A DNA stretch of 64,000 bases from Candidatus Roseilinea sp. (GTDB taxonomy: Bacteria; Chloroflexota; Anaerolineae; J036; Brachytrichaceae). Where the stretch lies: the NCBI GenBank assembly GCA_026003755.1, contig BPHV01000005.1, forward strand, positions 1-64,000. Direction: 5' to 3'. The position numbers and the translations under genes are program-made. The notes under the pieces are model-generated. The model was not told the origin of the DNA. It worked only from the letters and a program-made list of their open reading frames with translations, and searched no databases. Positions 1 through 64,000 of the stretch are shown here, one piece after another; within the stretch, counting starts at the first letter, position 1, and each line of letters begins with the position of its first letter.

Positions 1-117
1 TAGAGCGGGTCAGCCATCTTGTGAAATCCGGCGCGATTATACCTATCCGGCTTATTTTCCGATGAGGTGTGTCGGGCGTAATCGCAATGCCCATACTCCC
101 GTTCGCCACGTCGCTCA

Positions 118-126
118 TGCTACAAT
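118..126 (+). promoter_or_regulatory. Possible extended -10 promoter of the Fe-S carrier gene
   Basis: TG at 118-119, one base, then TACAAT at 121-126, i.e. an extended -10 element. No convincing -35 hexamer is visible at 15-19 bp spacing. It lies about 100 bp before the start codon of the next gene, leaving a leader that ends in a strong GAAGGAGG ribosome site. The first 117 bases show no gene. Confidence 0.35.
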
Positions 127-224
127 CCCGTCTCGGAGCGCGCTGCTCCCTATGGATGCTCGCCCAAAAGCGGACAGGCGTCCGATCCTGTCGGTGTTGA
201 ACGAGAAGGAGGGTAACACACGAG

Positions 225-665
225 ATGGCAACTGCTCATTTGGTTGAAACAAGGGCCCGGCTTGAGACGGCAGAACCGCCGGCGATGACGCTCAGCCCGG
301 CTGCCGAAGCTAAGCTGCGTGAACTCTTGCACCAGCGCAACATCCCCAACTATGGCCTACGCGTATTTGTCGCCGGCGGAGGCTGCTCTGGGCTGCAGTA
401 CGGCATGGCCTTCGAGGCTCAGCCCCGCGAATTTGATACCATCGTCAATCAGAACGGCGTCCAACTCTTCATTGACCCCACCAGCCTGATGTATCTGAGA
501 GGCGCCTCGATTGACTTCGTGGATAACTTGATGGGCGGCGGCTTCAAGATTGATAACCCGAACGCTGTCTCTTCATGCGGCTGTGGCCACTCGTTCCGCA
601 CAAAAGACAGCGCCTCGACTGATGAGGGCGAAAGCTGCGGTTCGGGCTGCGGTTGCCACTCATAA
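225..665 (+). CDS. HesB/IscA/ErpA-family iron-sulfur cluster carrier
   Basis: A-type carrier protein that takes assembled Fe-S clusters and passes them to client apoproteins in the cytoplasm. The three family cysteines are present: Cys54 in the GGGCSG motif, and Cys118 and Cys120 in the C-terminal SSCGCG motif. The core spans about residues 20-123. The 146-residue protein is longer than typical (about 105-120) because of a 20-residue N-terminal lead and a tail ending in further cysteines (CGSGCGCHS), which is unusual and could bind metal. The start is supported by a GAAGGAGGG ribosome site at 207-215. An internal ATG at residue 21 is the alternative start if the lead is not translated. The next gene is a radical SAM protein that needs a 4Fe-4S cluster; a functional link is only an inference. 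Confidence 0.88.
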   Translation: MATAHLVETRARLETAEPPAMTLSPAAEAKLRELLHQRNIPNYGLRVFVAGGGCSGLQYGMAFEAQPREFDTIVNQNGVQLFIDPTSLMYLRGASIDFVDNLMGGGFKIDNPNAVSSCGCGHSFRTKDSASTDEGESCGSGCGCHS

Positions 666-836
666 CCAATGCCGAAGACGAGTTCCGGACGCTGGCGTGG
701 CAGCGCTTCGCCGCGCAGCCATGCAACGTCTGGAACTCGGCGCTTTTCCCCGCGGGCACACATCGGCGTTGCACTGCGTCAATTCCCCAGGCGGGGATTA
801 GGTATGAATATATGAGTCGGTGAAGTTCGTAGAGCG

Positions 837-2253
837 ATGTTCAAGAATCTCTTCAATCCAAAAGTGAAGCCGGAGGGCAAAGAACCTAAACGCCTATGGC
901 TGGACCTGGGCGACCTGGGCGACTTGGTGAACCCCGCCGGCCCACATGAACAATGGCAGGACCATGGCATGGGCCTGCTGCGCACGATCCTCCATCAGAA
1001 CGGCGTGATGACCGATATGTTCAGCACGCGCCAATGCACAAGCTGGGAGGAAGTGGAGAAGCGTATGAAGGGCTACGACATGCTCATCATGAACGTGCGC
1101 AGCTACACCTTCCCGATCGCCTATCGTTCGGCGAAGATCTTCAAGAAGCTCAATCCCCAAGGGATCGTGCTTACCGGCGGCATGCACGCTACCGTCGCGT
1201 TGGACGAGATGCTGGCCGTGCCCGAGTTCGACAAGATCTGTCAGGGGCCAGGCGAGAATGTCATCGTCAACCTGGTGACCAATCCTGACGCCTTCCCGCG
1301 CGTGATCCTGGGCGTGGGCGCCAAGAGCATGGCCGAGTGGCCGATGATAGACCGCACGCTGTGGCCCGAGCCGGCCAGCAAAAAGCTGGCGGCCAAGTTC
1401 AACTGGCCGCTGGAGCCGGAGTGCGGCTGGGGGCCGCCGCCCGTGGCGACCATCCTCACCAGCCGGGTGTGCCCCTGGCAGTGCGCCTTCTGCAACGAGA
1501 ACAGCTACATCCCCAACATGGGCCGCCGGCCGGTGGACATGGTGATCGAAGAGTTGAACTACCTGGACGAAACCTACGGCCCAATCGGTTCGGTCGTCAT
1601 CCATGACTCGATGTTCTTCCAGAACCCTTCCTGGCTGGAGGAATGGCTGGACAAGTACCCCAAGTACGCTAACAAGACGTGGCCGTACTGGGCCGCCGCG
1701 CGCGCCGACACCGTCCGCCAATGGCCAGACCTGTTCGAGGCGCTCGTGCGCAAGACAAACTGGAGCACGGTGTCCATCGGCTTCGAAAGCGGCAGCGACC
1801 GCGTGCTGAAGATCCTCAACAAAGAGTGCACCGAGGAAGACAACTACTTCACCATTGACTTGCTCACCCCGCATCGGCGATGACATGGAAGCCAAGGGCC
1901 TGAAGCCGCCGGTGTTCTGGAGCAACATCATGCTCGGCATCCCCGGCGAAACGCGCGAAGACGCCTTCAAGACCATGCGCATGATCAAATACACCAAGCG
2001 CATGATGCCGTCCATCTCGTTCTACGCGCCCTATCCCGGCTCGGCGCTCGGCCACCAGATCATCGCCGAAGGCAAGAGCCTGATGTCGAAGGAGAACTAT
2101 CATCGTTACCCCGACGACGAGAAGGTCAAAGGGATTGACTACCAGTTCTATCGCGACTTGTTAAGCGGCAAGTACGACGACGAGATCAACCGCGGGCTGG
2201 CCACCATCCGGCAACAGCGCGCGAATTACTGGGACGCACTGGCAAAGGCGTAG
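837..2253 (+). CDS. B12-binding radical SAM protein, frameshifted
   Basis: Two reading frames (837-1883 and 1855-2253) together encode one protein of about 471 residues. The N-terminal third resembles a cobalamin-binding domain; the radical SAM CxxxCxxC cluster is Cys212, Cys216 and Cys219 (motif RVCPWQCAFCNEN). The frame breaks at a run of four C (1867-1870). Removing one C joins residues IDLLT directly to RIGDDMEAKG, and the second part keeps a normal radical SAM C-terminus (LGIPGETREDAF, FYAPYPGS). The substrate cannot be told from sequence; relatives carry out methyl transfers, cyclisations and ring formations. Either a sequencing error or a recent inactivation; the lack of other damage favours an error. 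Confidence 0.82.
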
Positions 2254-2314
2254 CGTTGGGCGTCGGCAGCGCGGCGCACTCGCGCCGCCGACGCCTCCGG
2301 ATACCCGATCCGCT

Positions 2315-2521
2315 ATGAGCAGCTTCTCCAACCCACACTACATGTATCTGTTCGACATGAAGAATGGCAAGAAGAAGCTGGCCTACGGCCAATCGCCGGA
2401 GGACGCGCTCCAGATCCTGGCATTTCGTCTGACCGAAGAGGAGATGGCACAGATCATCCCCGACCGGTATGTGAAGATCAACCAGCGCCAGCTTCAAGCC
2501 TACGTGGACGAGCTCGGCTGA
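2315..2521 (+). CDS. Small conserved hypothetical protein (68 aa)
   Basis: A 68-residue soluble protein starting MSSFSNPHYMYLFDMKNGKK. It has no signal peptide, membrane segment or recognised motif. Its composition (Tyr-, Lys- and Gln-rich with a regular helical second half) looks like a real protein and not a shadow frame, and it sits in a same-strand series 61 bp after the radical SAM gene and 55 bp before the next small gene. No clear ribosome site precedes the ATG. I do not recognise the family. Confidence 0.6.
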   Translation: MSSFSNPHYMYLFDMKNGKKKLAYGQSPEDALQILAFRLTEEEMAQIIPDRYVKINQRQLQAYVDELG

Positions 2522-2576
2522 CGGCCGGCGCACCGAACGCGGCGCGGTCAGCGCGGTTGCAACTTCCGGGCCGGCG

Positions 2577-2852
2577 ATGCAACTGACCGAATCCCAGCAG
2601 CGCATCATGCTCGCGATGGCGCGCGGCCTGCGGCTGAAGGACCACCGCGACATCGAGGGGCGGAAGACCTACGCGCTGCACGACCCCAACGACCACAGCG
2701 AACCGGTGAACCCCGCCGACGTCGCAGCGCTGGTCGAGCAGGGCCTGATCAGCAGCAACAAGAAGTTCCCCTCCGCCACCTATTGGCTGACGGAGGCCGG
2801 CAGCGCCGCCGTCGCGGCGATGCAAACCGAACCCTCACGCGAATCCCGCTGA
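2577..2852 (+). CDS. Small hypothetical protein, possible winged-helix fold
   Basis: A 91-residue soluble protein. The pattern of an N-terminal helix (LTESQQRIMLAMARGL), a strand-like segment with charged residues, and a C-terminal helix followed by SATYWLTEAGSAAV resembles small winged-helix proteins, where LTEAG is typical of the last helix and wing. That similarity is by eye only. It precedes prs by 53 bp and lies on the same strand, but a -10-like element between them suggests prs has its own promoter. Confidence 0.6.
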   Translation: MQLTESQQRIMLAMARGLRLKDHRDIEGRKTYALHDPNDHSEPVNPADVAALVEQGLISSNKKFPSATYWLTEAGSAAVAAMQTEPSRESR

Positions 2853-2854
2853 AC

Positions 2855-2879
2855 TTGCCGACCTTCACACACATATAAT
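2855..2879 (+). promoter_or_regulatory. Probable -10 element of prs
   Basis: TATAAT at 2874-2879, 26 bp before the prs start codon. A TTGCCG at 2855-2860 is the best -35 look-alike but is only 13 bp away, too close for a standard sigma-70 spacing, so the -35 is uncertain. The predicted mRNA would include the GGGAAGG ribosome site just before the ATG at 2906. Confidence 0.4.
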
Positions 2880-2905
2880 GTTCGTCGCACACGAAGGGAA
2901 GGCAC

Positions 2906-3856
2906 ATGCGAGGCATCACCGTCTTCAGCGGCAGCGCGCATCGCGAGCTGGCGGAGGAAATCTGCCAGCACCTCGGCCTGCCGCTCTCCCCTGTAGACAT
3001 CCGGCGCTTTAGCAACGACTGCATTCAGGTCCAGCTTTTGACCAGTTGCCGAGAGGCGGACGTTTTCTTCATCCAGCCGATCTGCCCACCCGTTCAGGAA
3101 AACCTGATGGAGCTGCTCCAGATGCTGGATGCCGCCAAAGGCTCGGCTGCGGCGCGGCTGACCGCCGTCATCCCCCATTACGCCTATGCGCGATCGGATA
3201 AGAAGGACGCCCCGCGCATCTCCATCGCCGGACGGTTGGTGGCCGACCTGCTGAAGACCGCCGGCGCCGATCGCGTGATCACCATGACGCTGCACTCGCC
3301 GCAAGTGCACGGCTTCTTCAGCATACCGGTAGACCACCTCAACGCGTTGACCACGCTGGCGCGTTACTACAAAGAACGCGGCGATTTGGACAACACGGTG
3401 GTGGTCTCGCCCGACCTGGGCAATGCCAAGTCGGCTGCGAAATTCGCGCGCATGTTGCGGCTGCCGGTGGCGGCGGGCAGCAAGCAGCGCATCTCGGACG
3501 ATCACGTGGTGATCGAGGACATCGTGGGCGATGTGGACGGCAAAGATGCCATCGTGCTCGATGACGAGATCGCCAACGCCGGCACGATCATCGAGACGCT
3601 CGCATGCCTGCGCCGGCGGAACGCGCGTCGCCTGTCCGTCGCCTGCACGCACGGGCTGTTCACCGGCCGGGCCATCGAGCGCCTGCGCGCGCAGGCCGAC
3701 GTGGACGAGATCGTCGCCACCAACACAGTGCCGATCCCGCCGGAGAAGCGCCTGCCGAACATGCACGTGATTTCGATCGCGCCGCTGCTGGCCGAGGCCA
3801 TCCGTCGCACGCACAACGGCGAATCCATCAGCAGCATGTTCGAAGAAGAGCTGTGA
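2906..3856 (+). CDS. prs: Ribose-phosphate pyrophosphokinase (PRPP synthase)
   Basis: Makes phosphoribosyl pyrophosphate from ribose 5-phosphate and ATP, feeding purine, pyrimidine, NAD, histidine and tryptophan synthesis. The 316-residue length is normal. Visible family motifs are HYAYARSDKKD from residue 91 (ATP/metal region), VVSPDLGNAK at 166-175, and the PRPP-binding loop DDEIANAGTI at 219-228, which in most homologues reads DD(M/I)xDTGGT, so the loop is somewhat divergent. A GGGAAGG ribosome site precedes the ATG. The stop codon is the first base set of a heptamer repeat array. The trpD gene elsewhere in the window uses its product. Confidence 0.9.
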   Translation: MRGITVFSGSAHRELAEEICQHLGLPLSPVDIRRFSNDCIQVQLLTSCREADVFFIQPICPPVQENLMELLQMLDAAKGSAAARLTAVIPHYAYARSDKKDAPRISIAGRLVADLLKTAGADRVITMTLHSPQVHGFFSIPVDHLNALTTLARYYKERGDLDNTVVVSPDLGNAKSAAKFARMLRLPVAAGSKQRISDDHVVIEDIVGDVDGKDAIVLDDEIANAGTIIETLACLRRRNARRLSVACTHGLFTGRAIERLRAQADVDEIVATNTVPIPPEKRLPNMHVISIAPLLAEAIRRTHNGESISSMFEEEL

Positions 3857-3983
3857 GCGGTGAGTTGTGAGCTATGCGCTTTGAACTTTAATCTCAAATC
3901 TCAAATCTCAAATCTCAATTCTCAATTCTCAATTCTCAATTCTCAATTCTCAATTCTCAATTCTCAATTCTCAATTCTCAACT
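3853..3983. repeat. Heptanucleotide tandem array R1, between prs and a convergent gene
   Basis: From 3853 the sequence runs in a constant 7-bp register: three GTGAGNN units (3853-3873, covering the prs stop codon), three transition units, then about 13 units of CTCAAAT/CTCAATT to about 3981. The array also contains the stop codon of the convergent gene at 3971-3973, so it fills the whole gap between two gene ends. The units are not palindromic, and with no spacers this is not a CRISPR. AT-richness contrasts sharply with the flanks. Related arrays lie at 8384, 45994 and 46469. Confidence 0.9.
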
Positions 3984-4769
3984 TCCAGCTCCAGCCACTG
4001 CGCTTCCGGCACGTCCACATAGGCGAACGCGTACCGCCCATCGCGTGCGGCGATGGCGCGGTAGTTGTCCACCCAGGCGACGAAGCCCAGTGGGCCGCGC
4101 GGCGACGGCGCGCGCAACACCTCCGCCCCATCCACGCGAAAGACCGCAACATCGGGCAGCCAGTCCAGCTCGTAGCAATGCCACTCAGTCATGTCCAGGT
4201 CCAGCAGTGCTTCGCGCGCCTGAACGACCAAGCGCGCCGCGGCCATCGCCAACGCCGAGACGCCGGGTAATCGGAGCGCCAGGTTCCCGGCCGCCATCAT
4301 CGCCCGCGCCAGGCCGCCCCATGCGCCTTGCCGTTCCATAGACGGCAGCGGGGTGCGCAGCGACGCCGCCTTGAAGCCGTGGCCGGGAGCGCCAGGGGCG
4401 ATCTGGATATCCGACTCCGGCGAACTGTAGAAGAACCAGACGTTGCAAGGCGGCTCGAGCACGGCGCCATCGCGGGTGAAGGGATGGTTCCAAAAGCCAA
4501 AGCCAGCCGTGCCCTTCAGCGCACCGGCCGGGTGGGAGAATCGCGCGTGCAGGCGCAGCCGTTGCGGCGGGACGGTTGGCGAACCGGCGCGGCAGGGCGT
4601 GCTCATAGTCGTCGAGCTGCGCGTCGGCATAAGCTGCGCGCGTGGTCGGCGGGATGATCAGGCGAAGCACATCGCCTGCGCGCTCCACCCGCCCCCCGTT
4701 GACCAGATGCTCCTTGAGCGATGGGAGGGAGGACGAGCGACTTAGGCTTTGCGCCTCGCGTCTAGCCAT
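3971..4769 (-). CDS. Hypothetical protein, lectin/glucanase-like fold, frameshifted
   Basis: Two minus-strand frames (start at 4769; C-terminal part ending at 3971) join into a protein of about 265 residues if one base is removed in the GGG run at 4569-4571, giving FANRP followed by PQRLRLHARFSHP. Features such as GTAGFGFWNHPF, WHCYELDWLPDVAVFRVDGAEV and the final strand FAYVDVPEAQWLELEVE recall concanavalin-like beta-sandwich proteins of the family-16 glycosidase type, where substrate contacts lie on such strands, but no catalytic ExDxxE motif is visible. No signal peptide. The ATG at 4769 overlaps the end of argH by 28 bp. Function unknown. Confidence 0.55.
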
Positions 4770-6173
4770 TGTTCCGCTTGTCGAATCTGCTCCTGCGTGG
4801 CGCGCGGGGCCGCGCCGCCCGCCACATCGCGCGATGCCACCGACCGCGCGAAGTCGAACACCTGCGCGATGTCGTCGTCGAAGCGCGGCGAAATTGCCCG
4901 CCAGTCGCTTGTCGCCAGTTGGCTCAGGGCGACGCCCTTTGATTCGGCCATCGCCACGGCGCGTCCGGCGAGATGATGCGCCTCGCGGAAGGGCACGCCT
5001 TTGCGCACCAGATACTCGGCGACGTCGGTCGCCAGCATGGCCGGATCCAGCGCCGCGCGCATGCGCGCGACGTTGACCCTCAGCGAGCGGATCGCGCCGG
5101 CGGCCACCGGCAGCGCCAACGCCAGCGTGTCGAGGGAATCGAACAGCGGCTCCTTGTCCTCCTGCAAATCTTTGTTGTAGCTCATCGGCAGCCCTTTGAG
5201 CATCGTCAGGATGGCCGTCAGGTTACCGATCAGCCGGCCGGCCTTGCCGCGCGCCAGCTCCATTGCGTCGGGGTTCTTCTTCTGCGGCATCAGGCTGGAG
5301 CCGGTGGCGTAGGCATCGTCGAAGGTCACGAAGCCGAACTCGGCGGTGGAATAGACGATCAGGTCTTCGGCCAGGCGGCTGAGGTGGACGCCGATCAAGG
5401 CGCAGCAAAACAGCAACTCGGCCACGAAGTCGCGGTCGCTCACCGCGTCCAGGCTGTTCTGGGTGATCCTGGCGACGCCGCGCAGCGAAAAGCCGAGTTC
5501 CGCTGCTAGGGCGGCGCGATCGATCGCGAATGGGCTGCCGGCCAATGCGCCGGAGCCCAGCGGCAGCACAGCCGTGCGCTGCGCGCAATCGTCCAGCCGT
5601 TCCACATCGCGGGCGAATGGCCAGAAGTAGCTCAAGCACCAGTGCGCAAAGGTGATCGGCTGTGCCCGTTGCAGATGGGTGTAACCCGGCATCAAAGCGC
5701 CGATGTGCGATTGTGCCTGCGCCAACAGCGCGGATTGCGCGTCCAGCAGGGCGCGCTGCGTGGCGCGTATCGCGTCCAGGCAGAACAGGCGCAGGTCGGT
5801 CGCCACTTGATCATTGCGGCTGCGGCCCGTGTGCAACTTGCCGGCCACCTCGCCGACGATCTCCTTCAGCCGGCGCTCGACCGCCGTGTGGATGTCCTCA
5901 TCGTCCGGCTTGACCTCGAAGCGCCCCTCGGCGAACTCCGCATGCACCGCGCGCAAGCCGCGCGTCAACGCGGCCCGCCTCATCTGCGGTGATCACGCCG
6001 GCGCGGGCCAGCGCGCCGGCATAGGCTATGCTGCCGCGAATATCGGCGTCCCACAGCCGGAGGTCGAACCCAATCGAATCGTTGAAGCGCCTCATCAGGG
6101 CGTCGGTCTGTCCGATGAAGCGCCCGCCCCACAGGCGGCCGGCAGGGGGGGGAGCGTCGCGCTGTTCTGTCAT
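4742..6173 (-). CDS. argH: Argininosuccinate lyase, frameshifted
   Basis: Last enzyme of arginine synthesis, splitting argininosuccinate to arginine and fumarate. The start is MTEQRDAPP at 6173, where the ATG overlaps the stop of the upstream gene (ATGA). The N-terminus (GRLWGGRF) is in one frame and the rest in another. Removing one base in the CCC run at 5974-5976 gives a seamless ITADEAAALTRGLRAVHAEF and a 476-residue protein of normal length. Diagnostic motifs follow: KLHTGRSRNDQVATD and the fumarase/lyase signature GSSLMPQKKNPD. It is 50 kb from the other arginine genes and sits behind replication genes. A sequencing error is likelier than a pseudogene because arginine synthesis otherwise looks intact. 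Confidence 0.88.
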
Positions 6174-6937
6174 CGTTTCTCGCTCAGCGGACGGCGGCGG
6201 TAATCCGGCGCCGCGTTTTCGATCACCAGGCTGAGTTCGGTGTCCTGCATGCGCGACGCGATGCGATAGTCGAAGTCGTCCGGGTTGACGTTGGTCGCGA
6301 TCATCGTGGCCAGCCGGTTGCGATAGCGGTAATCGAGGATCTCGAACAGCACGCTGTCCGACCACGGCGAGGACGGCTCCGCGCCCAGGTCGTCAAGGAT
6401 CAGCACGGTCGCCGTTTTGAAGATGTTCATCCGGCCGGTGAAGCTCTCCTGTTCGGTATTCGATTGCAGGTCAATCGCTTCGCGCAGCGAGGCAAGCAAG
6501 TCGGGCATGGTGATGAACAGCGACGGGATGCCGGCCTGCGTCAGGTGATTGTCCACGGCGGCGCACAGGTGCGATTTGCCGCTGCCGCGTTCGCCCCAGA
6601 TCACCAACCAGCGTCCGAACGGATTGTTGGCGAACGCCTCGGCGCTTTCCAGACAGTCCACCAGCGTCGCATCCTCAACGCCGTTGAAGCAGGTCTTGAA
6701 GTTGAGGAAGGTCTGCCTGGACGACAGGGCGCTGCGCGACGAAAAGGGAGCCAAGGCGGCCAGCTTCCAGCGCTGCGCGGTATCGCATTTGGGGCAGGGT
6801 TTCAGCTCGCCGCGGGCATCCAGCACAAAGCGCTTGTTGCCGCAGTATGCGCAATCCGCGTCGCCCTGCGCGTCCACCGGCGCGTCGGGGTCGCTCCGGC
6901 GCGGTTCCGGCGCAGCGCGCGCGTCAAGGGCAGTCAT
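6170..6937 (-). CDS. DnaC/DnaI-like helicase loader ATPase
   Basis: An AAA+ ATPase of the DnaC/DnaI type that would load the DnaB helicase onto origin DNA. From the ATG at 6937 the protein has 255 residues: a Cys4 zinc module (C29, C32, C48, C51), Walker A GERGSGKS at 115-122, Walker B LILDDLG at 179-185, and a sensor region with ATNVNPDDF. An upstream ATG at 7072 would add 45 residues but would overlap the preceding gene by 149 bp, so 6937 (14-bp overlap) is preferred. Order on the minus strand is dnaB, DnaD-like, loader, argH. The stop codon overlaps the argH start. Confidence 0.82.
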   Translation of the reverse strand: MTALDARAAPEPRRSDPDAPVDAQGDADCAYCGNKRFVLDARGELKPCPKCDTAQRWKLAALAPFSSRSALSSRQTFLNFKTCFNGVEDATLVDCLESAEAFANNPFGRWLVIWGERGSGKSHLCAAVDNHLTQAGIPSLFITMPDLLASLREAIDLQSNTEQESFTGRMNIFKTATVLILDDLGAEPSSPWSDSVLFEILDYRYRNRLATMIATNVNPDDFDYRIASRMQDTELSLVIENAAPDYRRRPLSEKR

Positions 6938-8375
6938 CCTGTTGCTGGCGGCGGCCGGCAATGCGCTGTCGAGCGCGTTCGCGAGCCGCTTCACGGTCGG
7001 CTTCGGTGTATTCGACTTGCGGCCGGCTGTAGGTGCGTCCCTTCCGTTGCGTGGTTTCTCCTGGTCTGCCATTTCTTCTATCCGTCCCTCCCCGCTTCCC
7101 CTGCGGCGAAGCGGTCAGCACTTTGCGAATATAGTCCCAGCGCAGCGCGTTTGCCTCGGCCGCCTTGTCGAAGGCGGCCGCCCAACGCGCCACGTCGGTG
7201 ATCTGCGTCGCCAGCGCGTTGATGTCGGCAGCGATGTGACCGTCGAGCGTCCGGTTGACGCGCTTCTTATACTCTGCGAAGGCAAACTGCGCGGTCTCGT
7301 TGACCGGCAGCGGGGTGAACACATCCGGCGATGGCTGTTGCAGCAGCTTTTTCACGTAAAGCCAATTGCGCTTGTTCTGGCCGGCGGCGTAGGCAAAGAC
7401 GCTGCGCCACAGCGACAGGTCGCCCACCTCCTCCCAGAGCAGCCGCATCTCTTCGGCCACGGTCGCCGTAGGGGGCAAGCCGAAGGCCGACTCGTAGAGC
7501 GCAATCAGCTCGCGCAGGTGAGCCTCGGTGCGCGCATCGGCGCGTTGCAGCGCCAGGATGGCCTCCTCGCGTTCGGTCAGCAACGGGATCAGTGCGTTTA
7601 CATCCACCACGCCGCCGTCGCGCGTCACGCGCTTCAGCCCATCGAGCACGGCGCGTAGGCCGAACATGCCGGTTGCCGTGCGCACCAGATCGTACTCGCA
7701 GCCGGTCGGCTCGCGCCCCAAGCGCTCGCGCAAATTCACAATCTCCTCGGGCGGCGGCGCGGCCTTGGCCACGATCACCCGGTAATACTCCGACGGCGCC
7801 GCCGGCGGCTGCGCATCCAGGACGGCCAAGCATGCGCGCAGCGTGCGCGGCGGCGTGTGTCTTGGCCGCGGCGTGCGCAGCGCCGCACGCAAGGCGGCGA
7901 TGATTTCCGCTTCGGTGTAGCCGCGCGCCAGGCGCTCTTCGAGCGCAGATAGGTCTTCCGGTGTCGTCGCGCATGCCTCGATCGCCTCCAGGCGCTCGAT
8001 CTCAAAGGCGAGGCGGGCGAGCAGTTCGGCGCTCCGCGACGCGCTGCGCGCCGGCTGCGCTTGGGCCGCCTGGATCGCCTCAACAGCGCGGCGGCCGGCT
8101 TCATCATTAGCGAAGTAATAGCACAGGTCACCTTCGCCGATGCTGGCGCACAGCAGCGTCCCGCGCGCCACGGCGCGCTGCAGCGCCGGGCGCAGGGTGA
8201 TCGTCGGGAAGCTCAGCCCATGGCGGATGGCCGGATGGTTCAGCAGCTCGCCCTCGGTGACGAACGGCGGGGCCGCGAGTTTGGCTTCCAGCAGGCTCAG
8301 CGCGACCAGGCTGACCTTCAGCTCGGCCAGGTCGTCCACCTGCGCAAGCGTATTCGCGATGAAGTCGTCCAGCAT
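6924..8375 (-). CDS. DnaD-like primosome protein (483 aa)
   Basis: Likely a DNA-remodelling primosome component working with DnaB and the loader encoded next door. Two segments match the DnaD-type helical domain pattern ending in aromatic-x-aromatic before a basic helix: about 285-345 (YESAFGLPP to NKRNWLYVKKLL) and about 360-425 (ending ANALRWDYIRKVL). The N-terminal 90 residues look like a winged-helix region (VTEGELLNHPAIRHGL). The C-terminus is strongly basic (RERARQRIAGRRQQQ), suited to DNA contact. The start codon lies directly after heptamer array R2, which separates it from dnaB. Family assignment is by pattern, so moderate. Confidence 0.65.
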   Translation of the reverse strand: MLDDFIANTLAQVDDLAELKVSLVALSLLEAKLAAPPFVTEGELLNHPAIRHGLSFPTITLRPALQRAVARGTLLCASIGEGDLCYYFANDEAGRRAVEAIQAAQAQPARSASRSAELLARLAFEIERLEAIEACATTPEDLSALEERLARGYTEAEIIAALRAALRTPRPRHTPPRTLRACLAVLDAQPPAAPSEYYRVIVAKAAPPPEEIVNLRERLGREPTGCEYDLVRTATGMFGLRAVLDGLKRVTRDGGVVDVNALIPLLTEREEAILALQRADARTEAHLRELIALYESAFGLPPTATVAEEMRLLWEEVGDLSLWRSVFAYAAGQNKRNWLYVKKLLQQPSPDVFTPLPVNETAQFAFAEYKKRVNRTLDGHIAADINALATQITDVARWAAAFDKAAEANALRWDYIRKVLTASPQGKRGGTDRRNGRPGETTQRKGRTYSRPQVEYTEADREAARERARQRIAGRRQQQDDCP

Positions 8376-8383
8376 GGCCAGGA

Positions 8384-8441
8384 ATCAGAATCTCTAATCT
8401 CTAATCTCTAATCTCTAATCTCCAATCTCCAATCTCAACGC
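8384..8441. repeat. Heptanucleotide tandem array R2, between dnaB and the DnaD-like gene
   Basis: Reading the minus strand from the dnaB stop codon: unit GTGAGCG (containing the TGA stop), TTGAGAT, two TGGAGAT, four TAGAGAT and one degenerate unit, all in one 7-bp register. It occupies essentially all of the gap between dnaB and the start of the DnaD-like gene 9 bp further on. The first unit, CTGTGAGCG at the stop, is identical to the beginning of array R1 after prs. The repeat leaves no room for a promoter, so the two genes are probably co-transcribed through it. Confidence 0.9.
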
Positions 8442-9785
<1,344 letters not shown>

Positions 9786-9892
9786 GGATGGGGGATTTTA
9801 GCCGGGTCATTGGTCGCTTTCATCCCCCGCTCAGCGTCCTCTGTCAACATCGAGGGCGCAAAAAGACCTCGTTGATCAACAGGACATTCACA

Positions 9893-11041
9893 ATGACACT
9901 CATAGACGCAGGGTTGCTCCTTGTCGCCGGCGGCCTGCTCGTCGGCATCGTCCATTTGCTCGCCAACCTGGCCTTCTCCGGATGGGCAGCGCGGCGGGCG
10001 AAGCCGCTCGGCGCAGATGCGCCAATGGTCTCGGTGCTGGTGCCGGCGCGCAACGAGGCGCACAACATCGAGGCGTGCATCCGCTCGCTGTTGGCGCAAG
10101 ACTACCCGAACTACGAAGTGATCGCCCTGGACGACGACTCAACCGATGCGACCGGCAGGATCCTCGACCGGCTGGCCGAGCAGGATGCGCGGCTGCGCGT
10201 CATCCACCACCGCCAGCCGCTGCCGCCGGGCGTGAACGGCAAAAGCCGCGCCTGCCAATGGCTGGCCGAACAGGCGCGCGGCGAATGGCTGCTGTTCGTG
10301 GACGCCGACACCGTGCATCGCGCCGATTCGATTCGCGCCGGCGTCGCGCGCGCGCTGGGCCTGAACGTCGCGCTGTTCTCGGTGATCCCGCGACAAGTGA
10401 TGAAAAGCTGGGGCGAGCGGCTGTTCACGCCGGCCGGCTTCGCGCTTATCTACAACTTCGTCTCGCCTTGGCGCATCTACCTGGAACGCAAACCGCGCCC
10501 CTTCAACGCCGCAGCCATCGGCCAATACCTGCTGGTGCGTCGCGACGCCTACTTCGCGAGCGGCGGCCACGACGCCATCCGCGACCAAATCCTGGACGAC
10601 GTCGCGCTGGGCAAGCTGTTCAAGCAGCGCGGTCGGCGCATCGCGCTGGGCGACGGCGACTGGGTGAGCTGCCGGATGTACCGCAGCTTCCGCGAAATGG
10701 TTGCGGGCTTCTCGAAGAACGCCTTTTCGATCTTGGGCGGCTCGTTGGCGATGAGCGCCGTCTTCGTCGCCGCGTGCGTCGCGCTCTTCCTGCTGCCGTT
10801 GGCTGCCCTGATCGGCGGCGCGCCGACCGGCGCGGCGAACGGGGCAGCGGCTGCCGTCGTGCTGACGGCAGCGAACCTCGCGCTGGTCAACCGGCGCATC
10901 GGCCAGCCGCTGTGGGTCGCGCTGCTTTACCCGCTTCAGATCGGCGTTGGCATCGGCGTGCTGCTCAACTCGATCCGCTGGCGCTACACCGGCCGCACGC
11001 AATGGAAGGGGCGGCTGCTCAACAGCGCGGCGCTGCGCTAA
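9893..11041 (+). CDS. Membrane-associated family 2 glycosyltransferase
   Basis: Inverting glycosyltransferase with a GT-A fold, 382 residues from the ATG at 9893 (AGGA ribosome site 9 bp before; the frame opens earlier at 9788 but that leader does not look coding). An N-terminal membrane helix precedes the catalytic domain: [27 protein letters not shown] in [10 protein letters not shown], and ILDDVALG as the later acidic motif. Three or four C-terminal membrane helices follow (from about residue 285). The arrangement resembles the CrtQ/HpnB-like enzymes that glycosylate carotenoid or hopanoid lipids at the membrane, but the acceptor cannot be deduced. It converges with the DUF2256 gene, overlapping 4 bp. 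Confidence 0.8.
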
Positions 11042-11220
11042 TCCGTCGGCCGGCGGCGCCGACGACGCGCTTCGCGCTGGCAGCGTTCGCTGCAATAGAC
11101 CACGCTTTCCCAGTCGCGCGCCCACTTTTTGCGCCAAGCGAACGGCCGGCTGCAGATCGGGCAGACCTTGGTCGGGAGGTGGGACTTCTTGGGATGAGAG
11201 GGCCGGGCCATTGGGATCAC
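11038..11220 (-). CDS. DUF2256 family zinc-ribbon protein
   Basis: A 60-residue protein with the characteristic DUF2256 pattern: K-C-P-x-C-x-R-P-F-x-W-R-K-K-W, then YCSERCQ, giving four cysteines for one zinc, and a very basic tail ([10 protein letters not shown]). Role unknown; small, cytoplasmic. A GTG start at 11220 overlaps the stop of the preceding gene (GTGA), suggesting translational coupling; an ATG three codons later (11211) is the alternative. Confidence 0.85.
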
Positions 11221-13130
11221 TCGACCCAGTCGGCGGCGACGACGTCAAAGCGCAGGATGTTCGCGCCATCGCTGAGGGTCAGCCGACCGTCTTCGGCATG
11301 GGTGATCCGCAACGCGCCCGTCGGCATCGGCGCGGCCAACACGCGCGGCGGAAAGACGTATTCGCCCGCCTCGGTGAGGCGGAACACGGCGACGCCGCCC
11401 GTGTCTTCGCCGCCGCCGCCCGCAGCCGGATCGCGCGCCCGTCCGGCGAACACGATGATCCCCGGCGCTTCCCAGGCGTTCTCGGCGAGGAAGGTCATCG
11501 CGCTGAGTGGCGGCAACACATCCGCCACGATGCGCCCTGCGCCGGCCAACGCCAGCGGGCCAGCGGCTGGCGCACCGGCGCTGACCGCGTTTTGCCAAGT
11601 GATGTCGCTCGGCGGCGGCAGCGGCATGGCCGTGCGGGGATCGGCGTTCAACGCGTCCTGAAGTTGCTGCCAGCCCTGCTGCGGGGTGTTGTCGGTCAGC
11701 CCGCCGCATGAGCCGCGATCCTGGCAGGCTTGCCATTGGGTGAGCAGGCCGCCGAAATCGAGCTTGGCCCCTTTGTTCAACGCGGCATATAAGCTCATGC
11801 GATACCACTGGTCGGCGTTGACGCCGCTGCGCAGATAGATTTCGGGGAAGGGCACGGCATATGGCGGCCGGTTCACCTGCCACACATCGTCCACCGTCCA
11901 GCCGTTGTTGGGCGATTGGGCGGGATTGCCGCTGGTGGGGCAGCCGTCGCAGGTGCCGAAGTTGACGAACGGGCGCGCGGTGACCGAGGCGTAGCCATTC
12001 ACCCAGGCTTTGGTCAGCGCCGGCGTGTTCCAGCTCATCTCGATGTCGTTGCCGCCGAACACGGCGAGGCGCTCGGCGACGCCGGCGGGCGCATGCGCTT
12101 GAAGCCAGGCGCGCACTTGATTGATCATCTGTCCCCATGCCTGGCCATGGGCGAAGCTGGTGTCGGCCTGTAAGGTGGCGCCGCGGTAGTTGTTGGTGCC
12201 GATGGCCAGACTCAATCGGGCAAACGCCGGCGCGCATTCCCAGTAACCGCGCAGGAACGCCTGGCTCGCCTCGGCCACTGCAGCGGTCGAGGCGAACGGA
12301 TAGCCCGGCCGCCGATAGTAGATCACCCCATACTGGCCGCTATCGCTGCGCCAGGGCTGCCCGAAGGCGAGGATGACCATCCCCTGCTCGCCGGCGTCGC
12401 CGGCAGCGCAGCCCATCGCGTAGTGCAGCGCCGGGTCCAGCGTGGAGATGTAGCGGGAAGTCGTCGCCCTTACCCCCGGCGCGGGGTGGCCAAGGACCAA
12501 CGGGAGATAGGCGTTTGCTGTGGCGCTGATCGGCGGCGTCGCGCTCGCCTGCGGCACGAAGGCGACTGCGTCGAAGGCCACCTTCCGCGCGCCGGCCGGC
12601 TCGCCCGTCACGTCCGTCAACTGCACGTAGTTCGGCCCAGACGCGGCGAAGTAGTGCATCCCCAGGCTGACCCATTCGGCGTAGTAGCGGTTTTGGCTGA
12701 TGGCGACTGTGGTCGTCACGCTGTCGGCGACGATCTCGTAGCGCGCGTTGGCCGTGCTGCTGTGGTAGCGCGGGATGAAGGCGAACACCTCGTAGGTCAT
12801 CGGCCGGGTCGCTGTGATCGGCAGCATCCAACGCGCATAGTTCACGCGCGTGGCAGGCTCGCTGTAGGTGTAATACATCGCCCCGCCATAGAAGTTGAAC
12901 GTCGTGCCGGTCACGACATACCACCACTGCGGCGGGCCGAACCTCTGAAAGTCGGCATCGGTCTCGTCCACGATGATCGCCGTCGGCGGCAACGGCGCCT
13001 GGCCAACCGCGGGCGCATGCAACAGCGCAAGGCCCATCAGGGCCGCCCCCAGGCCGGCGAGCAGCCGTGCCCATCGTCGGGCCGTCCGGCCGCGCGCCGA
13101 AGTCGTGTCGTGAGCGTTCAAGGCTAACAT
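11217..13130 (-). CDS. Large secreted protein with golvesin/xanthan-lyase-like domain
   Basis: A 637-residue exported protein. An arginine-rich N-region (to about residue 23) followed by a hydrophobic segment and AVGQA at about 40-44 looks like a Sec signal peptide with a cleavage site. Residues 47-190 ([37 protein letters not shown]) match the beta-sandwich domain seen at the C-terminus of golvesin and xanthan lyase-like proteins. The middle (about 215-480) resembles an extracellular hydrolase-like barrel, with acidic residues in [13 protein letters not shown], but I cannot name a family. The tail is Gly/Ala-rich. Substrate unknown. Confidence 0.6.
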
Positions 13131-13312
13131 CCCCGCTGATTCTAGCTACAGCCGCACCGTTCGACGAGGGGAAGTGCGCAAGCCTGGGCGAGCGGGCGGG
13201 CGCCACGGCTGGTATGCGATGTTTGTTGCCGAGCCTGATGCGGGTGACAACCCGCTCGTGCGTCATGGCCTGCTACGCATTGCCAAATCCCACGGGTCGG
13301 CAACGCCGTTCA

Positions 13313-14275
13313 TCACCGGCCTTTGCGATACAGCACGATCATCGCTGCAAGCAACAGCAGCGCGCCCAGCCCGCCGGTCGGCCCAAGTTGCTCATCGAAG
13401 AACAGCCATGCCAGCAAAGTTGAGGTGAGTGGCTCGACCAGCGTAGCGATCGTAGCGACGGTCGCCGGCGTGGTGCGCATTCCGGCCAGGAAGGCGAAAT
13501 AGCCAAACGCCGTCGGCACCAGGCCGAGATAGAGCAGGCGCAGCCAGCCGGCGGCGGGATAGCTTGCCACCAGGCCGCCCGGCGATACCATGGCAAACGC
13601 GCCCAGCGCCAGCGCACCCAGCGTGAAGCCGATCGCGATCGGCTGCAACGGATGGTAGCGATTAGCTAACTGCCGACTGCATAGCGTCAGCACAGCATAT
13701 GCTGTGGCCGAGCCGAGCGCGAGCAGCACACCGGCCGGCGCGTCTGCCTGCGACGGCCCTGCGCCGGGCGCAATGCCGACCAGCAACGTCGTGCCGGCCA
13801 ACGCGCAAATCATCGCCACGCCGATGGCGCGCGTGAGCCGCTCGCGCATGAACAACGCCGACAGCGCCGCGACGATCACCGGCGCAGTGCATAGCGTGAT
13901 CAGCGTTGCTACTGCCACGCCCACGCGCGGGATGGCGGCGAAGTAGCACGCTTGATACAGCGCCATCATCGCGCCGATCATGACCACGGCGCCAACATCG
14001 CGCCGGGCGATGGCGAACGTGCGCGCGCCGATCGCCAACCAGCACGCCGCCAGCAATGCCGGAGCCGACAGCGCCAACCGGAAAAACCCAACCGATAGTG
14101 GATTGGTTACGGACAAGTCGTAGAGCGATTTCGTGGTGACGCCGACCGTGCCCCAGAGCACGGCAGCCAGCATCACCAGAAGCAATCCGCCGCGTGACTC
14201 GGCGAAGACGGCTCTGAACGGAGACCAGGCGAGCTTCTTCGAACGGACGTCCGATAGAGGTTGACCTTGATTCAT
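13313..14275 (-). CDS. EamA/DMT-family transporter
   Basis: Ten-helix drug/metabolite transporter superfamily permease made of two EamA repeats. From the ATG at 14275 it has 320 residues; an upstream ATG at 14356 would add 27. Typical elements are the first helix LLVMLAAVLWGTVGVTTK and the second-repeat helix GLVPTAFGYFAFLAGMRTTPATVATIATLVEPLTS (seen in two pieces around a conserved Glu). Likely exports or imports a small metabolite or amino acid; the substrate cannot be read from sequence. No clear promoter was found, and 14276-14498 upstream shows nothing convincing. Confidence 0.8.
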   Translation of the reverse strand: MNQGQPLSDVRSKKLAWSPFRAVFAESRGGLLLVMLAAVLWGTVGVTTKSLYDLSVTNPLSVGFFRLALSAPALLAACWLAIGARTFAIARRDVGAVVMIGAMMALYQACYFAAIPRVGVAVATLITLCTAPVIVAALSALFMRERLTRAIGVAMICALAGTTLLVGIAPGAGPSQADAPAGVLLALGSATAYAVLTLCSRQLANRYHPLQPIAIGFTLGALALGAFAMVSPGGLVASYPAAGWLRLLYLGLVPTAFGYFAFLAGMRTTPATVATIATLVEPLTSTLLAWLFFDEQLGPTGGLGALLLLAAMIVLYRKGR

Positions 14276-14498
14276 GCTGTGACGCATATTGTTTGGTATT
14301 GTCTGCGCTCCAGCAAGGCGCACGATGGCGATGACCTGTCGGATGAAAACGCCCATGAATGAAGTGCGCCCGACGGCACAACAGAAATGTCATGAACGCC
14401 GCTAAGCGCTCAGCGGTGGGGCCTTCGCGAGGGGGGTGGGCGATCTGACCGCCTGTCAACATCGGGCGCGCGTCGCGTCCTCCAGGCCGCGGCTCGGC

Positions 14499-14690
14499 TC
14501 ATGTGTGGTCATGTGACAACGGCACGATTGTGCTGGGCGACCTCGTCGTTTTGCCGGCGCCGAGGATGGCGACGAATTCACCGGGCGCGACCTCCAGCGA
14601 AACATCGCGCAGCATCGGGCGCGCGCCGTATCGCTTGCCGAGGTGAGAAGCAAAGAGCAAAGGCGATGTCCTTGGGCCGATGGCTGCGAT
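14499..14690 (-). pseudogene. Remnant of a sugar ABC transporter ATP-binding gene
   Basis: A minus-strand open stretch reads LFASHLGKRYGARPMLRDV and continues into SLEVAPGEFVAILG, exactly the start of a MalK/PotA-type ATPase. The Walker A then reads AILGAGKTT where GPSGAGKTT is expected, and after that only about 12 unrelated residues follow to a stop at 14499. The gene has therefore lost everything downstream of the P-loop and three residues inside it, and has no start codon of its own in a good position. It lies directly after the two permease genes, where a functional ATPase gene would be expected. The transporter would have to borrow an ATPase from elsewhere. Confidence 0.7.
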
Positions 14691-14714
14691 TGAAAGAACC
14701 GGCGGCGGGTGGGA

Positions 14715-15530
14715 TCATCCCTTGATGGCGCCGCCGCCAAGCCCGCGCACCAGGTACTTCTGCACGAAGAAAGAGACAACAACCATCGGAATCACTGCGA
14801 GGATGATCGCCGCGGACATGCGCCCCATCTCGATGCCGCGGAAAGTCCAAAAACCGGCGATGCCCACCGGCAGGGTGGCGCTGTTCTTGCCGCTGAGCAA
14901 CAAAGCATAGAACAGGTCGTTCCACGAGAGGACAAAGCCGAACAACGCCGCGGCGGTCATGCCGGGGCGGATGGTCGGCAACACCACTTTGTAGAACGCC
15001 TGCCACGGCGTGCATCCGTCCACCATCGCCTGTTCCTCCAGGTCGCGCGGCACGTCGTCGAAGAAGCCGATCAGGAACCAGGTCGTCAAAGGCAGGATGA
15101 AAGTGAGGTGCGCCGCGACAATGGCCAGCAGGCTATCCAACAACTGAAGCGAATACATGATCAGGAATAGGGGGACGATGAGCGTCGCCGGCGGGAGCAT
15201 CTGGGCGGCGAGCATGCTGAAACGCAGACCGGGACCACCGACATTAAACCGCGCAAACGCATAGGCGGCCGGCGCGCCGATGAGGAGCGCCATCCCAACG
15301 GTCAGCGCGCCGACCAGCAAGCTATTGCGCGCTTGGAGCGGGATGCTCGATTCCAGCACCACCGCGCGCCAATGGGCAAGGGTAGGGGTGAAGCCCAGGG
15401 CAAGCGGCCGGTTGATGGCTGCTTCTGTCTTGAACGAGGCGAGCAGCGTCCAAAGGTAGGGAAAGAGCATCACGCCCAGGGCAAACAACAAGACGACCAG
15501 AATGGGAGCTTCTCGCTGAAGGCGTTTCAT
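14715..15530 (-). CDS. Carbohydrate ABC transporter permease, MalG type
   Basis: Inner-membrane permease subunit of a CUT1-type sugar importer, 271 residues with six helices. The EAA loop that docks the ATPase is seen as DLEEQAMVDGCTPWQAFYKV followed by LPTIRPGM. Ends in the family-typical QKYLVRGLGGGAIKG. The ATG overlaps the stop of the upstream permease gene (ATGA), so the two are coupled. The cognate ATPase downstream is broken. Confidence 0.9.
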   Translation of the reverse strand: MKRLQREAPILVVLLFALGVMLFPYLWTLLASFKTEAAINRPLALGFTPTLAHWRAVVLESSIPLQARNSLLVGALTVGMALLIGAPAAYAFARFNVGGPGLRFSMLAAQMLPPATLIVPLFLIMYSLQLLDSLLAIVAAHLTFILPLTTWFLIGFFDDVPRDLEEQAMVDGCTPWQAFYKVVLPTIRPGMTAAALFGFVLSWNDLFYALLLSGKNSATLPVGIAGFWTFRGIEMGRMSAAIILAVIPMVVVSFFVQKYLVRGLGGGAIKG

Positions 15531-16405
15531 CGCTGGCTCAGTGATTCGCGCCGCAGGGCGTAGAACAACAGGACGACAAGCATCAGGATCACAGCGATCA
15601 GGATGTAGGACATCGCCGAGGCCTCGCCGAGTCGAAAGTATAGAAATCCCACGCGGTAAATGTGATACTGGATCGTCTCGGTGCTCTCCCCTGGGCCGCC
15701 ACGGGTGATCGCATAGACATATTCATACACCTTGAACGCGTCCAACATGCGAATGACGACCGCAGCCAGGATGGTGGGCCGCAACATGGGCAGGGTGAGA
15801 TGCCAGAAGATTTGGAGCGGCGAGGCGCCATCCACCCGCGCGGCCTCAAAGGGTTCTTCGGGGAGTGACTCCAAGCCGGCCAGCAGCAGCAACAACATGA
15901 ACGGCGTCCATTGCCACACGTCTATGAGGGCCAAGGTGATCAGCGCCTGTTGTGCGCTGAACCAGTCTATCGTGATGCCCAACGCGCGCAGCACGCTGGG
16001 CACAACGCCGAGCTGAGAGTTCAACAAAAATCGAAACATCAACCCCACGGCGATGGGGGTGACGAACATCGGCACCAGCAACGCGGCGCGAAAGAAATGA
16101 CGAAACGGCGTGGCCTTGCGATGCAGGAGCAGGGCGAGCAACAGCCCGAACACCAGCTCCAAGCTGACTGCTATGCCGACAAAGCGCACGGTGTTGCCCA
16201 GGGCGTTCCAGAAGGAGGCGTTCTGGGCGAGGATGGTGAAATATTGCGCCCAGCCGACCCAGCGGGCTTGTTCGATCGCGGTCAGCCGGTAGTCGTGGAG
16301 GGAGATCCACAACGAGAAGGCCAGCGGATACCCCAGGATGAGCACCAAAGACAGCAGCAGCGGCAGCACCAGGCGATGCTTGAACGTGAGGGGCGGCTTA
16401 AGCAT
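15527..16405 (-). CDS. Carbohydrate ABC transporter permease, MalF/UgpA type
   Basis: Partner permease of the next gene, 292 residues with six predicted helices (first helix LVLPLLLSLVLILGYPLAFS). The ATPase-contact EAA loop is PEEPFEAARVDGASPLQIFWH, just before LTLPMLRP. Ninety-five bases separate it from the binding-protein gene upstream; that gap shows no clear structure apart from GC-rich sequence. Confidence 0.9.
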   Translation of the reverse strand: MLKPPLTFKHRLVLPLLLSLVLILGYPLAFSLWISLHDYRLTAIEQARWVGWAQYFTILAQNASFWNALGNTVRFVGIAVSLELVFGLLLALLLHRKATPFRHFFRAALLVPMFVTPIAVGLMFRFLLNSQLGVVPSVLRALGITIDWFSAQQALITLALIDVWQWTPFMLLLLLAGLESLPEEPFEAARVDGASPLQIFWHLTLPMLRPTILAAVVIRMLDAFKVYEYVYAITRGGPGESTETIQYHIYRVGFLYFRLGEASAMSYILIAVILMLVVLLFYALRRESLSQR

Positions 16406-16500
16406 AGGCGAGTCTTTCAGCGTCGGCGTGCGCGGCGTGGCGTCGGCGCGCAGGGCGCTAGGGTGGTTTGCCTACAGCGCGCCGACGCCATCGGAAAGCC

Positions 16501-17829
16501 TCACGGGCGCGCGAGGATGGCGCGCGTCTTTTGCGCAGCAGCGGCAAGGGCCGCCGCCACGTCCTTCTCGCCGGCCACAGCGCTGTTCAGCTCCGTGCCG
16601 ACCTCGTTGATGATCTCCTCGGCGCGCGCGCCGCGGGCGAGGGGTTCGGCATCCTCCAGGATTTTCAGCACGGTCTCGTAGTATTGCTGTCCGAAGCCCT
16701 TCTCCCACACCTCGCGATCCTGCATTACGCTGACGCGCGTCGGCGCGCCGCCGGCGATCACGCGCTGTTTGTCTATCGCCTTCGAGGTGATCCAGGCGAT
16801 GTAGGTCCAGGCCGCATCCGCGCTGGCCGTGTTCTTCGGGATCGCCCAGTGCCATGCACCTAACACCGCCTTGCCGCCGGGGACTTCGTGCAAGGCAAAC
16901 TTGCCGGCCAGCTCACCGGCCGGGCCGTCGGGCTTGTTCAGCGTGGGCAACATCCAGTTATACGAGAGCATCGTGGCCGATTCGCCGCTGGACATGGAGC
17001 GCAGGGCTTCATCGAAGCCCCAGTTCACCGAATTGGGCGGAGCGGCGTTCTTGTACATGTCAATGTACATCTCCAAGGCCTGTTGTGCAGCGGCATTGTC
17101 TATGATGACGTTGCCCGCCGCATCGAGGAGATTGCCGCCGGCCGCGTATAGCCAGTTCTTCCACTCCTCGAAGATTTTGTAGCCGCGCTGGGGTTGCATG
17201 GCCGCCCCGAAGATGCCTTGCGACTTGAAGAACTTGCCGACCGCGACGTAGTCCTCTAGGGTAGTAGGGACCTGAAGCGGTTTGCCGAACGCCTGTTGGA
17301 ACTTCGCCTGATAGTCGGGGTTATCGAACAGGTCTTGGCGCACGATCAGGCCAAGTGCGTAGTTGTAGTACGGCACGCCGTAGACCTTGCCGTCCACCAC
17401 GCCGATGTCGCGCAGCGGCCCGACAAAATCGTTGAAATCGTAGTCCGGCGCCTGCGCGATGTAATCATCGAGCGGGAGCAAGAAGCCCGCGCGGGCAAAC
17501 TCATCCATCCACGGATTGTCCACGATGATCACATCGTAGCTCGCCGAAGGCGCCAAGGCGGAGGTCAGAATCTTATCCCGCATGGCGTCATAGGGCATGG
17601 CGTCGAACGTGATCTTGATGTTGGGGTGCTCTGCTTCGAACTGGCGGGTCAGCGATGCAACGATGTCGTAATCGGGCACCTGCTCCATGATGATGTTGAG
17701 CGTGACCGGCGCCGCAGCAGCCTCAGATGGGCGCGTGGGAACGGTCGTGGCGGCAGGGGCTGAAGGCGCTGCGCAAGCAGCCAACAATGCCGCCGCACCG
17801 AGAAGGAAAGAGAAGCGATGGCCTTTCAT
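16501..17829 (-). CDS. Sugar ABC transporter substrate-binding lipoprotein
   Basis: Extracellular solute-binding protein (family 1 type) that captures the sugar and delivers it to the two permeases. The N-terminus MKGHRFSFLLGAAALLAAC is a lipoprotein signal with the modified cysteine at 19. The mature protein (to residue 442) has the usual DAMPYDAMRDKI region, a hinge segment YDVIIVDNPWMDEFA and late aromatic-rich ligand-binding loops (SYNWMLPTLNKPDG, LGAWHWAIPK). A Ser/Ala/Pro/Thr-rich linker follows the lipobox. The ligand cannot be named; the linked kinase and dehydrogenase suggest a pentose, polyol or related sugar. Confidence 0.9.
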   Translation of the reverse strand: MKGHRFSFLLGAAALLAACAAPSAPAATTVPTRPSEAAAAPVTLNIIMEQVPDYDIVASLTRQFEAEHPNIKITFDAMPYDAMRDKILTSALAPSASYDVIIVDNPWMDEFARAGFLLPLDDYIAQAPDYDFNDFVGPLRDIGVVDGKVYGVPYYNYALGLIVRQDLFDNPDYQAKFQQAFGKPLQVPTTLEDYVAVGKFFKSQGIFGAAMQPQRGYKIFEEWKNWLYAAGGNLLDAAGNVIIDNAAAQQALEMYIDMYKNAAPPNSVNWGFDEALRSMSSGESATMLSYNWMLPTLNKPDGPAGELAGKFALHEVPGGKAVLGAWHWAIPKNTASADAAWTYIAWITSKAIDKQRVIAGGAPTRVSVMQDREVWEKGFGQQYYETVLKILEDAEPLARGARAEEIINEVGTELNSAVAGEKDVAAALAAAAQKTRAILARP

Positions 17830-17924
17830 CAGTTGAACACCTCACTCGTGATTGGTGGTCAAAATTGGTGGTCAAACGAAACAAGAGTTTTGGGCGAGCG
17901 ATCAGGTCGGGAGAGAGTTCTGAG

Positions 17925-18722
17925 TCAATCCATCCATGCACCTCCGTTCACGTTGATAGCTTCACCGGTGATGAAGTTGGCATCATCCGATGCCAGGAAG
18001 CACACCACGCGCGCGACATCCTCCGGCGACTCCAAGCGGCCCAACGGCGTGTCGGCAATGTAAAGCTGGCGCACGGCTTCAGCCGTGGTGCCGCGCAGAT
18101 GGGCTTCCCACTCCAGTTCGCGCGCTTGCATGGAAGTTTGCACGTAGCCGGGGCAAACCGCGTTCACCAAGATGCCGTGAGGCGCCAGCTCGCCGGCCAT
18201 GGCTTGGGTGAGGCCGACGACGGCAAATTTGGAAGCGACGTAGTGGGCGAGGAAAGGCGCGTTGCCGCGCTTGCCGGCCATGCTGGCGATGTTGATGATG
18301 CGGCCACGCAAGCCGGCTGCGTCGGGCGGCTGCGTCAGCATTTGTCGCGCAGCGTGCTGTGCGCACAAGAAGGTCCCTTTGGCGTTGACGTTCATGTTGA
18401 AGTCCCAGTCGTGCTCGGTAAGCTCCACGAATCGGTTCATGGTGCTCACGCCAGCGTTGTTCACCCACACGTCGAGCCGCGAGCGTCGCGTGAGGACAAA
18501 GGCGATCGCCTGAGCGATGGCGGGGGGATGCGTGACGTCCACTGCCACGGCCTCAGCCTGGCCACCGTGCTGTCGGATGGACTCAGCCGCCTGATGGGCG
18601 CCGGCTTCATCTCGGTCGGTGACTGCGACCCAGGCGCCTTCGGCGGCCAAGCGCGTCGCGATGGCGCGCCCGATGCCGGTTGCCGCGCCGGTCACTACAA
18701 TGGTTTTGTCGGTGAGTTTCAT
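17925..18722 (-). CDS. Short-chain dehydrogenase/reductase (SDR)
   Basis: NAD(P)-dependent oxidoreductase of 265 residues, start MKLTDKTIVVTGAATGIGRA at 18722. Cofactor motif TGAATGIG at about 11-18, NNAG at about 90, catalytic Tyr in HYVASK with a Ser upstream in the IASM strand, and the C-terminal SDDANFITGEAINVNGG. It is in an uptake/catabolism operon between the kinase and binding-protein genes, so it most likely oxidises a sugar alcohol or sugar lactone intermediate. The frame is open 230 bp further upstream but that part overlaps the kinase gene and is not coding. Confidence 0.88.
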   Translation of the reverse strand: MKLTDKTIVVTGAATGIGRAIATRLAAEGAWVAVTDRDEAGAHQAAESIRQHGGQAEAVAVDVTHPPAIAQAIAFVLTRRSRLDVWVNNAGVSTMNRFVELTEHDWDFNMNVNAKGTFLCAQHAARQMLTQPPDAAGLRGRIINIASMAGKRGNAPFLAHYVASKFAVVGLTQAMAGELAPHGILVNAVCPGYVQTSMQARELEWEAHLRGTTAEAVRQLYIADTPLGRLESPEDVARVVCFLASDDANFITGEAINVNGGAWMD

Positions 18723-18747
18723 CGTCCTTACTCCAGTTGATCTGCGT

Positions 18748-20262
18748 TCACATCTGCGCCGGCGCGTCTTCGTCGGCAAGCGACAGGCGGACGAACAAGG
18801 GGCGCAACCGTTCGTATGCCTGGCGATAAACCTCAAAGTGATCGCGGTAGCGCCGATGACGGTCCGCGGCCGGATGAATGACCGAGGTGATGGTGATGAA
18901 GCGCTCGATCTCATCCCACGCAGCGAAGCTCCCTGTCCCTTTGCCCGCGACAAAGGCCGCGCCCAACGATGAGCCGGGATGATGCGCGATTTGCTCCAAG
19001 GGATGGTTCAACACGTCGGCCACGATCTGCTTCCAGAGCGCGGATCGCGCCCCGCCATTCGTCACGCGCACGCGCGATATGCTCAGCCCACGCTCCGCCA
19101 ATACCTGCACGTGGTGATAAAACCCCATGGCGATGCCCTCCAGGATGGCGCGGTACAGGTGTGCGCGGCGATGCGACAAGGTGAGGCCCAGGAACAGGCC
19201 ACGGGCAAGGGGATCATGGATGGGGGTCTTCTCGCCGAGGAAATACGGCAACATCACCAACCCTGCCGCGCCGGCAGGGACTTCCGACGCCTCGGCGTCC
19301 AAGTCCGCATACGACATCTGCGGCGCGAACTCCTGGCGAAACCATTTGATGATGCTGCCGCTGGCAGCCATGCAGCCGTTAATGAGGAATTTGCCGGGAA
19401 TGAGGTGGTAGTCCAGGAACAAGCGTGGGTCAATCTCTAGCCGGTCGAGGCAGTAAAGGATGTCTCCTGCGCCGCCCAACTTCACCAGCAAGTCGCCCGG
19501 CGCCCGTATGCCTGCCGAGAACGCCGAGGCAATATGATCGGCGCTGCCGGCGACGACGGGCGTGCCCGCCTTCAGGCCGGTGAACGCCGCCGCCTCGCGC
19601 GTGACCGCGCCCACGATGTCGGTTGGCCAGTGCACCTCGCCCAGCCATGCCCGGTCTGCGCCGGCTAAGGTCAACATCGCCTCATCCCAATCCTCGCGCT
19701 GCAGGTCGAACAGGCCACTCTCCAAGGCCCAGTTGCGCTCGAGCGAGGCAACGCCGGTCAGGCGATACACGATGAAGTCATAGGAACCCATCACGCGGCG
19801 CACACGGCGCATCACGTCGGGTTCATGCCGGCGCAGCCAGAGCAGCTTCGGACCGATGCTTTGCTGGGTGATGGCGCTGCCGGTGCGGCGCAACACCTCC
19901 CCCTCGTCGCACGCTGCCTTGAAGTCCTCAATTTCACGATGAGCGCGCGCGTCATTTTGTTGGATCGAAGGGCGCAGGGTGCGCCCGGCGTCGTCCGTGA
20001 GGATGAGCGTGGGCACCATGCCGCTCACCCCTACTGCCGCGATGTCCGACGCCTGCGCTGCCGACTGCTGGAGACAAGCATGAATGACGATGGGCAGGTT
20101 GCGCCACCACGCCTCGGCGTCTTCTTCGGCCCACCCTGGGCGCGGCGCACACAGGGCGGCTGCAGCCTCGGCCTCCGCCACGATGCGCCCCTCCGGCTCA
20201 CAGAGGATGGCTTTGGTAGCGGTGGTGCCGATGTCAATGCCGAGCAACAGTTGTCGCGCCAT
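18748..20262 (-). CDS. FGGY-family carbohydrate kinase (xylulokinase-like)
   Basis: ATP-dependent sugar kinase of 504 residues. The first phosphate-binding motif is LLGIDIGTTATKAIL at 6-20; the substrate loop region PGWAEEDAEAWW resembles xylulokinases; the second domain shows the adenosine motif VTNGGARSALWKQIVADVL near residue 385 and GSSLGAAFVAGKGTG. Closest by look to xylulokinase/ribulokinase, but specificity is uncertain. Two bases separate it from the BtpA gene and 25 bases from the SDR gene, consistent with one operon. Confidence 0.88.
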   Translation of the reverse strand: MARQLLLGIDIGTTATKAILCEPEGRIVAEAEAAAALCAPRPGWAEEDAEAWWRNLPIVIHACLQQSAAQASDIAAVGVSGMVPTLILTDDAGRTLRPSIQQNDARAHREIEDFKAACDEGEVLRRTGSAITQQSIGPKLLWLRRHEPDVMRRVRRVMGSYDFIVYRLTGVASLERNWALESGLFDLQREDWDEAMLTLAGADRAWLGEVHWPTDIVGAVTREAAAFTGLKAGTPVVAGSADHIASAFSAGIRAPGDLLVKLGGAGDILYCLDRLEIDPRLFLDYHLIPGKFLINGCMAASGSIIKWFRQEFAPQMSYADLDAEASEVPAGAAGLVMLPYFLGEKTPIHDPLARGLFLGLTLSHRRAHLYRAILEGIAMGFYHHVQVLAERGLSISRVRVTNGGARSALWKQIVADVLNHPLEQIAHHPGSSLGAAFVAGKGTGSFAAWDEIERFITITSVIHPAADRHRRYRDHFEVYRQAYERLRPLFVRLSLADEDAPAQM

Positions 20263-20264
20263 GA

Positions 20265-21086
20265 TTACGCGTGCTTGCGCGCTTCGCGCACGGCGTCCAT
20301 GAAGGCCCGCACCCGATCCGGGTCCACCGGATTCCAGGTGTAGCCGTCCACCTTCAAGCCCGATCCCACGATCACCCCATCTGCAACGGACAGGAACTGT
20401 TGAATGTTCTCCACCCGTGCGCCCGTGTTGAGAAGCACCGGCACGCGCCCGTCGGTGGCCTCCTTGGCCTCGCGCAAGTGCTCAAGGTCCGGTTCAGCGC
20501 CGGCCATCGGCCCGGAGACGAGCAACGCATCGGCCAGCGAGGAGACAACCGCGCTGCGAGCCACTTGCCCTACCGAGCGACGGCCGATGGGCGAGGCGAA
20601 CTCCGGCGTGATGTTGTAGAAGACCTTCACGTGGCCGGCGCCGATGTGGCGACGGTAACGCAGCACTGCAGCCGGGTTGGCATTCCACAAGCCCATGTCG
20701 CTCTCGTAGACGCCGGTGAACACTTCGCGCACGAACGCCGCGCCGGTGGCCAGCGCAATCGCGATCGGCGCCCGCGCATCCCAGAGGAAGTCCACGCCGA
20801 AGGGGCGGTCGCGCGGGGCGGTCTCGGTGATCACGCGCGCCATGACGGCGATGGCCTCAAAATCCGCTTGCAAGGCGTACGGGCGGTCGCCTTCATTGCA
20901 AAACAACAGGCCGTCCACGCCGCCATCCAGGAGCACGCGCACGTCGCGGCGCACGCTTTCTAGGATGCCTATCACCCCCTGCGACTCATCGTAAAGCGGC
21001 GTTCCGGGCAGCGGCGGGAAATGCACCATCGCGATGACGGGTTTGGGATTTTCAAAGAGCGCTTTCAGCACGTGACTCATGTTCAA
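20265..21086 (-). CDS. BtpA/SgcQ family TIM-barrel protein
   Basis: A 273-residue protein of the BtpA family (motifs VIAMVHFPPLPGTPLY, GVDGLLFCNEGDRPY, VKVFYNITPEFASPIG, ALLVSGPMAGAEPD, GVIVGSGLKVDG). Members include BtpA, involved in photosystem I stability in cyanobacteria, and SgcQ of a pentose-like PTS operon in enterics; the fold is a ribulose-phosphate-binding-type barrel. Here its place behind a DeoR regulator and ahead of a sugar kinase favours a catabolic role like SgcQ. The biochemical reaction is not established. Confidence 0.85.
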   Translation of the reverse strand: MNMSHVLKALFENPKPVIAMVHFPPLPGTPLYDESQGVIGILESVRRDVRVLLDGGVDGLLFCNEGDRPYALQADFEAIAVMARVITETAPRDRPFGVDFLWDARAPIAIALATGAAFVREVFTGVYESDMGLWNANPAAVLRYRRHIGAGHVKVFYNITPEFASPIGRRSVGQVARSAVVSSLADALLVSGPMAGAEPDLEHLREAKEATDGRVPVLLNTGARVENIQQFLSVADGVIVGSGLKVDGYTWNPVDPDRVRAFMDAVREARKHA

Positions 21087-21107
21087 TGACTCCTTTCAGA
21101 TTAAGCG

Positions 21108-21884
21108 TTATGCAAGCATCACGCGAACCCCGGCTTCCTCGATCTGTCGCACAACCTGAGCATCGGCATCGGCATCGGTCACTAGGGTGTTGATGCAAGT
21201 GAGCGGGCCGATGAAAGCGAACGCAACGCGCTCCAGCTTGCTGGCGTCGGCAACCACGATGCGCTCCTTGGCCGATTGCAACATCGCCTGCTTGACGAGC
21301 GCGTCTTCCAGGTTGAACTCGGTCAGCCCCGCCTTGAGACTCAATCCCCCCACGCCGAGGAAGAGCTTATCCACGTAGAACTCGCGATAGGCCCGCTCGG
21401 CGAGATGGCCGATCAACGAAAGCTCACCCGAGCGCAACACCCCGCCAACCACAATGACGCGAACGAGCGGATGATGGGCCAGCACTTGGGCGATGGGCAG
21501 GCTATGCGTCACCACGGTCAGGTTGTGCTTATCGCGCAGTGCGCGCGCCACCTCCAACGTGGTCGTGCCGACATCCAGCGCCACGCTGTCGCCATCTTGC
21601 ACCAGGGACGCGGCCAGTTGGCCAATGCGCTGCTTCTGCGCCTGATGCGTGGCCGCGCGCACGAGATAGGGCGGCTCGAAGCTACGCCCGCGCGCGCTTA
21701 CCGCGCCACCGTAGGTACGACGAATCAACCCGGCCTGCTCCAGCTCTTGCAGGTCGCGCCGCACGGTCATGTCGGAGACGCCGAAGCGTTCGCATAGCTC
21801 AGCGACGCGCACCACGCCCTGCCTTTCCAGCAGTTGCAGAATCACCTGCTGCCGGGCATTCGCGTGTATGTTTGATTCGTCCAC
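21108..21884 (-). CDS. DeoR/GlpR-family transcriptional repressor
   Basis: First gene of the sugar operon and its likely repressor. Winged helix at the N-terminus (QVILQLLERQGVVRVAELCE, FGVSDMTVRRDLQELEQAGL) followed by a phosphosugar-sensing domain (DSVALDVGTTTLEVARAL, VIVVGGVLRSGELSLIG, LFLGVGGLS). The ATG at 21893 is unlikely as a start because it is part of the -10 box (TATA-ATG). The GTG at 21884, seven bases after the -10, fits a leaderless mRNA and gives 258 residues. An operator-like palindrome lies in its own promoter, so it should autoregulate. Confidence 0.88.
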   Translation of the reverse strand: MDESNIHANARQQVILQLLERQGVVRVAELCERFGVSDMTVRRDLQELEQAGLIRRTYGGAVSARGRSFEPPYLVRAATHQAQKQRIGQLAASLVQDGDSVALDVGTTTLEVARALRDKHNLTVVTHSLPIAQVLAHHPLVRVIVVGGVLRSGELSLIGHLAERAYREFYVDKLFLGVGGLSLKAGLTEFNLEDALVKQAMLQSAKERIVVADASKLERVAFAFIGPLTCINTLVTDADADAQVVRQIEEAGVRVMLA

Positions 21885-21891
21885 ATCGGAC

Positions 21892-21920
21892 ATTATAAAC
21901 GTTTGATCAAACAAAGTCAA
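21892..21920 (-). promoter_or_regulatory. Promoter of the sugar operon with internal operator palindrome
   Basis: On the minus strand: -35 TTGACT (21920-21915), 17 bp, -10 TATAAT (21897-21892), then seven bases to a GTG. The spacer contains a perfect 12-bp palindrome GTTTGATCAAAC at 21901-21912. DeoR-family repressors commonly bind such TTTGA/TCAAA sites; placed between -35 and -10 it would block RNA polymerase directly. Confidence 0.8.
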
Positions 21921-22024
21921 ACAGCCCAATCTGCGCAAGGTGTAGCTCAGAAATGTGGGCGACTTTTTGCAGCGGGGGCAAAATTAGGGGCACGGAGGAC
22001 ATCACCCACACCCAGCGCCTGGTC

Positions 22025-22306
22025 TCAACCCCCATTCGCCGTCACAGGCTCGAGCAATCTCAACACAGCCACGAGTAACCCAAAGAGCAGCAGGATGTGC
22101 AGGCCCAACTTCCACCACTTCAGCCCCGTTCTTGCGATGTAGATGCTGTGGGCGGTGATGTAGCCAGCACTGCCCATGACGTCCCACACCAGCAAGTTTT
22201 CGCGGTTCAGAAATGTGTCACTGGCACCCACCAGGAAACCGATCGCCATGAGGACGGTGACGAGGCGATAGGCGAGTGGGTCTTTGAATTGCCGGTGCTC
22301 CAGCAC
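22025..22306 (-). CDS. Small membrane protein, unknown
   Basis: A 93-residue protein from a GTG at 22306 with two or three hydrophobic helices (ALYRL region around VLMAIGFLVGASDTF and LHILLLFGLLVAVLRLLEP). It starts six bases after the stop of a degraded coding stretch on the same strand, so it may be the surviving last gene of a damaged operon. No family recognised. Between 21921 and 22024 I see only non-coding sequence. Confidence 0.5.
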   Translation of the reverse strand: MLEHRQFKDPLAYRLVTVLMAIGFLVGASDTFLNRENLLVWDVMGSAGYITAHSIYIARTGLKWWKLGLHILLLFGLLVAVLRLLEPVTANGG

Positions 22307-22311
22307 ACGGG

Positions 22312-22613
22312 TTACCGAGGCGCTTGGGGCGTCGGCATCAAACGGCTCAACACGCCATCGGGCTTTTGAAGCACAGCGACCGCCTCGGCGGTGGCTGGCG
22401 CACGCAGGTAAAGCGGCTGCAGATACGGCGCTGTGCCTTTCAGACTTTCAAGCCCCAGGCGATGAAGGAATTGCCAAACCGCAACTTGCTCACCTCCAAC
22501 TCTTCAGGGATGATCTGTGGGTTGAAGCGCGGAGCGAGGAGCACCTCTGGGTCCACCGGAAAAGACGGCTCGTGCATCGGCCACCATACTCCGCGGTCTG
22601 TCGGGCTGGGACT
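22312..22613 (-). pseudogene. Degraded protein-coding fragment, unidentified
   Basis: Two minus-strand frames read as convincing protein: an upstream piece containing VWWPMHEPSFPVDPEVLLA and then PRFNPQIIPEELEVSKLRFG, which stops at 22440, and a downstream piece in another frame, LKGTAPYLQPLYLRAPATA and on to a stop at 22312. Adding one base in the G run near 22455 joins them. The 5' end is cut off at about 22613, exactly where the opposite-strand DUF6882 gene begins, so the fragment was probably truncated by a rearrangement. The plus-strand readings of this stretch look like shadows. Confidence 0.5.
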
Positions 22614-22616
22614 GAC

Positions 22617-23330
22617 ATGCTACAAGCGATGGCCTCACAAAAGTTCGAAGACCTATTCATCAAGCACGGCGCGGCGTCGTTCGATAAGCAAATCTACCTC
22701 GATGCCATGCTGGGCAAGTGCGGCTGGGCGTTCGACCTGAATAGCGGCATCCTGGCCTTCCGCCGGCCGCACGAGGACGACTTGCAGTTGAACGTACAGG
22801 TGTTGGGCACCGAGTCGGAAGATAGCCAAACGTGGCTGTGGGGTTGGGCCAACCCAAGCAGCATTCCGGCCGCGCTGTTGAAATTGGCGAATGAACTGAA
22901 AGCATTCGGCGCCGTTGCAGGCGTGCCTGAACTGGTCACGCCGGAGCTGCCGATCACGTCGGCGGTGAACCCGCAGCGCATCGCGCTGATCGCTTGCGGC
23001 GTGCAACGCGCCGCTTGTTTCTTTCGTGCGCCCTACCCGCGCGGCGCGCTCTACTTGCTGATCAAAGACCCGCGCTATAAGCGCTCGGTCACCCGGCCGA
23101 TCCCGCGCATCGTGCGCATCTTCCCTGCCTTCCTATCCCGATACCCTGTGCACCACCCGCGCGCGGCGTTGCTCAGCTACTTGCAGTTCTATCGGCTGGA
23201 TGTGCGCGAGGAAGGCCAGCGCATCATCGCAACGACGAAGGCGGCACCCCGCTCACCGCTCGGCGCCGGCGCGCCGCAGCAACTCATCGCCGAGTTTGAT
23301 GAGCAAGACCGGTTGATTGCCTTGGGGTGA
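22617..23330 (+). CDS. DUF6882 family protein
   Basis: A 237-residue soluble protein with the DUF6882 hallmark region TWLWGWANPSS at about 70-80 preceded by a strand-rich FRRPHEDDLQLNVQVLGTE. The reading frame is open further upstream, but coding character starts at MLQAMASQKFED (22617); an ATG at 22629 is an alternative. Function unknown; relatives are often linked to polymorphic-toxin or stress loci, which nothing here confirms. Confidence 0.7.
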   Translation: MLQAMASQKFEDLFIKHGAASFDKQIYLDAMLGKCGWAFDLNSGILAFRRPHEDDLQLNVQVLGTESEDSQTWLWGWANPSSIPAALLKLANELKAFGAVAGVPELVTPELPITSAVNPQRIALIACGVQRAACFFRAPYPRGALYLLIKDPRYKRSVTRPIPRIVRIFPAFLSRYPVHHPRAALLSYLQFYRLDVREEGQRIIATTKAAPRSPLGAGAPQQLIAEFDEQDRLIALG

Positions 23331-23368
23331 GATGCGGGCGACGCCCAATCCCGCCGCCGGCCCTCGCT

Positions 23369-23782
23369 TCAGGCTGTGCGCTCCGGCGGCGTCACCGTAC
23401 AGCCGGGCAAGGTGCGGAAGAAGCGCTCCGGGCCGGGCGGTGCGTAGATGATGAACAACTCGGCCGGCTTCCAGCCCACGTTCAGCGTCGCGTGATATAC
23501 ATCGGCAGGGATGAAGATGCTCGCGCCGGCGTGCAACCGCACCGGCGGTTGATCGTCAATCATCTGTTCGATCTCGCCGCTGATGACGTAGATGATCTCG
23601 TCGCTGCCGGGGTGGTTGTGCCGTGCATGGCCCATCCCCGGCTTGACGATGACCACGCCGCTGCTGAAGCGCTGCGACCCGGTCACCGCCGGCTCGTTGT
23701 GCATCTTCAGCGTGCCCCAGTCGAACTGGAGCGACTCGACGTCTTCGCCGTAAACGACATATCCTGCTCCGATCTTCTGCAT
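23369..23782 (-). CDS. Cupin-domain protein
   Basis: A single-domain cupin of 137 residues from the ATG at 23782 (GAGGGA ribosome site). Metal-binding motif 1 is GHARHNHPGSDEIIYVISG (HxH with the later Glu), and motif 2 is IFIPADVYHATLNVG. Such proteins bind a metal and a small ligand and act as dioxygenases, isomerases or sensors; which applies here is unknown. It stands alone, convergent with the DUF6882 gene. Confidence 0.82.
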   Translation of the reverse strand: MQKIGAGYVVYGEDVESLQFDWGTLKMHNEPAVTGSQRFSSGVVIVKPGMGHARHNHPGSDEIIYVISGEIEQMIDDQPPVRLHAGASIFIPADVYHATLNVGWKPAELFIIYAPPGPERFFRTLPGCTVTPPERTA

Positions 23783-23933
23783 GGCTGGTCCCTCGTTGAT
23801 GAGATGCGGACAGATTAGCATGCAGCCGCGCAGCGCGCAATGCGTAAGCCTTCGATGGGCCAGGCCCGTACAACGGGCTAGGCCGGAGCGCAGTTGCGTT
23901 CCGGCCTAGTCAAACGCAGCGATGATGCAAGAA

Positions 23934-24140
23934 TCAGCGCTCGCGCGGGCAGGTGCGGATGCCGAACGGCGCGTAGAGCGGACAGAAGCCGATCACGCTG
24001 GTGAGCAGGAAGACCGCTGCCAACACGCCTAGAACGACGGCCAGCACACCGCTGACTGTGCCGGTAGCGATGAGCGCAGCGACGATGACCGCAGCGACGA
24101 TGCGAATACCGCGATCCAAATTACCCATATTCTTCTTCAT
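23934..24140 (-). CDS. DUF2892 small membrane protein (YgaP-like)
   Basis: A 68-residue inner-membrane protein of the DUF2892 type: MKKNMGNLDRGIRI, two helices, and the diagnostic FCPLYAPFGIRTC end. The start at 24140 is fixed by a perfect AGGAGGT ribosome site nine bases upstream; the frame extends to 24248 but without coding character. The family is often paired with Crp/Fnr regulators and rhodanese or thioredoxin genes. Here the Crp/Fnr gene lies directly upstream with a dyad in between. Confidence 0.85.
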   Translation of the reverse strand: MKKNMGNLDRGIRIVAAVIVAALIATGTVSGVLAVVLGVLAAVFLLTSVIGFCPLYAPFGIRTCPRER

Positions 24141-24201
24141 CTCGAGACCTCCTGATTGTAGACATATCGTGTTGGCCATAGGGTAGCGCGCCAGCGGCGA
24201 T

Positions 24202-24220
24202 TTGTCGGTGACAATGTCAC
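24202..24220. promoter_or_regulatory. Overlapping dyads, probable Crp/Fnr-type operator
   Basis: Two overlapping perfect inverted repeats: TTGTC-GGT-GACAA at 24202-24214 and GTGAC-AAT-GTCAC at 24208-24220. The half-sites resemble Fnr/HcpR/Dnr-class boxes. The element sits 62-80 bp upstream of the DUF2892 start codon and just after the Crp/Fnr gene, where an activator site would be expected. Confidence 0.6.
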
Positions 24221-24257
24221 ACAACTGAGGCGATTCGCCCGCGCTCAACCGGCGGCA

Positions 24258-24959
24258 TCACATCGCCCTGGCGCGGCGCAGCAGCCCGGCGTGATCCAAC
24301 AGCGTGATCGTCCCCCGGCCGGTCTCGATCAGGCGGCCGGCGCGGAAGTCCTCCAGGATGCGGCTGACGACCTCGCGCGAGGTGCCTAGCTCGGCTGCGA
24401 TCTCTTGATGGGTAATGCGCAAGCTGGAAGCCGATGGGCTGAGCCGACGAGCCAAGAAGTCGGCGATGCGCGCGTCCATGCGCCGGAAGGCCACCTCGTC
24501 CACAACGGCCATGACGCTGGCCAGCCGTCGCGAGAGCAGGTCGAACACGTAGTCCCGCCACGGCTGATAACGATTGACCCAATCGCGGAACGCCGTCGCC
24601 GGAATCACGATGGCCTCCGCGTCGCGCTCGACCATGGCGATGGCGGGGAACTGGCGATTGCCCAGGATGCAGTTGGCGGTGAGGATGCAGCTTTCCCCTT
24701 GCTCGAAGCGGTAGAGCGTGATCTCGCGTCCGGTCTCGCCGATCTTGAACACGCGCACCACACCGCTGAGCAGAACCGCAATCGCGCTGCATTCATCGCC
24801 TTCGGCGAAGATCTGTGCGCCGGCGGGAACAGCCCGAATGCTCGCCTCGCACAGAAAATCGCGGATGAGTCCCGCCGGCGCATCTGCCAGAAACGGCAGC
24901 GCCGTCGTCGCGCGCTTCAGGTCTTCCGGTCTTAGCATAAGACTGGCGGCGGTCGTCAA
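24258..24959 (-). CDS. Crp/Fnr-family transcriptional regulator
   Basis: A 233-residue regulator: cyclic-nucleotide-binding-like sensor ([22 protein letters not shown] at about 50-71; [12 protein letters not shown]), dimerisation helix, and a Crp-type winged helix ([20 protein letters not shown], then [17 protein letters not shown]). Two cysteines are close together ([10 protein letters not shown]), but there is no N-terminal Fnr cysteine cluster, so it is not a classic oxygen-sensing Fnr. The stop of the neighbouring PEP-hydrolase-like gene overlaps its start by 4 bp on the same strand. It probably controls the DUF2892 gene through the dyad described. Confidence 0.88.
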
Positions 24960-25780
24960 CCGCGCTGCAACTGCTTAAAGCGTCGGGCGTTCTCGGTGAT
25001 CGCTACCTCGGTGGGCAGGCGCTCCATACTGCTGGCGCCGAAGAAGCCGACGACGCCCCTTGTGCGCGAGAGCACATACTGCGCGTCCTCCGGCTCGGCA
25101 ATCGGCCCGCCGTGACACAGCACCATCACATCGGAGCGCACGCGCTTCGCAGCATCGTGCATGCGCTGGATGCGCTCGACGCATTCATCCAGCGTGAGGG
25201 CGGTCTTCGCGCCGATGGCGCCTTTGGTCGTCAGCCCCATGTGCGGCACCAGCACATCCGCGCCGGCCTGCGTCATCGCGACGGCCTGATCTTCGTCGAA
25301 CACGTACGGGCAGGTGAGCAAGTCCATCTCATGCGCCAGCCGGATCATGTCCACCTCCAGCCCGAAGCCCATGCCGGTCTCCTCCAGCCCTTGACGGAAG
25401 ACGCCGTCAATCAGGCCGACGGTGGGGAAGTTCTGCACGCCGGTAAAGCCGGCCTCCTTCACCTGCCGCAGGAAGACCGGCATCAACCGGAAGGGATCGG
25501 TGCCGCACACGCCGGCCAACACCGGCGTATGTTTCACCACCGGCAACACCTCGTTGGCCATTTCCATTACGATGGCGTTCGCGTCGCCGTAGGGCATTAG
25601 CCCGGCCAGCGATCCGCGCCCGGCCATGCGATAGCGTCCGCTGTTGTAGATGATGATGAGGTCCACGCCGCCGGCTTCGGCGCACTTGGCCGACAAGCCG
25701 GTGCCCGCGCCGGCGCCGATGATGACGCCGCCGGAAGCCACGGTTGCCCTGAGCTTCTCTAGCGCGATTGCTCTGTCCAT
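24956..25780 (-). CDS. PEP-hydrolase-family TIM-barrel protein
   Basis: A 274-residue barrel protein of the phosphoenolpyruvate-hydrolase-like family ([84 protein letters not shown]). It ends on the start codon of the Crp/Fnr gene and lies 49 bp after the Tm-1-like gene on the same strand. The two families are very often neighbours or fused, implying that they act together, but the reaction in vivo is not established. Confidence 0.85.
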
Positions 25781-25829
25781 AGGCTATCAACCCCTTCGTC
25801 GTCGGGAAGCATCCATCTCTCCCGGCGCC

Positions 25830-27071
25830 TCATTTCTTCCTCTTCTTCCTATCTTTTGCGCCGGCGATCATCCGATCCAGCTCGCGCGCCATCGCCTGCG
25901 CAAATTGCGGGTCATTGATGTCCGTATCCATCTCCCGCACCGGAATATCGGCGCGCAGGTTGGCCTTCAGCTCGCGAATCAGCGCTGCATCCGCTTCGGG
26001 ATCGTAGAACGGCTTGCCCTGCGTGGCGATCATCGAGACGCCCTTGAGCGGGATGAAGACCGCCGTCGGCCCGCGGGCCATGTTCAACTTGCGAGCGATG
26101 ATGCGGCCCAGCTCGGCGCATTCCTCGGCCGTGGTGCGCATGAGCGTCACGGCGGCGTTGTGCTGATAAAGGTTGCGTCCACGGAACTGCTCCGGCACGG
26201 TGTCCCGCGGCCCAAAGTTCACCATGTCCAGCGCGCCGAGCGAGACCACCTGGGGCACGCCCAGCCTGCCGGCCGCCTCCAACCGCTCCGGCCCAGCGCT
26301 CAGCACGCCGCCCACCAGTTCATCGGCCAGCTCGGTGGTCGTGATGTCCAGCACGCCGGCCAAAAAGCCACCCTTCACCAGCGCCTCCATGCTTTGTCCG
26401 CCGGTGCCGGTCGCGTGAAAGACGAGCACCTCATAGCCGCGCTCCTCCAGCCAAGCGCGCGCCGCGTTCACGCACGGCGTCGTGACGCCGAACATCGTCG
26501 CGCCGATCAGCGGTTTAGATTTGGAGGCGCGCTTGCGTTTGGCGTACGCGGCGGCCATGCCAGCGATGGCCGCCGCTGCATTGCTTAAGATGCGCTCACT
26601 GACGCGATTGATGCCGGCAATGTCCACCACCGAGTACATCAGGGTCACGTCGTTTGCGCCGACGTAGGGGCGCGTGTCGCCGCTGGCGAGCGTGCTGACG
26701 ATGAGCTTGGGCACACCTACGGGCAATGCGCGCATGGCCGCTGCTGCGATAGATGAATTGCCGCTGCCGCCCATGCCCATGATGCCATCCAGCTTTTGCT
26801 CGGCGTAGAGGCGCTGGGCGATCTCTGCCGCGCCTCGCGCCATGGTCATCACCGCTGCGCCACGGTCGCCGGATGTCGCCAAAGCGCGGATCTCCGCGCC
26901 TGCGGCGCGGGCCACTTCCTCGCGCGGAATGGTGGGCTTGATCTGGGGCGCGCCCAGGACGCCCGCATCTACCAGGATCACCTCGGCGCCGTGTTGCTGA
27001 ATCCGTTTGCGAACGAAGTCAAATTCTGCGCCCTTTGTGTCGAACGTGCCGATCAAAACAACGGTTGGCAT
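25830..27071 (-). CDS. Tm-1-like ATP-binding protein (UPF0261)
   Basis: A 413-residue UPF0261 protein (start VVLIGTFDTKGAEFDFVRKR; glycine-rich GMGGSGNSSIAAAAMRALPV at about 105; NVVDIAGIN-like segment SVVDIAGINRVSERIL; FHATGTGGQSME). The family includes the N-terminal half of the plant Tm-1 protein that binds and inhibits tobamovirus replicase; bacterial function is unknown but ATP-binding is known for Tm-1. First gene of a two-gene unit with the PEP-hydrolase-like protein. Confidence 0.88.
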   Translation of the reverse strand: MPTVVLIGTFDTKGAEFDFVRKRIQQHGAEVILVDAGVLGAPQIKPTIPREEVARAAGAEIRALATSGDRGAAVMTMARGAAEIAQRLYAEQKLDGIMGMGGSGNSSIAAAAMRALPVGVPKLIVSTLASGDTRPYVGANDVTLMYSVVDIAGINRVSERILSNAAAAIAGMAAAYAKRKRASKSKPLIGATMFGVTTPCVNAARAWLEERGYEVLVFHATGTGGQSMEALVKGGFLAGVLDITTTELADELVGGVLSAGPERLEAAGRLGVPQVVSLGALDMVNFGPRDTVPEQFRGRNLYQHNAAVTLMRTTAEECAELGRIIARKLNMARGPTAVFIPLKGVSMIATQGKPFYDPEADAALIRELKANLRADIPVREMDTDINDPQFAQAMARELDRMIAGAKDRKKRKK

Positions 27072-27247
27072 AGCGCACCTCGCTAAGGTTATAGGCGCAG
27101 CCTGCGCTTAGCGCAAATGCGCCTCTCAGCGGATAATCAGGTTGCATATATGAACCTCATATGTGCAACCAGTAGCGTTCTGTCTGCTTGGATGTGCGCC
27201 GTCCGCATGTGCGGCGATGAAGACCTGGAAAACGACGGGAGGTTGTG

Positions 27248-28093
27248 ATGCTGACTTTGTACGAGGAACTGATGCTCCTCGCCATGGACGACAAAGAGGG
27301 TGTCGTGGTATTGCAAGCGCGCCAGCCAATCAAGATGGGGTTGGCCAGCGCGATCCTGACCGAACTGATGTTGCGCGGCAAGCTGCGCACCGACGCGCAG
27401 TTCAATTTGGTTCTCGCCGATCCCACTCCGACCGGCGACGCAGTGCTGGATCGCGCCCTGGAGAGCATCCGAACGTCGCCCACTCATCCCCAGCCGATCC
27501 CGTATTGGATCGAAGCGCTTGCGCATGGATGGTCCGACCTGGAAGACCAGGTGATTCAACGGCTGGTGCAGCGTGGCGCGCTGCGCGTTGAGGAATCGCG
27601 CCGGATGCTCCTCTTCAAGGAATCACGCTTCCTGCCGGGCGCATCGGGATTCAAAGAGAGCATCCGGCGACGATTGCGCGAGGTGGTGATTGACGGCGGA
27701 GCGCCCGACGAGCGCACGCTTGCGCTCATCGGCCTGGTCAAGATGGCCAACTTAATCGAGGTCACCTTCCCCTACACGCAATGGGAACAGGCGCGACGAC
27801 GAGTGGACGAGCTGACCAGCCCGCAGTCCGCTGGATGGTTGGCCCACGCCCAACCGGGCGATGTGGTGCAACCGGAGCCGGCAAGCGACATGATGAGCAG
27901 CCTGGCGCCGGCGCTGATGTTCAGCATGTTGGCGCAGAGCATGTTCTGGGGAACGGGGGGCTGGACGATGCCGGGGATGCTGAGCGAGCCGACGCCACCA
28001 ACGCCGTTGCTCGGCGATGGCGACTTGCTCGAGGCCGGCGCGATGAGCGACTGGGACGACGCCGGCGGCTTAGACTTGGGCGGCGAGTTCTAA
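27248..28093 (+). CDS. GPP34 (Golgi phosphoprotein 3) family protein
   Basis: A 281-residue protein. The first 200 residues match the GPP34/GOLPH3 family: LTLYEELMLLAMDDKEGVV, LASAILTELMLRGKLR, a YWIEALA segment and the RRRLREVVIDGGAPDERTLA LIGL region. In eukaryotes GOLPH3 binds phosphatidylinositol 4-phosphate and glycosyltransferases; bacterial members are uncharacterised. The C-terminal 80 residues are Met/Pro/Gly/Asp-rich and low in complexity. GGGAGG lies five bases before the ATG at 27248; a GTG one codon earlier is an alternative. The next gene is a sugar transferase, a suggestive neighbour. Confidence 0.75.
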   Translation: MLTLYEELMLLAMDDKEGVVVLQARQPIKMGLASAILTELMLRGKLRTDAQFNLVLADPTPTGDAVLDRALESIRTSPTHPQPIPYWIEALAHGWSDLEDQVIQRLVQRGALRVEESRRMLLFKESRFLPGASGFKESIRRRLREVVIDGGAPDERTLALIGLVKMANLIEVTFPYTQWEQARRRVDELTSPQSAGWLAHAQPGDVVQPEPASDMMSSLAPALMFSMLAQSMFWGTGGWTMPGMLSEPTPPTPLLGDGDLLEAGAMSDWDDAGGLDLGGEF

Positions 28094-28302
28094 CCTCCTC
28101 GCCTTCCCAAAATGACGTGGGCGCAGGCAGAGCCGGTCGAGGCCTGCGCCTATGCGTCTTTCCGGCTGGGCGTCGGTCGCGCAGCAGAGATGAGCCACTG
28201 CCGGCGCCCCTTGTGCAACGCCCTATAATCAGCGTGCGCCCTGGCGACCGGCTTTGTTGGCCCAGGCGGTCCGGCAACTCGGACACATCGGGTGTAGGCG
28301 TT

Positions 28303-29760
28303 ATGCACACGACCACGCTTTTTGCGGCCAAGTCGCGCTCCAGCTTTCTCCAGCGACACTATCAGACCCTCATCACGTTGTCGTTGCTGGCCGTGGACGT
28401 GCTTGGCATCGCGGCCAGCTTCTTCATAGCCTATCGCCTTCGATTGCTGATCCCCCTGCCCGAGCCGGCGCGCAGCGTGCCCGGCTTCGCTCAGTTCCTT
28501 CCTCTGCTGGCGCTGCAGGTCGTCGCGATTATCAGCACCTTCTTCTTCGGGAAGATGTACCATCGGCGCCGCACGCGCTATAACACCGATGACCTGGCCG
28601 CCATCTTCTCGGCGGTTTCCGTCGGCACGTTGATTAGCATCGCGCTCGTTTCGCTCACATTCAGGGGCGAATCGGCCATCGCCGACTTCCCGCGCGTCAT
28701 GGTGATCTACGCCTGGTTGCTGACCATCGTCGCAGTTGTTCTGGGGCGCGGCATACAGGCGCGCATCCAGCGTGCGCTGCAAATGCGCGGCATCGGCCGA
28801 ACGCGCGTGGTGGTGGTGGGTGCTGGCGAGCCGGCAGCCACCGTGCTACAGCGCATCCAACAAAATCCGCGGCTGGGTTATGACTTGATCGGCATGGTGC
28901 CATACGACAGCCAAAAGCGCTGGGACGACGTGCGGTTGCTCGGCTCGCTGGATGACCTCTCGCGCCTGGTCGCCCGTGAGGCAGTGGACGAGGTCATCAT
29001 CGCCCTGCCGGAAGCGAGCAGCGAGGACTTGCTGAACGTGATCGCCAAGTGCGACCGCAGCACGATCAGCATCAAAGTGCTGCCCGATCAGTTTCAAATC
29101 ATGGCCGGTCAACTCAGCATCGGCGAGCTGAGCGGCCTGCCGTTGCTGAACCTGCGCGATGTGGCGTTGCGCGGCTGGAAGGTTTCGCTCAAACGGGCCG
29201 TGGATTTAATCGGCAGCGCGGTCGGCCTGGTGTTGTTGTCGCCGTTCATGCTGCTGATCGCCGTCCTCATTAAGCTCGATTCGCCTGGCCCGGCGTTCTA
29301 CACGCAAGAGCGGATGGGGCTGGACGGCAAGCGCTTCCATTTGATTAAGTTCCGCAGCATGCGCGTGGACGCCGAGCAGAGCGGCCCCGGCTGGACGCGC
29401 CGCGACGACCCGCGCAAGACGCGCCTGGGCGCCTTCCTGCGACGAACCAACTTGGATGAGCTGCCGCAGCTCATCAACGTGTTGCTGGGCGACATGAGCC
29501 TGGTCGGCCCACGGCCCGAACGGCCGATCTACGTGGAGGAATTCCGCAAGCGCATCCCGCGCTACATGGAGCGCCACCGCGAGAAGGCCGGCATGACCGG
29601 CTGGGCGCAGGTCAACGGCCTGCGCGGCGATACCTCCATCGAGGAGCGCACGAAGTACGACCTATGGTATGTCGAGAACTGGTCGGTCTGGCTTGACATC
29701 AAGATCATCCTGATGACGATCTGGCAGACGATTACCGGCGAGCACGAGAACGCCTATTGA
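28303..29760 (+). CDS. Undecaprenyl-phosphate sugar phosphotransferase (WbaP/WcaJ type)
   Basis: Starts an exopolysaccharide or O-antigen unit by moving a sugar 1-phosphate onto undecaprenyl phosphate. 485 residues: four N-terminal membrane helices, a Rossmann-like CoA-binding-type domain ([19 protein letters not shown]), then the catalytic domain after a membrane segment with [63 protein letters not shown] and LVGPRPERP. All catalytic features are intact. Start ATG at 28303; a TATAAT at 28224-28229 may be its -10 but no -35 is evident. Converges with metG, overlapping 7 bp. Confidence 0.92.
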
Positions 29761-31538
29761 AGGTCAGGCGGCAGCTCGATCCGGCTCACCAGCCCCCTTG
29801 GCTCGCCGCCCAGCGCTTGCCCGGGCGGCAGTTGGCTTGGCTTCCACGCGCCCTTCGCGCGGCCGGCGTCGTAGCGCAGCACGTCGTGGCTGCGCGTGCG
29901 CTCGCGCAGCGTCTCGATGCGTTGGTCGCCGAAGAGCGGGTCGGCGTAGCCCAGTTGCGCCCGCACCCGCTCCGACAAGCCCGGGGTGAAGGGCGCGAAC
30001 AACACGGCCAGCGAGTCAATCACCCGCGCCGCAACGTAGAGTTGTGTGCCGGCGCGCACCTTATCGGCCTTGATGGTCTTCCAGGGCGCTTCGAAGTCGA
30101 GGTATTGGTTCGTCGCCGTCGCCAGGTCGAGCACCTCGTTCAGCGCATCGCGCAGCCTGACTGCGTTCAGCTTCTCACCCACGGAATCGAAGCCCGCTTC
30201 CACTTTTGCGATCAACGCCCGATCGGTCTCGGTCAAGTCGCCGGGCGGCGGGATGCGCCCCTCAAAGTTGCGCCAGATTTGCGAGAGCACACGCTGGATC
30301 AGGTTACCCCACTTGGCCAGCAGTTCGCTGTTGTTGCGCTGGGCGAAATCCCTCCAGCTCCAGTCGCTGTCCTTGGTTTCGGGCATGATCAAGGTGAGGT
30401 AGAAACGCAGTGGATCGGCGCCGTACTTCTGCGCGAGCTCGATCGCGTCGAGCGAAACGCCCAGGCTCTTGCTGAACTTCTGCCCGCCCAGGTTGAGGTA
30501 CTGGTTCGCCGGCACGTCGTAGGGCAAGTTGAACTTCCGGTCGTCCGCGCGCGATGCAAGAACATCGTTGGGGCTATCCCACGGCTCGCCCAGCCGCCCC
30601 ATGCCCATCAAGATTGCCGGCCACAGCACCGTGTGAAACAGGATGTTGTCCTTGCCGATGAAGTTGTAGATGCGCGCGCCATCCGGCCGATACCAGAACT
30701 CCTTCCATGCGTCAGGTTGGCCCGAGACCGCTGCCCACTCGACCGTGGCCGACAGGTAGCCCAGCAGCGCCTCGTACCACACGTAGATGCACTTGCCCTC
30801 CGCGCCTTCGATGGGGATGGGAATGCCCCACGTCAGGTCACGCGTAAACGCGCGCGGCTCCATTTCTTCGGCATAGCGCCGGGAAAACTCCAGCACCGCG
30901 GGACGCCAGTAGGGGTCCTTGTCCGACAGGTAAGCCAAAATCGGCGCGCGCAGCGCCGGCAGGTCGAAGAAATAGTGCTCGCTTTCGCGGATCGTCAGCT
31001 TATCGTCCGGCTGCGCGCGGCTGCGCGGATTAATCAGTTGGGTGCCATCGAGCAGGCTGCCGCAGTTGTCGCACTGGTCGCCGCGCGCTTTGTCGTAGCC
31101 GCAAATCGGGCATGTGCCCTCTACCAGGCGGTCGGGGAGAAACTTCCCCTGCGTCTCCGAGTAGAGCTGCTTCTGCGTCGCCTTGAACAGATACCCGTTC
31201 TCCATCAGCCGACGAAACATCTGACGGCCGATGGCGTGGTGGTTCTCCGTGTCGGTGTGCGTGAACAGGTCATACGAGATGCCGAGCAGCCGTTGCGTCT
31301 CCAGGAAGCGCCCGTGAAAGTACTCGAACACCTCGCGAGGCGTTTTGCCCTCCTTTTCGGCGCGCACGACGATGGGCGTGCCGTGCGCATCGCTGCCGCT
31401 GACCATCACCACGCGGTTGCCCTTCAAGCGGTGATAGCGCGCAAAGATGTCGGCAGGCAAATACGCGCCTGCGATGTGGCCCACGTGTAAATCGCCATTG
31501 GCATACGGCCAGGCGACGCAAACGAGAATGTTCTCCAT
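29754..31538 (-). CDS. metG: Methionyl-tRNA synthetase
   Basis: Charges tRNA-Met. 594 residues from MENILVCVAWPYANGDLHVG at 31538. The class I signature is HVGH at 18-21 and the KMSKS loop is KFSKS. Zinc knuckle CPICGYDKARGDQCDNC has four cysteines. The C-terminal anticodon domain is present; the optional dimerisation/OB tail is absent. The frame is open 22 codons further upstream but the homologous start is at 31538. The 275 bp upstream contain a strong hairpin and no evident T-box. Confidence 0.95.
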   Translation of the reverse strand: MENILVCVAWPYANGDLHVGHIAGAYLPADIFARYHRLKGNRVVMVSGSDAHGTPIVVRAEKEGKTPREVFEYFHGRFLETQRLLGISYDLFTHTDTENHHAIGRQMFRRLMENGYLFKATQKQLYSETQGKFLPDRLVEGTCPICGYDKARGDQCDNCGSLLDGTQLINPRSRAQPDDKLTIRESEHYFFDLPALRAPILAYLSDKDPYWRPAVLEFSRRYAEEMEPRAFTRDLTWGIPIPIEGAEGKCIYVWYEALLGYLSATVEWAAVSGQPDAWKEFWYRPDGARIYNFIGKDNILFHTVLWPAILMGMGRLGEPWDSPNDVLASRADDRKFNLPYDVPANQYLNLGGQKFSKSLGVSLDAIELAQKYGADPLRFYLTLIMPETKDSDWSWRDFAQRNNSELLAKWGNLIQRVLSQIWRNFEGRIPPPGDLTETDRALIAKVEAGFDSVGEKLNAVRLRDALNEVLDLATATNQYLDFEAPWKTIKADKVRAGTQLYVAARVIDSLAVLFAPFTPGLSERVRAQLGYADPLFGDQRIETLRERTRSHDVLRYDAGRAKGAWKPSQLPPGQALGGEPRGLVSRIELPPDLQ

Positions 31539-31627
31539 GCTTCGGTAATTCGGTGAAGGGTTGTCCGTCGCAAGCCCGGTGAACCCGGCGCTGGGTCGCC
31601 GCATTCCGGTCGTCGTCTATCGCCCCA

Positions 31628-31664
31628 AACAAGAGCCGCCCGGCGCATGCGCGGGCGGCTTGTT
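31628..31664. other. Strong hairpin in the metG upstream region
   Basis: AACAAGAGCCGCCCG pairs with CGGGCGGCTTGTT around a short GC loop (one two-base bulge). On the minus strand, which is that of metG, it lies about 90 bp before the start codon. No U-run follows on either strand, so it is a poor terminator. It may be part of an untranslated leader. The T-box consensus AGGGTGG is not present. Confidence 0.45.
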
Positions 31665-31813
31665 CCTCAAGCGACAGGCGGTCGGACGTGGTCACCGCGC
31701 CCGCGTGGCGTTACACGTCGGGCATGCGCATCGGGGCGCCGGTGATGTTCAGGATGCCTGCGACCATCCTTAGAGCGCAATCATAGCGCATGACGTGTTA
31801 AAATCAAGCCGAT

Positions 31814-31887
31814 CGAGGTGTGGCGCAGCCTGGTAGCGCACTTGCATGGGGTGCAAGGGGTCCCGAGTTCAAATCTCGGCACCTCGA
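31814..31887 (+). tRNA. tRNA-Pro (anticodon GGG)
   Basis: Full cloverleaf: acceptor CGAGGTG with CACCTCG, D arm GCGC/GCGC, anticodon stem CTTGC/GCAAG with a seven-base loop carrying GGG, and T arm CCGAG-TTCAAAT-CTCGG. Discriminator is A at 31887; CCA is not encoded. Reads the CCC and CCU proline codons. Confidence 0.95.
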
Positions 31888-32019
31888 CTGAGGCCTGTCC
31901 GAAATGACTACACGGCGCAAGCGCACCTCGGCCTATGCCTCATGCGCTGCGCTGTTTCGTTTCAGACAGCCTTACGGAGGGCGAGTGTATTCCTGGAGAA
32001 ACTTCGCCCCGCGATGTGT

Positions 32020-33411
32020 TCATAGCTCAAACGATTCGCCCCGCTTCGGCAGGTGCACATCGCCGATCCCCAGCTCGGTCAATCCTTGGGCCAACGCACG
32101 CATCGGCCCGCTCTCGCCGTGCACCAGGAAGACGCCGCGCAGCCGGCGCGCTTGTGGGCGCACCCAATCGAGTAGCTCGTGGCGATCGGCATGTCCGCTA
32201 AACGCCTCGATGCGCCGCACCTCGGCGCGCACGGCGAACTCCTCGCCCAGGATATTCACGTAGCGCTGGCCGTCCAGGATGCGCCGGCCCAGGGTGTCCT
32301 GCGCTTGAAAGCTGACGAACAGGATCATGTTCTTGGGGTCTGCGATGGTGTGGCGCAGGTGATGCAACACGCGCCCGTGTTCGGCCATGCCGGACGCGCT
32401 GATGATGACAGCCGGCCCGTCCAGGTCATTCAGCGCTTTGGAGTCCTCAACGCGTCGAATGTAGGTCAGCCGATTGAAGCCGAACACGCTGCCGTCGGCG
32501 TCCTCGTGCAACATCCGCTGAGTTTCATCGTCGTAGCACTCCGGGTGGGTTTGAAAGGCTTCCGTGACGTTCACCGCCAGCGGGCTATCTACGAAGACCG
32601 GCACGTCGGGCAACTCGCCGCGATTGACCAGGTCGTTCAGACGATACACGATCTCCTGCGTGCGGCCCACGGCGAAAGCGGGAATCACCACTTTGCCGCC
32701 TCGGGCGACCACATCGCTGATGGCGCGTTGCAAATCCAGCGTCGCCTCGTTGACCGGCGGGTGCAGACGGTCGCCATAGGTGCTCTCCAGGATGAGATAG
32801 TCCGCCTCGGGCATGGGCGACGGATCGCGCAGGATGGGCAATCCGCGCCGACCCAGGTCGCCGCTAAAACAGAGCCGCACGGTGCGCGCGCCTTCGGTCA
32901 GTTCCAGCAGCACCCACGCCGAGCCGAGCATGTGGCCGGCGTCGCCGAACATGGCGCGGGCATGTCGGGCGATCGGGATCGAGCGCGCGTAATCGTAGCC
33001 GGCGAACCGGCGCAGCGATCGCTCGGCGTCGGCCAGGGTGTAGATCGGCGCCAACGGCTGAGGGGATCTGCGATGCCGGTTGAGATAGCCGACGTTTTCT
33101 TCCTGGATCGCGCCGGAGTCGCGCAACATCACTGCGCACAAGTCGCGAGTCGCATGTGTGCAGACGACACGGCCGCGGAAGCCATGCTTGACCAGATTAG
33201 GGATGTTGCCGGCGTGATCAATGTGGGCGTGGGAAAGGAGCACCACATCCACGGCGCGCGCGTCGTATGGCAGTTGTTGATTGACGGCATACGACTCGGC
33301 GCGCCTACCCTGGAAGAGGCCACACTCCAGCAGGATCCTGTCGCTTGCGGCCTCGATGAGATGTTGCGAACCGGTCACGGTTTGGGCAGCGCCCCAGAAG
33401 GTGATTTGCAT
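32020..33411 (-). CDS. Beta-CASP metallo-beta-lactamase-fold RNase (CPSF/YSH1-like)
   Basis: Zinc-dependent endo/exoribonuclease of the RNA-processing type. 463 residues from MQITFWGAAQTVTGSQHLI at 33411. Metal motifs: HAHIDHAG, a His at about 160 region FGDAGHMLGSA, Asp in LCFSGDLGRRG, and the beta-CASP motifs including VFVDSPLAVNVT, ASGMAEHGRVLHHLRH and FSGHADRHELLDW. Family members mature or decay RNA. Divergent from the bifunctional-nuclease gene, 73 bp apart. The open frame reaches 33531 but that part overlaps the divergent gene. Confidence 0.9.
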   Translation of the reverse strand: MQITFWGAAQTVTGSQHLIEAASDRILLECGLFQGRRAESYAVNQQLPYDARAVDVVLLSHAHIDHAGNIPNLVKHGFRGRVVCTHATRDLCAVMLRDSGAIQEENVGYLNRHRRSPQPLAPIYTLADAERSLRRFAGYDYARSIPIARHARAMFGDAGHMLGSAWVLLELTEGARTVRLCFSGDLGRRGLPILRDPSPMPEADYLILESTYGDRLHPPVNEATLDLQRAISDVVARGGKVVIPAFAVGRTQEIVYRLNDLVNRGELPDVPVFVDSPLAVNVTEAFQTHPECYDDETQRMLHEDADGSVFGFNRLTYIRRVEDSKALNDLDGPAVIISASGMAEHGRVLHHLRHTIADPKNMILFVSFQAQDTLGRRILDGQRYVNILGEEFAVRAEVRRIEAFSGHADRHELLDWVRPQARRLRGVFLVHGESGPMRALAQGLTELGIGDVHLPKRGESFEL

Positions 33412-33445
33412 GGCATCCGAATGTGGTCTAGCGCACTTGCGTGAG

Positions 33446-33451
33446 TATAAT
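33446..33451 (+). promoter_or_regulatory. -10 element of the bifunctional-nuclease genes
   Basis: TATAAT in AGTATAATTTT, 33 bp before the start codon at 33485, with a GGAGG ribosome site between. No consensus -35 at the right distance. Confidence 0.45.
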
Positions 33452-33484
33452 TTTGTGCCACAGATAAGCGGAGGCTGCTCGCGC

Positions 33485-33985
33485 ATGATCGAGATGAAGA
33501 TCGAAAGCATTCGTATTAGCCTGATGAGCACGAATCAGCAGGTGGTGATCCTGAAAGAGTTGGATGGCGAGCGCCGCCTGCCCATCTTCATCGGCAAGCC
33601 GGAAGGAGACGCGATCGCGTTTCACCTCAACGGAGTCAGCGTCCCGCGCCCCCTCACCCACGATTTGGCAGCCAACATCTTCAACAAGCTCGACGCGCGA
33701 CTCAGCCATGTGCTCATCAATGACCTGCGCCATCAACACTTCTACGCGTCTATCATCGTGTACGCGGGGGACGATGAGCAAGAAATCGTGCTAGACGCGC
33801 GCCCGAGCGACGCGATCGCCATCGCCGTGCGCCTGGAGTGTCCCATCTTCGTTGCGGAGCACGTCCTGGACGAAGCCGGCGTCGAACCGCTGGAAGCATC
33901 CGAGACGACCAACAAAGACGACCTGGGCGCGTTCGGCGATTTCATCAGCTCACTCGATCTGAGTGACCTGGATAAGGATAAATGA
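33485..33985 (+). CDS. Bifunctional nuclease family protein, copy 1
   Basis: A 166-residue DUF151/BFN-domain protein. Domain at about 1-135: IRISLMSTNQQVVILKELDG, LPIFIGKPEGDAIAFHLNG, PRPLTHDL, DARPSDAIAIAVRLECPIFV. An acidic C-terminal tail (DLGAFGDFISSLDLSDLD) follows. Plant and Thermotoga homologues have been reported as combined RNase/DNase enzymes. Next to it is a paralogue of the same layout, and upstream a divergent beta-CASP RNase, so this is a nucleic-acid-processing cluster. Confidence 0.88.
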   Translation: MIEMKIESIRISLMSTNQQVVILKELDGERRLPIFIGKPEGDAIAFHLNGVSVPRPLTHDLAANIFNKLDARLSHVLINDLRHQHFYASIIVYAGDDEQEIVLDARPSDAIAIAVRLECPIFVAEHVLDEAGVEPLEASETTNKDDLGAFGDFISSLDLSDLDKDK

Positions 33986-34088
33986 CCGTCCGCGCGACTT
34001 GGCCCACTGATGAAGGCCGTTGAGGGCAAAATCGCCGCAACGCGCGGTTGTGACTTGGCAGGAGTAGATACGAGGAGGCACATACCCC

Positions 34089-34580
34089 ATGGTGGAAGTG
34101 AAGGTGGATGCAGTGCGGGTCAACCTGATGGGTTCGCACCGGGTGGTCATCCTGAAAGATTTGGAATCTGAGCGCTTTCTGCCGATCTGGATCGGGCAGC
34201 CCGAAGCTGAGGCGATCACCATTCACCTCACGAACACACAGGTCGCTCGTCCGCTGACGCATGATCTGATCGTAAACGCCATTCGCGCGCTTGGCGCGAC
34301 GGTGCGCTACGTCGTCGTCAACGATCTACGCGAAGAGACGTTCTACGCTCGGCTGGTCTTGCGGACGCGCGACGGCAAGGACTTGAGTATTGATTCGCGC
34401 CCCAGCGACGCGATCGCTATCGCCGTGCGCGTCGGTTGTTCGATCTACGTGGATGACGACATCATGGCGCAACACGGCCAAGAGCCAGAAGAAGAGGCCG
34501 GCCAAGAATCGGAAGAAGACCTGGGCGCCTTCAAGGACTTCCTCGGCACGCTCGACCTGGACGATCTGGACAAGAAATAG
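34089..34580 (+). CDS. Bifunctional nuclease family protein, copy 2
   Basis: A 163-residue paralogue of the preceding gene with the same domain (DAVRVNLMGSHRVVILKDLE, LPIWIGQPEAEAITIHL, RPLTHDLIVNAI, DSRPSDAIAIAVRVGCSIYV) and the same acidic tail (EEDLGAFKDFLGTLDLDDLD). The start has a GAGGAG ribosome site about 10 bases upstream. The two copies differ at roughly half of positions, so the duplication is old. A clear terminator follows 23 bp after the stop. Confidence 0.88.
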   Translation: MVEVKVDAVRVNLMGSHRVVILKDLESERFLPIWIGQPEAEAITIHLTNTQVARPLTHDLIVNAIRALGATVRYVVVNDLREETFYARLVLRTRDGKDLSIDSRPSDAIAIAVRVGCSIYVDDDIMAQHGQEPEEEAGQESEEDLGAFKDFLGTLDLDDLDKK

Positions 34581-34602
34581 TCCCCGAACGCGGTCGGGGT
34601 TG

Positions 34603-34649
34603 AGCCACGCGTGTTCACTCGCGCCAGATGAACACCTGCGTGGCTTTTT
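34603..34649 (+). terminator. Rho-independent terminator after the nuclease pair
   Basis: AGCCACGCGTGTTCA (34603-34617) pairs with TGAACACCTGCGTGGCT (34629-34645) apart from a two-base bulge, loop of 11, followed by TTTTTA. A textbook terminator. It covers the ATG at 34628 that would otherwise open the next gene, so that gene must start further downstream. Confidence 0.9.
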
Positions 34650-34681
34650 ATTCGTCTCTTTTCACCGCGGTCGCCATCCGC

Positions 34682-36160
34682 ATGGAATTCATCATCGCGT
34701 TGCATGCGCTGTGCCTCATCCTGCTCTCCGCGTATGCCTTTCACCAGGGCATCTTGCTGGCGCTGTATCTGTGCAGGCCGGCGCGCTGCCCCCTGCCAGC
34801 GCTGCGCCGCCAAACCTGCCGCTGTGCGCCGACCGTCACCATCCAGATCCCTCTATTCAACGAGCGCTACGTAGCCGAGCGGATCATCGCTGCGGCTGCA
34901 GCACAGGACTACCCCGCCGACAAGCTCCACATCCAGGTGCTGGATGACTCGACGGATGACACAACGGAGATCGCGCGCCGCGCTATAGCGCGCGCGCGGC
35001 GACGCGGCATTCGCATCGAGCTGCTGCACCGCGTCCACCGCACAGGCTATAAAGCCGGCGCACTCGCCGCCGGCCTGGCCTGCGCCCCCGGCGACCTGAT
35101 CGCCATCTTCGACGCCGACTTCTTGCCAGCGCCAGACTTTCTGCGCCGGCTGATCTGCGAACGACGCGTCTTCGATGACCCGCGCGTCGGCTTCGTGCAA
35201 ACGCGCTGGGATTACCTCAACCGCGACGCGAGTGTGCTCACGCGGGCGCAAGCGATGACGCTGGATGTGCACTTCATCATCGAACAAGCGGTGCGCAGCC
35301 GCCACGGCCTGCTTATGAACTTCAACGGCTCCGGCGGCATCTGGCGCCGCGCGTGCATCGAGGACGCCGGCGGCTGGCAACACGATACGCTGACGGAGGA
35401 CCTCGACCTGAGCTATCGCGCAGCGTTGCGCGGCTGGCGCGGCGTCTATCTGGCCGACGAGTCGGCGCCCGGCGAACTGCCCAACGACGTGCTGGCCTAC
35501 AAACGCCAACAGGCGCGCTGGGCGCGCGGCACGTTACAGACCGTGCGCAAGCTGCTGCCCACCCTCGTCGCCTCTTCGCTGCCGTGGCAGTGCAAACTCG
35601 CCGCCTGGATGCATCTGACCGGATATTTCGTTCACCCGCTCATCTTCCTGACGAGCCTAACTACGCCTTTGCTGGTGTGGCACGCCCTGCTCGGCATACA
35701 CCGCGGCGCATCCGCCGGCTTGCCCGTCTGGGTGAACGCAATCAGCTTGCTGAGCCTCGCGCCGATCGCCTCGATGTTCGCTGCGCACGCCGCGCGTGGG
35801 CGCCCGACGTTTCAATTCCTGCGCGACCTGCCGGCCTCCCTCATGCTCGGCATCGGCGTCTCCTTCTCCAACACCGTCGCCATGCTCAAGGCGCTCTGCG
35901 AAAGGCACACCGGCGATTTTGCACGGACACCAAAGCTGCGCTGGGGCACGCCTCACGCTGCGCCCAAGGCCTACCTGATCCGGCCGGACTGGACGATGTG
36001 GGTCGAGCTGGGGTTGGCGCTATATGTCGGCGGCGTCGTGATCTCCATCCTGGCGCTGGGTTACTGGTTGTCGGCCGCGCCGATGCTGATCTACCTGTTG
36101 GGCTTCGGCGGCGTGTGGCTCAACCAGATGGTGAATGTGCTGCGCGGCGCGGGACACTAG
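34682..36160 (+). CDS. Processive-type family 2 glycosyltransferase (cellulose-synthase-like)
   Basis: Membrane glycosyltransferase of 492 residues from MEFIIALHALCL at 34682; an in-frame ATG at 34628 lies inside the terminator and is rejected. One N-terminal helix, then the GT-A domain with VTIQIPLFNERYVAERII, DDSTDDT, DAD in AIFDADFLPAP, TED in DTLTEDLDLSYRA, and QQARW (the QxxRW motif of processive enzymes), then four or more C-terminal helices. This set is found in glucomannan, cellulose and glucosylceramide-type synthases. Product unknown. Confidence 0.85.
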   Translation: MEFIIALHALCLILLSAYAFHQGILLALYLCRPARCPLPALRRQTCRCAPTVTIQIPLFNERYVAERIIAAAAAQDYPADKLHIQVLDDSTDDTTEIARRAIARARRRGIRIELLHRVHRTGYKAGALAAGLACAPGDLIAIFDADFLPAPDFLRRLICERRVFDDPRVGFVQTRWDYLNRDASVLTRAQAMTLDVHFIIEQAVRSRHGLLMNFNGSGGIWRRACIEDAGGWQHDTLTEDLDLSYRAALRGWRGVYLADESAPGELPNDVLAYKRQQARWARGTLQTVRKLLPTLVASSLPWQCKLAAWMHLTGYFVHPLIFLTSLTTPLLVWHALLGIHRGASAGLPVWVNAISLLSLAPIASMFAAHAARGRPTFQFLRDLPASLMLGIGVSFSNTVAMLKALCERHTGDFARTPKLRWGTPHAAPKAYLIRPDWTMWVELGLALYVGGVVISILALGYWLSAAPMLIYLLGFGGVWLNQMVNVLRGAGH

Positions 36161-36419
36161 CGCATCTCGCGAACCCCTGCACTGATCCCCCCTGCGCCGG
36201 GCCGGGAATACCGCCATTGGTTTCGACCGATGCCAAAATCCCCGGTGAACCTACGAAGCCCACCCGAGTTTGCCAATCCGCAGCGATCGTGCTAAAACGG
36301 CAATCCATGCTCAATGAGGCAACAGTCGGTTGCATTCGAGAATCCGTCCACGCTCCCGCAGCTAGGTTGCCGATGAATTCCCAGCATATCCAGCACGCGA
36401 TCCAGGAGGATAAACTGAT

Positions 36420-38243
36420 ATGACACAGAACAAAATCACTCGAAGGCAACTCTTGCGCCTGTCGGCCCTCGCCGGCACCGGCGCAGTGATTGCCGCATGC
36501 GCACCCGCCGCGCCTGCCGCACCGGCGGCTGAACAACCCGCGCAGCCCGCTGCCGGGGCTGCAACTGCGCCCGCAGCCGCAGCGCAAATTCCGGAAGTGC
36601 CCCGCAACCGCACTGTCATCATGGGCTGGACCGCCAGCGACTTCGACAACATCGGCGTGACCAGCCCGTTCGCGGCCGGCCACAACCACCAGAACTTCAA
36701 CTCGTCGCTATGGGATCCGCTGTACTACTGGGCGGCCTTCTCGGACACGGTGTATCCATGGCTGGCGGCGGGCGACCCGGAGTACAACGCCGACTACACC
36801 GAGGTGACGATCAAGCTGCGCGACGGCATCGAGTGGAGCGATGGCACCCCGATCACCTCGAAGGACGTGGTCTTCACCGTCAACACCTGGCGCGATAACG
36901 ACAAGCTGGACTACCACAGCCGCGTCGCGCCCTACGTGAAGGAAGCCGTCGCCGTTGACGACAAGACGGTCAAGATCATCTTCAAGCAGCCTTCGCCCCG
37001 CTTCGTGTTCGACGTGCTCACGGTGCACTTCGACACCGGCCGCCCGATTGTGCCGGCGCACGTGCTGGAGAAGGAAGCGGACGTCACCGCCTTCCCCGGC
37101 GGCCTGGACATGCCGCACTCCGGCCCCTACAAGCTGGTGTCGTGGACCAACAACCAGAAGATCTTCGACCTGCGCGAGGATTGGTGGGCGATCAAGACCG
37201 GCTTCCAGCCCGTGCCGGAAGTCAAGCGCGTGATCATGCAGCGCATCGGCGACGATATGGGCGTCGTCGCCCAGCGCGTGGTGAATAACGAACTCGACAC
37301 GGCGCTGGACTTCCGCAACGACATCATCGCCAACATCCTGAAGCAGAACCCGAAGGTGACCACCCACACCGGCGATAAGGAGCCGCACGGTTATCTCGAC
37401 TGGTGGCCGAATTCGCTGTGGATGAACCACGAGATCGAGCCGTTCAGCGACGTGCGCGTGCGCCGCGCCATCAACCGCGCGATCAACCGCGACCAGATTG
37501 ACGAGGTGGTGTATGGCGGCGCGAAAGTGAGCACCATCTACCCCTTCCCGCTCTATCCACCGCTGCAAAAGTTCGCCGATTCGCCCGGCGTCCAGGCGAT
37601 CATCGAGAAATACCAACCGCGCAAGTTCGATCTCGAAGAATCCGCCAAGCTGATGGAGGAAGCCGGCTACAAGAAGAACGCCGACGGCCTTTGGGAGAAG
37701 GATGGCAAGACCGTGCCTGCGCAGATCAGCGGCTTTCCCGGCATCCACTCGGACATCGTGCCGGTCTTGGCCGAGATGCTGCGTCAGGCAGGCTTCGACA
37801 CCGGCGAAGGCCCGGACTTCTCGCCGGAAGCTTACAACAACATGGCGGAAGGCCGACCCGGCCTGTACATGTTCGGCCACGGCGCCAGCCTGCGCGATCC
37901 CTTCGCCGTGTTCGAGCTGTTCAACACCAAGCCGACGGGCAACACCGCCGGCAGCAACAACTTCTCGCGCTACAACAACCCCGAGTTCGAGAAGCTGGTG
38001 CTGGAGATGGCGAAGTATCCCGCCGGCGATCCGAGGTTCGACGAGCTGGCGCTCCAGGCGATGGAGTTCTACTACAAGGACGTCATTGACGTGCCGATCA
38101 TCCAGTGGCTGCACCGCATCGCCTACAACCAGACCTACTGGGTGAACTGGCCGACCGAGACGAACGTGGGAGAAGGCTACAACGGCGCGTTCTGGCACTG
38201 GACCGGCCCGCGCGTCATCGCCGCGTTGAAGCCGGCCGGCTAA
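36420..38243 (+). CDS. Peptide-type ABC transporter substrate-binding lipoprotein
   Basis: Family 5 extracellular binding protein of 607 residues. The N-terminus carries TRRQLLRLSA, a twin-arginine export motif, followed by a lipobox with cysteine at about 27 (GAVIAAC) and a long Ala/Pro linker. Typical family 5 segments: LRDGIEWSDGTPITSKDVVF, FDLREDWWAIKTGF and DVRVRRAINRAINRDQI. AGGAGGATA gives a good ribosome site. First gene of a complete transporter operon; ligand could be oligopeptide or oligosaccharide. The 259 bp before it contain no gene. Confidence 0.92.
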   Translation: MTQNKITRRQLLRLSALAGTGAVIAACAPAAPAAPAAEQPAQPAAGAATAPAAAAQIPEVPRNRTVIMGWTASDFDNIGVTSPFAAGHNHQNFNSSLWDPLYYWAAFSDTVYPWLAAGDPEYNADYTEVTIKLRDGIEWSDGTPITSKDVVFTVNTWRDNDKLDYHSRVAPYVKEAVAVDDKTVKIIFKQPSPRFVFDVLTVHFDTGRPIVPAHVLEKEADVTAFPGGLDMPHSGPYKLVSWTNNQKIFDLREDWWAIKTGFQPVPEVKRVIMQRIGDDMGVVAQRVVNNELDTALDFRNDIIANILKQNPKVTTHTGDKEPHGYLDWWPNSLWMNHEIEPFSDVRVRRAINRAINRDQIDEVVYGGAKVSTIYPFPLYPPLQKFADSPGVQAIIEKYQPRKFDLEESAKLMEEAGYKKNADGLWEKDGKTVPAQISGFPGIHSDIVPVLAEMLRQAGFDTGEGPDFSPEAYNNMAEGRPGLYMFGHGASLRDPFAVFELFNTKPTGNTAGSNNFSRYNNPEFEKLVLEMAKYPAGDPRFDELALQAMEFYYKDVIDVPIIQWLHRIAYNQTYWVNWPTETNVGEGYNGAFWHWTGPRVIAALKPAG

Positions 38244-38279
38244 ACCCGAAGCGTGCTCTCAGCGCTTGCGCGCAGTTCG

Positions 38280-38310
38280 CCCTGGCCTTCCTCTTTCGGG
38301 GAGGCCAGGG
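38280..38310 (+). other. Intercistronic hairpin after the binding-protein gene
   Basis: CCCTGGCCTTCC pairs with GGAGGCCAGGG around an eight-base loop, 36 bp after the stop. It is not followed by a strong U-run. Such hairpins between a binding-protein gene and its permease genes usually stabilise the upstream message or partly terminate, giving more binding protein than permease. Confidence 0.55.
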
Positions 38311-38375
38311 CTTCATTCCCTTCGTGATAGCTCACGTTCGGCTATGATTGCTCTTGCGGCGATTCGAGCAATCCG

Positions 38376-39380
38376 ATGAGACTGGGATATCTCGTTAAAC
38401 GCATTCTCTTTTTAATCGCGGTGGTGTGGGTGGCCGCGACAATCGTGTTCTTCATCCCACGCCTGTCCGCTCGCAATCCGATCCGCGAGCGCTTCGCCGA
38501 GATCGCTCGCTCAACGGGCTTCGCCCCGAAGGACCTGGAGCAAATCATCGCCGCCTACGAAGTGAAGTTTGGCCTGAACAAGCCGCTGCTCCAGCAGTAT
38601 GTCGAGTACATGGGCGGCGTGCTGCGCGGCGACCTTGGGCCGTCGCTGACGCGCTTCCCGAAGACCGTCCTGGAGCTGATCTTCTCCGCGCTGCCGTGGA
38701 CGATCGTGCTGTTGATGCTTACGACGCTGATCTCATTCGCCCTGGGCAACCTGCTCGGCGCGCTGGCCTCATGGCCGCGCAGCCCGCGGTTCGTGAAGGG
38801 TTTGATGGCCCCGTTGATGATGTTGCAGGCAGTGCCGGCTTACCTGCTCGGCCTGCTGCTCATCTTCTTTATCGCCTTCCGCCTGAAGCTGCTGCCGATG
38901 GGCGGCGCGTATTCGCAGGGCGTCACGCCCGCGTTGACGCCAGCGTTCATCCTCGACGCGGCGCGGCACCAAATCCTGCCGGCCATCTCGCTCATCCTCG
39001 CCTCGCTGGGCTTCTGGGCGCTGGGCATGCGCGGCATGGGCATCACCATCCAGGGCGAAGACTACGTGAACTTCGCCGAGCATAAGGGGTTGCATCCTCG
39101 GACCATCTTCACGCAGTACTACGTGCGCAATGCGCTGCTGCCCCAAGTCACCGGCTTAGCCCTGGCGTTCGGCAGCGTCATCGTCTCCGGCGTGCTGGTC
39201 GAGCAGTTATACGGCCTGCCCGGCCTCGGTGGTTTGCTCGGAGACGCAATCCTGAAGAACGACTACTTCGTCATCTACGGCATCACACTCTTCGTCATTC
39301 TTTCGATCGCCATATTGATGTTCCTGGTTGACCTGATCTATCCGTTGCTCGATCCACGGATACGCTACGAATCAAGATGA
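38376..39380 (+). CDS. ABC transporter permease, DppB/OppB type
   Basis: Inner-membrane permease, 334 residues with six helices. Family traits: YLVKRILFLIAVVWVAATIV at the N-terminus, LGPSLTRFPKTVLELIFSAL, and a terminal VLVEQLYGLPGLGGLLGDAI with DLIYPLLDPRIRY. The stop overlaps the start of the DppC-type gene (ATGA). Confidence 0.92.
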   Translation: MRLGYLVKRILFLIAVVWVAATIVFFIPRLSARNPIRERFAEIARSTGFAPKDLEQIIAAYEVKFGLNKPLLQQYVEYMGGVLRGDLGPSLTRFPKTVLELIFSALPWTIVLLMLTTLISFALGNLLGALASWPRSPRFVKGLMAPLMMLQAVPAYLLGLLLIFFIAFRLKLLPMGGAYSQGVTPALTPAFILDAARHQILPAISLILASLGFWALGMRGMGITIQGEDYVNFAEHKGLHPRTIFTQYYVRNALLPQVTGLALAFGSVIVSGVLVEQLYGLPGLGGLLGDAILKNDYFVIYGITLFVILSIAILMFLVDLIYPLLDPRIRYESR

Positions 39381-40296
39381 CGCAGATAGCTGCTGTTGGA
39401 CCTAAACCGGATATTCAGGAAGCCCGCTACGAGCAACCCTCGCGGCTGACGCTCGTCTGGCGCTACCTGCGGCGGAACAAGAGCCTGGTTCTGGGCCTGG
39501 CGATCGTGATCGCCTTGACGCTGTTCACGGTGATCGGCTCGTTGACCATTGACACCGCGAAACGCGCCTACCCGCTGGCGGTGAAGCCGAAGCAGCCGCC
39601 CAGCGCCGAATACCCGCTCGGCACCGACTTCTTCGGTCGCGACCTGTTAGCCGTGATGGTGCGCGGCATCTGGCAGACGGCGGTGATCGGCCTGATCGCC
39701 GGCGCAATCGGCACCGGCGTGGGCGTGATCCTCGGCTTCCTGTCGGCTTACTACGGCGGCGTCGTGGATACGCTCATCCGCGCCATCACCGAGGTGCTGT
39801 TGCCGATTCCGGCCTTTCTGATCCTGGTGATCATCGCCGGCTCCATAGACCGCAAATCGGTCACCATCTACACCATGGCGCTCATCGTATCGCTGTTGGC
39901 CTGGATGGGGCCGACGCGCGTGATGCGCGCGCAAGTGCTCACGCTGAAAGAGCGGCTGTTCGTCCACGTCGCCCGACTTTCCGGCATGAGCAACCTGGAG
40001 ATCGTCTTCAAGGAAATCCTGCCGAACATGCTGCCGTTCATCCTGGCCAGCTTCGTCAGCGGCGTATTTGCGGGCATCTTCGCCTCGTTCGGCCTGTCGG
40101 TGCTCGGCCTCGGGCCGCTGCGCGAGCCATTGATCGGCAACACCATCTGGTTTGCGCAGCAGCAGGCTGCTTTCTTCAACGGCTGGTGGTGGTGGCCGCT
40201 GTGGCCGTCGCTGGCGCTCGTGCTGATCTTCGTGTCGTTGACGTTGATCAACGTCGGTCTGGACGAGCTGGCGAACCCGCGCGTGCGGAGGGCGGA

Positions 40297-40300
<4 letters not shown>
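39377..40300 (+). CDS. ABC transporter permease, DppC/OppC type
   Basis: Second permease of the same transporter, 307 residues. Recognisable by the N-terminal cytoplasmic lead, YPLGTDFFGRDLLAVMVRGI, and the EAA-type loop HVARLSGMSNLEIVFKEILP. ATGA overlaps on both sides show tight coupling with the neighbouring subunits. Confidence 0.92.
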
Positions 40301-43604
<3,304 letters not shown>

Positions 43605-43612
43605 GATTACTC

Positions 43613-45988
43613 CTAATTCCTCAACGGCTTGGCATATTTCAGCATGTGGCTGATGCGCTCTTGGGTCTTCGGCTCGCCGAGCAGCGAGCAGAACGCCTCG
43701 CGCTCCAGGTCGAGGATGTATTGCTCGGTCACCCATTGCGGGGCCGATAAGTCGCCGCCGCATAGCACATGCGCCAGCTTGCGCGCGATCAGCGCATCGT
43801 GCGCGCTGATGTACTGGCCCCAGCGCAGCGTGTTCACGGCCATCTCCATCGCTGCCTTGCCGCGCCGGCCGATGGCGTAGATCGAAGCCGCGTTGCGGTC
43901 GGGCGGCGTGTAGCCGGTCTCGGCCAGGTGGATCGCCGTCGCCTTGGCCGCGCCGATCAGGTCGTCGTCGTTCATCACGATTACGTCGCAAGGCGAGAGA
44001 AAGCCGCGCTCGCGCGCGACGAACGCGCTCTCGCTCACTTTGGCGTAAGCGATGGTCTCGAACACTTGTTGCAGGTAGCCGAGCGCGTCCACTTGGTCGT
44101 TGGTCATGTGCGGCGAAACCACGCGACGCAGCAGTTCTTTGCAGCCGCCGCCCGCCGGAATCACCCCCACGCCGAACTCGACCAGGCCCATGTAGGTCTC
44201 TGCGGCAGCGACGGTGCGCGCGCCGGCCATCACCACCTCGGCGCCGCCGCCGAGCGCGCGCTGGCGCGGCGCGGTCACCACCGGCTTGGGTGCGAAGCGG
44301 AAGGCCATCAAATAGTCCTGTAGTCCTTTCACCGCGTTCTCAATCGCGTTCGGATCGCCCGTGCCGGCCAGCAAGATGAACAACCCGATGTTCGCGCCCA
44401 GGCAAAAGTCCTTGCCCTGGTTGGCGACGACCAGCCCGCGCCACTCATCGCGCTCGAGCATCTCCAGCGCTGCCAGCGCCAGGTCGTTGATGTAGTGATC
44501 CAGCGTGTTGCCCTTGGAGTGAAACTCCAGGTTGAGGATGCCATCGCCCAGATCGTGGATGCTGGCGCTGGCGTTGCGCCGCAGCTCGCGCGGCGTGCCC
44601 CGGTTCTCGGCCAGCACGATGTGAAATTTGGAGCGACGCAGCGGCGCGTAATGCGCCTGCGGCTGATATGCGCCGACCACGCGCCCATCTACGCGCTGAT
44701 AAAACGACTCGACGCCGGCAGCCAGCATATCATCCACCCACTGCGGCACGGCGATGTCGCGTTCGCGCATCATTTCGCGCCCGCGCCGTACGCCGATCAT
44801 GTCCCACAGCTCGAATGGCCCGGCCTCGGCGTTGAAGCCCCAGCGCATGGCGTTGTCAACGTCGGCGATGCTATCGGCGATCTCCGGGATGCGTCGCGCG
44901 GCGTAGGCCAAGATCGGCAGCGTAGTCTCGACGATGAACAAGCCGCCGCGATCGTCGGCGAAGCGATCGAAGATCGCCCGGATGCGTTCGGGCAGCGCCA
45001 GGTCTTTGGTCTCGTCAATTACGCTGAAGCGCGGTTTGGTTGGCGGCTCGTACTGCATGGTCTGCAGGTTCAGGACGTGGTATTCCGTTGCGCCGTCGGG
45101 CGTTGTGACTTTCTTGTAGAAGCCGGCGCCGGTCTTGTTGCCGAGCGCGTTTTGCGCGATCAGGCGCTGCATCACCTCGGGGATGACAAACGCCGCGCGG
45201 CTCTCGTCCTCCGGCGCATACTCGTACAAGTTGTTGACCACGTGCGCCATCACGTCCAGCCCCACCAGGTCGGCCAGGCGGAAGGTGCCGGTCTTCGGGT
45301 TGCCGATGAGCGGGCCGGTCAGCGCGTCCACTTCCTCGACGGTGTAGCCGTTGTCAATCGCAGCCTGCATGCGGTACTGGCCGATGAACGCGCCGATGCG
45401 ATTGGCGATGAAGTTGGGGCGGTCCTTGGCGATCACCACGCCCTTGCCCAACCGTTGCGCGCCAAAGTCGCGCATAAAGGTCACAACCTCAGGCCGCGTG
45501 TCTGCCGTGGGGATGATTTCGAGCAGCTTAAGGTAGCGCGGCGGGTTGAAGAAGTGTGTGCCCAGGAAGTGCCTGCGAAAATCTTCGCTGCGCCCTTCGG
45601 CAATGGCATGAATCGGGATGCCGCTTGTGTTCGACGACACGATGCTGCCGGGCTTGCGCGCTGCATCCACGCGCGCCATCAACTCCTGTTTCGGCCCTAA
45701 CTGCTCGATGATCGCCTCGATGATCCAATCGGCGCGCCCGACGGCGTCGAAGTCGTCCTCCAAGTTGCCCAACGTCACGCGCCGGGCGGCATCGGCATAG
45801 AACAGCGCCGCAGGACTGGCCTTTACTTGCCGTTCCCACAGCGCCTTGACGAGGCTATTGCGATCGCCTCCTGGCGCCGGCAGATCGAGCAACGTGACGG
45901 GAATGCCGACGCCGGCGAGCAAGGCGGCGATGCCCCCGCCCATCGTGCCGGCGCCGAGGACGACGGCGGTTTGGATTTTGTAAGTCAT
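43613..45988 (-). CDS. 3-hydroxyacyl-CoA dehydrogenase / enoyl-CoA hydratase, FadN-like
   Basis: A 791-residue two-function enzyme of fatty-acid degradation. The dehydrogenase comes first ([20 protein letters not shown] at about 8; catalytic region [20 protein letters not shown]), and the hydratase/isomerase-like domain is C-terminal (about 420-650; [33 protein letters not shown]). This order is that of FadN, opposite to E. coli FadB. It makes a set with the adjacent thiolase and acyl-CoA dehydrogenase. Start ATG at 45988; heptamer array R3 begins 5 bp upstream, leaving no room for a promoter of its own. Confidence 0.9.
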
Positions 45989-45993
45989 GGTTA

Positions 45994-46073
45994 GAGAGTC
46001 CAGAGTCCAGAATCCAGAATCCAGAGTCCAGAGTTCAGAGTTCAGAGTTCAGAGTTCAGAGTTCAGAGTTCAG
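45994..46073. repeat. Heptanucleotide tandem array R3 (left flank of the four-helix-bundle gene)
   Basis: About 11 units of 7 bp in strict register: GAGTCCA, GAATCCA and then six GAGTTCA. On the minus strand the units read as GATTCTG/GACTCTG/AACTCTG. Array R4 on the other side of the four-helix-bundle gene carries the same GATTCTG motif on the plus strand, so the two arrays are inverted relative to each other. Confidence 0.9.
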
Positions 46074-46084
46074 ATTGAAAGATG

Positions 46085-46449
46085 TTATTTGGATTCACTC
46101 CGCAATTTGCGGATGAGGCCAATAAGCATGCCTACGATTTCGTGAGCTTCTTTCGAGAGCCAAGCGGCTTGTTCGTTCTCGACATAGCCCAATCTCCGAG
46201 CAATCTCAATCGCAGTGAGTGCTTCGTATCCAGAGCGCATCGCGATCTCGAGGAAGCGACAGAATTCTTTGTCCGACGAGTTACCAGATCCTTCAGCGAT
46301 ATTCATCGGAATCGCCGAGGAGATGCTCGACGTAGCTGACTCGTTAGGCCAAATCGCTCCTCTGACGGGAATCGTGCACTCGCTTGATACACGCTCACTG
46401 TGAAATCCATTCCACGCTGCCACACCTTGAGGTTCTCATAGTTGTGCAT
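46085..46449 (-). pseudogene. Four-helix-bundle protein (S23/IVP-like), frameshifted
   Basis: A small protein of the family found in 23S rRNA intervening sequences and as free genes (PF05635-like). From MHNYENLKVWQRGMDFTVSV at 46449, preceded by a strong GGAGGTG ribosome site, through FGLTSQLRRA, then a frame change near 46335, then IPMNIAEGSG and SGYEALTAIEIARRLGYV to the stop. Two extra bases or one missing base fit: 120 residues result if two are dropped. It is bracketed on both sides by heptamer arrays R3 and R4. The related protein Avd works in diversity-generating retroelements, but no reverse transcriptase is nearby. Confidence 0.75.
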
Positions 46450-46468
46450 CGAGCACCTCCACTTCGAA

Positions 46469-46566
46469 GTCTGGCTTCTGGCTTCTTGATTCTGGCTTCT
46501 GGCTTCTGGCTTCTGGATTCTGGATTCTGGATTCTGGATTCTGGCTTCTGGCTTCTGGATTCTGGC
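46469..46566. repeat. Heptanucleotide tandem array R4 (right flank of the four-helix-bundle gene)
   Basis: About 14 units, TCTGGCT and TCTGGAT (that is, GATTCTG and GCTTCTG in register). It begins directly downstream of the acyl-CoA dehydrogenase stop codon on the minus strand and ends about 20 bp before the start of the four-helix-bundle gene. Inverted relative to array R3. Confidence 0.9.
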
Positions 46567-46570
46567 CGCT

Positions 46571-47842
46571 TCACGCAAACGCCTGCAGCCCTGTAATCTC
46601 GCGCCCGACCACGAGCGTGTTGATCTCGTTCGTGCCTTCGTAGCTGTAGACCGCTTCCATGTCGGCGAAGTGGCGCATGACGTGATGTTCCAGCAGGATG
46701 CCGTTGCCGCCCAAGATCTCGCGCGCTGTGGCGACGATCTGCCGCGCCTTGGCCGCGTTGTTCATCTTGGCCAGCGAGGCCATGCCGTCGGTCAACTTGC
46801 TCGGCGTCTCGCTCAGCCGGCTGAGGTGCGCCGTGGTGATCTTCATGTATTCCAGCTCGGCCAGCATCTTCACCAACTTCTCTTGGATCAACTGGAAGCC
46901 GGCGATGGGGCGGCCGAACTGATGGCGCTTTTTGGCATAGGCCAGGGCCAGCTCATAGGCAGCCTGCGCATGCCCGATCGCCGCCCACGCCACGCCCAGG
47001 CGCGTGGCGCGCAAGACGGCTGCCGTATCGCGGAAGGAGTTGGCCTTCTCAAGGCGATTGCTTGCCGGGATGACGCAGTTTTCCAGTTTGATGTCCGCGT
47101 TGGGCAAGGCGCGCAGCGCCAGCTTGCCCTTCATCTTGGTCGGATAGAAGCCCGGCGTATCCTTCTCAACCAGGAAGCCGCCCACCTGGCCGGTCTGGTC
47201 ATCCTGCGCCCAGATCACCGTCACATCGGCGAAGGTGGCACCGCCGATCCAGCGCTTGGCGCCGTTCAGCACGTAGGTGTCGCCGACCTTCTTCGCTGTG
47301 GTCTGAATGTGCGAGGCGTCACTGCCAATGTATGGCTCGGTCAAGCCGAACGCGCAGAACGCCTCCATGCGCGCCAGCCGAGGCAACCATTGCTGCTTTT
47401 GCGCCTCGCTGCCGCACAAGTAGATGCTCATCATGCCCAGCCCGCTGGTCACGCCGAACATCGTGCCGATGGAACCATCGCCGCGCGTGAGTTCGAACTG
47501 CACCAAGCCGGTGAGCAGAGGCGAGAAGCCTGGGCAACCGTAACCCTGGATCGAGCCGCCGCAGATGTTCAGCGCAGCCAGTTTCTTCAGCAGGAACATC
47601 GGCGTCTCGTCTTTCTCCCAGTACTCGTTGATCACCGGCGTGACCTCGTCTTCGACGAAAGCGCGCACGCGGTCGCGCACCGCGCGCTCCTCCGGCCTCA
47701 GCAGCGAATCGAAGTCGAAGTAGTCCAACGCCTTGTCAACAGGTTTCGTCGTGGGCGCATGGGCAGCTTCGGCCGCAACGGTTGACGTCGGGCCGTCGCC
47801 GGTGTCGCCCTTCGTTGTCGCGAACGGCTGTTTGAATTTCAT
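46571..47842 (-). CDS. Acyl-CoA dehydrogenase
   Basis: FAD enzyme that introduces the alpha-beta double bond into acyl-CoA, first step of beta-oxidation. 423 residues; family signatures FCAFGLTEPYIGSDASHI and QLIQEKLVKMLAELEYMKI, catalytic base region near VYSYEGTNEINTLVVGREI. The MKFKQPFATTKGDTGDG lead is long and low in complexity. Directly followed on the minus strand by repeats, the four-helix-bundle gene, the FadN-like gene and the thiolase; the TetR regulator is upstream. Confidence 0.92.
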   Translation of the reverse strand: MKFKQPFATTKGDTGDGPTSTVAAEAAHAPTTKPVDKALDYFDFDSLLRPEERAVRDRVRAFVEDEVTPVINEYWEKDETPMFLLKKLAALNICGGSIQGYGCPGFSPLLTGLVQFELTRGDGSIGTMFGVTSGLGMMSIYLCGSEAQKQQWLPRLARMEAFCAFGLTEPYIGSDASHIQTTAKKVGDTYVLNGAKRWIGGATFADVTVIWAQDDQTGQVGGFLVEKDTPGFYPTKMKGKLALRALPNADIKLENCVIPASNRLEKANSFRDTAAVLRATRLGVAWAAIGHAQAAYELALAYAKKRHQFGRPIAGFQLIQEKLVKMLAELEYMKITTAHLSRLSETPSKLTDGMASLAKMNNAAKARQIVATAREILGGNGILLEHHVMRHFADMEAVYSYEGTNEINTLVVGREITGLQAFA

Positions 47843-47859
47843 GCTGTCCCTCCAAGCGC

Positions 47860-47913
47860 TTCACCACGAAGAGGATTCCTTAACCCTTGTGCCCTCAGCG
47901 TCTTCGTGGTGAA
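47860..47913. repeat. 13-bp perfect inverted repeat between regulator and dehydrogenase
   Basis: TTCACCACGAAGA at 47860-47872 and TCTTCGTGGTGAA at 47901-47913, separated by 28 bp. It lies between the TetR gene stop and the acyl-CoA dehydrogenase start. It could form a hairpin in the transcript or be a decayed small repeat element. No U-run follows. Confidence 0.7.
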
Positions 47914-47917
47914 ACGA

Positions 47918-48544
47918 CTAGACCCGTTTCGCCACGCGCCAGGCCGACAACAAGTCATCCACGACGCGGGCAGCCAACGCGGCGGCGTGCTTCTTGCCGC
48001 CCACGATCTGTTTGTTCAACGCCAGCGATGCGATGCCGTGCAGCGTGCTCCACAGAATCAGCACAGCATCGTCTGCATTCATCAACTTGACCCCCTCGGC
48101 CTTAGCCCAGGCCTCAAGCACGGCGCGCGCCTCGGCAATCACGGCTTCGCCTTCTTTGCGATACGCCTCGGGTTCGATAGAGACGCCGCTCAGGCCGTGC
48201 ATCGCCTCGTAGAGTTCACGGTGTGTCCAGGCGAAGGCGCAATACGCCTGCGCCATGTCACGGACGACCTGCTCAGGGTCACGCGCTCTGGCGCGGGCGG
48301 CCTGCAGCTCGGCCAGCAGCAGCCGGTAGCCCTCGCGGGTCAGTTCGGCCAGCAACGCGCCTTTGCTCTCGAAGTGTTCGTAGATCGTGGGGTGCGTGTA
48401 TTCGATGCGCTCGGCGACGCGGCGGGTGGTGACAGCGCTCCAGCCCTCGCTGGCGGCGATCTCGCGCGCCGCATTGAGGATGGCCTGGCGCTGATGGAGC
48501 TTGTCGCGCTCGCGCCGGGTGCGCGCCGCCGTCATTTCTACCAT
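47918..48544 (-). CDS. TetR-family regulator of the beta-oxidation genes
   Basis: A 208-residue TetR-type repressor: N-terminal helix-turn-helix (LHQRQAILNAAREIAASEGW, TTRRVAERIEYTHPTIYEHF), and a C-terminal ligand domain that resembles those responding to acyl-CoA (WHG-type region ILWSTLHGIASLALNKQI). It sits immediately upstream of acyl-CoA dehydrogenase. Its start codon at 48544 is eight bases from a -10 box, and two dyads in the promoter indicate autoregulation. An ATG at 48535 is a second possible start. Confidence 0.88.
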   Translation of the reverse strand: MVEMTAARTRRERDKLHQRQAILNAAREIAASEGWSAVTTRRVAERIEYTHPTIYEHFESKGALLAELTREGYRLLLAELQAARARARDPEQVVRDMAQAYCAFAWTHRELYEAMHGLSGVSIEPEAYRKEGEAVIAEARAVLEAWAKAEGVKLMNADDAVLILWSTLHGIASLALNKQIVGGKKHAAALAARVVDDLLSAWRVAKRV

Positions 48545-48581
48545 TGGTAAATTTTGTACCAGAGGTAGAAGATCGTGTCAA
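48539..48581 (-). promoter_or_regulatory. Promoter and double operator of the TetR gene
   Basis: Minus strand: -35 TTGACA at 48581-48576 (perfect), 17 bp, -10 TACAAA at 48558-48553, then eight bases to the ATG. Two dyads of form TACC-N3-GGTA: 48557-48567 (TACCAGAGGTA on plus) overlapping the -10/spacer edge, and 48539-48549 (TACCATTGGTA) covering the start codon. Their centres are 18 bp apart. Bound repressor would block both polymerase and the leaderless message start. Confidence 0.75.
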
Positions 48582-48866
48582 ATCCTGGCCGGATCACCCG
48601 GCGCGGTCGAAAATCTCGCGTAAGGTGGAGTCGCTTGGAGGACGGCGCTCCAATTCAGGAAGACGTGATCACGCGAAACTCGACTAGGTTTCGACCGATT
48701 TTTTCCCCCTCGATTTACACGGCATTAATCGGTCCTTAATTGCAGCGCAACACGCGCGACCGATGATTCGGGCTGTGCAGCGATTTGTATATCGGATCGA
48801 GACTGTCCGACGGGCGCCGGAGCGCCGGCTGGCCAATCGGCCGTTGAGCGCAGAGGACGATTCATT
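48582..48866. other. Intergenic region before a glycosyltransferase gene
   Basis: About 285 bp without a gene. It contains an inverted repeat ACCGATT (48694-48700) / AATCGGT (48727-48733) around an AT-rich loop, but no consensus promoter and no RNA gene that I can recognise. GAGGA lies 9 bp before the GTG start that follows. Confidence 0.5.
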
Positions 48867-49607
48867 GTGCAGATCGAGGACCTGACCATCATCCTACCGA
48901 CGCGCAACGAGCGCAACAACATCCGCGCCTTTCTGGCGTCGCTGCCCGAAGACGCGCAGCTCATCGTAGTGGACGCCAGCGACGACGAGACGCCCCAGCT
49001 TGTGCGCGACATCCGGCCGCGCAACACCACCCTCATTCAGCAGCCATGCAACGTGGTCGCCGCGCGTCAGATCGGCGCAGAAGCAGCCGGCACCCCCTGG
49101 CTGCTCTTCACCGACGCCGACGTGGTCTTCTCGCTCACCTACTTTAGCGATCTGGCTCGGCTAGACGCGAGCGATCCGCGCCTGGGCGCGATCTATGGTG
49201 CGAAGAAAGCCTGCGATCGCTTCATCGCCTACCACCGCTGGTTCACCCGCGCCCAGCGCTTCTTTGCCGGGTTGGGCATTCCGGCCGCCACCGGCTCGAA
49301 CTTGCTCGTCAGCCGCACGGCCTTTCGCGACGTGGGCGGCTTCGACTTGCGCCTGGTCTGCAACGAAGATTCCGAGATCGCTTGGCGCATCAGGCGGCGC
49401 GGCTATCGGACGATGTTCGCCTCCGGCCTGGTGGTCTATGCGCGCGACCACCGCCGACTGGAACGCGGCGTGATGCGCAAGGTCGCGCACTCTGCGCTGC
49501 GTTGCTTCCTGCTGTATTTCAATCTGCTGCCGTCGCGCTGGCGCGGGCGCGACTGGGGCTACTGGTCAGACGCGCCGCCGGCGCAAGCGCCATCACGACT
49601 GCGCTGA
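48867..49607 (+). CDS. Family 2 glycosyltransferase (246 aa)
   Basis: Soluble GT-A glycosyltransferase: TIILPTRNERNNIRAFLASL, IVVDASDDETP, acidic DAD in LLFTDADVVFS, NEDSEIAWRIRRRGY. GTG start at 48867 with a GAGGA site. Related to enzymes that add sugars to lipid carriers. No membrane helices except a weak C-terminal one. It converges with the MFS gene with an 89-bp antisense overlap, so the C-terminal 30 residues are coded against the MFS C-terminus. Confidence 0.82.
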   Translation: MQIEDLTIILPTRNERNNIRAFLASLPEDAQLIVVDASDDETPQLVRDIRPRNTTLIQQPCNVVAARQIGAEAAGTPWLLFTDADVVFSLTYFSDLARLDASDPRLGAIYGAKKACDRFIAYHRWFTRAQRFFAGLGIPAATGSNLLVSRTAFRDVGGFDLRLVCNEDSEIAWRIRRRGYRTMFASGLVVYARDHRRLERGVMRKVAHSALRCFLLYFNLLPSRWRGRDWGYWSDAPPAQAPSRLR

Positions 49608-50847
49608 GCAGGAAGAGGACGGCAACGACCGCATAGAGCGCTTGATAGCCCATCACGCCGGAGCCGCTCATGCGATTCAGCCCACTGATGAGCGCGCCGC
49701 CGCCCAACCGGGCCAATGCGCTGCCGCCGGCTGTCGCAATGTTGGCCACGCCCAGGTAACGCGCCGCATCCGCCTTTGGCACAATGTCGTTGATCAGCGC
49801 CACGCTGCTGCTCAGATAGATGCCCGTGCCTGCGCCGATCAGGATGGCCGCCGGTAGGATGAAATTGAAACCGATGACGGCGAGCCCGGCGCCGGCGGCA
49901 GCCATCAGTCCGGCAACGATGACCATCGGCCGACGCCCTATTCGATCCGCCAGCCAGCCCGCCGGCACAATCACTAATCCAAGCGCCACACCCAACACAA
50001 CGATCAACCGGCCGATCACGCGCTGCGCCTCGGCCTCGCTCATCCCGAACACGTCGCGCGCAGCGAACAGCAAGAAGACGCTCGACCCGATCACCCCAGC
50101 CCAGAACAACACGCGATTGGCGAACCACCAGCCAAAGGCCGGATGCGCGCGCACGTCCACGGTGAAGGCCTGGCGCAACGTGCCCGCCAAGGTCAGAGGC
50201 GCTTCGGCCTTTGGCGGCGACCGGTCTACACCCATGGCCCGCATAGCAGCGAACAGGGTGAGGAGCAGTCCGGCAATCGGGACAGCGATCGCCGCATAGA
50301 GCGCTGCACTCCCCCACTCCGGCTGTAGGCTCACCAGCTCCGCAGCCGCCAACCGGCCGATGATCGCCGCCAGGAGATCGAAACCAGCCTTGAACCCCGC
50401 GGCCAAGCCGCGCTGCGCCTGCGGCACGCCCTCGGCGATGACCGGCTGCCACGCGGCCAGGACGCTGTTCGCGCCGAGCTGGGTGAGGAGCAGGCCGATC
50501 GCCAACAGCACGAGCGAGTCCGCTGCGACGATCAGGACCAGACCGACAACCACGCCGACCGCCCCTGCCTCCATGAAGGGCCGCCGCCGGCCTAGCCGCG
50601 TGTTCGCCCGATCTGACCAGGCACCGATGAGCGGTTGGGTGAAGACAGCGACGATTAAGCCGCCAAACGTAACCGCGCCAAACACCGCAGCGTCGGCCGA
50701 GCGGTCGGGGACGAGTGCGATGATTTTGCTCCCCAGCAGCGCCGGCTCAAGCGTGCTGCTGATGAGGGTGAGGCCAAAGCTGACGGCGACGATGGCAGCC
50801 AAGCGCAGGAGCGTGAGGCGCGCTTCGGTTGCGGAGTGGGGGGCCAT
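49519..50847 (-). CDS. MFS transporter
   Basis: A 442-residue major facilitator permease with about 12 helices. The loop 2-3 signature is GAWSDRANTRLGRRRPFMEA, typical of the sugar/cation (GPH/SLC45-like) and related subgroups, and repeated in the second half as GWLADRIGRRPMVI. Substrate unknown, probably a sugar. The upstream gene on the minus strand is a glycosyltransferase 12 bp away. Confidence 0.85.
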   Translation of the reverse strand: MAPHSATEARLTLLRLAAIVAVSFGLTLISSTLEPALLGSKIIALVPDRSADAAVFGAVTFGGLIVAVFTQPLIGAWSDRANTRLGRRRPFMEAGAVGVVVGLVLIVAADSLVLLAIGLLLTQLGANSVLAAWQPVIAEGVPQAQRGLAAGFKAGFDLLAAIIGRLAAAELVSLQPEWGSAALYAAIAVPIAGLLLTLFAAMRAMGVDRSPPKAEAPLTLAGTLRQAFTVDVRAHPAFGWWFANRVLFWAGVIGSSVFLLFAARDVFGMSEAEAQRVIGRLIVVLGVALGLVIVPAGWLADRIGRRPMVIVAGLMAAAGAGLAVIGFNFILPAAILIGAGTGIYLSSSVALINDIVPKADAARYLGVANIATAGGSALARLGGGALISGLNRMSGSGVMGYQALYAVVAVLFLLSAVVMALAPAARLTSSPSRARASATAAD

Positions 50848-50859
50848 CGGCCGGGCAAG

Positions 50860-52044
50860 TTATGCGAGGCTGCGACGGTCGGCTTGCGGCAAGCGGTGCG
50901 GCGCGGGGGAGCGCGCGGCGACGGGCGCAGGCTGCGGCGCCAGGAGCGCGCGATAGTCGTCCAACAATCCGTCGAGGACCGACGCCCATGTGCGCGGCTC
51001 GACGCGCGCGCGGCCGGCTTGCCCCATCTGTTTGGCTCGCGTCGGGTCTTGCACCAGTGCGCGCACGGCAGCGACCAGCGCCTGGCAATCTTCCGGCTCG
51101 AACAGCAGTGCCGTCTCGCCATGCACAGCGCAATCCAGCAAGCCACCGGAGCGCGGTGCGACGACCGGCAAGCCGGACGCCATCGCCTCAAGCACGACAT
51201 TGCCCAGTGTCTCGTTGGCGGCGGGGAAGACGAAGAGGTCTGCGCTGGCGTAGGCGGCTGCCAAGTCCTCGCCGCGCAACACACCGGTAAAGACGACCGG
51301 CGCATCGAAGAACAGACGCTGCAACGCTGCGCGTGCCGGCCCGTCGCCTACGATCGCCAGCCGAACATCCGGGAGGGCTTGCAGGGCGCGATGGATCCAA
51401 TGCACGCGCTTCTCGTGCGAGAGCCGCCCGACGAACAGCAGCAGCGGTCGTTCCGGTTGCCCGCACGTCAGGCGGATGCGCCAGGCTGCGCTGCGCTTGT
51501 CGGGATTGAAGAGGGCGGTATCCACACCGCGTCCCCACACCTTCAGCCGGCGATAGCCCTGGCGCGCCAACGCCTCCAGCGTCACCGACGAAGGGCACAA
51601 GTTGAGGTCGGCCTGGTTGTGCACCCAGCGCATGTAGCGCGCCACCCACCGGGCCGGCCAGGCATAGCCCCAGCGCATCATGAAGCCGGGCACGTCGGTG
51701 TGATACGACGCCACGACCGGCACGCGCATCTCGCGCGCCCGGCGCATCGCGGCCAGACCCAGCGTGATGGGATTGAGCGTATGCACCAGGTCGGGCGCAA
51801 AGTCGCGCAGCGGCCCGGCGATGGGTGCCAATGGCGAGATCAACTGGAAATCCGGATACATCGGCAAGCGTCGGCCGGGCAATCCAATCACCGGCGTATG
51901 GGCATAGCGCGCTGGGCTGCCCTCCGGCGCGAACAAGATGCTCTCGTGCCCGCGCGCCGCCAGGTGATCGAGCAAGCGGCACAACGTGTTCGTCACACCG
52001 TCCACACGCGGCAGGAAGGTCTCGGTAAATAAGGCAATGCGCAT
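50860..52044 (-). CDS. Family 4 glycosyltransferase
   Basis: Retaining GT-B enzyme of 394 residues, start [20 protein letters not shown] at 52044. GT4 motifs: [29 protein letters not shown], and C-terminal [49 protein letters not shown], where the last Glu binds the nucleotide sugar. It looks like a GDP-mannose-dependent mannosyltransferase on a phosphatidylinositol- or diacylglycerol-type lipid, by family resemblance. Its neighbour encodes a PAP2-type lipid phosphatase. Confidence 0.88.
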
Positions 52045-52055
52045 CGCGTCCTTGA

Positions 52056-52688
52056 TCAGCGCAGCACAATCCAGGCGACAGCGACGCCGAGCATTGCGCC
52101 GGCCAGCACTTGTACGACGTCGTGTCGCTTCAACCACACGCGCGCCCAGGCCACCGCCGGCACCGCGGCGCAAAACGGCAAACCGCCGGCGCCGAACAGC
52201 GTCCAAGTCAACACAGCGAGCGCCCCCATCGCGGCGCAATGCGCGCTGATCTTCCAGCGCAGAGTCGCCAAGAACAGCGCAGCGGACTGGATGACGTTGA
52301 TCAGGGCGATCTGTTGCAGCAGGCGCGGCGCATGGGTCCATTGCAGCGCCAGCGCAGCCAGCGCCATGCACGCCGTGGCGACGCAATATGGCTTGAGGCG
52401 CTGGCGCCGATCCGGCAGTTGCATGTCGGCGATCTCGCCCCGCCGCGCCATGGAGGCTACGTAGAGGGTGGGCAGCAGGACGGCGAGCACCAGATACCCT
52501 GCGCCCCACAGCCAAGCGGCGACGCTGGCCAAGACAAGCGCGGCGACGAGCACGCTGAAGGCGCCGACGATGGGGGGATGGGTGGCGTTGGAGATCCAAC
52601 CGGCGATGCGGTCGAGGCGCGGCTGGCGCAGGGGCGGCGCAAACAGCGCCTCGGGCGCAACTCGGCCGGATACCGCGGGATACGACAT
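52056..52688 (-). CDS. PAP2-like membrane protein
   Basis: A 210-residue membrane protein with about five helices; the end reads [20 protein letters not shown], matching the third motif region of PAP2 acid phosphatases (His-Asp before a glycine-rich helix). The first two PAP2 motifs are weak (RRQRLKPY and SAHCAAMG may correspond), so catalysis is uncertain. Probably handles a lipid phosphate linked to the GT4 gene, 11 bp downstream. Confidence 0.6.
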
Positions 52689-52808
52689 GGTTGCTTACCT
52701 TTGCCGAGGAAGCACACTACCGCGCTGGCGTTAAGCTCAGCTTGCCTCTCTGTTAACAATAGATTGGCCGACTCCAGGGTTCAGGACAGCGGGCGGATTC
52801 ATCGTCCG

Positions 52809-52837
52809 TTGCGCCGGAGGCTGCCTCGGACTTAAAT
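52809..52837 (+). promoter_or_regulatory. Promoter of the SDR gene (leaderless arrangement)
   Basis: TTGCGC (52809-52814), 17 bp, TTAAAT (52832-52837), then only six bases to the ATG at 52844. The predicted transcript would start at or inside the first codons. Confidence 0.5.
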
Positions 52838-52843
52838 AAGGTC

Positions 52844-53614
52844 ATGAATGAAGTCGCATCTCTTCCCGTCGCCGTCATCACCGGCGCAGCCGGCGGCATC
52901 GGCAAAGGCTGCGCTGCCCAACTCGCCGCCGATGGCTACGCCGTCGTGATCGCCGACCTGCGCGATGACGCCGCGCGAGCAACCGCCGAGACGTTCGCCG
53001 CGCAGGGCCGGCCGGCCTTGGCGCTGCCGGTGGACATCACCGACCCCGACGCGTGCGCCGCCATGATCGCCCGCACCGTTGAGGCGTTCGGGCGCGTGGA
53101 TGTATTGGTGAACAGCGCCGGCATCAGCCGGCCCGAGCCGTCGCTCGATGTTTCGCCCGAGAACTGGCGACGCATGATCGAGGTGCAGCTCAACGGCGTG
53201 TTCTTCGCCGCTCAGGCCGCCGGCCGACAGATGGTCAAGCAAGGCTGGGGCGGTTGCATCGTGAACATCTCCTCGATCAACGCCGAGGCCGCCTTCCCCA
53301 TGCGCACAGCCTATGCGTGCGCCAAAGCCGGCGTGAACATGATGACCAAGACGTTGGCCATTGAGTGGGCGCAATACGGCATCCGCGTCAACGCTGTCGG
53401 GCCGTGCCACACTGAGACCGACATGACGTTTGAGAACATCCGACGGGGCGTGGTGAGCGTAGAGGCGTTGAAAAGGCGCATCCCGCTGGGGCGGCTGGCG
53501 ACAGTCGAGGACGTCGCCAACGCCGTATCCTTTTTGTGCTCGCCCAGGGCGGCCTTCATCACCGGTCACACGCTCTACGTGGACGGCGGCTACCTGGCGT
53601 TCGGTTATTGGTAA
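52844..53614 (+). CDS. Short-chain dehydrogenase/reductase (SDR)
   Basis: A 256-residue NAD(P)-dependent oxidoreductase: cofactor motif TGAAGGIGKG at about 13-22, NSAG in LVNSAGISRP, catalytic Ser in VNISSINAEA, Tyr-x3-Lys in AYACAKAGV (Tyr at about 157), and C-terminal FLCSPRAAFITGHTLYVDGG. Classic SDR subfamily of FabG/glucose dehydrogenase type; substrate unknown. Stands alone 73 bp before trpD. Confidence 0.88.
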   Translation: MNEVASLPVAVITGAAGGIGKGCAAQLAADGYAVVIADLRDDAARATAETFAAQGRPALALPVDITDPDACAAMIARTVEAFGRVDVLVNSAGISRPEPSLDVSPENWRRMIEVQLNGVFFAAQAAGRQMVKQGWGGCIVNISSINAEAAFPMRTAYACAKAGVNMMTKTLAIEWAQYGIRVNAVGPCHTETDMTFENIRRGVVSVEALKRRIPLGRLATVEDVANAVSFLCSPRAAFITGHTLYVDGGYLAFGYW

Positions 53615-53648
53615 AAACCGATCGGCAATGCCGGAGCGGATCGTCGCA

Positions 53649-53678
53649 TTGCGCAACGCCGACGCGCTCGGCGATAAT
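53649..53678 (+). promoter_or_regulatory. Promoter of trpD (leaderless arrangement)
   Basis: TTGCGC (53649-53654), 18 bp, GATAAT (53673-53678), then eight bases to the ATG at 53687. As with several other genes here, there is no room for a ribosome site. Confidence 0.5.
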
Positions 53679-53686
53679 CCACGCCT

Positions 53687-54742
53687 ATGATCCAACAAGC
53701 CATCGCCAAGCTGTTCACCCACACTTCGCTCACGGCTGAAGAGGCTGAGGAAGCGATGAACGACATCATGCGCGGCGCGGCCACGCCGGCGCAGATCGGC
53801 GCTTACCTGGCTGCGCTGCACATGAAGGGCGAATCCGCCGATGAGGTTGTGGGCAGCATGCGGGCGCTGCGGGCGCACATGGCGCGCATCCCCACCCATC
53901 AGCCCAAGCTGATTGACGTGGTCGGCACCGGCGGCGACCGCTCCAACACCTTCAACATCAGCACGACGACCGCATTTGTGGTGGCCGGCGCCGGCGTGCC
54001 GGTGGCCAAGCACGGTAATCGCGCCGCATCGTCGCAAAGCGGCAGCGCCGACGTGCTCCACGCGCTGGGCGTGAAAGTGGATCTGACGCCGGAGCAGGTC
54101 GGCCGTTGCATAGACGAGATCGGCATCGGTTTCGCTTTCGCGCCGGTGCACCATCCCGCCATGAAGAACGTCGCCGGCGCGCGCCGCGAGATCGGCCAGC
54201 GCACCATCTTCAACATCATCGGCCCGGCCACCAATCCCGCCCTCGCCCGCCACCACTTGCTCGGCGTGTGGGATTGGCGCTACGTGCGCCTGATGGCCGA
54301 TGTGCTGGTGCAACTGGAGGACGCGCACGCCTTGGTCGTCAGCGGCTCGTCGCCGCAGGTGGCCGGCATTGACGAGCTGACGACCGTTGGCCCCAACAGG
54401 GTCGCCGAAGTGCGCGACGGTCGGGTCACTGAGTATTCACTCGACGCGCTGGATTACGGCTTCAGACCGGCGACGCTCGATGACCTGGGCGGCGGCTCGC
54501 CGGAGTTTAACGCGGCCATCACCCGCGCCATCCTCTCCGGCGAAGACGTGCAGGCGCGCTGCGATGTGGTGCTGTTGAATGCGGGTGCGGCGCTCTACGC
54601 CGCCGATGCTGCGCCGGACATCGCGACCGGCATCGAAATGGCGCGCGAGAGCATCCGCAGTGGGGCCGCTCTGCAGAAGCTCGAGGCGCTGGTTGCGCTG
54701 AGCCAGAAGCTGGGCAGCGATTCAGGCGTCGCTTCACGTTAG
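53687..54742 (+). CDS. trpD: Anthranilate phosphoribosyltransferase
   Basis: Second step of tryptophan synthesis: anthranilate plus PRPP gives phosphoribosyl-anthranilate. 351 residues. PRPP loop VVGTGGDRSNTFNIST, KHGNRAASSQSGSADVLHAL, NVAGARREIGQRTIFNIIGP and TNPALARHHLLG are all canonical. No other trp gene is in the window. The stop overlaps the convergent acetyltransferase-argG gene by 4 bp. Confidence 0.93.
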   Translation: MIQQAIAKLFTHTSLTAEEAEEAMNDIMRGAATPAQIGAYLAALHMKGESADEVVGSMRALRAHMARIPTHQPKLIDVVGTGGDRSNTFNISTTTAFVVAGAGVPVAKHGNRAASSQSGSADVLHALGVKVDLTPEQVGRCIDEIGIGFAFAPVHHPAMKNVAGARREIGQRTIFNIIGPATNPALARHHLLGVWDWRYVRLMADVLVQLEDAHALVVSGSSPQVAGIDELTTVGPNRVAEVRDGRVTEYSLDALDYGFRPATLDDLGGGSPEFNAAITRAILSGEDVQARCDVVLLNAGAALYAADAAPDIATGIEMARESIRSGAALQKLEALVALSQKLGSDSGVASR

Positions 54743-56664
54743 CCCGTGTCCTGCGAGGTCGCGCGCGCCACGCGTCGTCGGTCAAGCTGCGCCTTGACGC
54801 GCATCGGCAGGCCATAGAGCTTCACGAAGCCGTCGGCGTCGTCGTGGTCGTAAGCCGCGTCGGTGTTGAAGGTGGCGAGGTCTTCGCGGTAGAGCGAATA
54901 GGCGGCGCGACGCTGCACGACCATCGCGTTGCCCTTGAACAGCTTGACGCGCGCGCTGCCGGTGACGTCGCGCTGAGTGACGGTGATGAAGGCCTGCAGC
55001 GCGTCGCGCAGCGGCGTGAACCACTGGCCGTTATAGACCACCTCGGCATACTTGAGCGCCACCATCTGCTTGAAGTGCATGGTCTCGCGGTCCAGCGTGA
55101 TTTCCTCCAGCCCCTGATGGGCGACGCGCAGGATGATGCCGCCGGGGGCTTCGTCCAGCCGGCGCACCTTCATGCCGATCAAGCGGTTCTCCACCAGATC
55201 GGCGCGGCCGATGCCGTGCAGCGAGCCGATCTCGTTCAGCCGCTCGATGAGCGCGGCGCCGCCCAGCGCGACGCCGTTCAGCCGCTTCGGTATGCCGTTG
55301 ATGAACTCGACTTCGACGTACTCCGGCTGATCGGGCGTCTCTTCGATGGCGTTCGTCCATTCCCACAAGCGCTCCTCCGGCTCATACTCCAAATCCTCCA
55401 GCCGGCCGCCTTCATGGCTGAAGTGCCAGAGGTTCTCGTCCGTCGTGTACACGCCTTTCTCGTATTCGCCCAGCGGCACGCCGCGCGAGCGAGCGTATTC
55501 ATAGACCTCCTGCCAGCCGTTGAACGCCCACTCGCGCCAGGGCGCGATGACGCGCAGTTTGGGGTTCATCGCCATGTAGGTCAGCTCGAAGCGCACCTGA
55601 TCGTTGCCTTTGCCGGTCGCGCCGTGCGCCACGGCGTCCGCGCCTTCGGCTTCGGCCACGGCCACCTGATGCTTGGCGATGAGCGGGCGCGAGATGGAAG
55701 AACCGAGCAGATACTTGTTCTCGTAGATCGCGCCGCTTTGGATCAGCGGGAAGAGATATTCGTTGGCGAACTCATCGCGCAAGTCTTTGATGATGACCTT
55801 GCTCGCGCCGGTGCGCAGCGCTTTCTGCCGGATGGCCTCGAAGTCCTCGCGCTGGCCGATGTCGGCGACGAAGCAGATCACCTCGCAGCCATAGTGTTCG
55901 ATCAGCCACGGCACGCTGGCCGACGAATCAAGCCCGCCGTTGTAGGCCAGCACCACCTTGCGCACATCGCGCTTGGGGACGGCGAAGCCCTGCGCGCGAT
56001 GGGTCTTGACCTCTTCGGTCAGCCGGGCGACTGTCTCCAGCGGGATGAGGTTCTCGCGGCTGACGGCGCGCCGCGCGATGCGCCCCGCCTGGATGGCTTG
56101 GAGCACGCGCTCACGATCTTCAGGGGTGACGCGAATGGCGCCGGGTTCGCCTTGCTGCAACGGCATCATCACGGCGACCTCGTCACAGTTCTCCAGCATT
56201 GGGCAGGCGACGCAATCGTTCCATACCTTCTCGGGAAAGAAGGCTTTGGGCGCTACGGTGAAGCCGCACTTTTCAAAAAAACCGACGACGCGGGTGAGCG
56301 CGAAGATGGTGCCGAACTGGCGCCGGCGCGCTTCTTCAACCAAGGCCGCAACGAGGCGCTGACCGATGCCGGCCCCGCGCGCCGCTTCGTCCACCGCCAG
56401 CGAGCGCAGCTCGACCAGCGTGGCGTTCATCGGCAGGAGCGAACCGCAGCCGACGATCCTGAATGGAGCGCCGAGCGCGTCCGGTCCGGCCTTCGACGAT
56501 CCTTCGTCTAGGGTCACTTGCACGGCGACGAGGAAATTGCCGATGTGCGCGCGCACGCTCGCCTCGTCGCGCGGCAGTAAGCCGCCCTTGCGCGCGTTCT
56601 GCGCGATCAGCATGACGATGGCCGGCACATCGTCGAGCGTCGCGGGTCGAATGATGACGGTCAC
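54739..56664 (-). CDS. Fusion: short N-acetylglutamate synthase-type GNAT + argininosuccinate synthase
   Basis: A 641-residue two-enzyme protein. Residues 1-168 are a GNAT acetyltransferase matching short ArgA-type N-acetylglutamate synthases: IIRPATLDDVPAIV, VELRSLAVDEAARGAGIGQR with the acetyl-CoA loop at about 96-102, FFEKCGF, EKVWNDCVACPMLENCDE with Cys151, Cys154 and Cys160. A linker of about 65 residues follows. Residues 235-641 are a full ArgG of the common type, with signature 2 (GATGKGNDQVRFE) intact but the PP-loop reading YNGGLDSS instead of YSGGLDTS. GTG at 56664 is 14 bp after the preceding argG stop. A predicted NAGS on the same chain as ArgG would put the first and a late enzyme of arginine synthesis together. 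Confidence 0.88.
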   Translation of the reverse strand: MTVIIRPATLDDVPAIVMLIAQNARKGGLLPRDEASVRAHIGNFLVAVQVTLDEGSSKAGPDALGAPFRIVGCGSLLPMNATLVELRSLAVDEAARGAGIGQRLVAALVEEARRRQFGTIFALTRVVGFFEKCGFTVAPKAFFPEKVWNDCVACPMLENCDEVAVMMPLQQGEPGAIRVTPEDRERVLQAIQAGRIARRAVSRENLIPLETVARLTEEVKTHRAQGFAVPKRDVRKVVLAYNGGLDSSASVPWLIEHYGCEVICFVADIGQREDFEAIRQKALRTGASKVIIKDLRDEFANEYLFPLIQSGAIYENKYLLGSSISRPLIAKHQVAVAEAEGADAVAHGATGKGNDQVRFELTYMAMNPKLRVIAPWREWAFNGWQEVYEYARSRGVPLGEYEKGVYTTDENLWHFSHEGGRLEDLEYEPEERLWEWTNAIEETPDQPEYVEVEFINGIPKRLNGVALGGAALIERLNEIGSLHGIGRADLVENRLIGMKVRRLDEAPGGIILRVAHQGLEEITLDRETMHFKQMVALKYAEVVYNGQWFTPLRDALQAFITVTQRDVTGSARVKLFKGNAMVVQRRAAYSLYREDLATFNTDAAYDHDDADGFVKLYGLPMRVKAQLDRRRVARATSQDTG

Positions 56665-56677
56665 GGCAACCGGCCCT

Positions 56678-58090
<1,413 letters not shown>

Positions 58091-58148
58091 TCAATAAACC
58101 TGCTACGCTGCCTGCGTATCCGCATTCATCGTTAGACCCTCCGACGCG

Positions 58149-59381
58149 CTATGTTGGCGACGCGAACACCGTCCCATCGCCGCCGGCCAGCCCGGCCAAG
58201 TTGGTGATGCGCACGCGATGCACGCCCGCCTCAAGCGCCTCGAGCGCCGCCCGCACCTTGGGGATCATGCCGCCGGAGATTGCGCCGTCGGCGATCATGG
58301 TTTCGACTTGGGCCGCGGAGAGATGGGGGATGAGCGAGCCGCCTCGATCGAGCACCCCCGGCACGTTGGTCACGAACGTGAGCATGTCGGCATCCACCGC
58401 GACGGCAATCGCGCCGGCGATGTGATCGGCGTTGACGTTGTAGATCGCGCCATCGGCGCCCAGCGACATCGGCGCAATCACCGGCGTGAGGCCCTGCGCG
58501 AGCCATGCGGCGATCAACGGCGCGCGCACGCTGACGGGCCGACCGACGAAACCGAGGGCGTCGTCGAGGCGCGCCACGCGGACTAAGCCGGCGTCGAGGC
58601 CGCTGAGGCCGACGGCGTCCACGCCTTGCCCAATCAGGGCGGCGACCAACTTTTTGTTCGCCAGCCCGCTCAACGCCATCAGCGCTGCGTCGCGCGTCTG
58701 GGCGTCGGTCACCCGCAGGCCATCCACAAACTGCGTCGGCGTATCCATCATGGCCAGCAGTTGGGTCAGCGCCTTGCCGCCGCCGTGCGCGATGATCGGC
58801 TGCGCGCCGGCGCGCTTCATCCGCGCGATGGACTCGGCGAACTGCGCCACGAAGGCCGGATCGTCCAGCTCGCCGCCGCCGACTTTGATCACTTGCGCAC
58901 CGGCCAGCCGAGCCGGCGATAGGTCGAGGCCCAGGTAGAGGAGGCCGGGGACGGTCGAAGGCTTGAAGGGCGGGATCTCGGTGAAGCCGAGTTGGCGATA
59001 CAGCGCCACGGCGTCTTCCGCATCGGCCCAGGTGCTGATGGCCACCTGCGCAAATCCGCGCGCGCGCACAATCTCGATGATGTGTTTCGCGAGCGCGCGC
59101 GCGACCCCCCGGCGACGATATTCCGGGCGCACATAGACGCGCTTCATCTCGACCAGCGCCGGCGTGTGCTGCGTCCAGGCCGCGGTGGCGATGGGTTGGC
59201 CGTCACACCGCGCCAGGAACATGCCGCCGCGCGGCGCCGCGTAGCGCCCGGGCAGGTCTTGCAAGTCCTGCGCCATGCGCTCGCTAAAGCCGTTCGGGCG
59301 CTCCCGGTAGTAGTCCATCAGCAGCGCGCGAAACTGCGCGATCTGCTCCGGCGAAGTGACCTCGACGATTTCGATGTTCAT
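58149..59381 (-). CDS. argB: Fusion: GNAT acetyltransferase + acetylglutamate kinase
   Basis: A 410-residue two-domain protein. Residues 1-150 are a GNAT acetyltransferase (VEMKRVYVRPEYRRRGVARA, STWADAEDAVALYRQLGFTE) of a general subfamily, different from the GNAT fused to ArgG. Residues 162-410 are acetylglutamate kinase, with KVGGGELDDP, AHGGGKALT (substrate loop), NVNADHIAGAIAVAVDADML and NVPGVLDRGG. The kinase phosphorylates N-acetylglutamate. The start ATG at 59381 overlaps the argC stop (ATGA) with a GAGGGG ribosome site. NAGS-NAGK fusions exist elsewhere, but usually in another order or with a degenerate kinase; whether this GNAT acts on glutamate is unknown. Confidence 0.9.
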   Translation of the reverse strand: MNIEIVEVTSPEQIAQFRALLMDYYRERPNGFSERMAQDLQDLPGRYAAPRGGMFLARCDGQPIATAAWTQHTPALVEMKRVYVRPEYRRRGVARALAKHIIEIVRARGFAQVAISTWADAEDAVALYRQLGFTEIPPFKPSTVPGLLYLGLDLSPARLAGAQVIKVGGGELDDPAFVAQFAESIARMKRAGAQPIIAHGGGKALTQLLAMMDTPTQFVDGLRVTDAQTRDAALMALSGLANKKLVAALIGQGVDAVGLSGLDAGLVRVARLDDALGFVGRPVSVRAPLIAAWLAQGLTPVIAPMSLGADGAIYNVNADHIAGAIAVAVDADMLTFVTNVPGVLDRGGSLIPHLSAAQVETMIADGAISGGMIPKVRAALEALEAGVHRVRITNLAGLAGGDGTVFASPT

Positions 59382-60442
59382 CGCAACCCCTCGCATTCAT
59401 CCAGGCCGAACATCACGTTCATGTTCTGCACGGCCTGGCCGCTTGCGCCCTTCACCAGGTTATCTATACAAGAGACGATTTGCAAGCGATCGGGCATGCC
59501 GGCGACCGGATGCACCGACAGCACGGCGTAGTTCGTGTGCGCGGCGTGGGCGATCGTCGCAATCTGCCCCTTGGGCAGCACGCGCACGAACGGCTCGCCC
59601 GCGTAGCGCTGCGCGAAGATCGCGTGCCAGTCCTGCCGCGCCGCCTCTGGCGTGAGCCGGACGTAGATCATGCTCAATATGCCGCGCGAGATCGGCAAGA
59701 GGTGAGGGGAGAAGATCACGGAGATGGGAGATGGGGGATTAGAGATTGAATCTTCGGTCTCAAATCTCCAATCTTCACCTTGCCAGGCAGCGTTCAACTC
59801 CTGCTCGATCTCCGGCACGTGGCGGTGCACATGGCCGATGTTGTACGGCGCGAGCGATTCGTTCACTTCGACGAAATGGGTCGCCTGGGTTGGCTTGCGC
59901 CCTGCGCCGCTCACGCCGCTTTTGCTGTCGGCGATGATCACCGGATCGGCTAATGCGCCCAGCTCTAACAACGGCAACAGGCCGAGGATGATGCTGGTGG
60001 GATAGCAGCCGGGGTTGGCCACCAGTGGCGCGTTGGCGATGTCGCGCCGATAGACCTCGGGCAAGCCGTAGACGGCCTCGGCCAGCAATTCGGGATGCGG
60101 GTGAGCATGTTTATACCACTCGGCGTAGGTTGCGGCGTCGCGCAGTCGGAAGTCCGCCGAGAAGTCCACAACCCGCCGGCCAGCGTCCAGCGCGCGCTTA
60201 CACACCTCGGCGCTGGCGCCATGCGGCAGGCACGAGAACACGATGTCCACTTCATCCAGCGGCGCGTCGTCTGCCGGAACGAGGGTCAAGTCGAACGGGC
60301 AAGGCATCACGTCGCTCAGCTTCGCGCCGGCGTGGCTTTCGCTGTGCGCGAAGACGACGCGCGCGTGGCGATGCCGCGCCAGCCATCTGACCAGTTCCGC
60401 GCCGGTGTAGCCGGTCGCCCCGAAGATTCCCGCCTTGATCAT
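59378..60442 (-). CDS. argC: N-acetyl-gamma-glutamyl-phosphate reductase
   Basis: Third step of arginine synthesis, NADPH-dependent reduction of the acyl phosphate. 354 residues from MIKAGIFGATGYTGAELVRW at 60442. GATGYTGAEL is the NADP loop; catalytic Cys146 lies in NPGCYPTS; GVSGAGRKPT and HRHVPEIEQEL are typical. Residues about 222-241 (GEDWRFETEDSISNPPSPIS) are an insertion relative to the usual family sequence, encoded by a heptamer-repeat-like hairpin. First structural gene of the operon, behind an attenuator-like leader of about 200 bp. Confidence 0.92.
   Translation of the reverse strand: MIKAGIFGATGYTGAELVRWLARHRHARVVFAHSESHAGAKLSDVMPCPFDLTLVPADDAPLDEVDIVFSCLPHGASAEVCKRALDAGRRVVDFSADFRLRDAATYAEWYKHAHPHPELLAEAVYGLPEVYRRDIANAPLVANPGCYPTSIILGLLPLLELGALADPVIIADSKSGVSGAGRKPTQATHFVEVNESLAPYNIGHVHRHVPEIEQELNAAWQGEDWRFETEDSISNPPSPISVIFSPHLLPISRGILSMIYVRLTPEAARQDWHAIFAQRYAGEPFVRVLPKGQIATIAHAAHTNYAVLSVHPVAGMPDRLQIVSCIDNLVKGASGQAVQNMNVMFGLDECEGLR
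59720..59777. repeat. Heptamer-repeat insertion inside argC
   Basis: GATTAGAGATTGA (59737-59749) and TCAAATCTCCAATC (59760-59773) pair as an imperfect hairpin; the adjoining GGAGATGGGAGATGG is also a seven-base iteration. The motifs GATTAGA and TCTCCAA are units of array R2 between dnaB and the DnaD-like gene. The insertion keeps the argC reading frame. Confidence 0.7.
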
Positions 60443-60500
60443 CTTTCGTTGGTGATTGCGCTGCTCAGCCGATGGAACAAAAGACGCGTGCCAAAACGGA

Positions 60501-60534
60501 AAGCCCCTAACACCGCGCCGTGTGTCAGGGGCTT
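60501..60534 (-). terminator. Attenuator-type hairpin before argC
   Basis: Minus strand 60534 to 60501: AAGCCCCTGACAC pairs over 13 bp (one G-U) with GTGTTAGGGGCTT around an eight-base loop, followed by TCCGTTTTGG. It lies 58 bp before argC. The 5' arm overlaps GACACACGG (60526-60518), the exact complement of CCGTGTGTC (60600-60592) inside the leader reading frame. The two pairings exclude each other. Confidence 0.65.
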
Positions 60535-60560
60535 CGCTGCGAAACCGAGCGCAATCGAGA

Positions 60561-60644
60561 CTAGCCTCGTCGCGCGCGCGCGCATGCGCCGGACACACGG
60601 CCCATGGAACGCGGGCGACGGAAGCGGATCTCGATAGCCACCAT
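60561..60644 (-). CDS. Putative arginine-rich leader peptide of the arg operon
   Basis: A 27-codon frame from ATG at 60644 to TAG at 60561 between the promoter and argC. Arg codons are 7, 9, 10, 12, 16, 23, 25 and 26, i.e. eight of 27. The predicted transcript start is about 3-4 bases before the ATG, so it would be translated as a leaderless mRNA. A longer ATG (four codons upstream) overlaps the -10 box. The stop is 27 bp before the attenuator hairpin. Arginine richness in a GC-rich genome is not proof, but the position, promoter and competing hairpin fit a sensor for charged tRNA-Arg. Confidence 0.55.
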   Translation of the reverse strand: MVAIEIRFRRPRSMGRVSGACARARRG

Positions 60645-60654
60645 TTCGCCGCGC

Positions 60655-60682
60655 ATTATATGAGGATGAGCGCACCTGTCAA
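60655..60682 (-). promoter_or_regulatory. Consensus sigma-70 promoter of the arginine operon
   Basis: -35 TTGACA (60682-60677) and -10 TATAAT (60660-60655), both perfect, separated by 16 bp. The transcript should start at about 60648, ten bases after the -10 being the leader-peptide ATG at 60644. Confidence 0.85.
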
Positions 60683-60713
60683 CGCAGGTTGCGGCCTGCG
60701 GCTGGAGGGGTGC

Positions 60714-60742
60714 TTGACACATGGGGACATCCTCGTTACATT
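60714..60742 (+). promoter_or_regulatory. Promoter of the zinc-ribbon protein gene
   Basis: TTGACA (60714-60719), 17 bp, TACATT (60737-60742), then ten bases to the ATG at 60753. Same spacing from -10 to start codon as in the divergent arg promoter 50 bp away. Confidence 0.7.
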
Positions 60743-60752
60743 TCCGCTTAGC

Positions 60753-60953
60753 ATGCGCGTATCGCTCTATGCCGGTCGTCGTGTCGCCTGGTTGCGCTTT
60801 CATGCGGAGTCTGGCGAGTTCATCCCTCAGAAAGACTGGGATCAGTATGAGAACTGTGCGCAGTGCCACGGGCGCGCTGAGATAGACGAAACGCCGGAAG
60901 GCGATTTGATTTGTCATCTCTGTCGCGCTATGCTCCCCCGTCCGGCAACCTGA
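60753..60953 (+). CDS. Small zinc-ribbon protein
   Basis: A 66-residue protein from MRVSLYAGRRVAWLRFHAES at 60753, divergent from the arg operon. Two CxxC pairs (CAQC and CHLC, 20 residues apart) form a probable zinc ribbon. The frame is open further upstream, but the promoter places the transcript start right at this ATG. No family identified. Confidence 0.6.
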   Translation: MRVSLYAGRRVAWLRFHAESGEFIPQKDWDQYENCAQCHGRAEIDETPEGDLICHLCRAMLPRPAT

Positions 60954-61084
60954 TAAGCCGGCTGCTCGGCAAGCGTGTCTTGCCATGCCTCTCACCCGAA
61001 GCGCCGCGCGCAAAGCCTATCCCCCAAATGCCTAATGCCTGGCTGAATATCGCGCTGTAATCAATGCTGCTGTAGAATGAGATC

Positions 61085-61798
61085 GTGCAGGTCGAATCGC
61101 AGCAGGAGCGGGCTGAGCAAAAACTAAAGCGCTATTTCCCTCCCCAGCAAGCCGAAGTGCTGGCGGAGGTGATTACGGACGCCTATAACAGCTTGGTCAA
61201 GACCAGTGACTTCAATGAGCTGAAGGCCATTGTCGCTCAACTCGCGCAGGCGCAGCAGCGCACCGAGCAGCGCATGGAGGAGCTGGCGCAGGCGCAGCAG
61301 CGCACCGAGCAGCGCATGGATATGTTGGCCATGCGCATGGAGGAGCTTGCCCAGGAGATGAAACTGTTTGCGCGGGGGCTGATTCAGGTGCGGGCTGATC
61401 TGGGCGGGTTGTCTCGCAGTGTTGGGTATGCGCTGGAGAATGAGGCGTATCGCATGCTGCCGGCCTTTCTGCTGCGACAACACAACTTGCAAGTGACCGA
61501 TCGTCTGGTGCGCACCGAGATAGCCGGCGAAGAGATCAACATCTTCGGCAAAGCGCGTCGCAACGACCAGGAGCTTTTAATCGTGGGCGAAACCAAACTG
61601 CAACTGGACGAACGGCGCTCGAATCGTCCGGAAGAGGATGAGACGCTGGCGCAACTTGCCCGCAAAGTACAGGTGGTGCGCCAGTCCCATCCCGGCCTGG
61701 AGATCGTCCCGCTGCTCATCACGCACTTTGCTCGGCCATCGTTTGTGCAGCGCGCCGCCGAGCAGGGCGTCATCGTCGTGCAGAGCTTCGAGTGGTAG
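61085..61798 (+). CDS. Coiled-coil protein with PD-(D/E)XK-like C-terminal domain
   Basis: A 237-residue protein, GTG start at 61085, TAGAAT six bases before it. Residues 30-95 form a coiled coil containing two identical-pattern 14-residue repeats (LAQAQQRTEQRMEE), encoded by a near-perfect 42-bp tandem duplication at about 61243-61326. The C-terminal half resembles the DUF3782-type nuclease-fold proteins common in Chloroflexota and cyanobacteria, with GEEINIFGK followed by ELLIVGETKLQ (E...ExK active-site pattern). A nuclease activity is inferred only. Expression probably leaderless. Confidence 0.75.
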   Translation: MQVESQQERAEQKLKRYFPPQQAEVLAEVITDAYNSLVKTSDFNELKAIVAQLAQAQQRTEQRMEELAQAQQRTEQRMDMLAMRMEELAQEMKLFARGLIQVRADLGGLSRSVGYALENEAYRMLPAFLLRQHNLQVTDRLVRTEIAGEEINIFGKARRNDQELLIVGETKLQLDERRSNRPEEDETLAQLARKVQVVRQSHPGLEIVPLLITHFARPSFVQRAAEQGVIVVQSFEW

Positions 61799-61849
61799 CC
61801 GGCCGGCTTGCCTGGATTCATGCTCCCCTCGACATCGCACAGCACGCTC

Positions 61850-63697
61850 ATGACGCCGCGCGCCCGCGCGCTGGTGGTTGGCCTGTTCTTCCTGGCGGCT
61901 TTTTTGCACGCCAACCTGTGGGGCGCGATCGTCCCGCTGTGGCAGATCCCGGATGAGGCGGCGCATTACGAATATGTGCGGCTGCTGGTCAAGCTGGGCC
62001 GGCCCCCCACGCCGGCCGATGCCGACCCGGAACTTCATGCCCAAATGTTGCGCTCGATGTGGGAGAATCGCTACTGGGAGTATTTGGGCTTTCGCCGCCC
62101 GGATCAGCCGCCCAAGCGCATTTTGCCGGGGGGCTGGACCGCCGGCGGGGCGATTCCGGACACGGCGGTGGTTGACGATGCCTATGTGTATGCCTTCAGC
62201 CAGTTGCAGAACAGCACGCCGGCCTATTACGCTATGCTGGCGCCGGTGCAGGCGCTGGTAGTGCATTGGCCGATTGATGACCAGTTGCGCGCGTTGCGCC
62301 TGGCCTCGCGGGTGATTTTTGCGCTGGGGGTGGCGTTCATCGTGCTGACCGCTGGCGAGGTGATGGGCTGGCGCACCTGGCCGGTGCTGGGCGCCGGCGC
62401 CTTTGCCGTGTTGCAGCCGATGTTTGTGTACATCGGCAGCGGGGTGAACAACGACAACGGGGTGATGCTGTTTGCCTCGGCGGCGGCGTGGCAGTTGGCG
62501 GCCGGCTGGCGGCGCGGTTACTCTTGGCGGCGGGTGGCGTTGATCGCGGTGTTGATCGCGCTGGCGGTGCTGGCCAAGCGCACGGGGGTGTTTCTGGTGG
62601 CATGGGCGCCGCTGGTGCTGGGGGCGTGGTGGTTGCGCCGCCGAGCGCCGGCGACGCGCCGGCGGGTCTTGCTGGCGGCCGGCGCCTTGGGAGTGAGCGT
62701 GCTGGCGTTGGCCGGCGCGCTTTACTTCGTCCCCGGCCCGGTCCCGGCCAACTGGCGCAGCGCGGCGCGCTGGGAGCCGGCCTGGACGCAGGAAGCAGCC
62801 CGCGATGGCGGGCGGGCGTTTCGCCTGCGCGCCGGCGCAGCGCCTTCCGCCGCCTGGGTGCGCACTACCGTGCGGCGGCCGGTGGGCTTGGCCGATGGCG
62901 CGATGCTGACGCTGGAGGGCTGGGCGCTGGGATGGGCGGCGGTGCGGCTGGATGACGACGTGGGCAATACGGCGCGCGTTAGCCTAGAGGCCGCCGGCTG
63001 GCGGCCGCTGCGCGCGACTATGCCGCTGGACCCGCGCGCGACGCGCCTGACGGTGTGGCTGATGGCGGGCGAGCCGGGGCGGACGGCGTTGTTTGACGGC
63101 TTGACGCTGCGCGCCGGCGATGTGCGGTTGCCCCTGCCCAATCCGTCTGCCGAGACGGCGCGGCCTTTGTTGGCCGAGCTGTTGCTGGCGGTGGCCGAGC
63201 CGTTGGGGGTGTATGGCCAGATGGTGCGTTTCGTCAATGACTATCGGGCCAACCTGGCGGCTTTTGGGGAACGCCTGCCGACGGCGATTGCGTTTGTGCA
63301 ACAGAGCTTCTGGGGCAAGTTTGGCATCTTTGCGCGGGCGGCCAATCCCACCCTACCCATGGGCTGGGTGACCTTGCTGGCGATGGGCGTTGGGGCGGCG
63401 TTGGCGCTGGCGGCGCGCGACGTGGTCGAGCGCCGGCCTGATCCCGACGCGGCGGCGCTGTTGGCGCTGTGGGGCGTGGGTCTGGGCTTGCTGGTGGCGC
63501 AGACCTTCGCGCCGCTGCTCAGCTTCGCCGCCGAGGGCACCTGGCTGCCGCAGGGCCGGTATCTGTTCGGGGGGATGGCGGTGCTGAGCCTGATGGTCGC
63601 AAAAGAGAGTCGCCTATCGCTGATCGCGGTCGTCCTCGTCCTCGCTATACTCAGCCTGAGGCTGTTTGGGGATGCGGTACGCTTTTTCTACAGGTAG
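61850..63697 (+). CDS. DUF2142-like polytopic membrane protein (possible glycosyltransferase)
   Basis: About 615 residues from MTPRARALVVGLFFLAAFLH at 61850, with upstream starts at 61808 (TTG) and 61820 (ATG) also possible. Roughly 10-12 membrane helices in two blocks around a periplasmic/extracellular insert (about 290-440). The N-terminal loop motif IPDEAAHYEYVRLL matches the P-D-E-x-x-H-x-x-Y pattern of DUF2142 and of GT-C type lipid-linked sugar transferases. Probably adds a sugar to a lipid or polymer outside the membrane. The 3' end is followed by the convergent phosphatase gene. Confidence 0.75.
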   Translation: MTPRARALVVGLFFLAAFLHANLWGAIVPLWQIPDEAAHYEYVRLLVKLGRPPTPADADPELHAQMLRSMWENRYWEYLGFRRPDQPPKRILPGGWTAGGAIPDTAVVDDAYVYAFSQLQNSTPAYYAMLAPVQALVVHWPIDDQLRALRLASRVIFALGVAFIVLTAGEVMGWRTWPVLGAGAFAVLQPMFVYIGSGVNNDNGVMLFASAAAWQLAAGWRRGYSWRRVALIAVLIALAVLAKRTGVFLVAWAPLVLGAWWLRRRAPATRRRVLLAAGALGVSVLALAGALYFVPGPVPANWRSAARWEPAWTQEAARDGGRAFRLRAGAAPSAAWVRTTVRRPVGLADGAMLTLEGWALGWAAVRLDDDVGNTARVSLEAAGWRPLRATMPLDPRATRLTVWLMAGEPGRTALFDGLTLRAGDVRLPLPNPSAETARPLLAELLLAVAEPLGVYGQMVRFVNDYRANLAAFGERLPTAIAFVQQSFWGKFGIFARAANPTLPMGWVTLLAMGVGAALALAARDVVERRPDPDAAALLALWGVGLGLLVAQTFAPLLSFAAEGTWLPQGRYLFGGMAVLSLMVAKESRLSLIAVVLVLAILSLRLFGDAVRFFYR

Positions 63698-64000
63698 CCT
63701 AGCTGGCGCAGGCGTTGCTCAATGATGGCTTGGTCTTCAGGCGAGACGAAGGATTGCTCCTGAATATCGCTCTCTTGTCGTTGTGAAGTGGAACCTGATA
63801 TATTGAGCGCGTGCAGCAATCCGGGAGCAATATCAAGAATGCTCTTAGCGCCTTGTAGCGTGCCCAGTGTCGTCCACAAAATTCCGGTGGGGCGGTGGGT
63901 GCCGCTCAAGCCGGCTGATATCGGTGCAACAACTCCGTATTCGCGGAAGTGGCTATCAATCAGGAATCCTGCTTCGGCCTGGATAATCGCGTAGTGACGC
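63688..64000 (-). CDS. Alkaline-phosphatase-superfamily protein, C-terminal part (runs off the window)
   Basis: The minus-strand frame is open from the window edge to a stop at 63688, 103 residues. It holds the C-terminal landmark of type I phosphodiesterase/sulfatase-like proteins: SGTHRPTGILWTTLGTLQGA then ILDIAPGLLHALNI, where the His is a metal ligand, and a final VSPEDQAIIEQRLRQLGYL typical of Chloroflexota members of the family. The N-terminal active-site Thr/Ser lies outside the window. It overlaps the end of the DUF2142-like gene by 10 bp. Confidence 0.75.
   Translation of the reverse strand, partial: RHYAIIQAEAGFLIDSHFREYGVVAPISAGLSGTHRPTGILWTTLGTLQGAKSILDIAPGLLHALNISGSTSQRQESDIQEQSFVSPEDQAIIEQRLRQLGYL

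Follow-up and report, generated by a model that had tools for sequence, protein, structure and literature searches.

Bacterial arg operons are usually controlled by ArgR/AhrC repression or by arginine T-boxes, and serve as textbook examples of both. The locus described here raises the question of whether an arginine operon can be controlled by translation of a short Arg-rich leader peptide ahead of a pair of competing hairpins. It lies in the window, that is, the whole stretch of 64,000 nt of Candidatus Roseilinea sp. that was analysed (contig BPHV01000005.1, assembly GCA_026003755.1), where an earlier note made from the sequence had proposed attenuation of this kind. The proposal was followed up by comparison of argC leaders within the GTDB family, across the class (Anaerolineae, as assigned from named relatives) and beyond it, and by RNA folding.

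Leader and operon in the window

The promoter, leader ORF, hairpins and argC were all found on the minus strand (Table 1). The consensus promoter and the near-leaderless frame with eight Arg codons were present as the earlier note had described them: the -35 and -10 elements match the consensus at 12 of 12 positions, and the frame (60644-60561) translates as MVAIEIRFRRPRSMGRVSGACARARRG followed by a stop, with Arg at codons 7, 9, 10, 12, 16, 23, 25 and 26. The 5' UTR of this ORF is predicted to be about 3-4 nt long, and codons 7, 9, 10 and 12 are the predicted stall sites.

The complementarity between segments 2 and 3, the 13-bp stem and the T-rich tail were likewise located where they had been placed. 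Complementarity between the two segments extends to 10 nt (GCCGTGTGTC/GACACACGGC), and a complement of 9-10 nt was reached in none of 200 shuffles of the upstream stretch. The terminator hairpin, AAGCCCCTGACAC-ACGGCGCG-GTGTTAGGGGCTT, is followed by TCCGTTTT and ends 58 bp upstream of argC. The leader RNA fold was more stable than that of shuffled sequences (z = -4.7); a stock terminator scan of the window did not flag the hairpin at 60534-60501. A further hairpin within the ORF (1:2), which was absent from the earlier description, shares bases with the antiterminator strand and accounts for the OFF state.

The operon carries tandem argG genes of different types, the second with an N-terminal GNAT domain, and this GNAT-argG fusion looks unusual. 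A second argC-like gene of the genome sits behind a lysX-like gene, has no such leader and is probably lysY, the lysX and lysY names having been judged from sequence and not by family search.

Table 1. Positions of the leader elements and operon genes in the window
Feature	Position	Strand	Basis or remark
-35 element TTGACA	60677..60682	-	window sequence; TTGACA common to most class members
-10 element TATAAT, 16-nt spacer	60655..60660	-	TATAAT kept by almost every family leader
Leader peptide ORF, 27 codons, ATG 60644 10 nt past -10	60561..60644	-	no Shine-Dalgarno
Conserved Arg cluster, codons 7, 9, 10, 12 (R-F-R-R-P-R)	60609..60626	-	aligned leaders
1:2 hairpin TGGGC-CGTGT-GTCCG within ORF, 5 bp	60590..60604	-	covariation and fold
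Segment 2, antiterminator strand CCGTGTGTC	60592..60600	-	exact complement of segment 3
Segment 3 GACACACGG	60518..60526	-	partner: segment 2 (antiterminator) or segment 4 (terminator)
3:4 intrinsic terminator, 13-bp stem, 8-nt loop	60501..60534	-	sequence and fold
Imperfect U-tract TCCGTTTT	60493..60500	-	directly after 13-bp stem
argC (N-acetyl-gamma-glutamyl-phosphate reductase)	59378..60442	-	TIGR01850, 370 bits
GNAT-argB fusion, acetylglutamate kinase domain 164-392	58149..59381	-	TIGR00761 and PF00583
argG, PRK05370 type	56678..58081	-	NF003779, 828 bits
GNAT-argG fusion, PRK00509 type	54739..56655	-	NF001770 and PF00583

Conservation of the leader within the family

The sequences compared come largely from draft or uncultured genomes. 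The family sample comprised 22 genomes with this argC, which gave 21 readable leaders, one leader being cut by a contig end. The order of promoter, Arg-bearing ORF, terminator and argC was the same in all 21. Homologous leaders lacking the Arg codons or the complementarity were sought; it was observed that the motif R-x-R-R was kept in 20 of the 21 and the complementarity of segments 2 and 3 in most. In three leaders (L015, L016 and L022) this pairing was weak or undetectable; the Arg cluster and terminator are present in these, and the pairing may have decayed or taken another form. Four family genomes of genus g2 (G009, G016, G021 and G025) were without the family's arginine argC and had distant copies only.

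Among 20 aligned peptides both residues of the RR pair were invariant and the first R nearly so (Cys replaces it in L007), while the RR codons of close pairs showed synonymous differences only. In the alignment the family peptides show R-x-R-R, about 6 codons and then V-S-G; the codons for V-S-G hold the antiterminator strand, and R-x-R-R stands at a nearly fixed distance from it (6-7 codons). Of the Arg codons counted in the earlier note, only the early ones (7, 9, 10 and usually 12) are conserved; the C-terminal Arg run is particular to the window's genus.

The 1:2 hairpin was also recovered across the family, within the ORF and immediately past the Arg cluster, with CTGGACA or CCGGGCA as segment 1 and TGTCTGG or TGTCCGG as segment 2. 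Pairing held in 80% of cells and covariation scored 0.276, compared to 0.184 in shuffles (reached in 0 of 500); the hairpin measures 6-7 bp in several relatives versus 5 bp in the window. No covariation signal was obtained for the 2:3 helix within the family, where its nearly invariant core makes the measure uninformative, and support for this helix comes from swaps between lineages. When terminator arms were exchanged among leaders of the family, the arm fitted its own leader better than swapped ones (3 of 5000 permutations). In each of 20 family genomes a covariance model of the leader returned a single full-length copy, at argC; no copies were found before other arg genes, and the remaining hits were terminator-like fragments and one weak match inside a repeat protein.

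No Shine-Dalgarno sequence was found in any family leader. Nine leaders start 7 nt from the -10 element, three at 8-9 nt and one at 13 nt; in the window's genus and one other leader the distance was 10 nt. By the criterion of PMC3160421, which asks for a -10 element some 10 nt ahead of the start and no Shine-Dalgarno, the family leaders, including that of the window, would count as leaderless. The near-leaderless start of the earlier note was borne out by the 10-nt spacing in the window; in most relatives outside the genus the start lies exactly 7 nt from the -10 element, so that those leaders are leaderless outright.

Leaderless genes look common in the genus, because TATAAT-N7-ATG occurred about ten times as often as the reversed pattern (94 versus 9, summed over nine genus genomes); in four Chloroflexi genomes they were predicted at 4-6% (PMC3160421). 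Recurrent starts, among them MANEDSKLVLVV and MTKRIVALV, are seen after TATAAT-N7-ATG in the genus. Divergent from the arginine promoter, at 60714-60953 on the plus strand, TTGACA-17-TACATT stands 11 nt from an ATG (60754) that opens a 66-codon frame bearing two CxxC motifs, a candidate for a further short-leader or leaderless gene.

These data bear on a first alternative, namely that a genuine attenuator is decaying in the window's genus, or is translated there from an upstream or internal start and not as a leaderless ORF. The U-tract is interrupted in the genus and uninterrupted in several other family genera, the -10 spacing is 10 nt as against 7 nt, and one species (L007) has lost R7. The promoter, RR pair, complementarity and stem are nevertheless all kept in the seven close genus members with full leaders, an in-frame ATG at -2 overlaps the -10 element and would stay untranscribed, and none of the possible starts is preceded by a Shine-Dalgarno sequence. 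We regard this alternative as unlikely, though the least improbable of those considered.

Arg codons and pairing across the class

A further set of about 80 argC upstream stretches from the class (L122-L201) was read, and residue statistics were calculated for 96 class loci with a strong terminator. Arg was the most enriched leader residue (z = 15), followed by Met (7.4). At least four Arg in 8 codons were present in 62% of the 96 loci compared to 8% of shuffles, and at least three in about 88 of the 94 class loci where an ORF could be called. In 54% of the 96 loci, compared to 9% of shuffles, terminator arm and leader were complementary over at least 7 nt, and the terminator arm again fitted its own leader better than swapped leaders (0 of 5000 permutations). 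As for compensatory change in related genomes, which the earlier note had named as a check, terminator and antiterminator shift together from lineage to lineage in both the family and the class permutations.

Leaders without a Shine-Dalgarno sequence and with a -10 spacing of 6-10 nt, hence leaderless, also occur in part of the class beyond the family, and others, in several families, have a Shine-Dalgarno sequence, with 20-70 nt preceding the start; class counts of the two kinds are approximate, as automatic ORF choice misplaces some starts. The occurrence of both starts on the same attenuator in different families forms a natural series for a switch of initiation mode.

The class-wide peptides also bear on a nascent-chain arrest peptide, in which an N-terminal Arg-X-Arg, or free arginine as ligand, would stop the ribosome in place of slow Arg decoding. 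Motifs of the +X+ type are known stall motifs, and the R-x-R-R of the family falls within the first 4-12 residues. V-S-G is conserved in the family too, where it overlaps the RNA pairing. An Arg-Leu-Arg motif of a leader has been discussed (PMC8632094). Across families, however, the peptides share little but Arg (PRSPRR, PRRPR, LRSRR and RRRR) and the cluster lies anywhere from near the start to more than 20 codons in. Codon sensing fits this pattern better, and arrest by the peptide itself is quite improbable.

It is less probable still that the Arg-rich frame arose by chance, as an ORF of GC-rich DNA, and that the hairpin is a plain terminator or processing stem without any sensing. In the window alone the density of the Arg cluster is not significant, as 17.5% of shuffles of this GC-rich stretch reached it, and its significance therefore rests on the relatives. 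There, the near-universal R-x-R-R and the constant order of start, promoter and terminator in the family, and the class-wide enrichment of Arg, which is retained through both codon boxes (346 CGN and 111 AGR in class leaders), all speak against chance.

Occurrence outside the class

In other classes of the phylum, an Arg leader with a terminator was found at 4 of 40 argC loci (G451, G395, G430 and G367), whose argC are among the most similar to that of the window; some genomes of a sister class therefore carry a related form of the leader. By this test no Arg leader was found at the other 36, including G437, which also has one of the closest argC. Antiterminator and terminator strands shift together here as well, with GGTTCGG/CCGAACC in G395 and GGTTCAG/CTGAACC in G367. 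Among 71 loci from other phyla and unclassified Chloroflexi, six Arg-dense frames preceded a terminator; these were mostly rpsI ends, with one chance match and one locus from a Chloroflexi bin (L072), and no attenuator was identified in the outgroup phyla. In many proteobacteria and related phyla (L041-L111) argC directly follows rpsI and its terminator, a promoter context different from that in the class.

Folding and proposed mechanism

Folding was compared in both states, with an assumed ribosome footprint of about 12 nt placed on the RR codons. With the ribosome in this position and RNA synthesised only as far as segment 3, the 2:3 antiterminator helix was predicted in 5 of 5 leaders; the downstream RNA folded alone gave the terminator, and 1:2 was predicted for the stretch behind a ribosome that had reached the stop codon. 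Mutual exclusion of antiterminator and terminator, as the earlier note had it, is thus backed by the shuffles of the upstream stretch, the swap test and the fold of the RNA truncated at segment 3. At equilibrium the terminator was favoured over the antiterminator even with a stalled ribosome, and the switch must therefore be kinetic, like known attenuators. As the RR pair stands 6-7 codons ahead of the antiterminator codons in the family, a ribosome stalled there would mask segment 1 and free segment 2.

Taken with the R-x-R-R conservation, the class-wide Arg enrichment and the swap tests, these results support the interpretation of the earlier note, that an Arg-rich leader peptide with competing hairpins attenuates the arginine operon. 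The parts are in place and conserved, they change in lockstep between lineages, and their geometry is that of an attenuator; from this we infer translation of the leader, stalling, termination and a response to arginine. The element is very probably an attenuator of the trp/his type in which the ribosome, by sensing charged arginyl-tRNA, governs transcription of the argC operon, with a sensor that is leaderless in the family. In the proposed scheme the ribosome would enter at, or within about 4 nt of, the transcript 5' end by leaderless initiation. When Arg-tRNA is scarce it would stall on the R-x-R-R codons and cover segment 1, so that CCGTGTGTC could pair with GACACACGG once segment 3 has been made; this helix would block the terminator and the operon would be read. 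When Arg-tRNA is ample the ribosome would reach the stop codon, the 1:2 hairpin would re-form behind it, 3:4 would follow, and transcription would stop near 60500.

Other regulators

The ArgR DNA-binding domain (PF01316) was detected in none of 60 class genomes, while the same search was positive in 9 of 14 control genomes. No match to the T-box family (RF00230) was found in the leader, and an Rfam search of the window and ten class leaders returned no known element at the leader. Alternative hairpins by themselves do not prove that a ribosome is the sensor, but with no Rfam family matched and Arg codons as the invariant feature, an RNA-binding protein or arginine-binding riboswitch that flips the hairpins, with the ORF incidental, is the least probable of the alternatives.

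Leaderless His or Trp leaders of the same design were sought with a pattern (TATAAT, short gap, ATG, CAYCAYCAY or TGGTGG) and none was found, the matches being scattered or in ordinary genes and rejected as sister attenuators.

It is likely that, in much of the class and part of a sister group, Arg-codon attenuation replaces ArgR, in some lineages, including the window's family, with a leaderless sensor ORF and an intrinsic terminator. In a class without detected ArgR, Arg-codon attenuators before argC would represent an alternative solution for arginine operons. The natural series, in which one switch is combined with Shine-Dalgarno or with leaderless initiation, makes it a testable question whether a ribosome entering at the 5' end keeps pace with RNA polymerase closely enough for an attenuator.

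Comparison with known systems

What the data support is attenuation of the trp type in which arginine is sensed, class-wide and, in the family of the window, by a leaderless ORF. A search of open-access full text, which takes in little of the subscription literature, gave no previous account of Arg codons attenuating arginine synthesis, and this form of attenuator may be new. A 2005 survey described attenuators for His, Thr and Phe, and for arginine named T-boxes (PMC1262725). The absence of a detected ArgR N-terminal domain in the class genomes and of a T-box in the leader sets the present system apart from both of the usual controls.

Arg codons of a leader are known to sense arginine in other bacteria. 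In Salmonella, two consecutive Arg codons of speF orf34 pause the ribosome at low arginine and the RNA structure changes (PMC6386406); in contrast to the leader described here, orf34 affects a polyamine gene by way of Rho and RNase G, with no intrinsic-terminator switch on arginine biosynthesis. In Staphylococcus aureus, the Arg codons of the rbfL leader peptide sense arginine limitation (PMC13009471), but this peptide has eight codons, is led by a Shine-Dalgarno sequence and blocks the RBS of a biofilm regulator, so that its effect is translational and opposite in sign to that of the attenuator proposed here.

Leaderless sensing has a parallel in mycobacteria, where, as a review summarises (Canestrari 2020, in PMC9031893), leaderless polycysteine short ORFs attenuate a downstream operon. 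As far as that summary goes, both cases share a sensor ORF that is leaderless and in which codons for a single amino acid occur in runs; the mycobacterial ORFs differ in that they concern cysteine, belong to Actinobacteria and affect downstream translation, whereas here an intrinsic terminator and an antiterminator are visible.

A close likeness is that to the proteobacterial trp, his, thr, phe and leu attenuators, which also have a short ORF with codons for the pathway product, 1:2, 2:3 and 3:4 helices, and an intrinsic terminator before the first structural gene. The leader described here differs from them in the amino acid sensed (arginine), in its target (argC), in its leaderless ORF and in its phylum (Chloroflexota).
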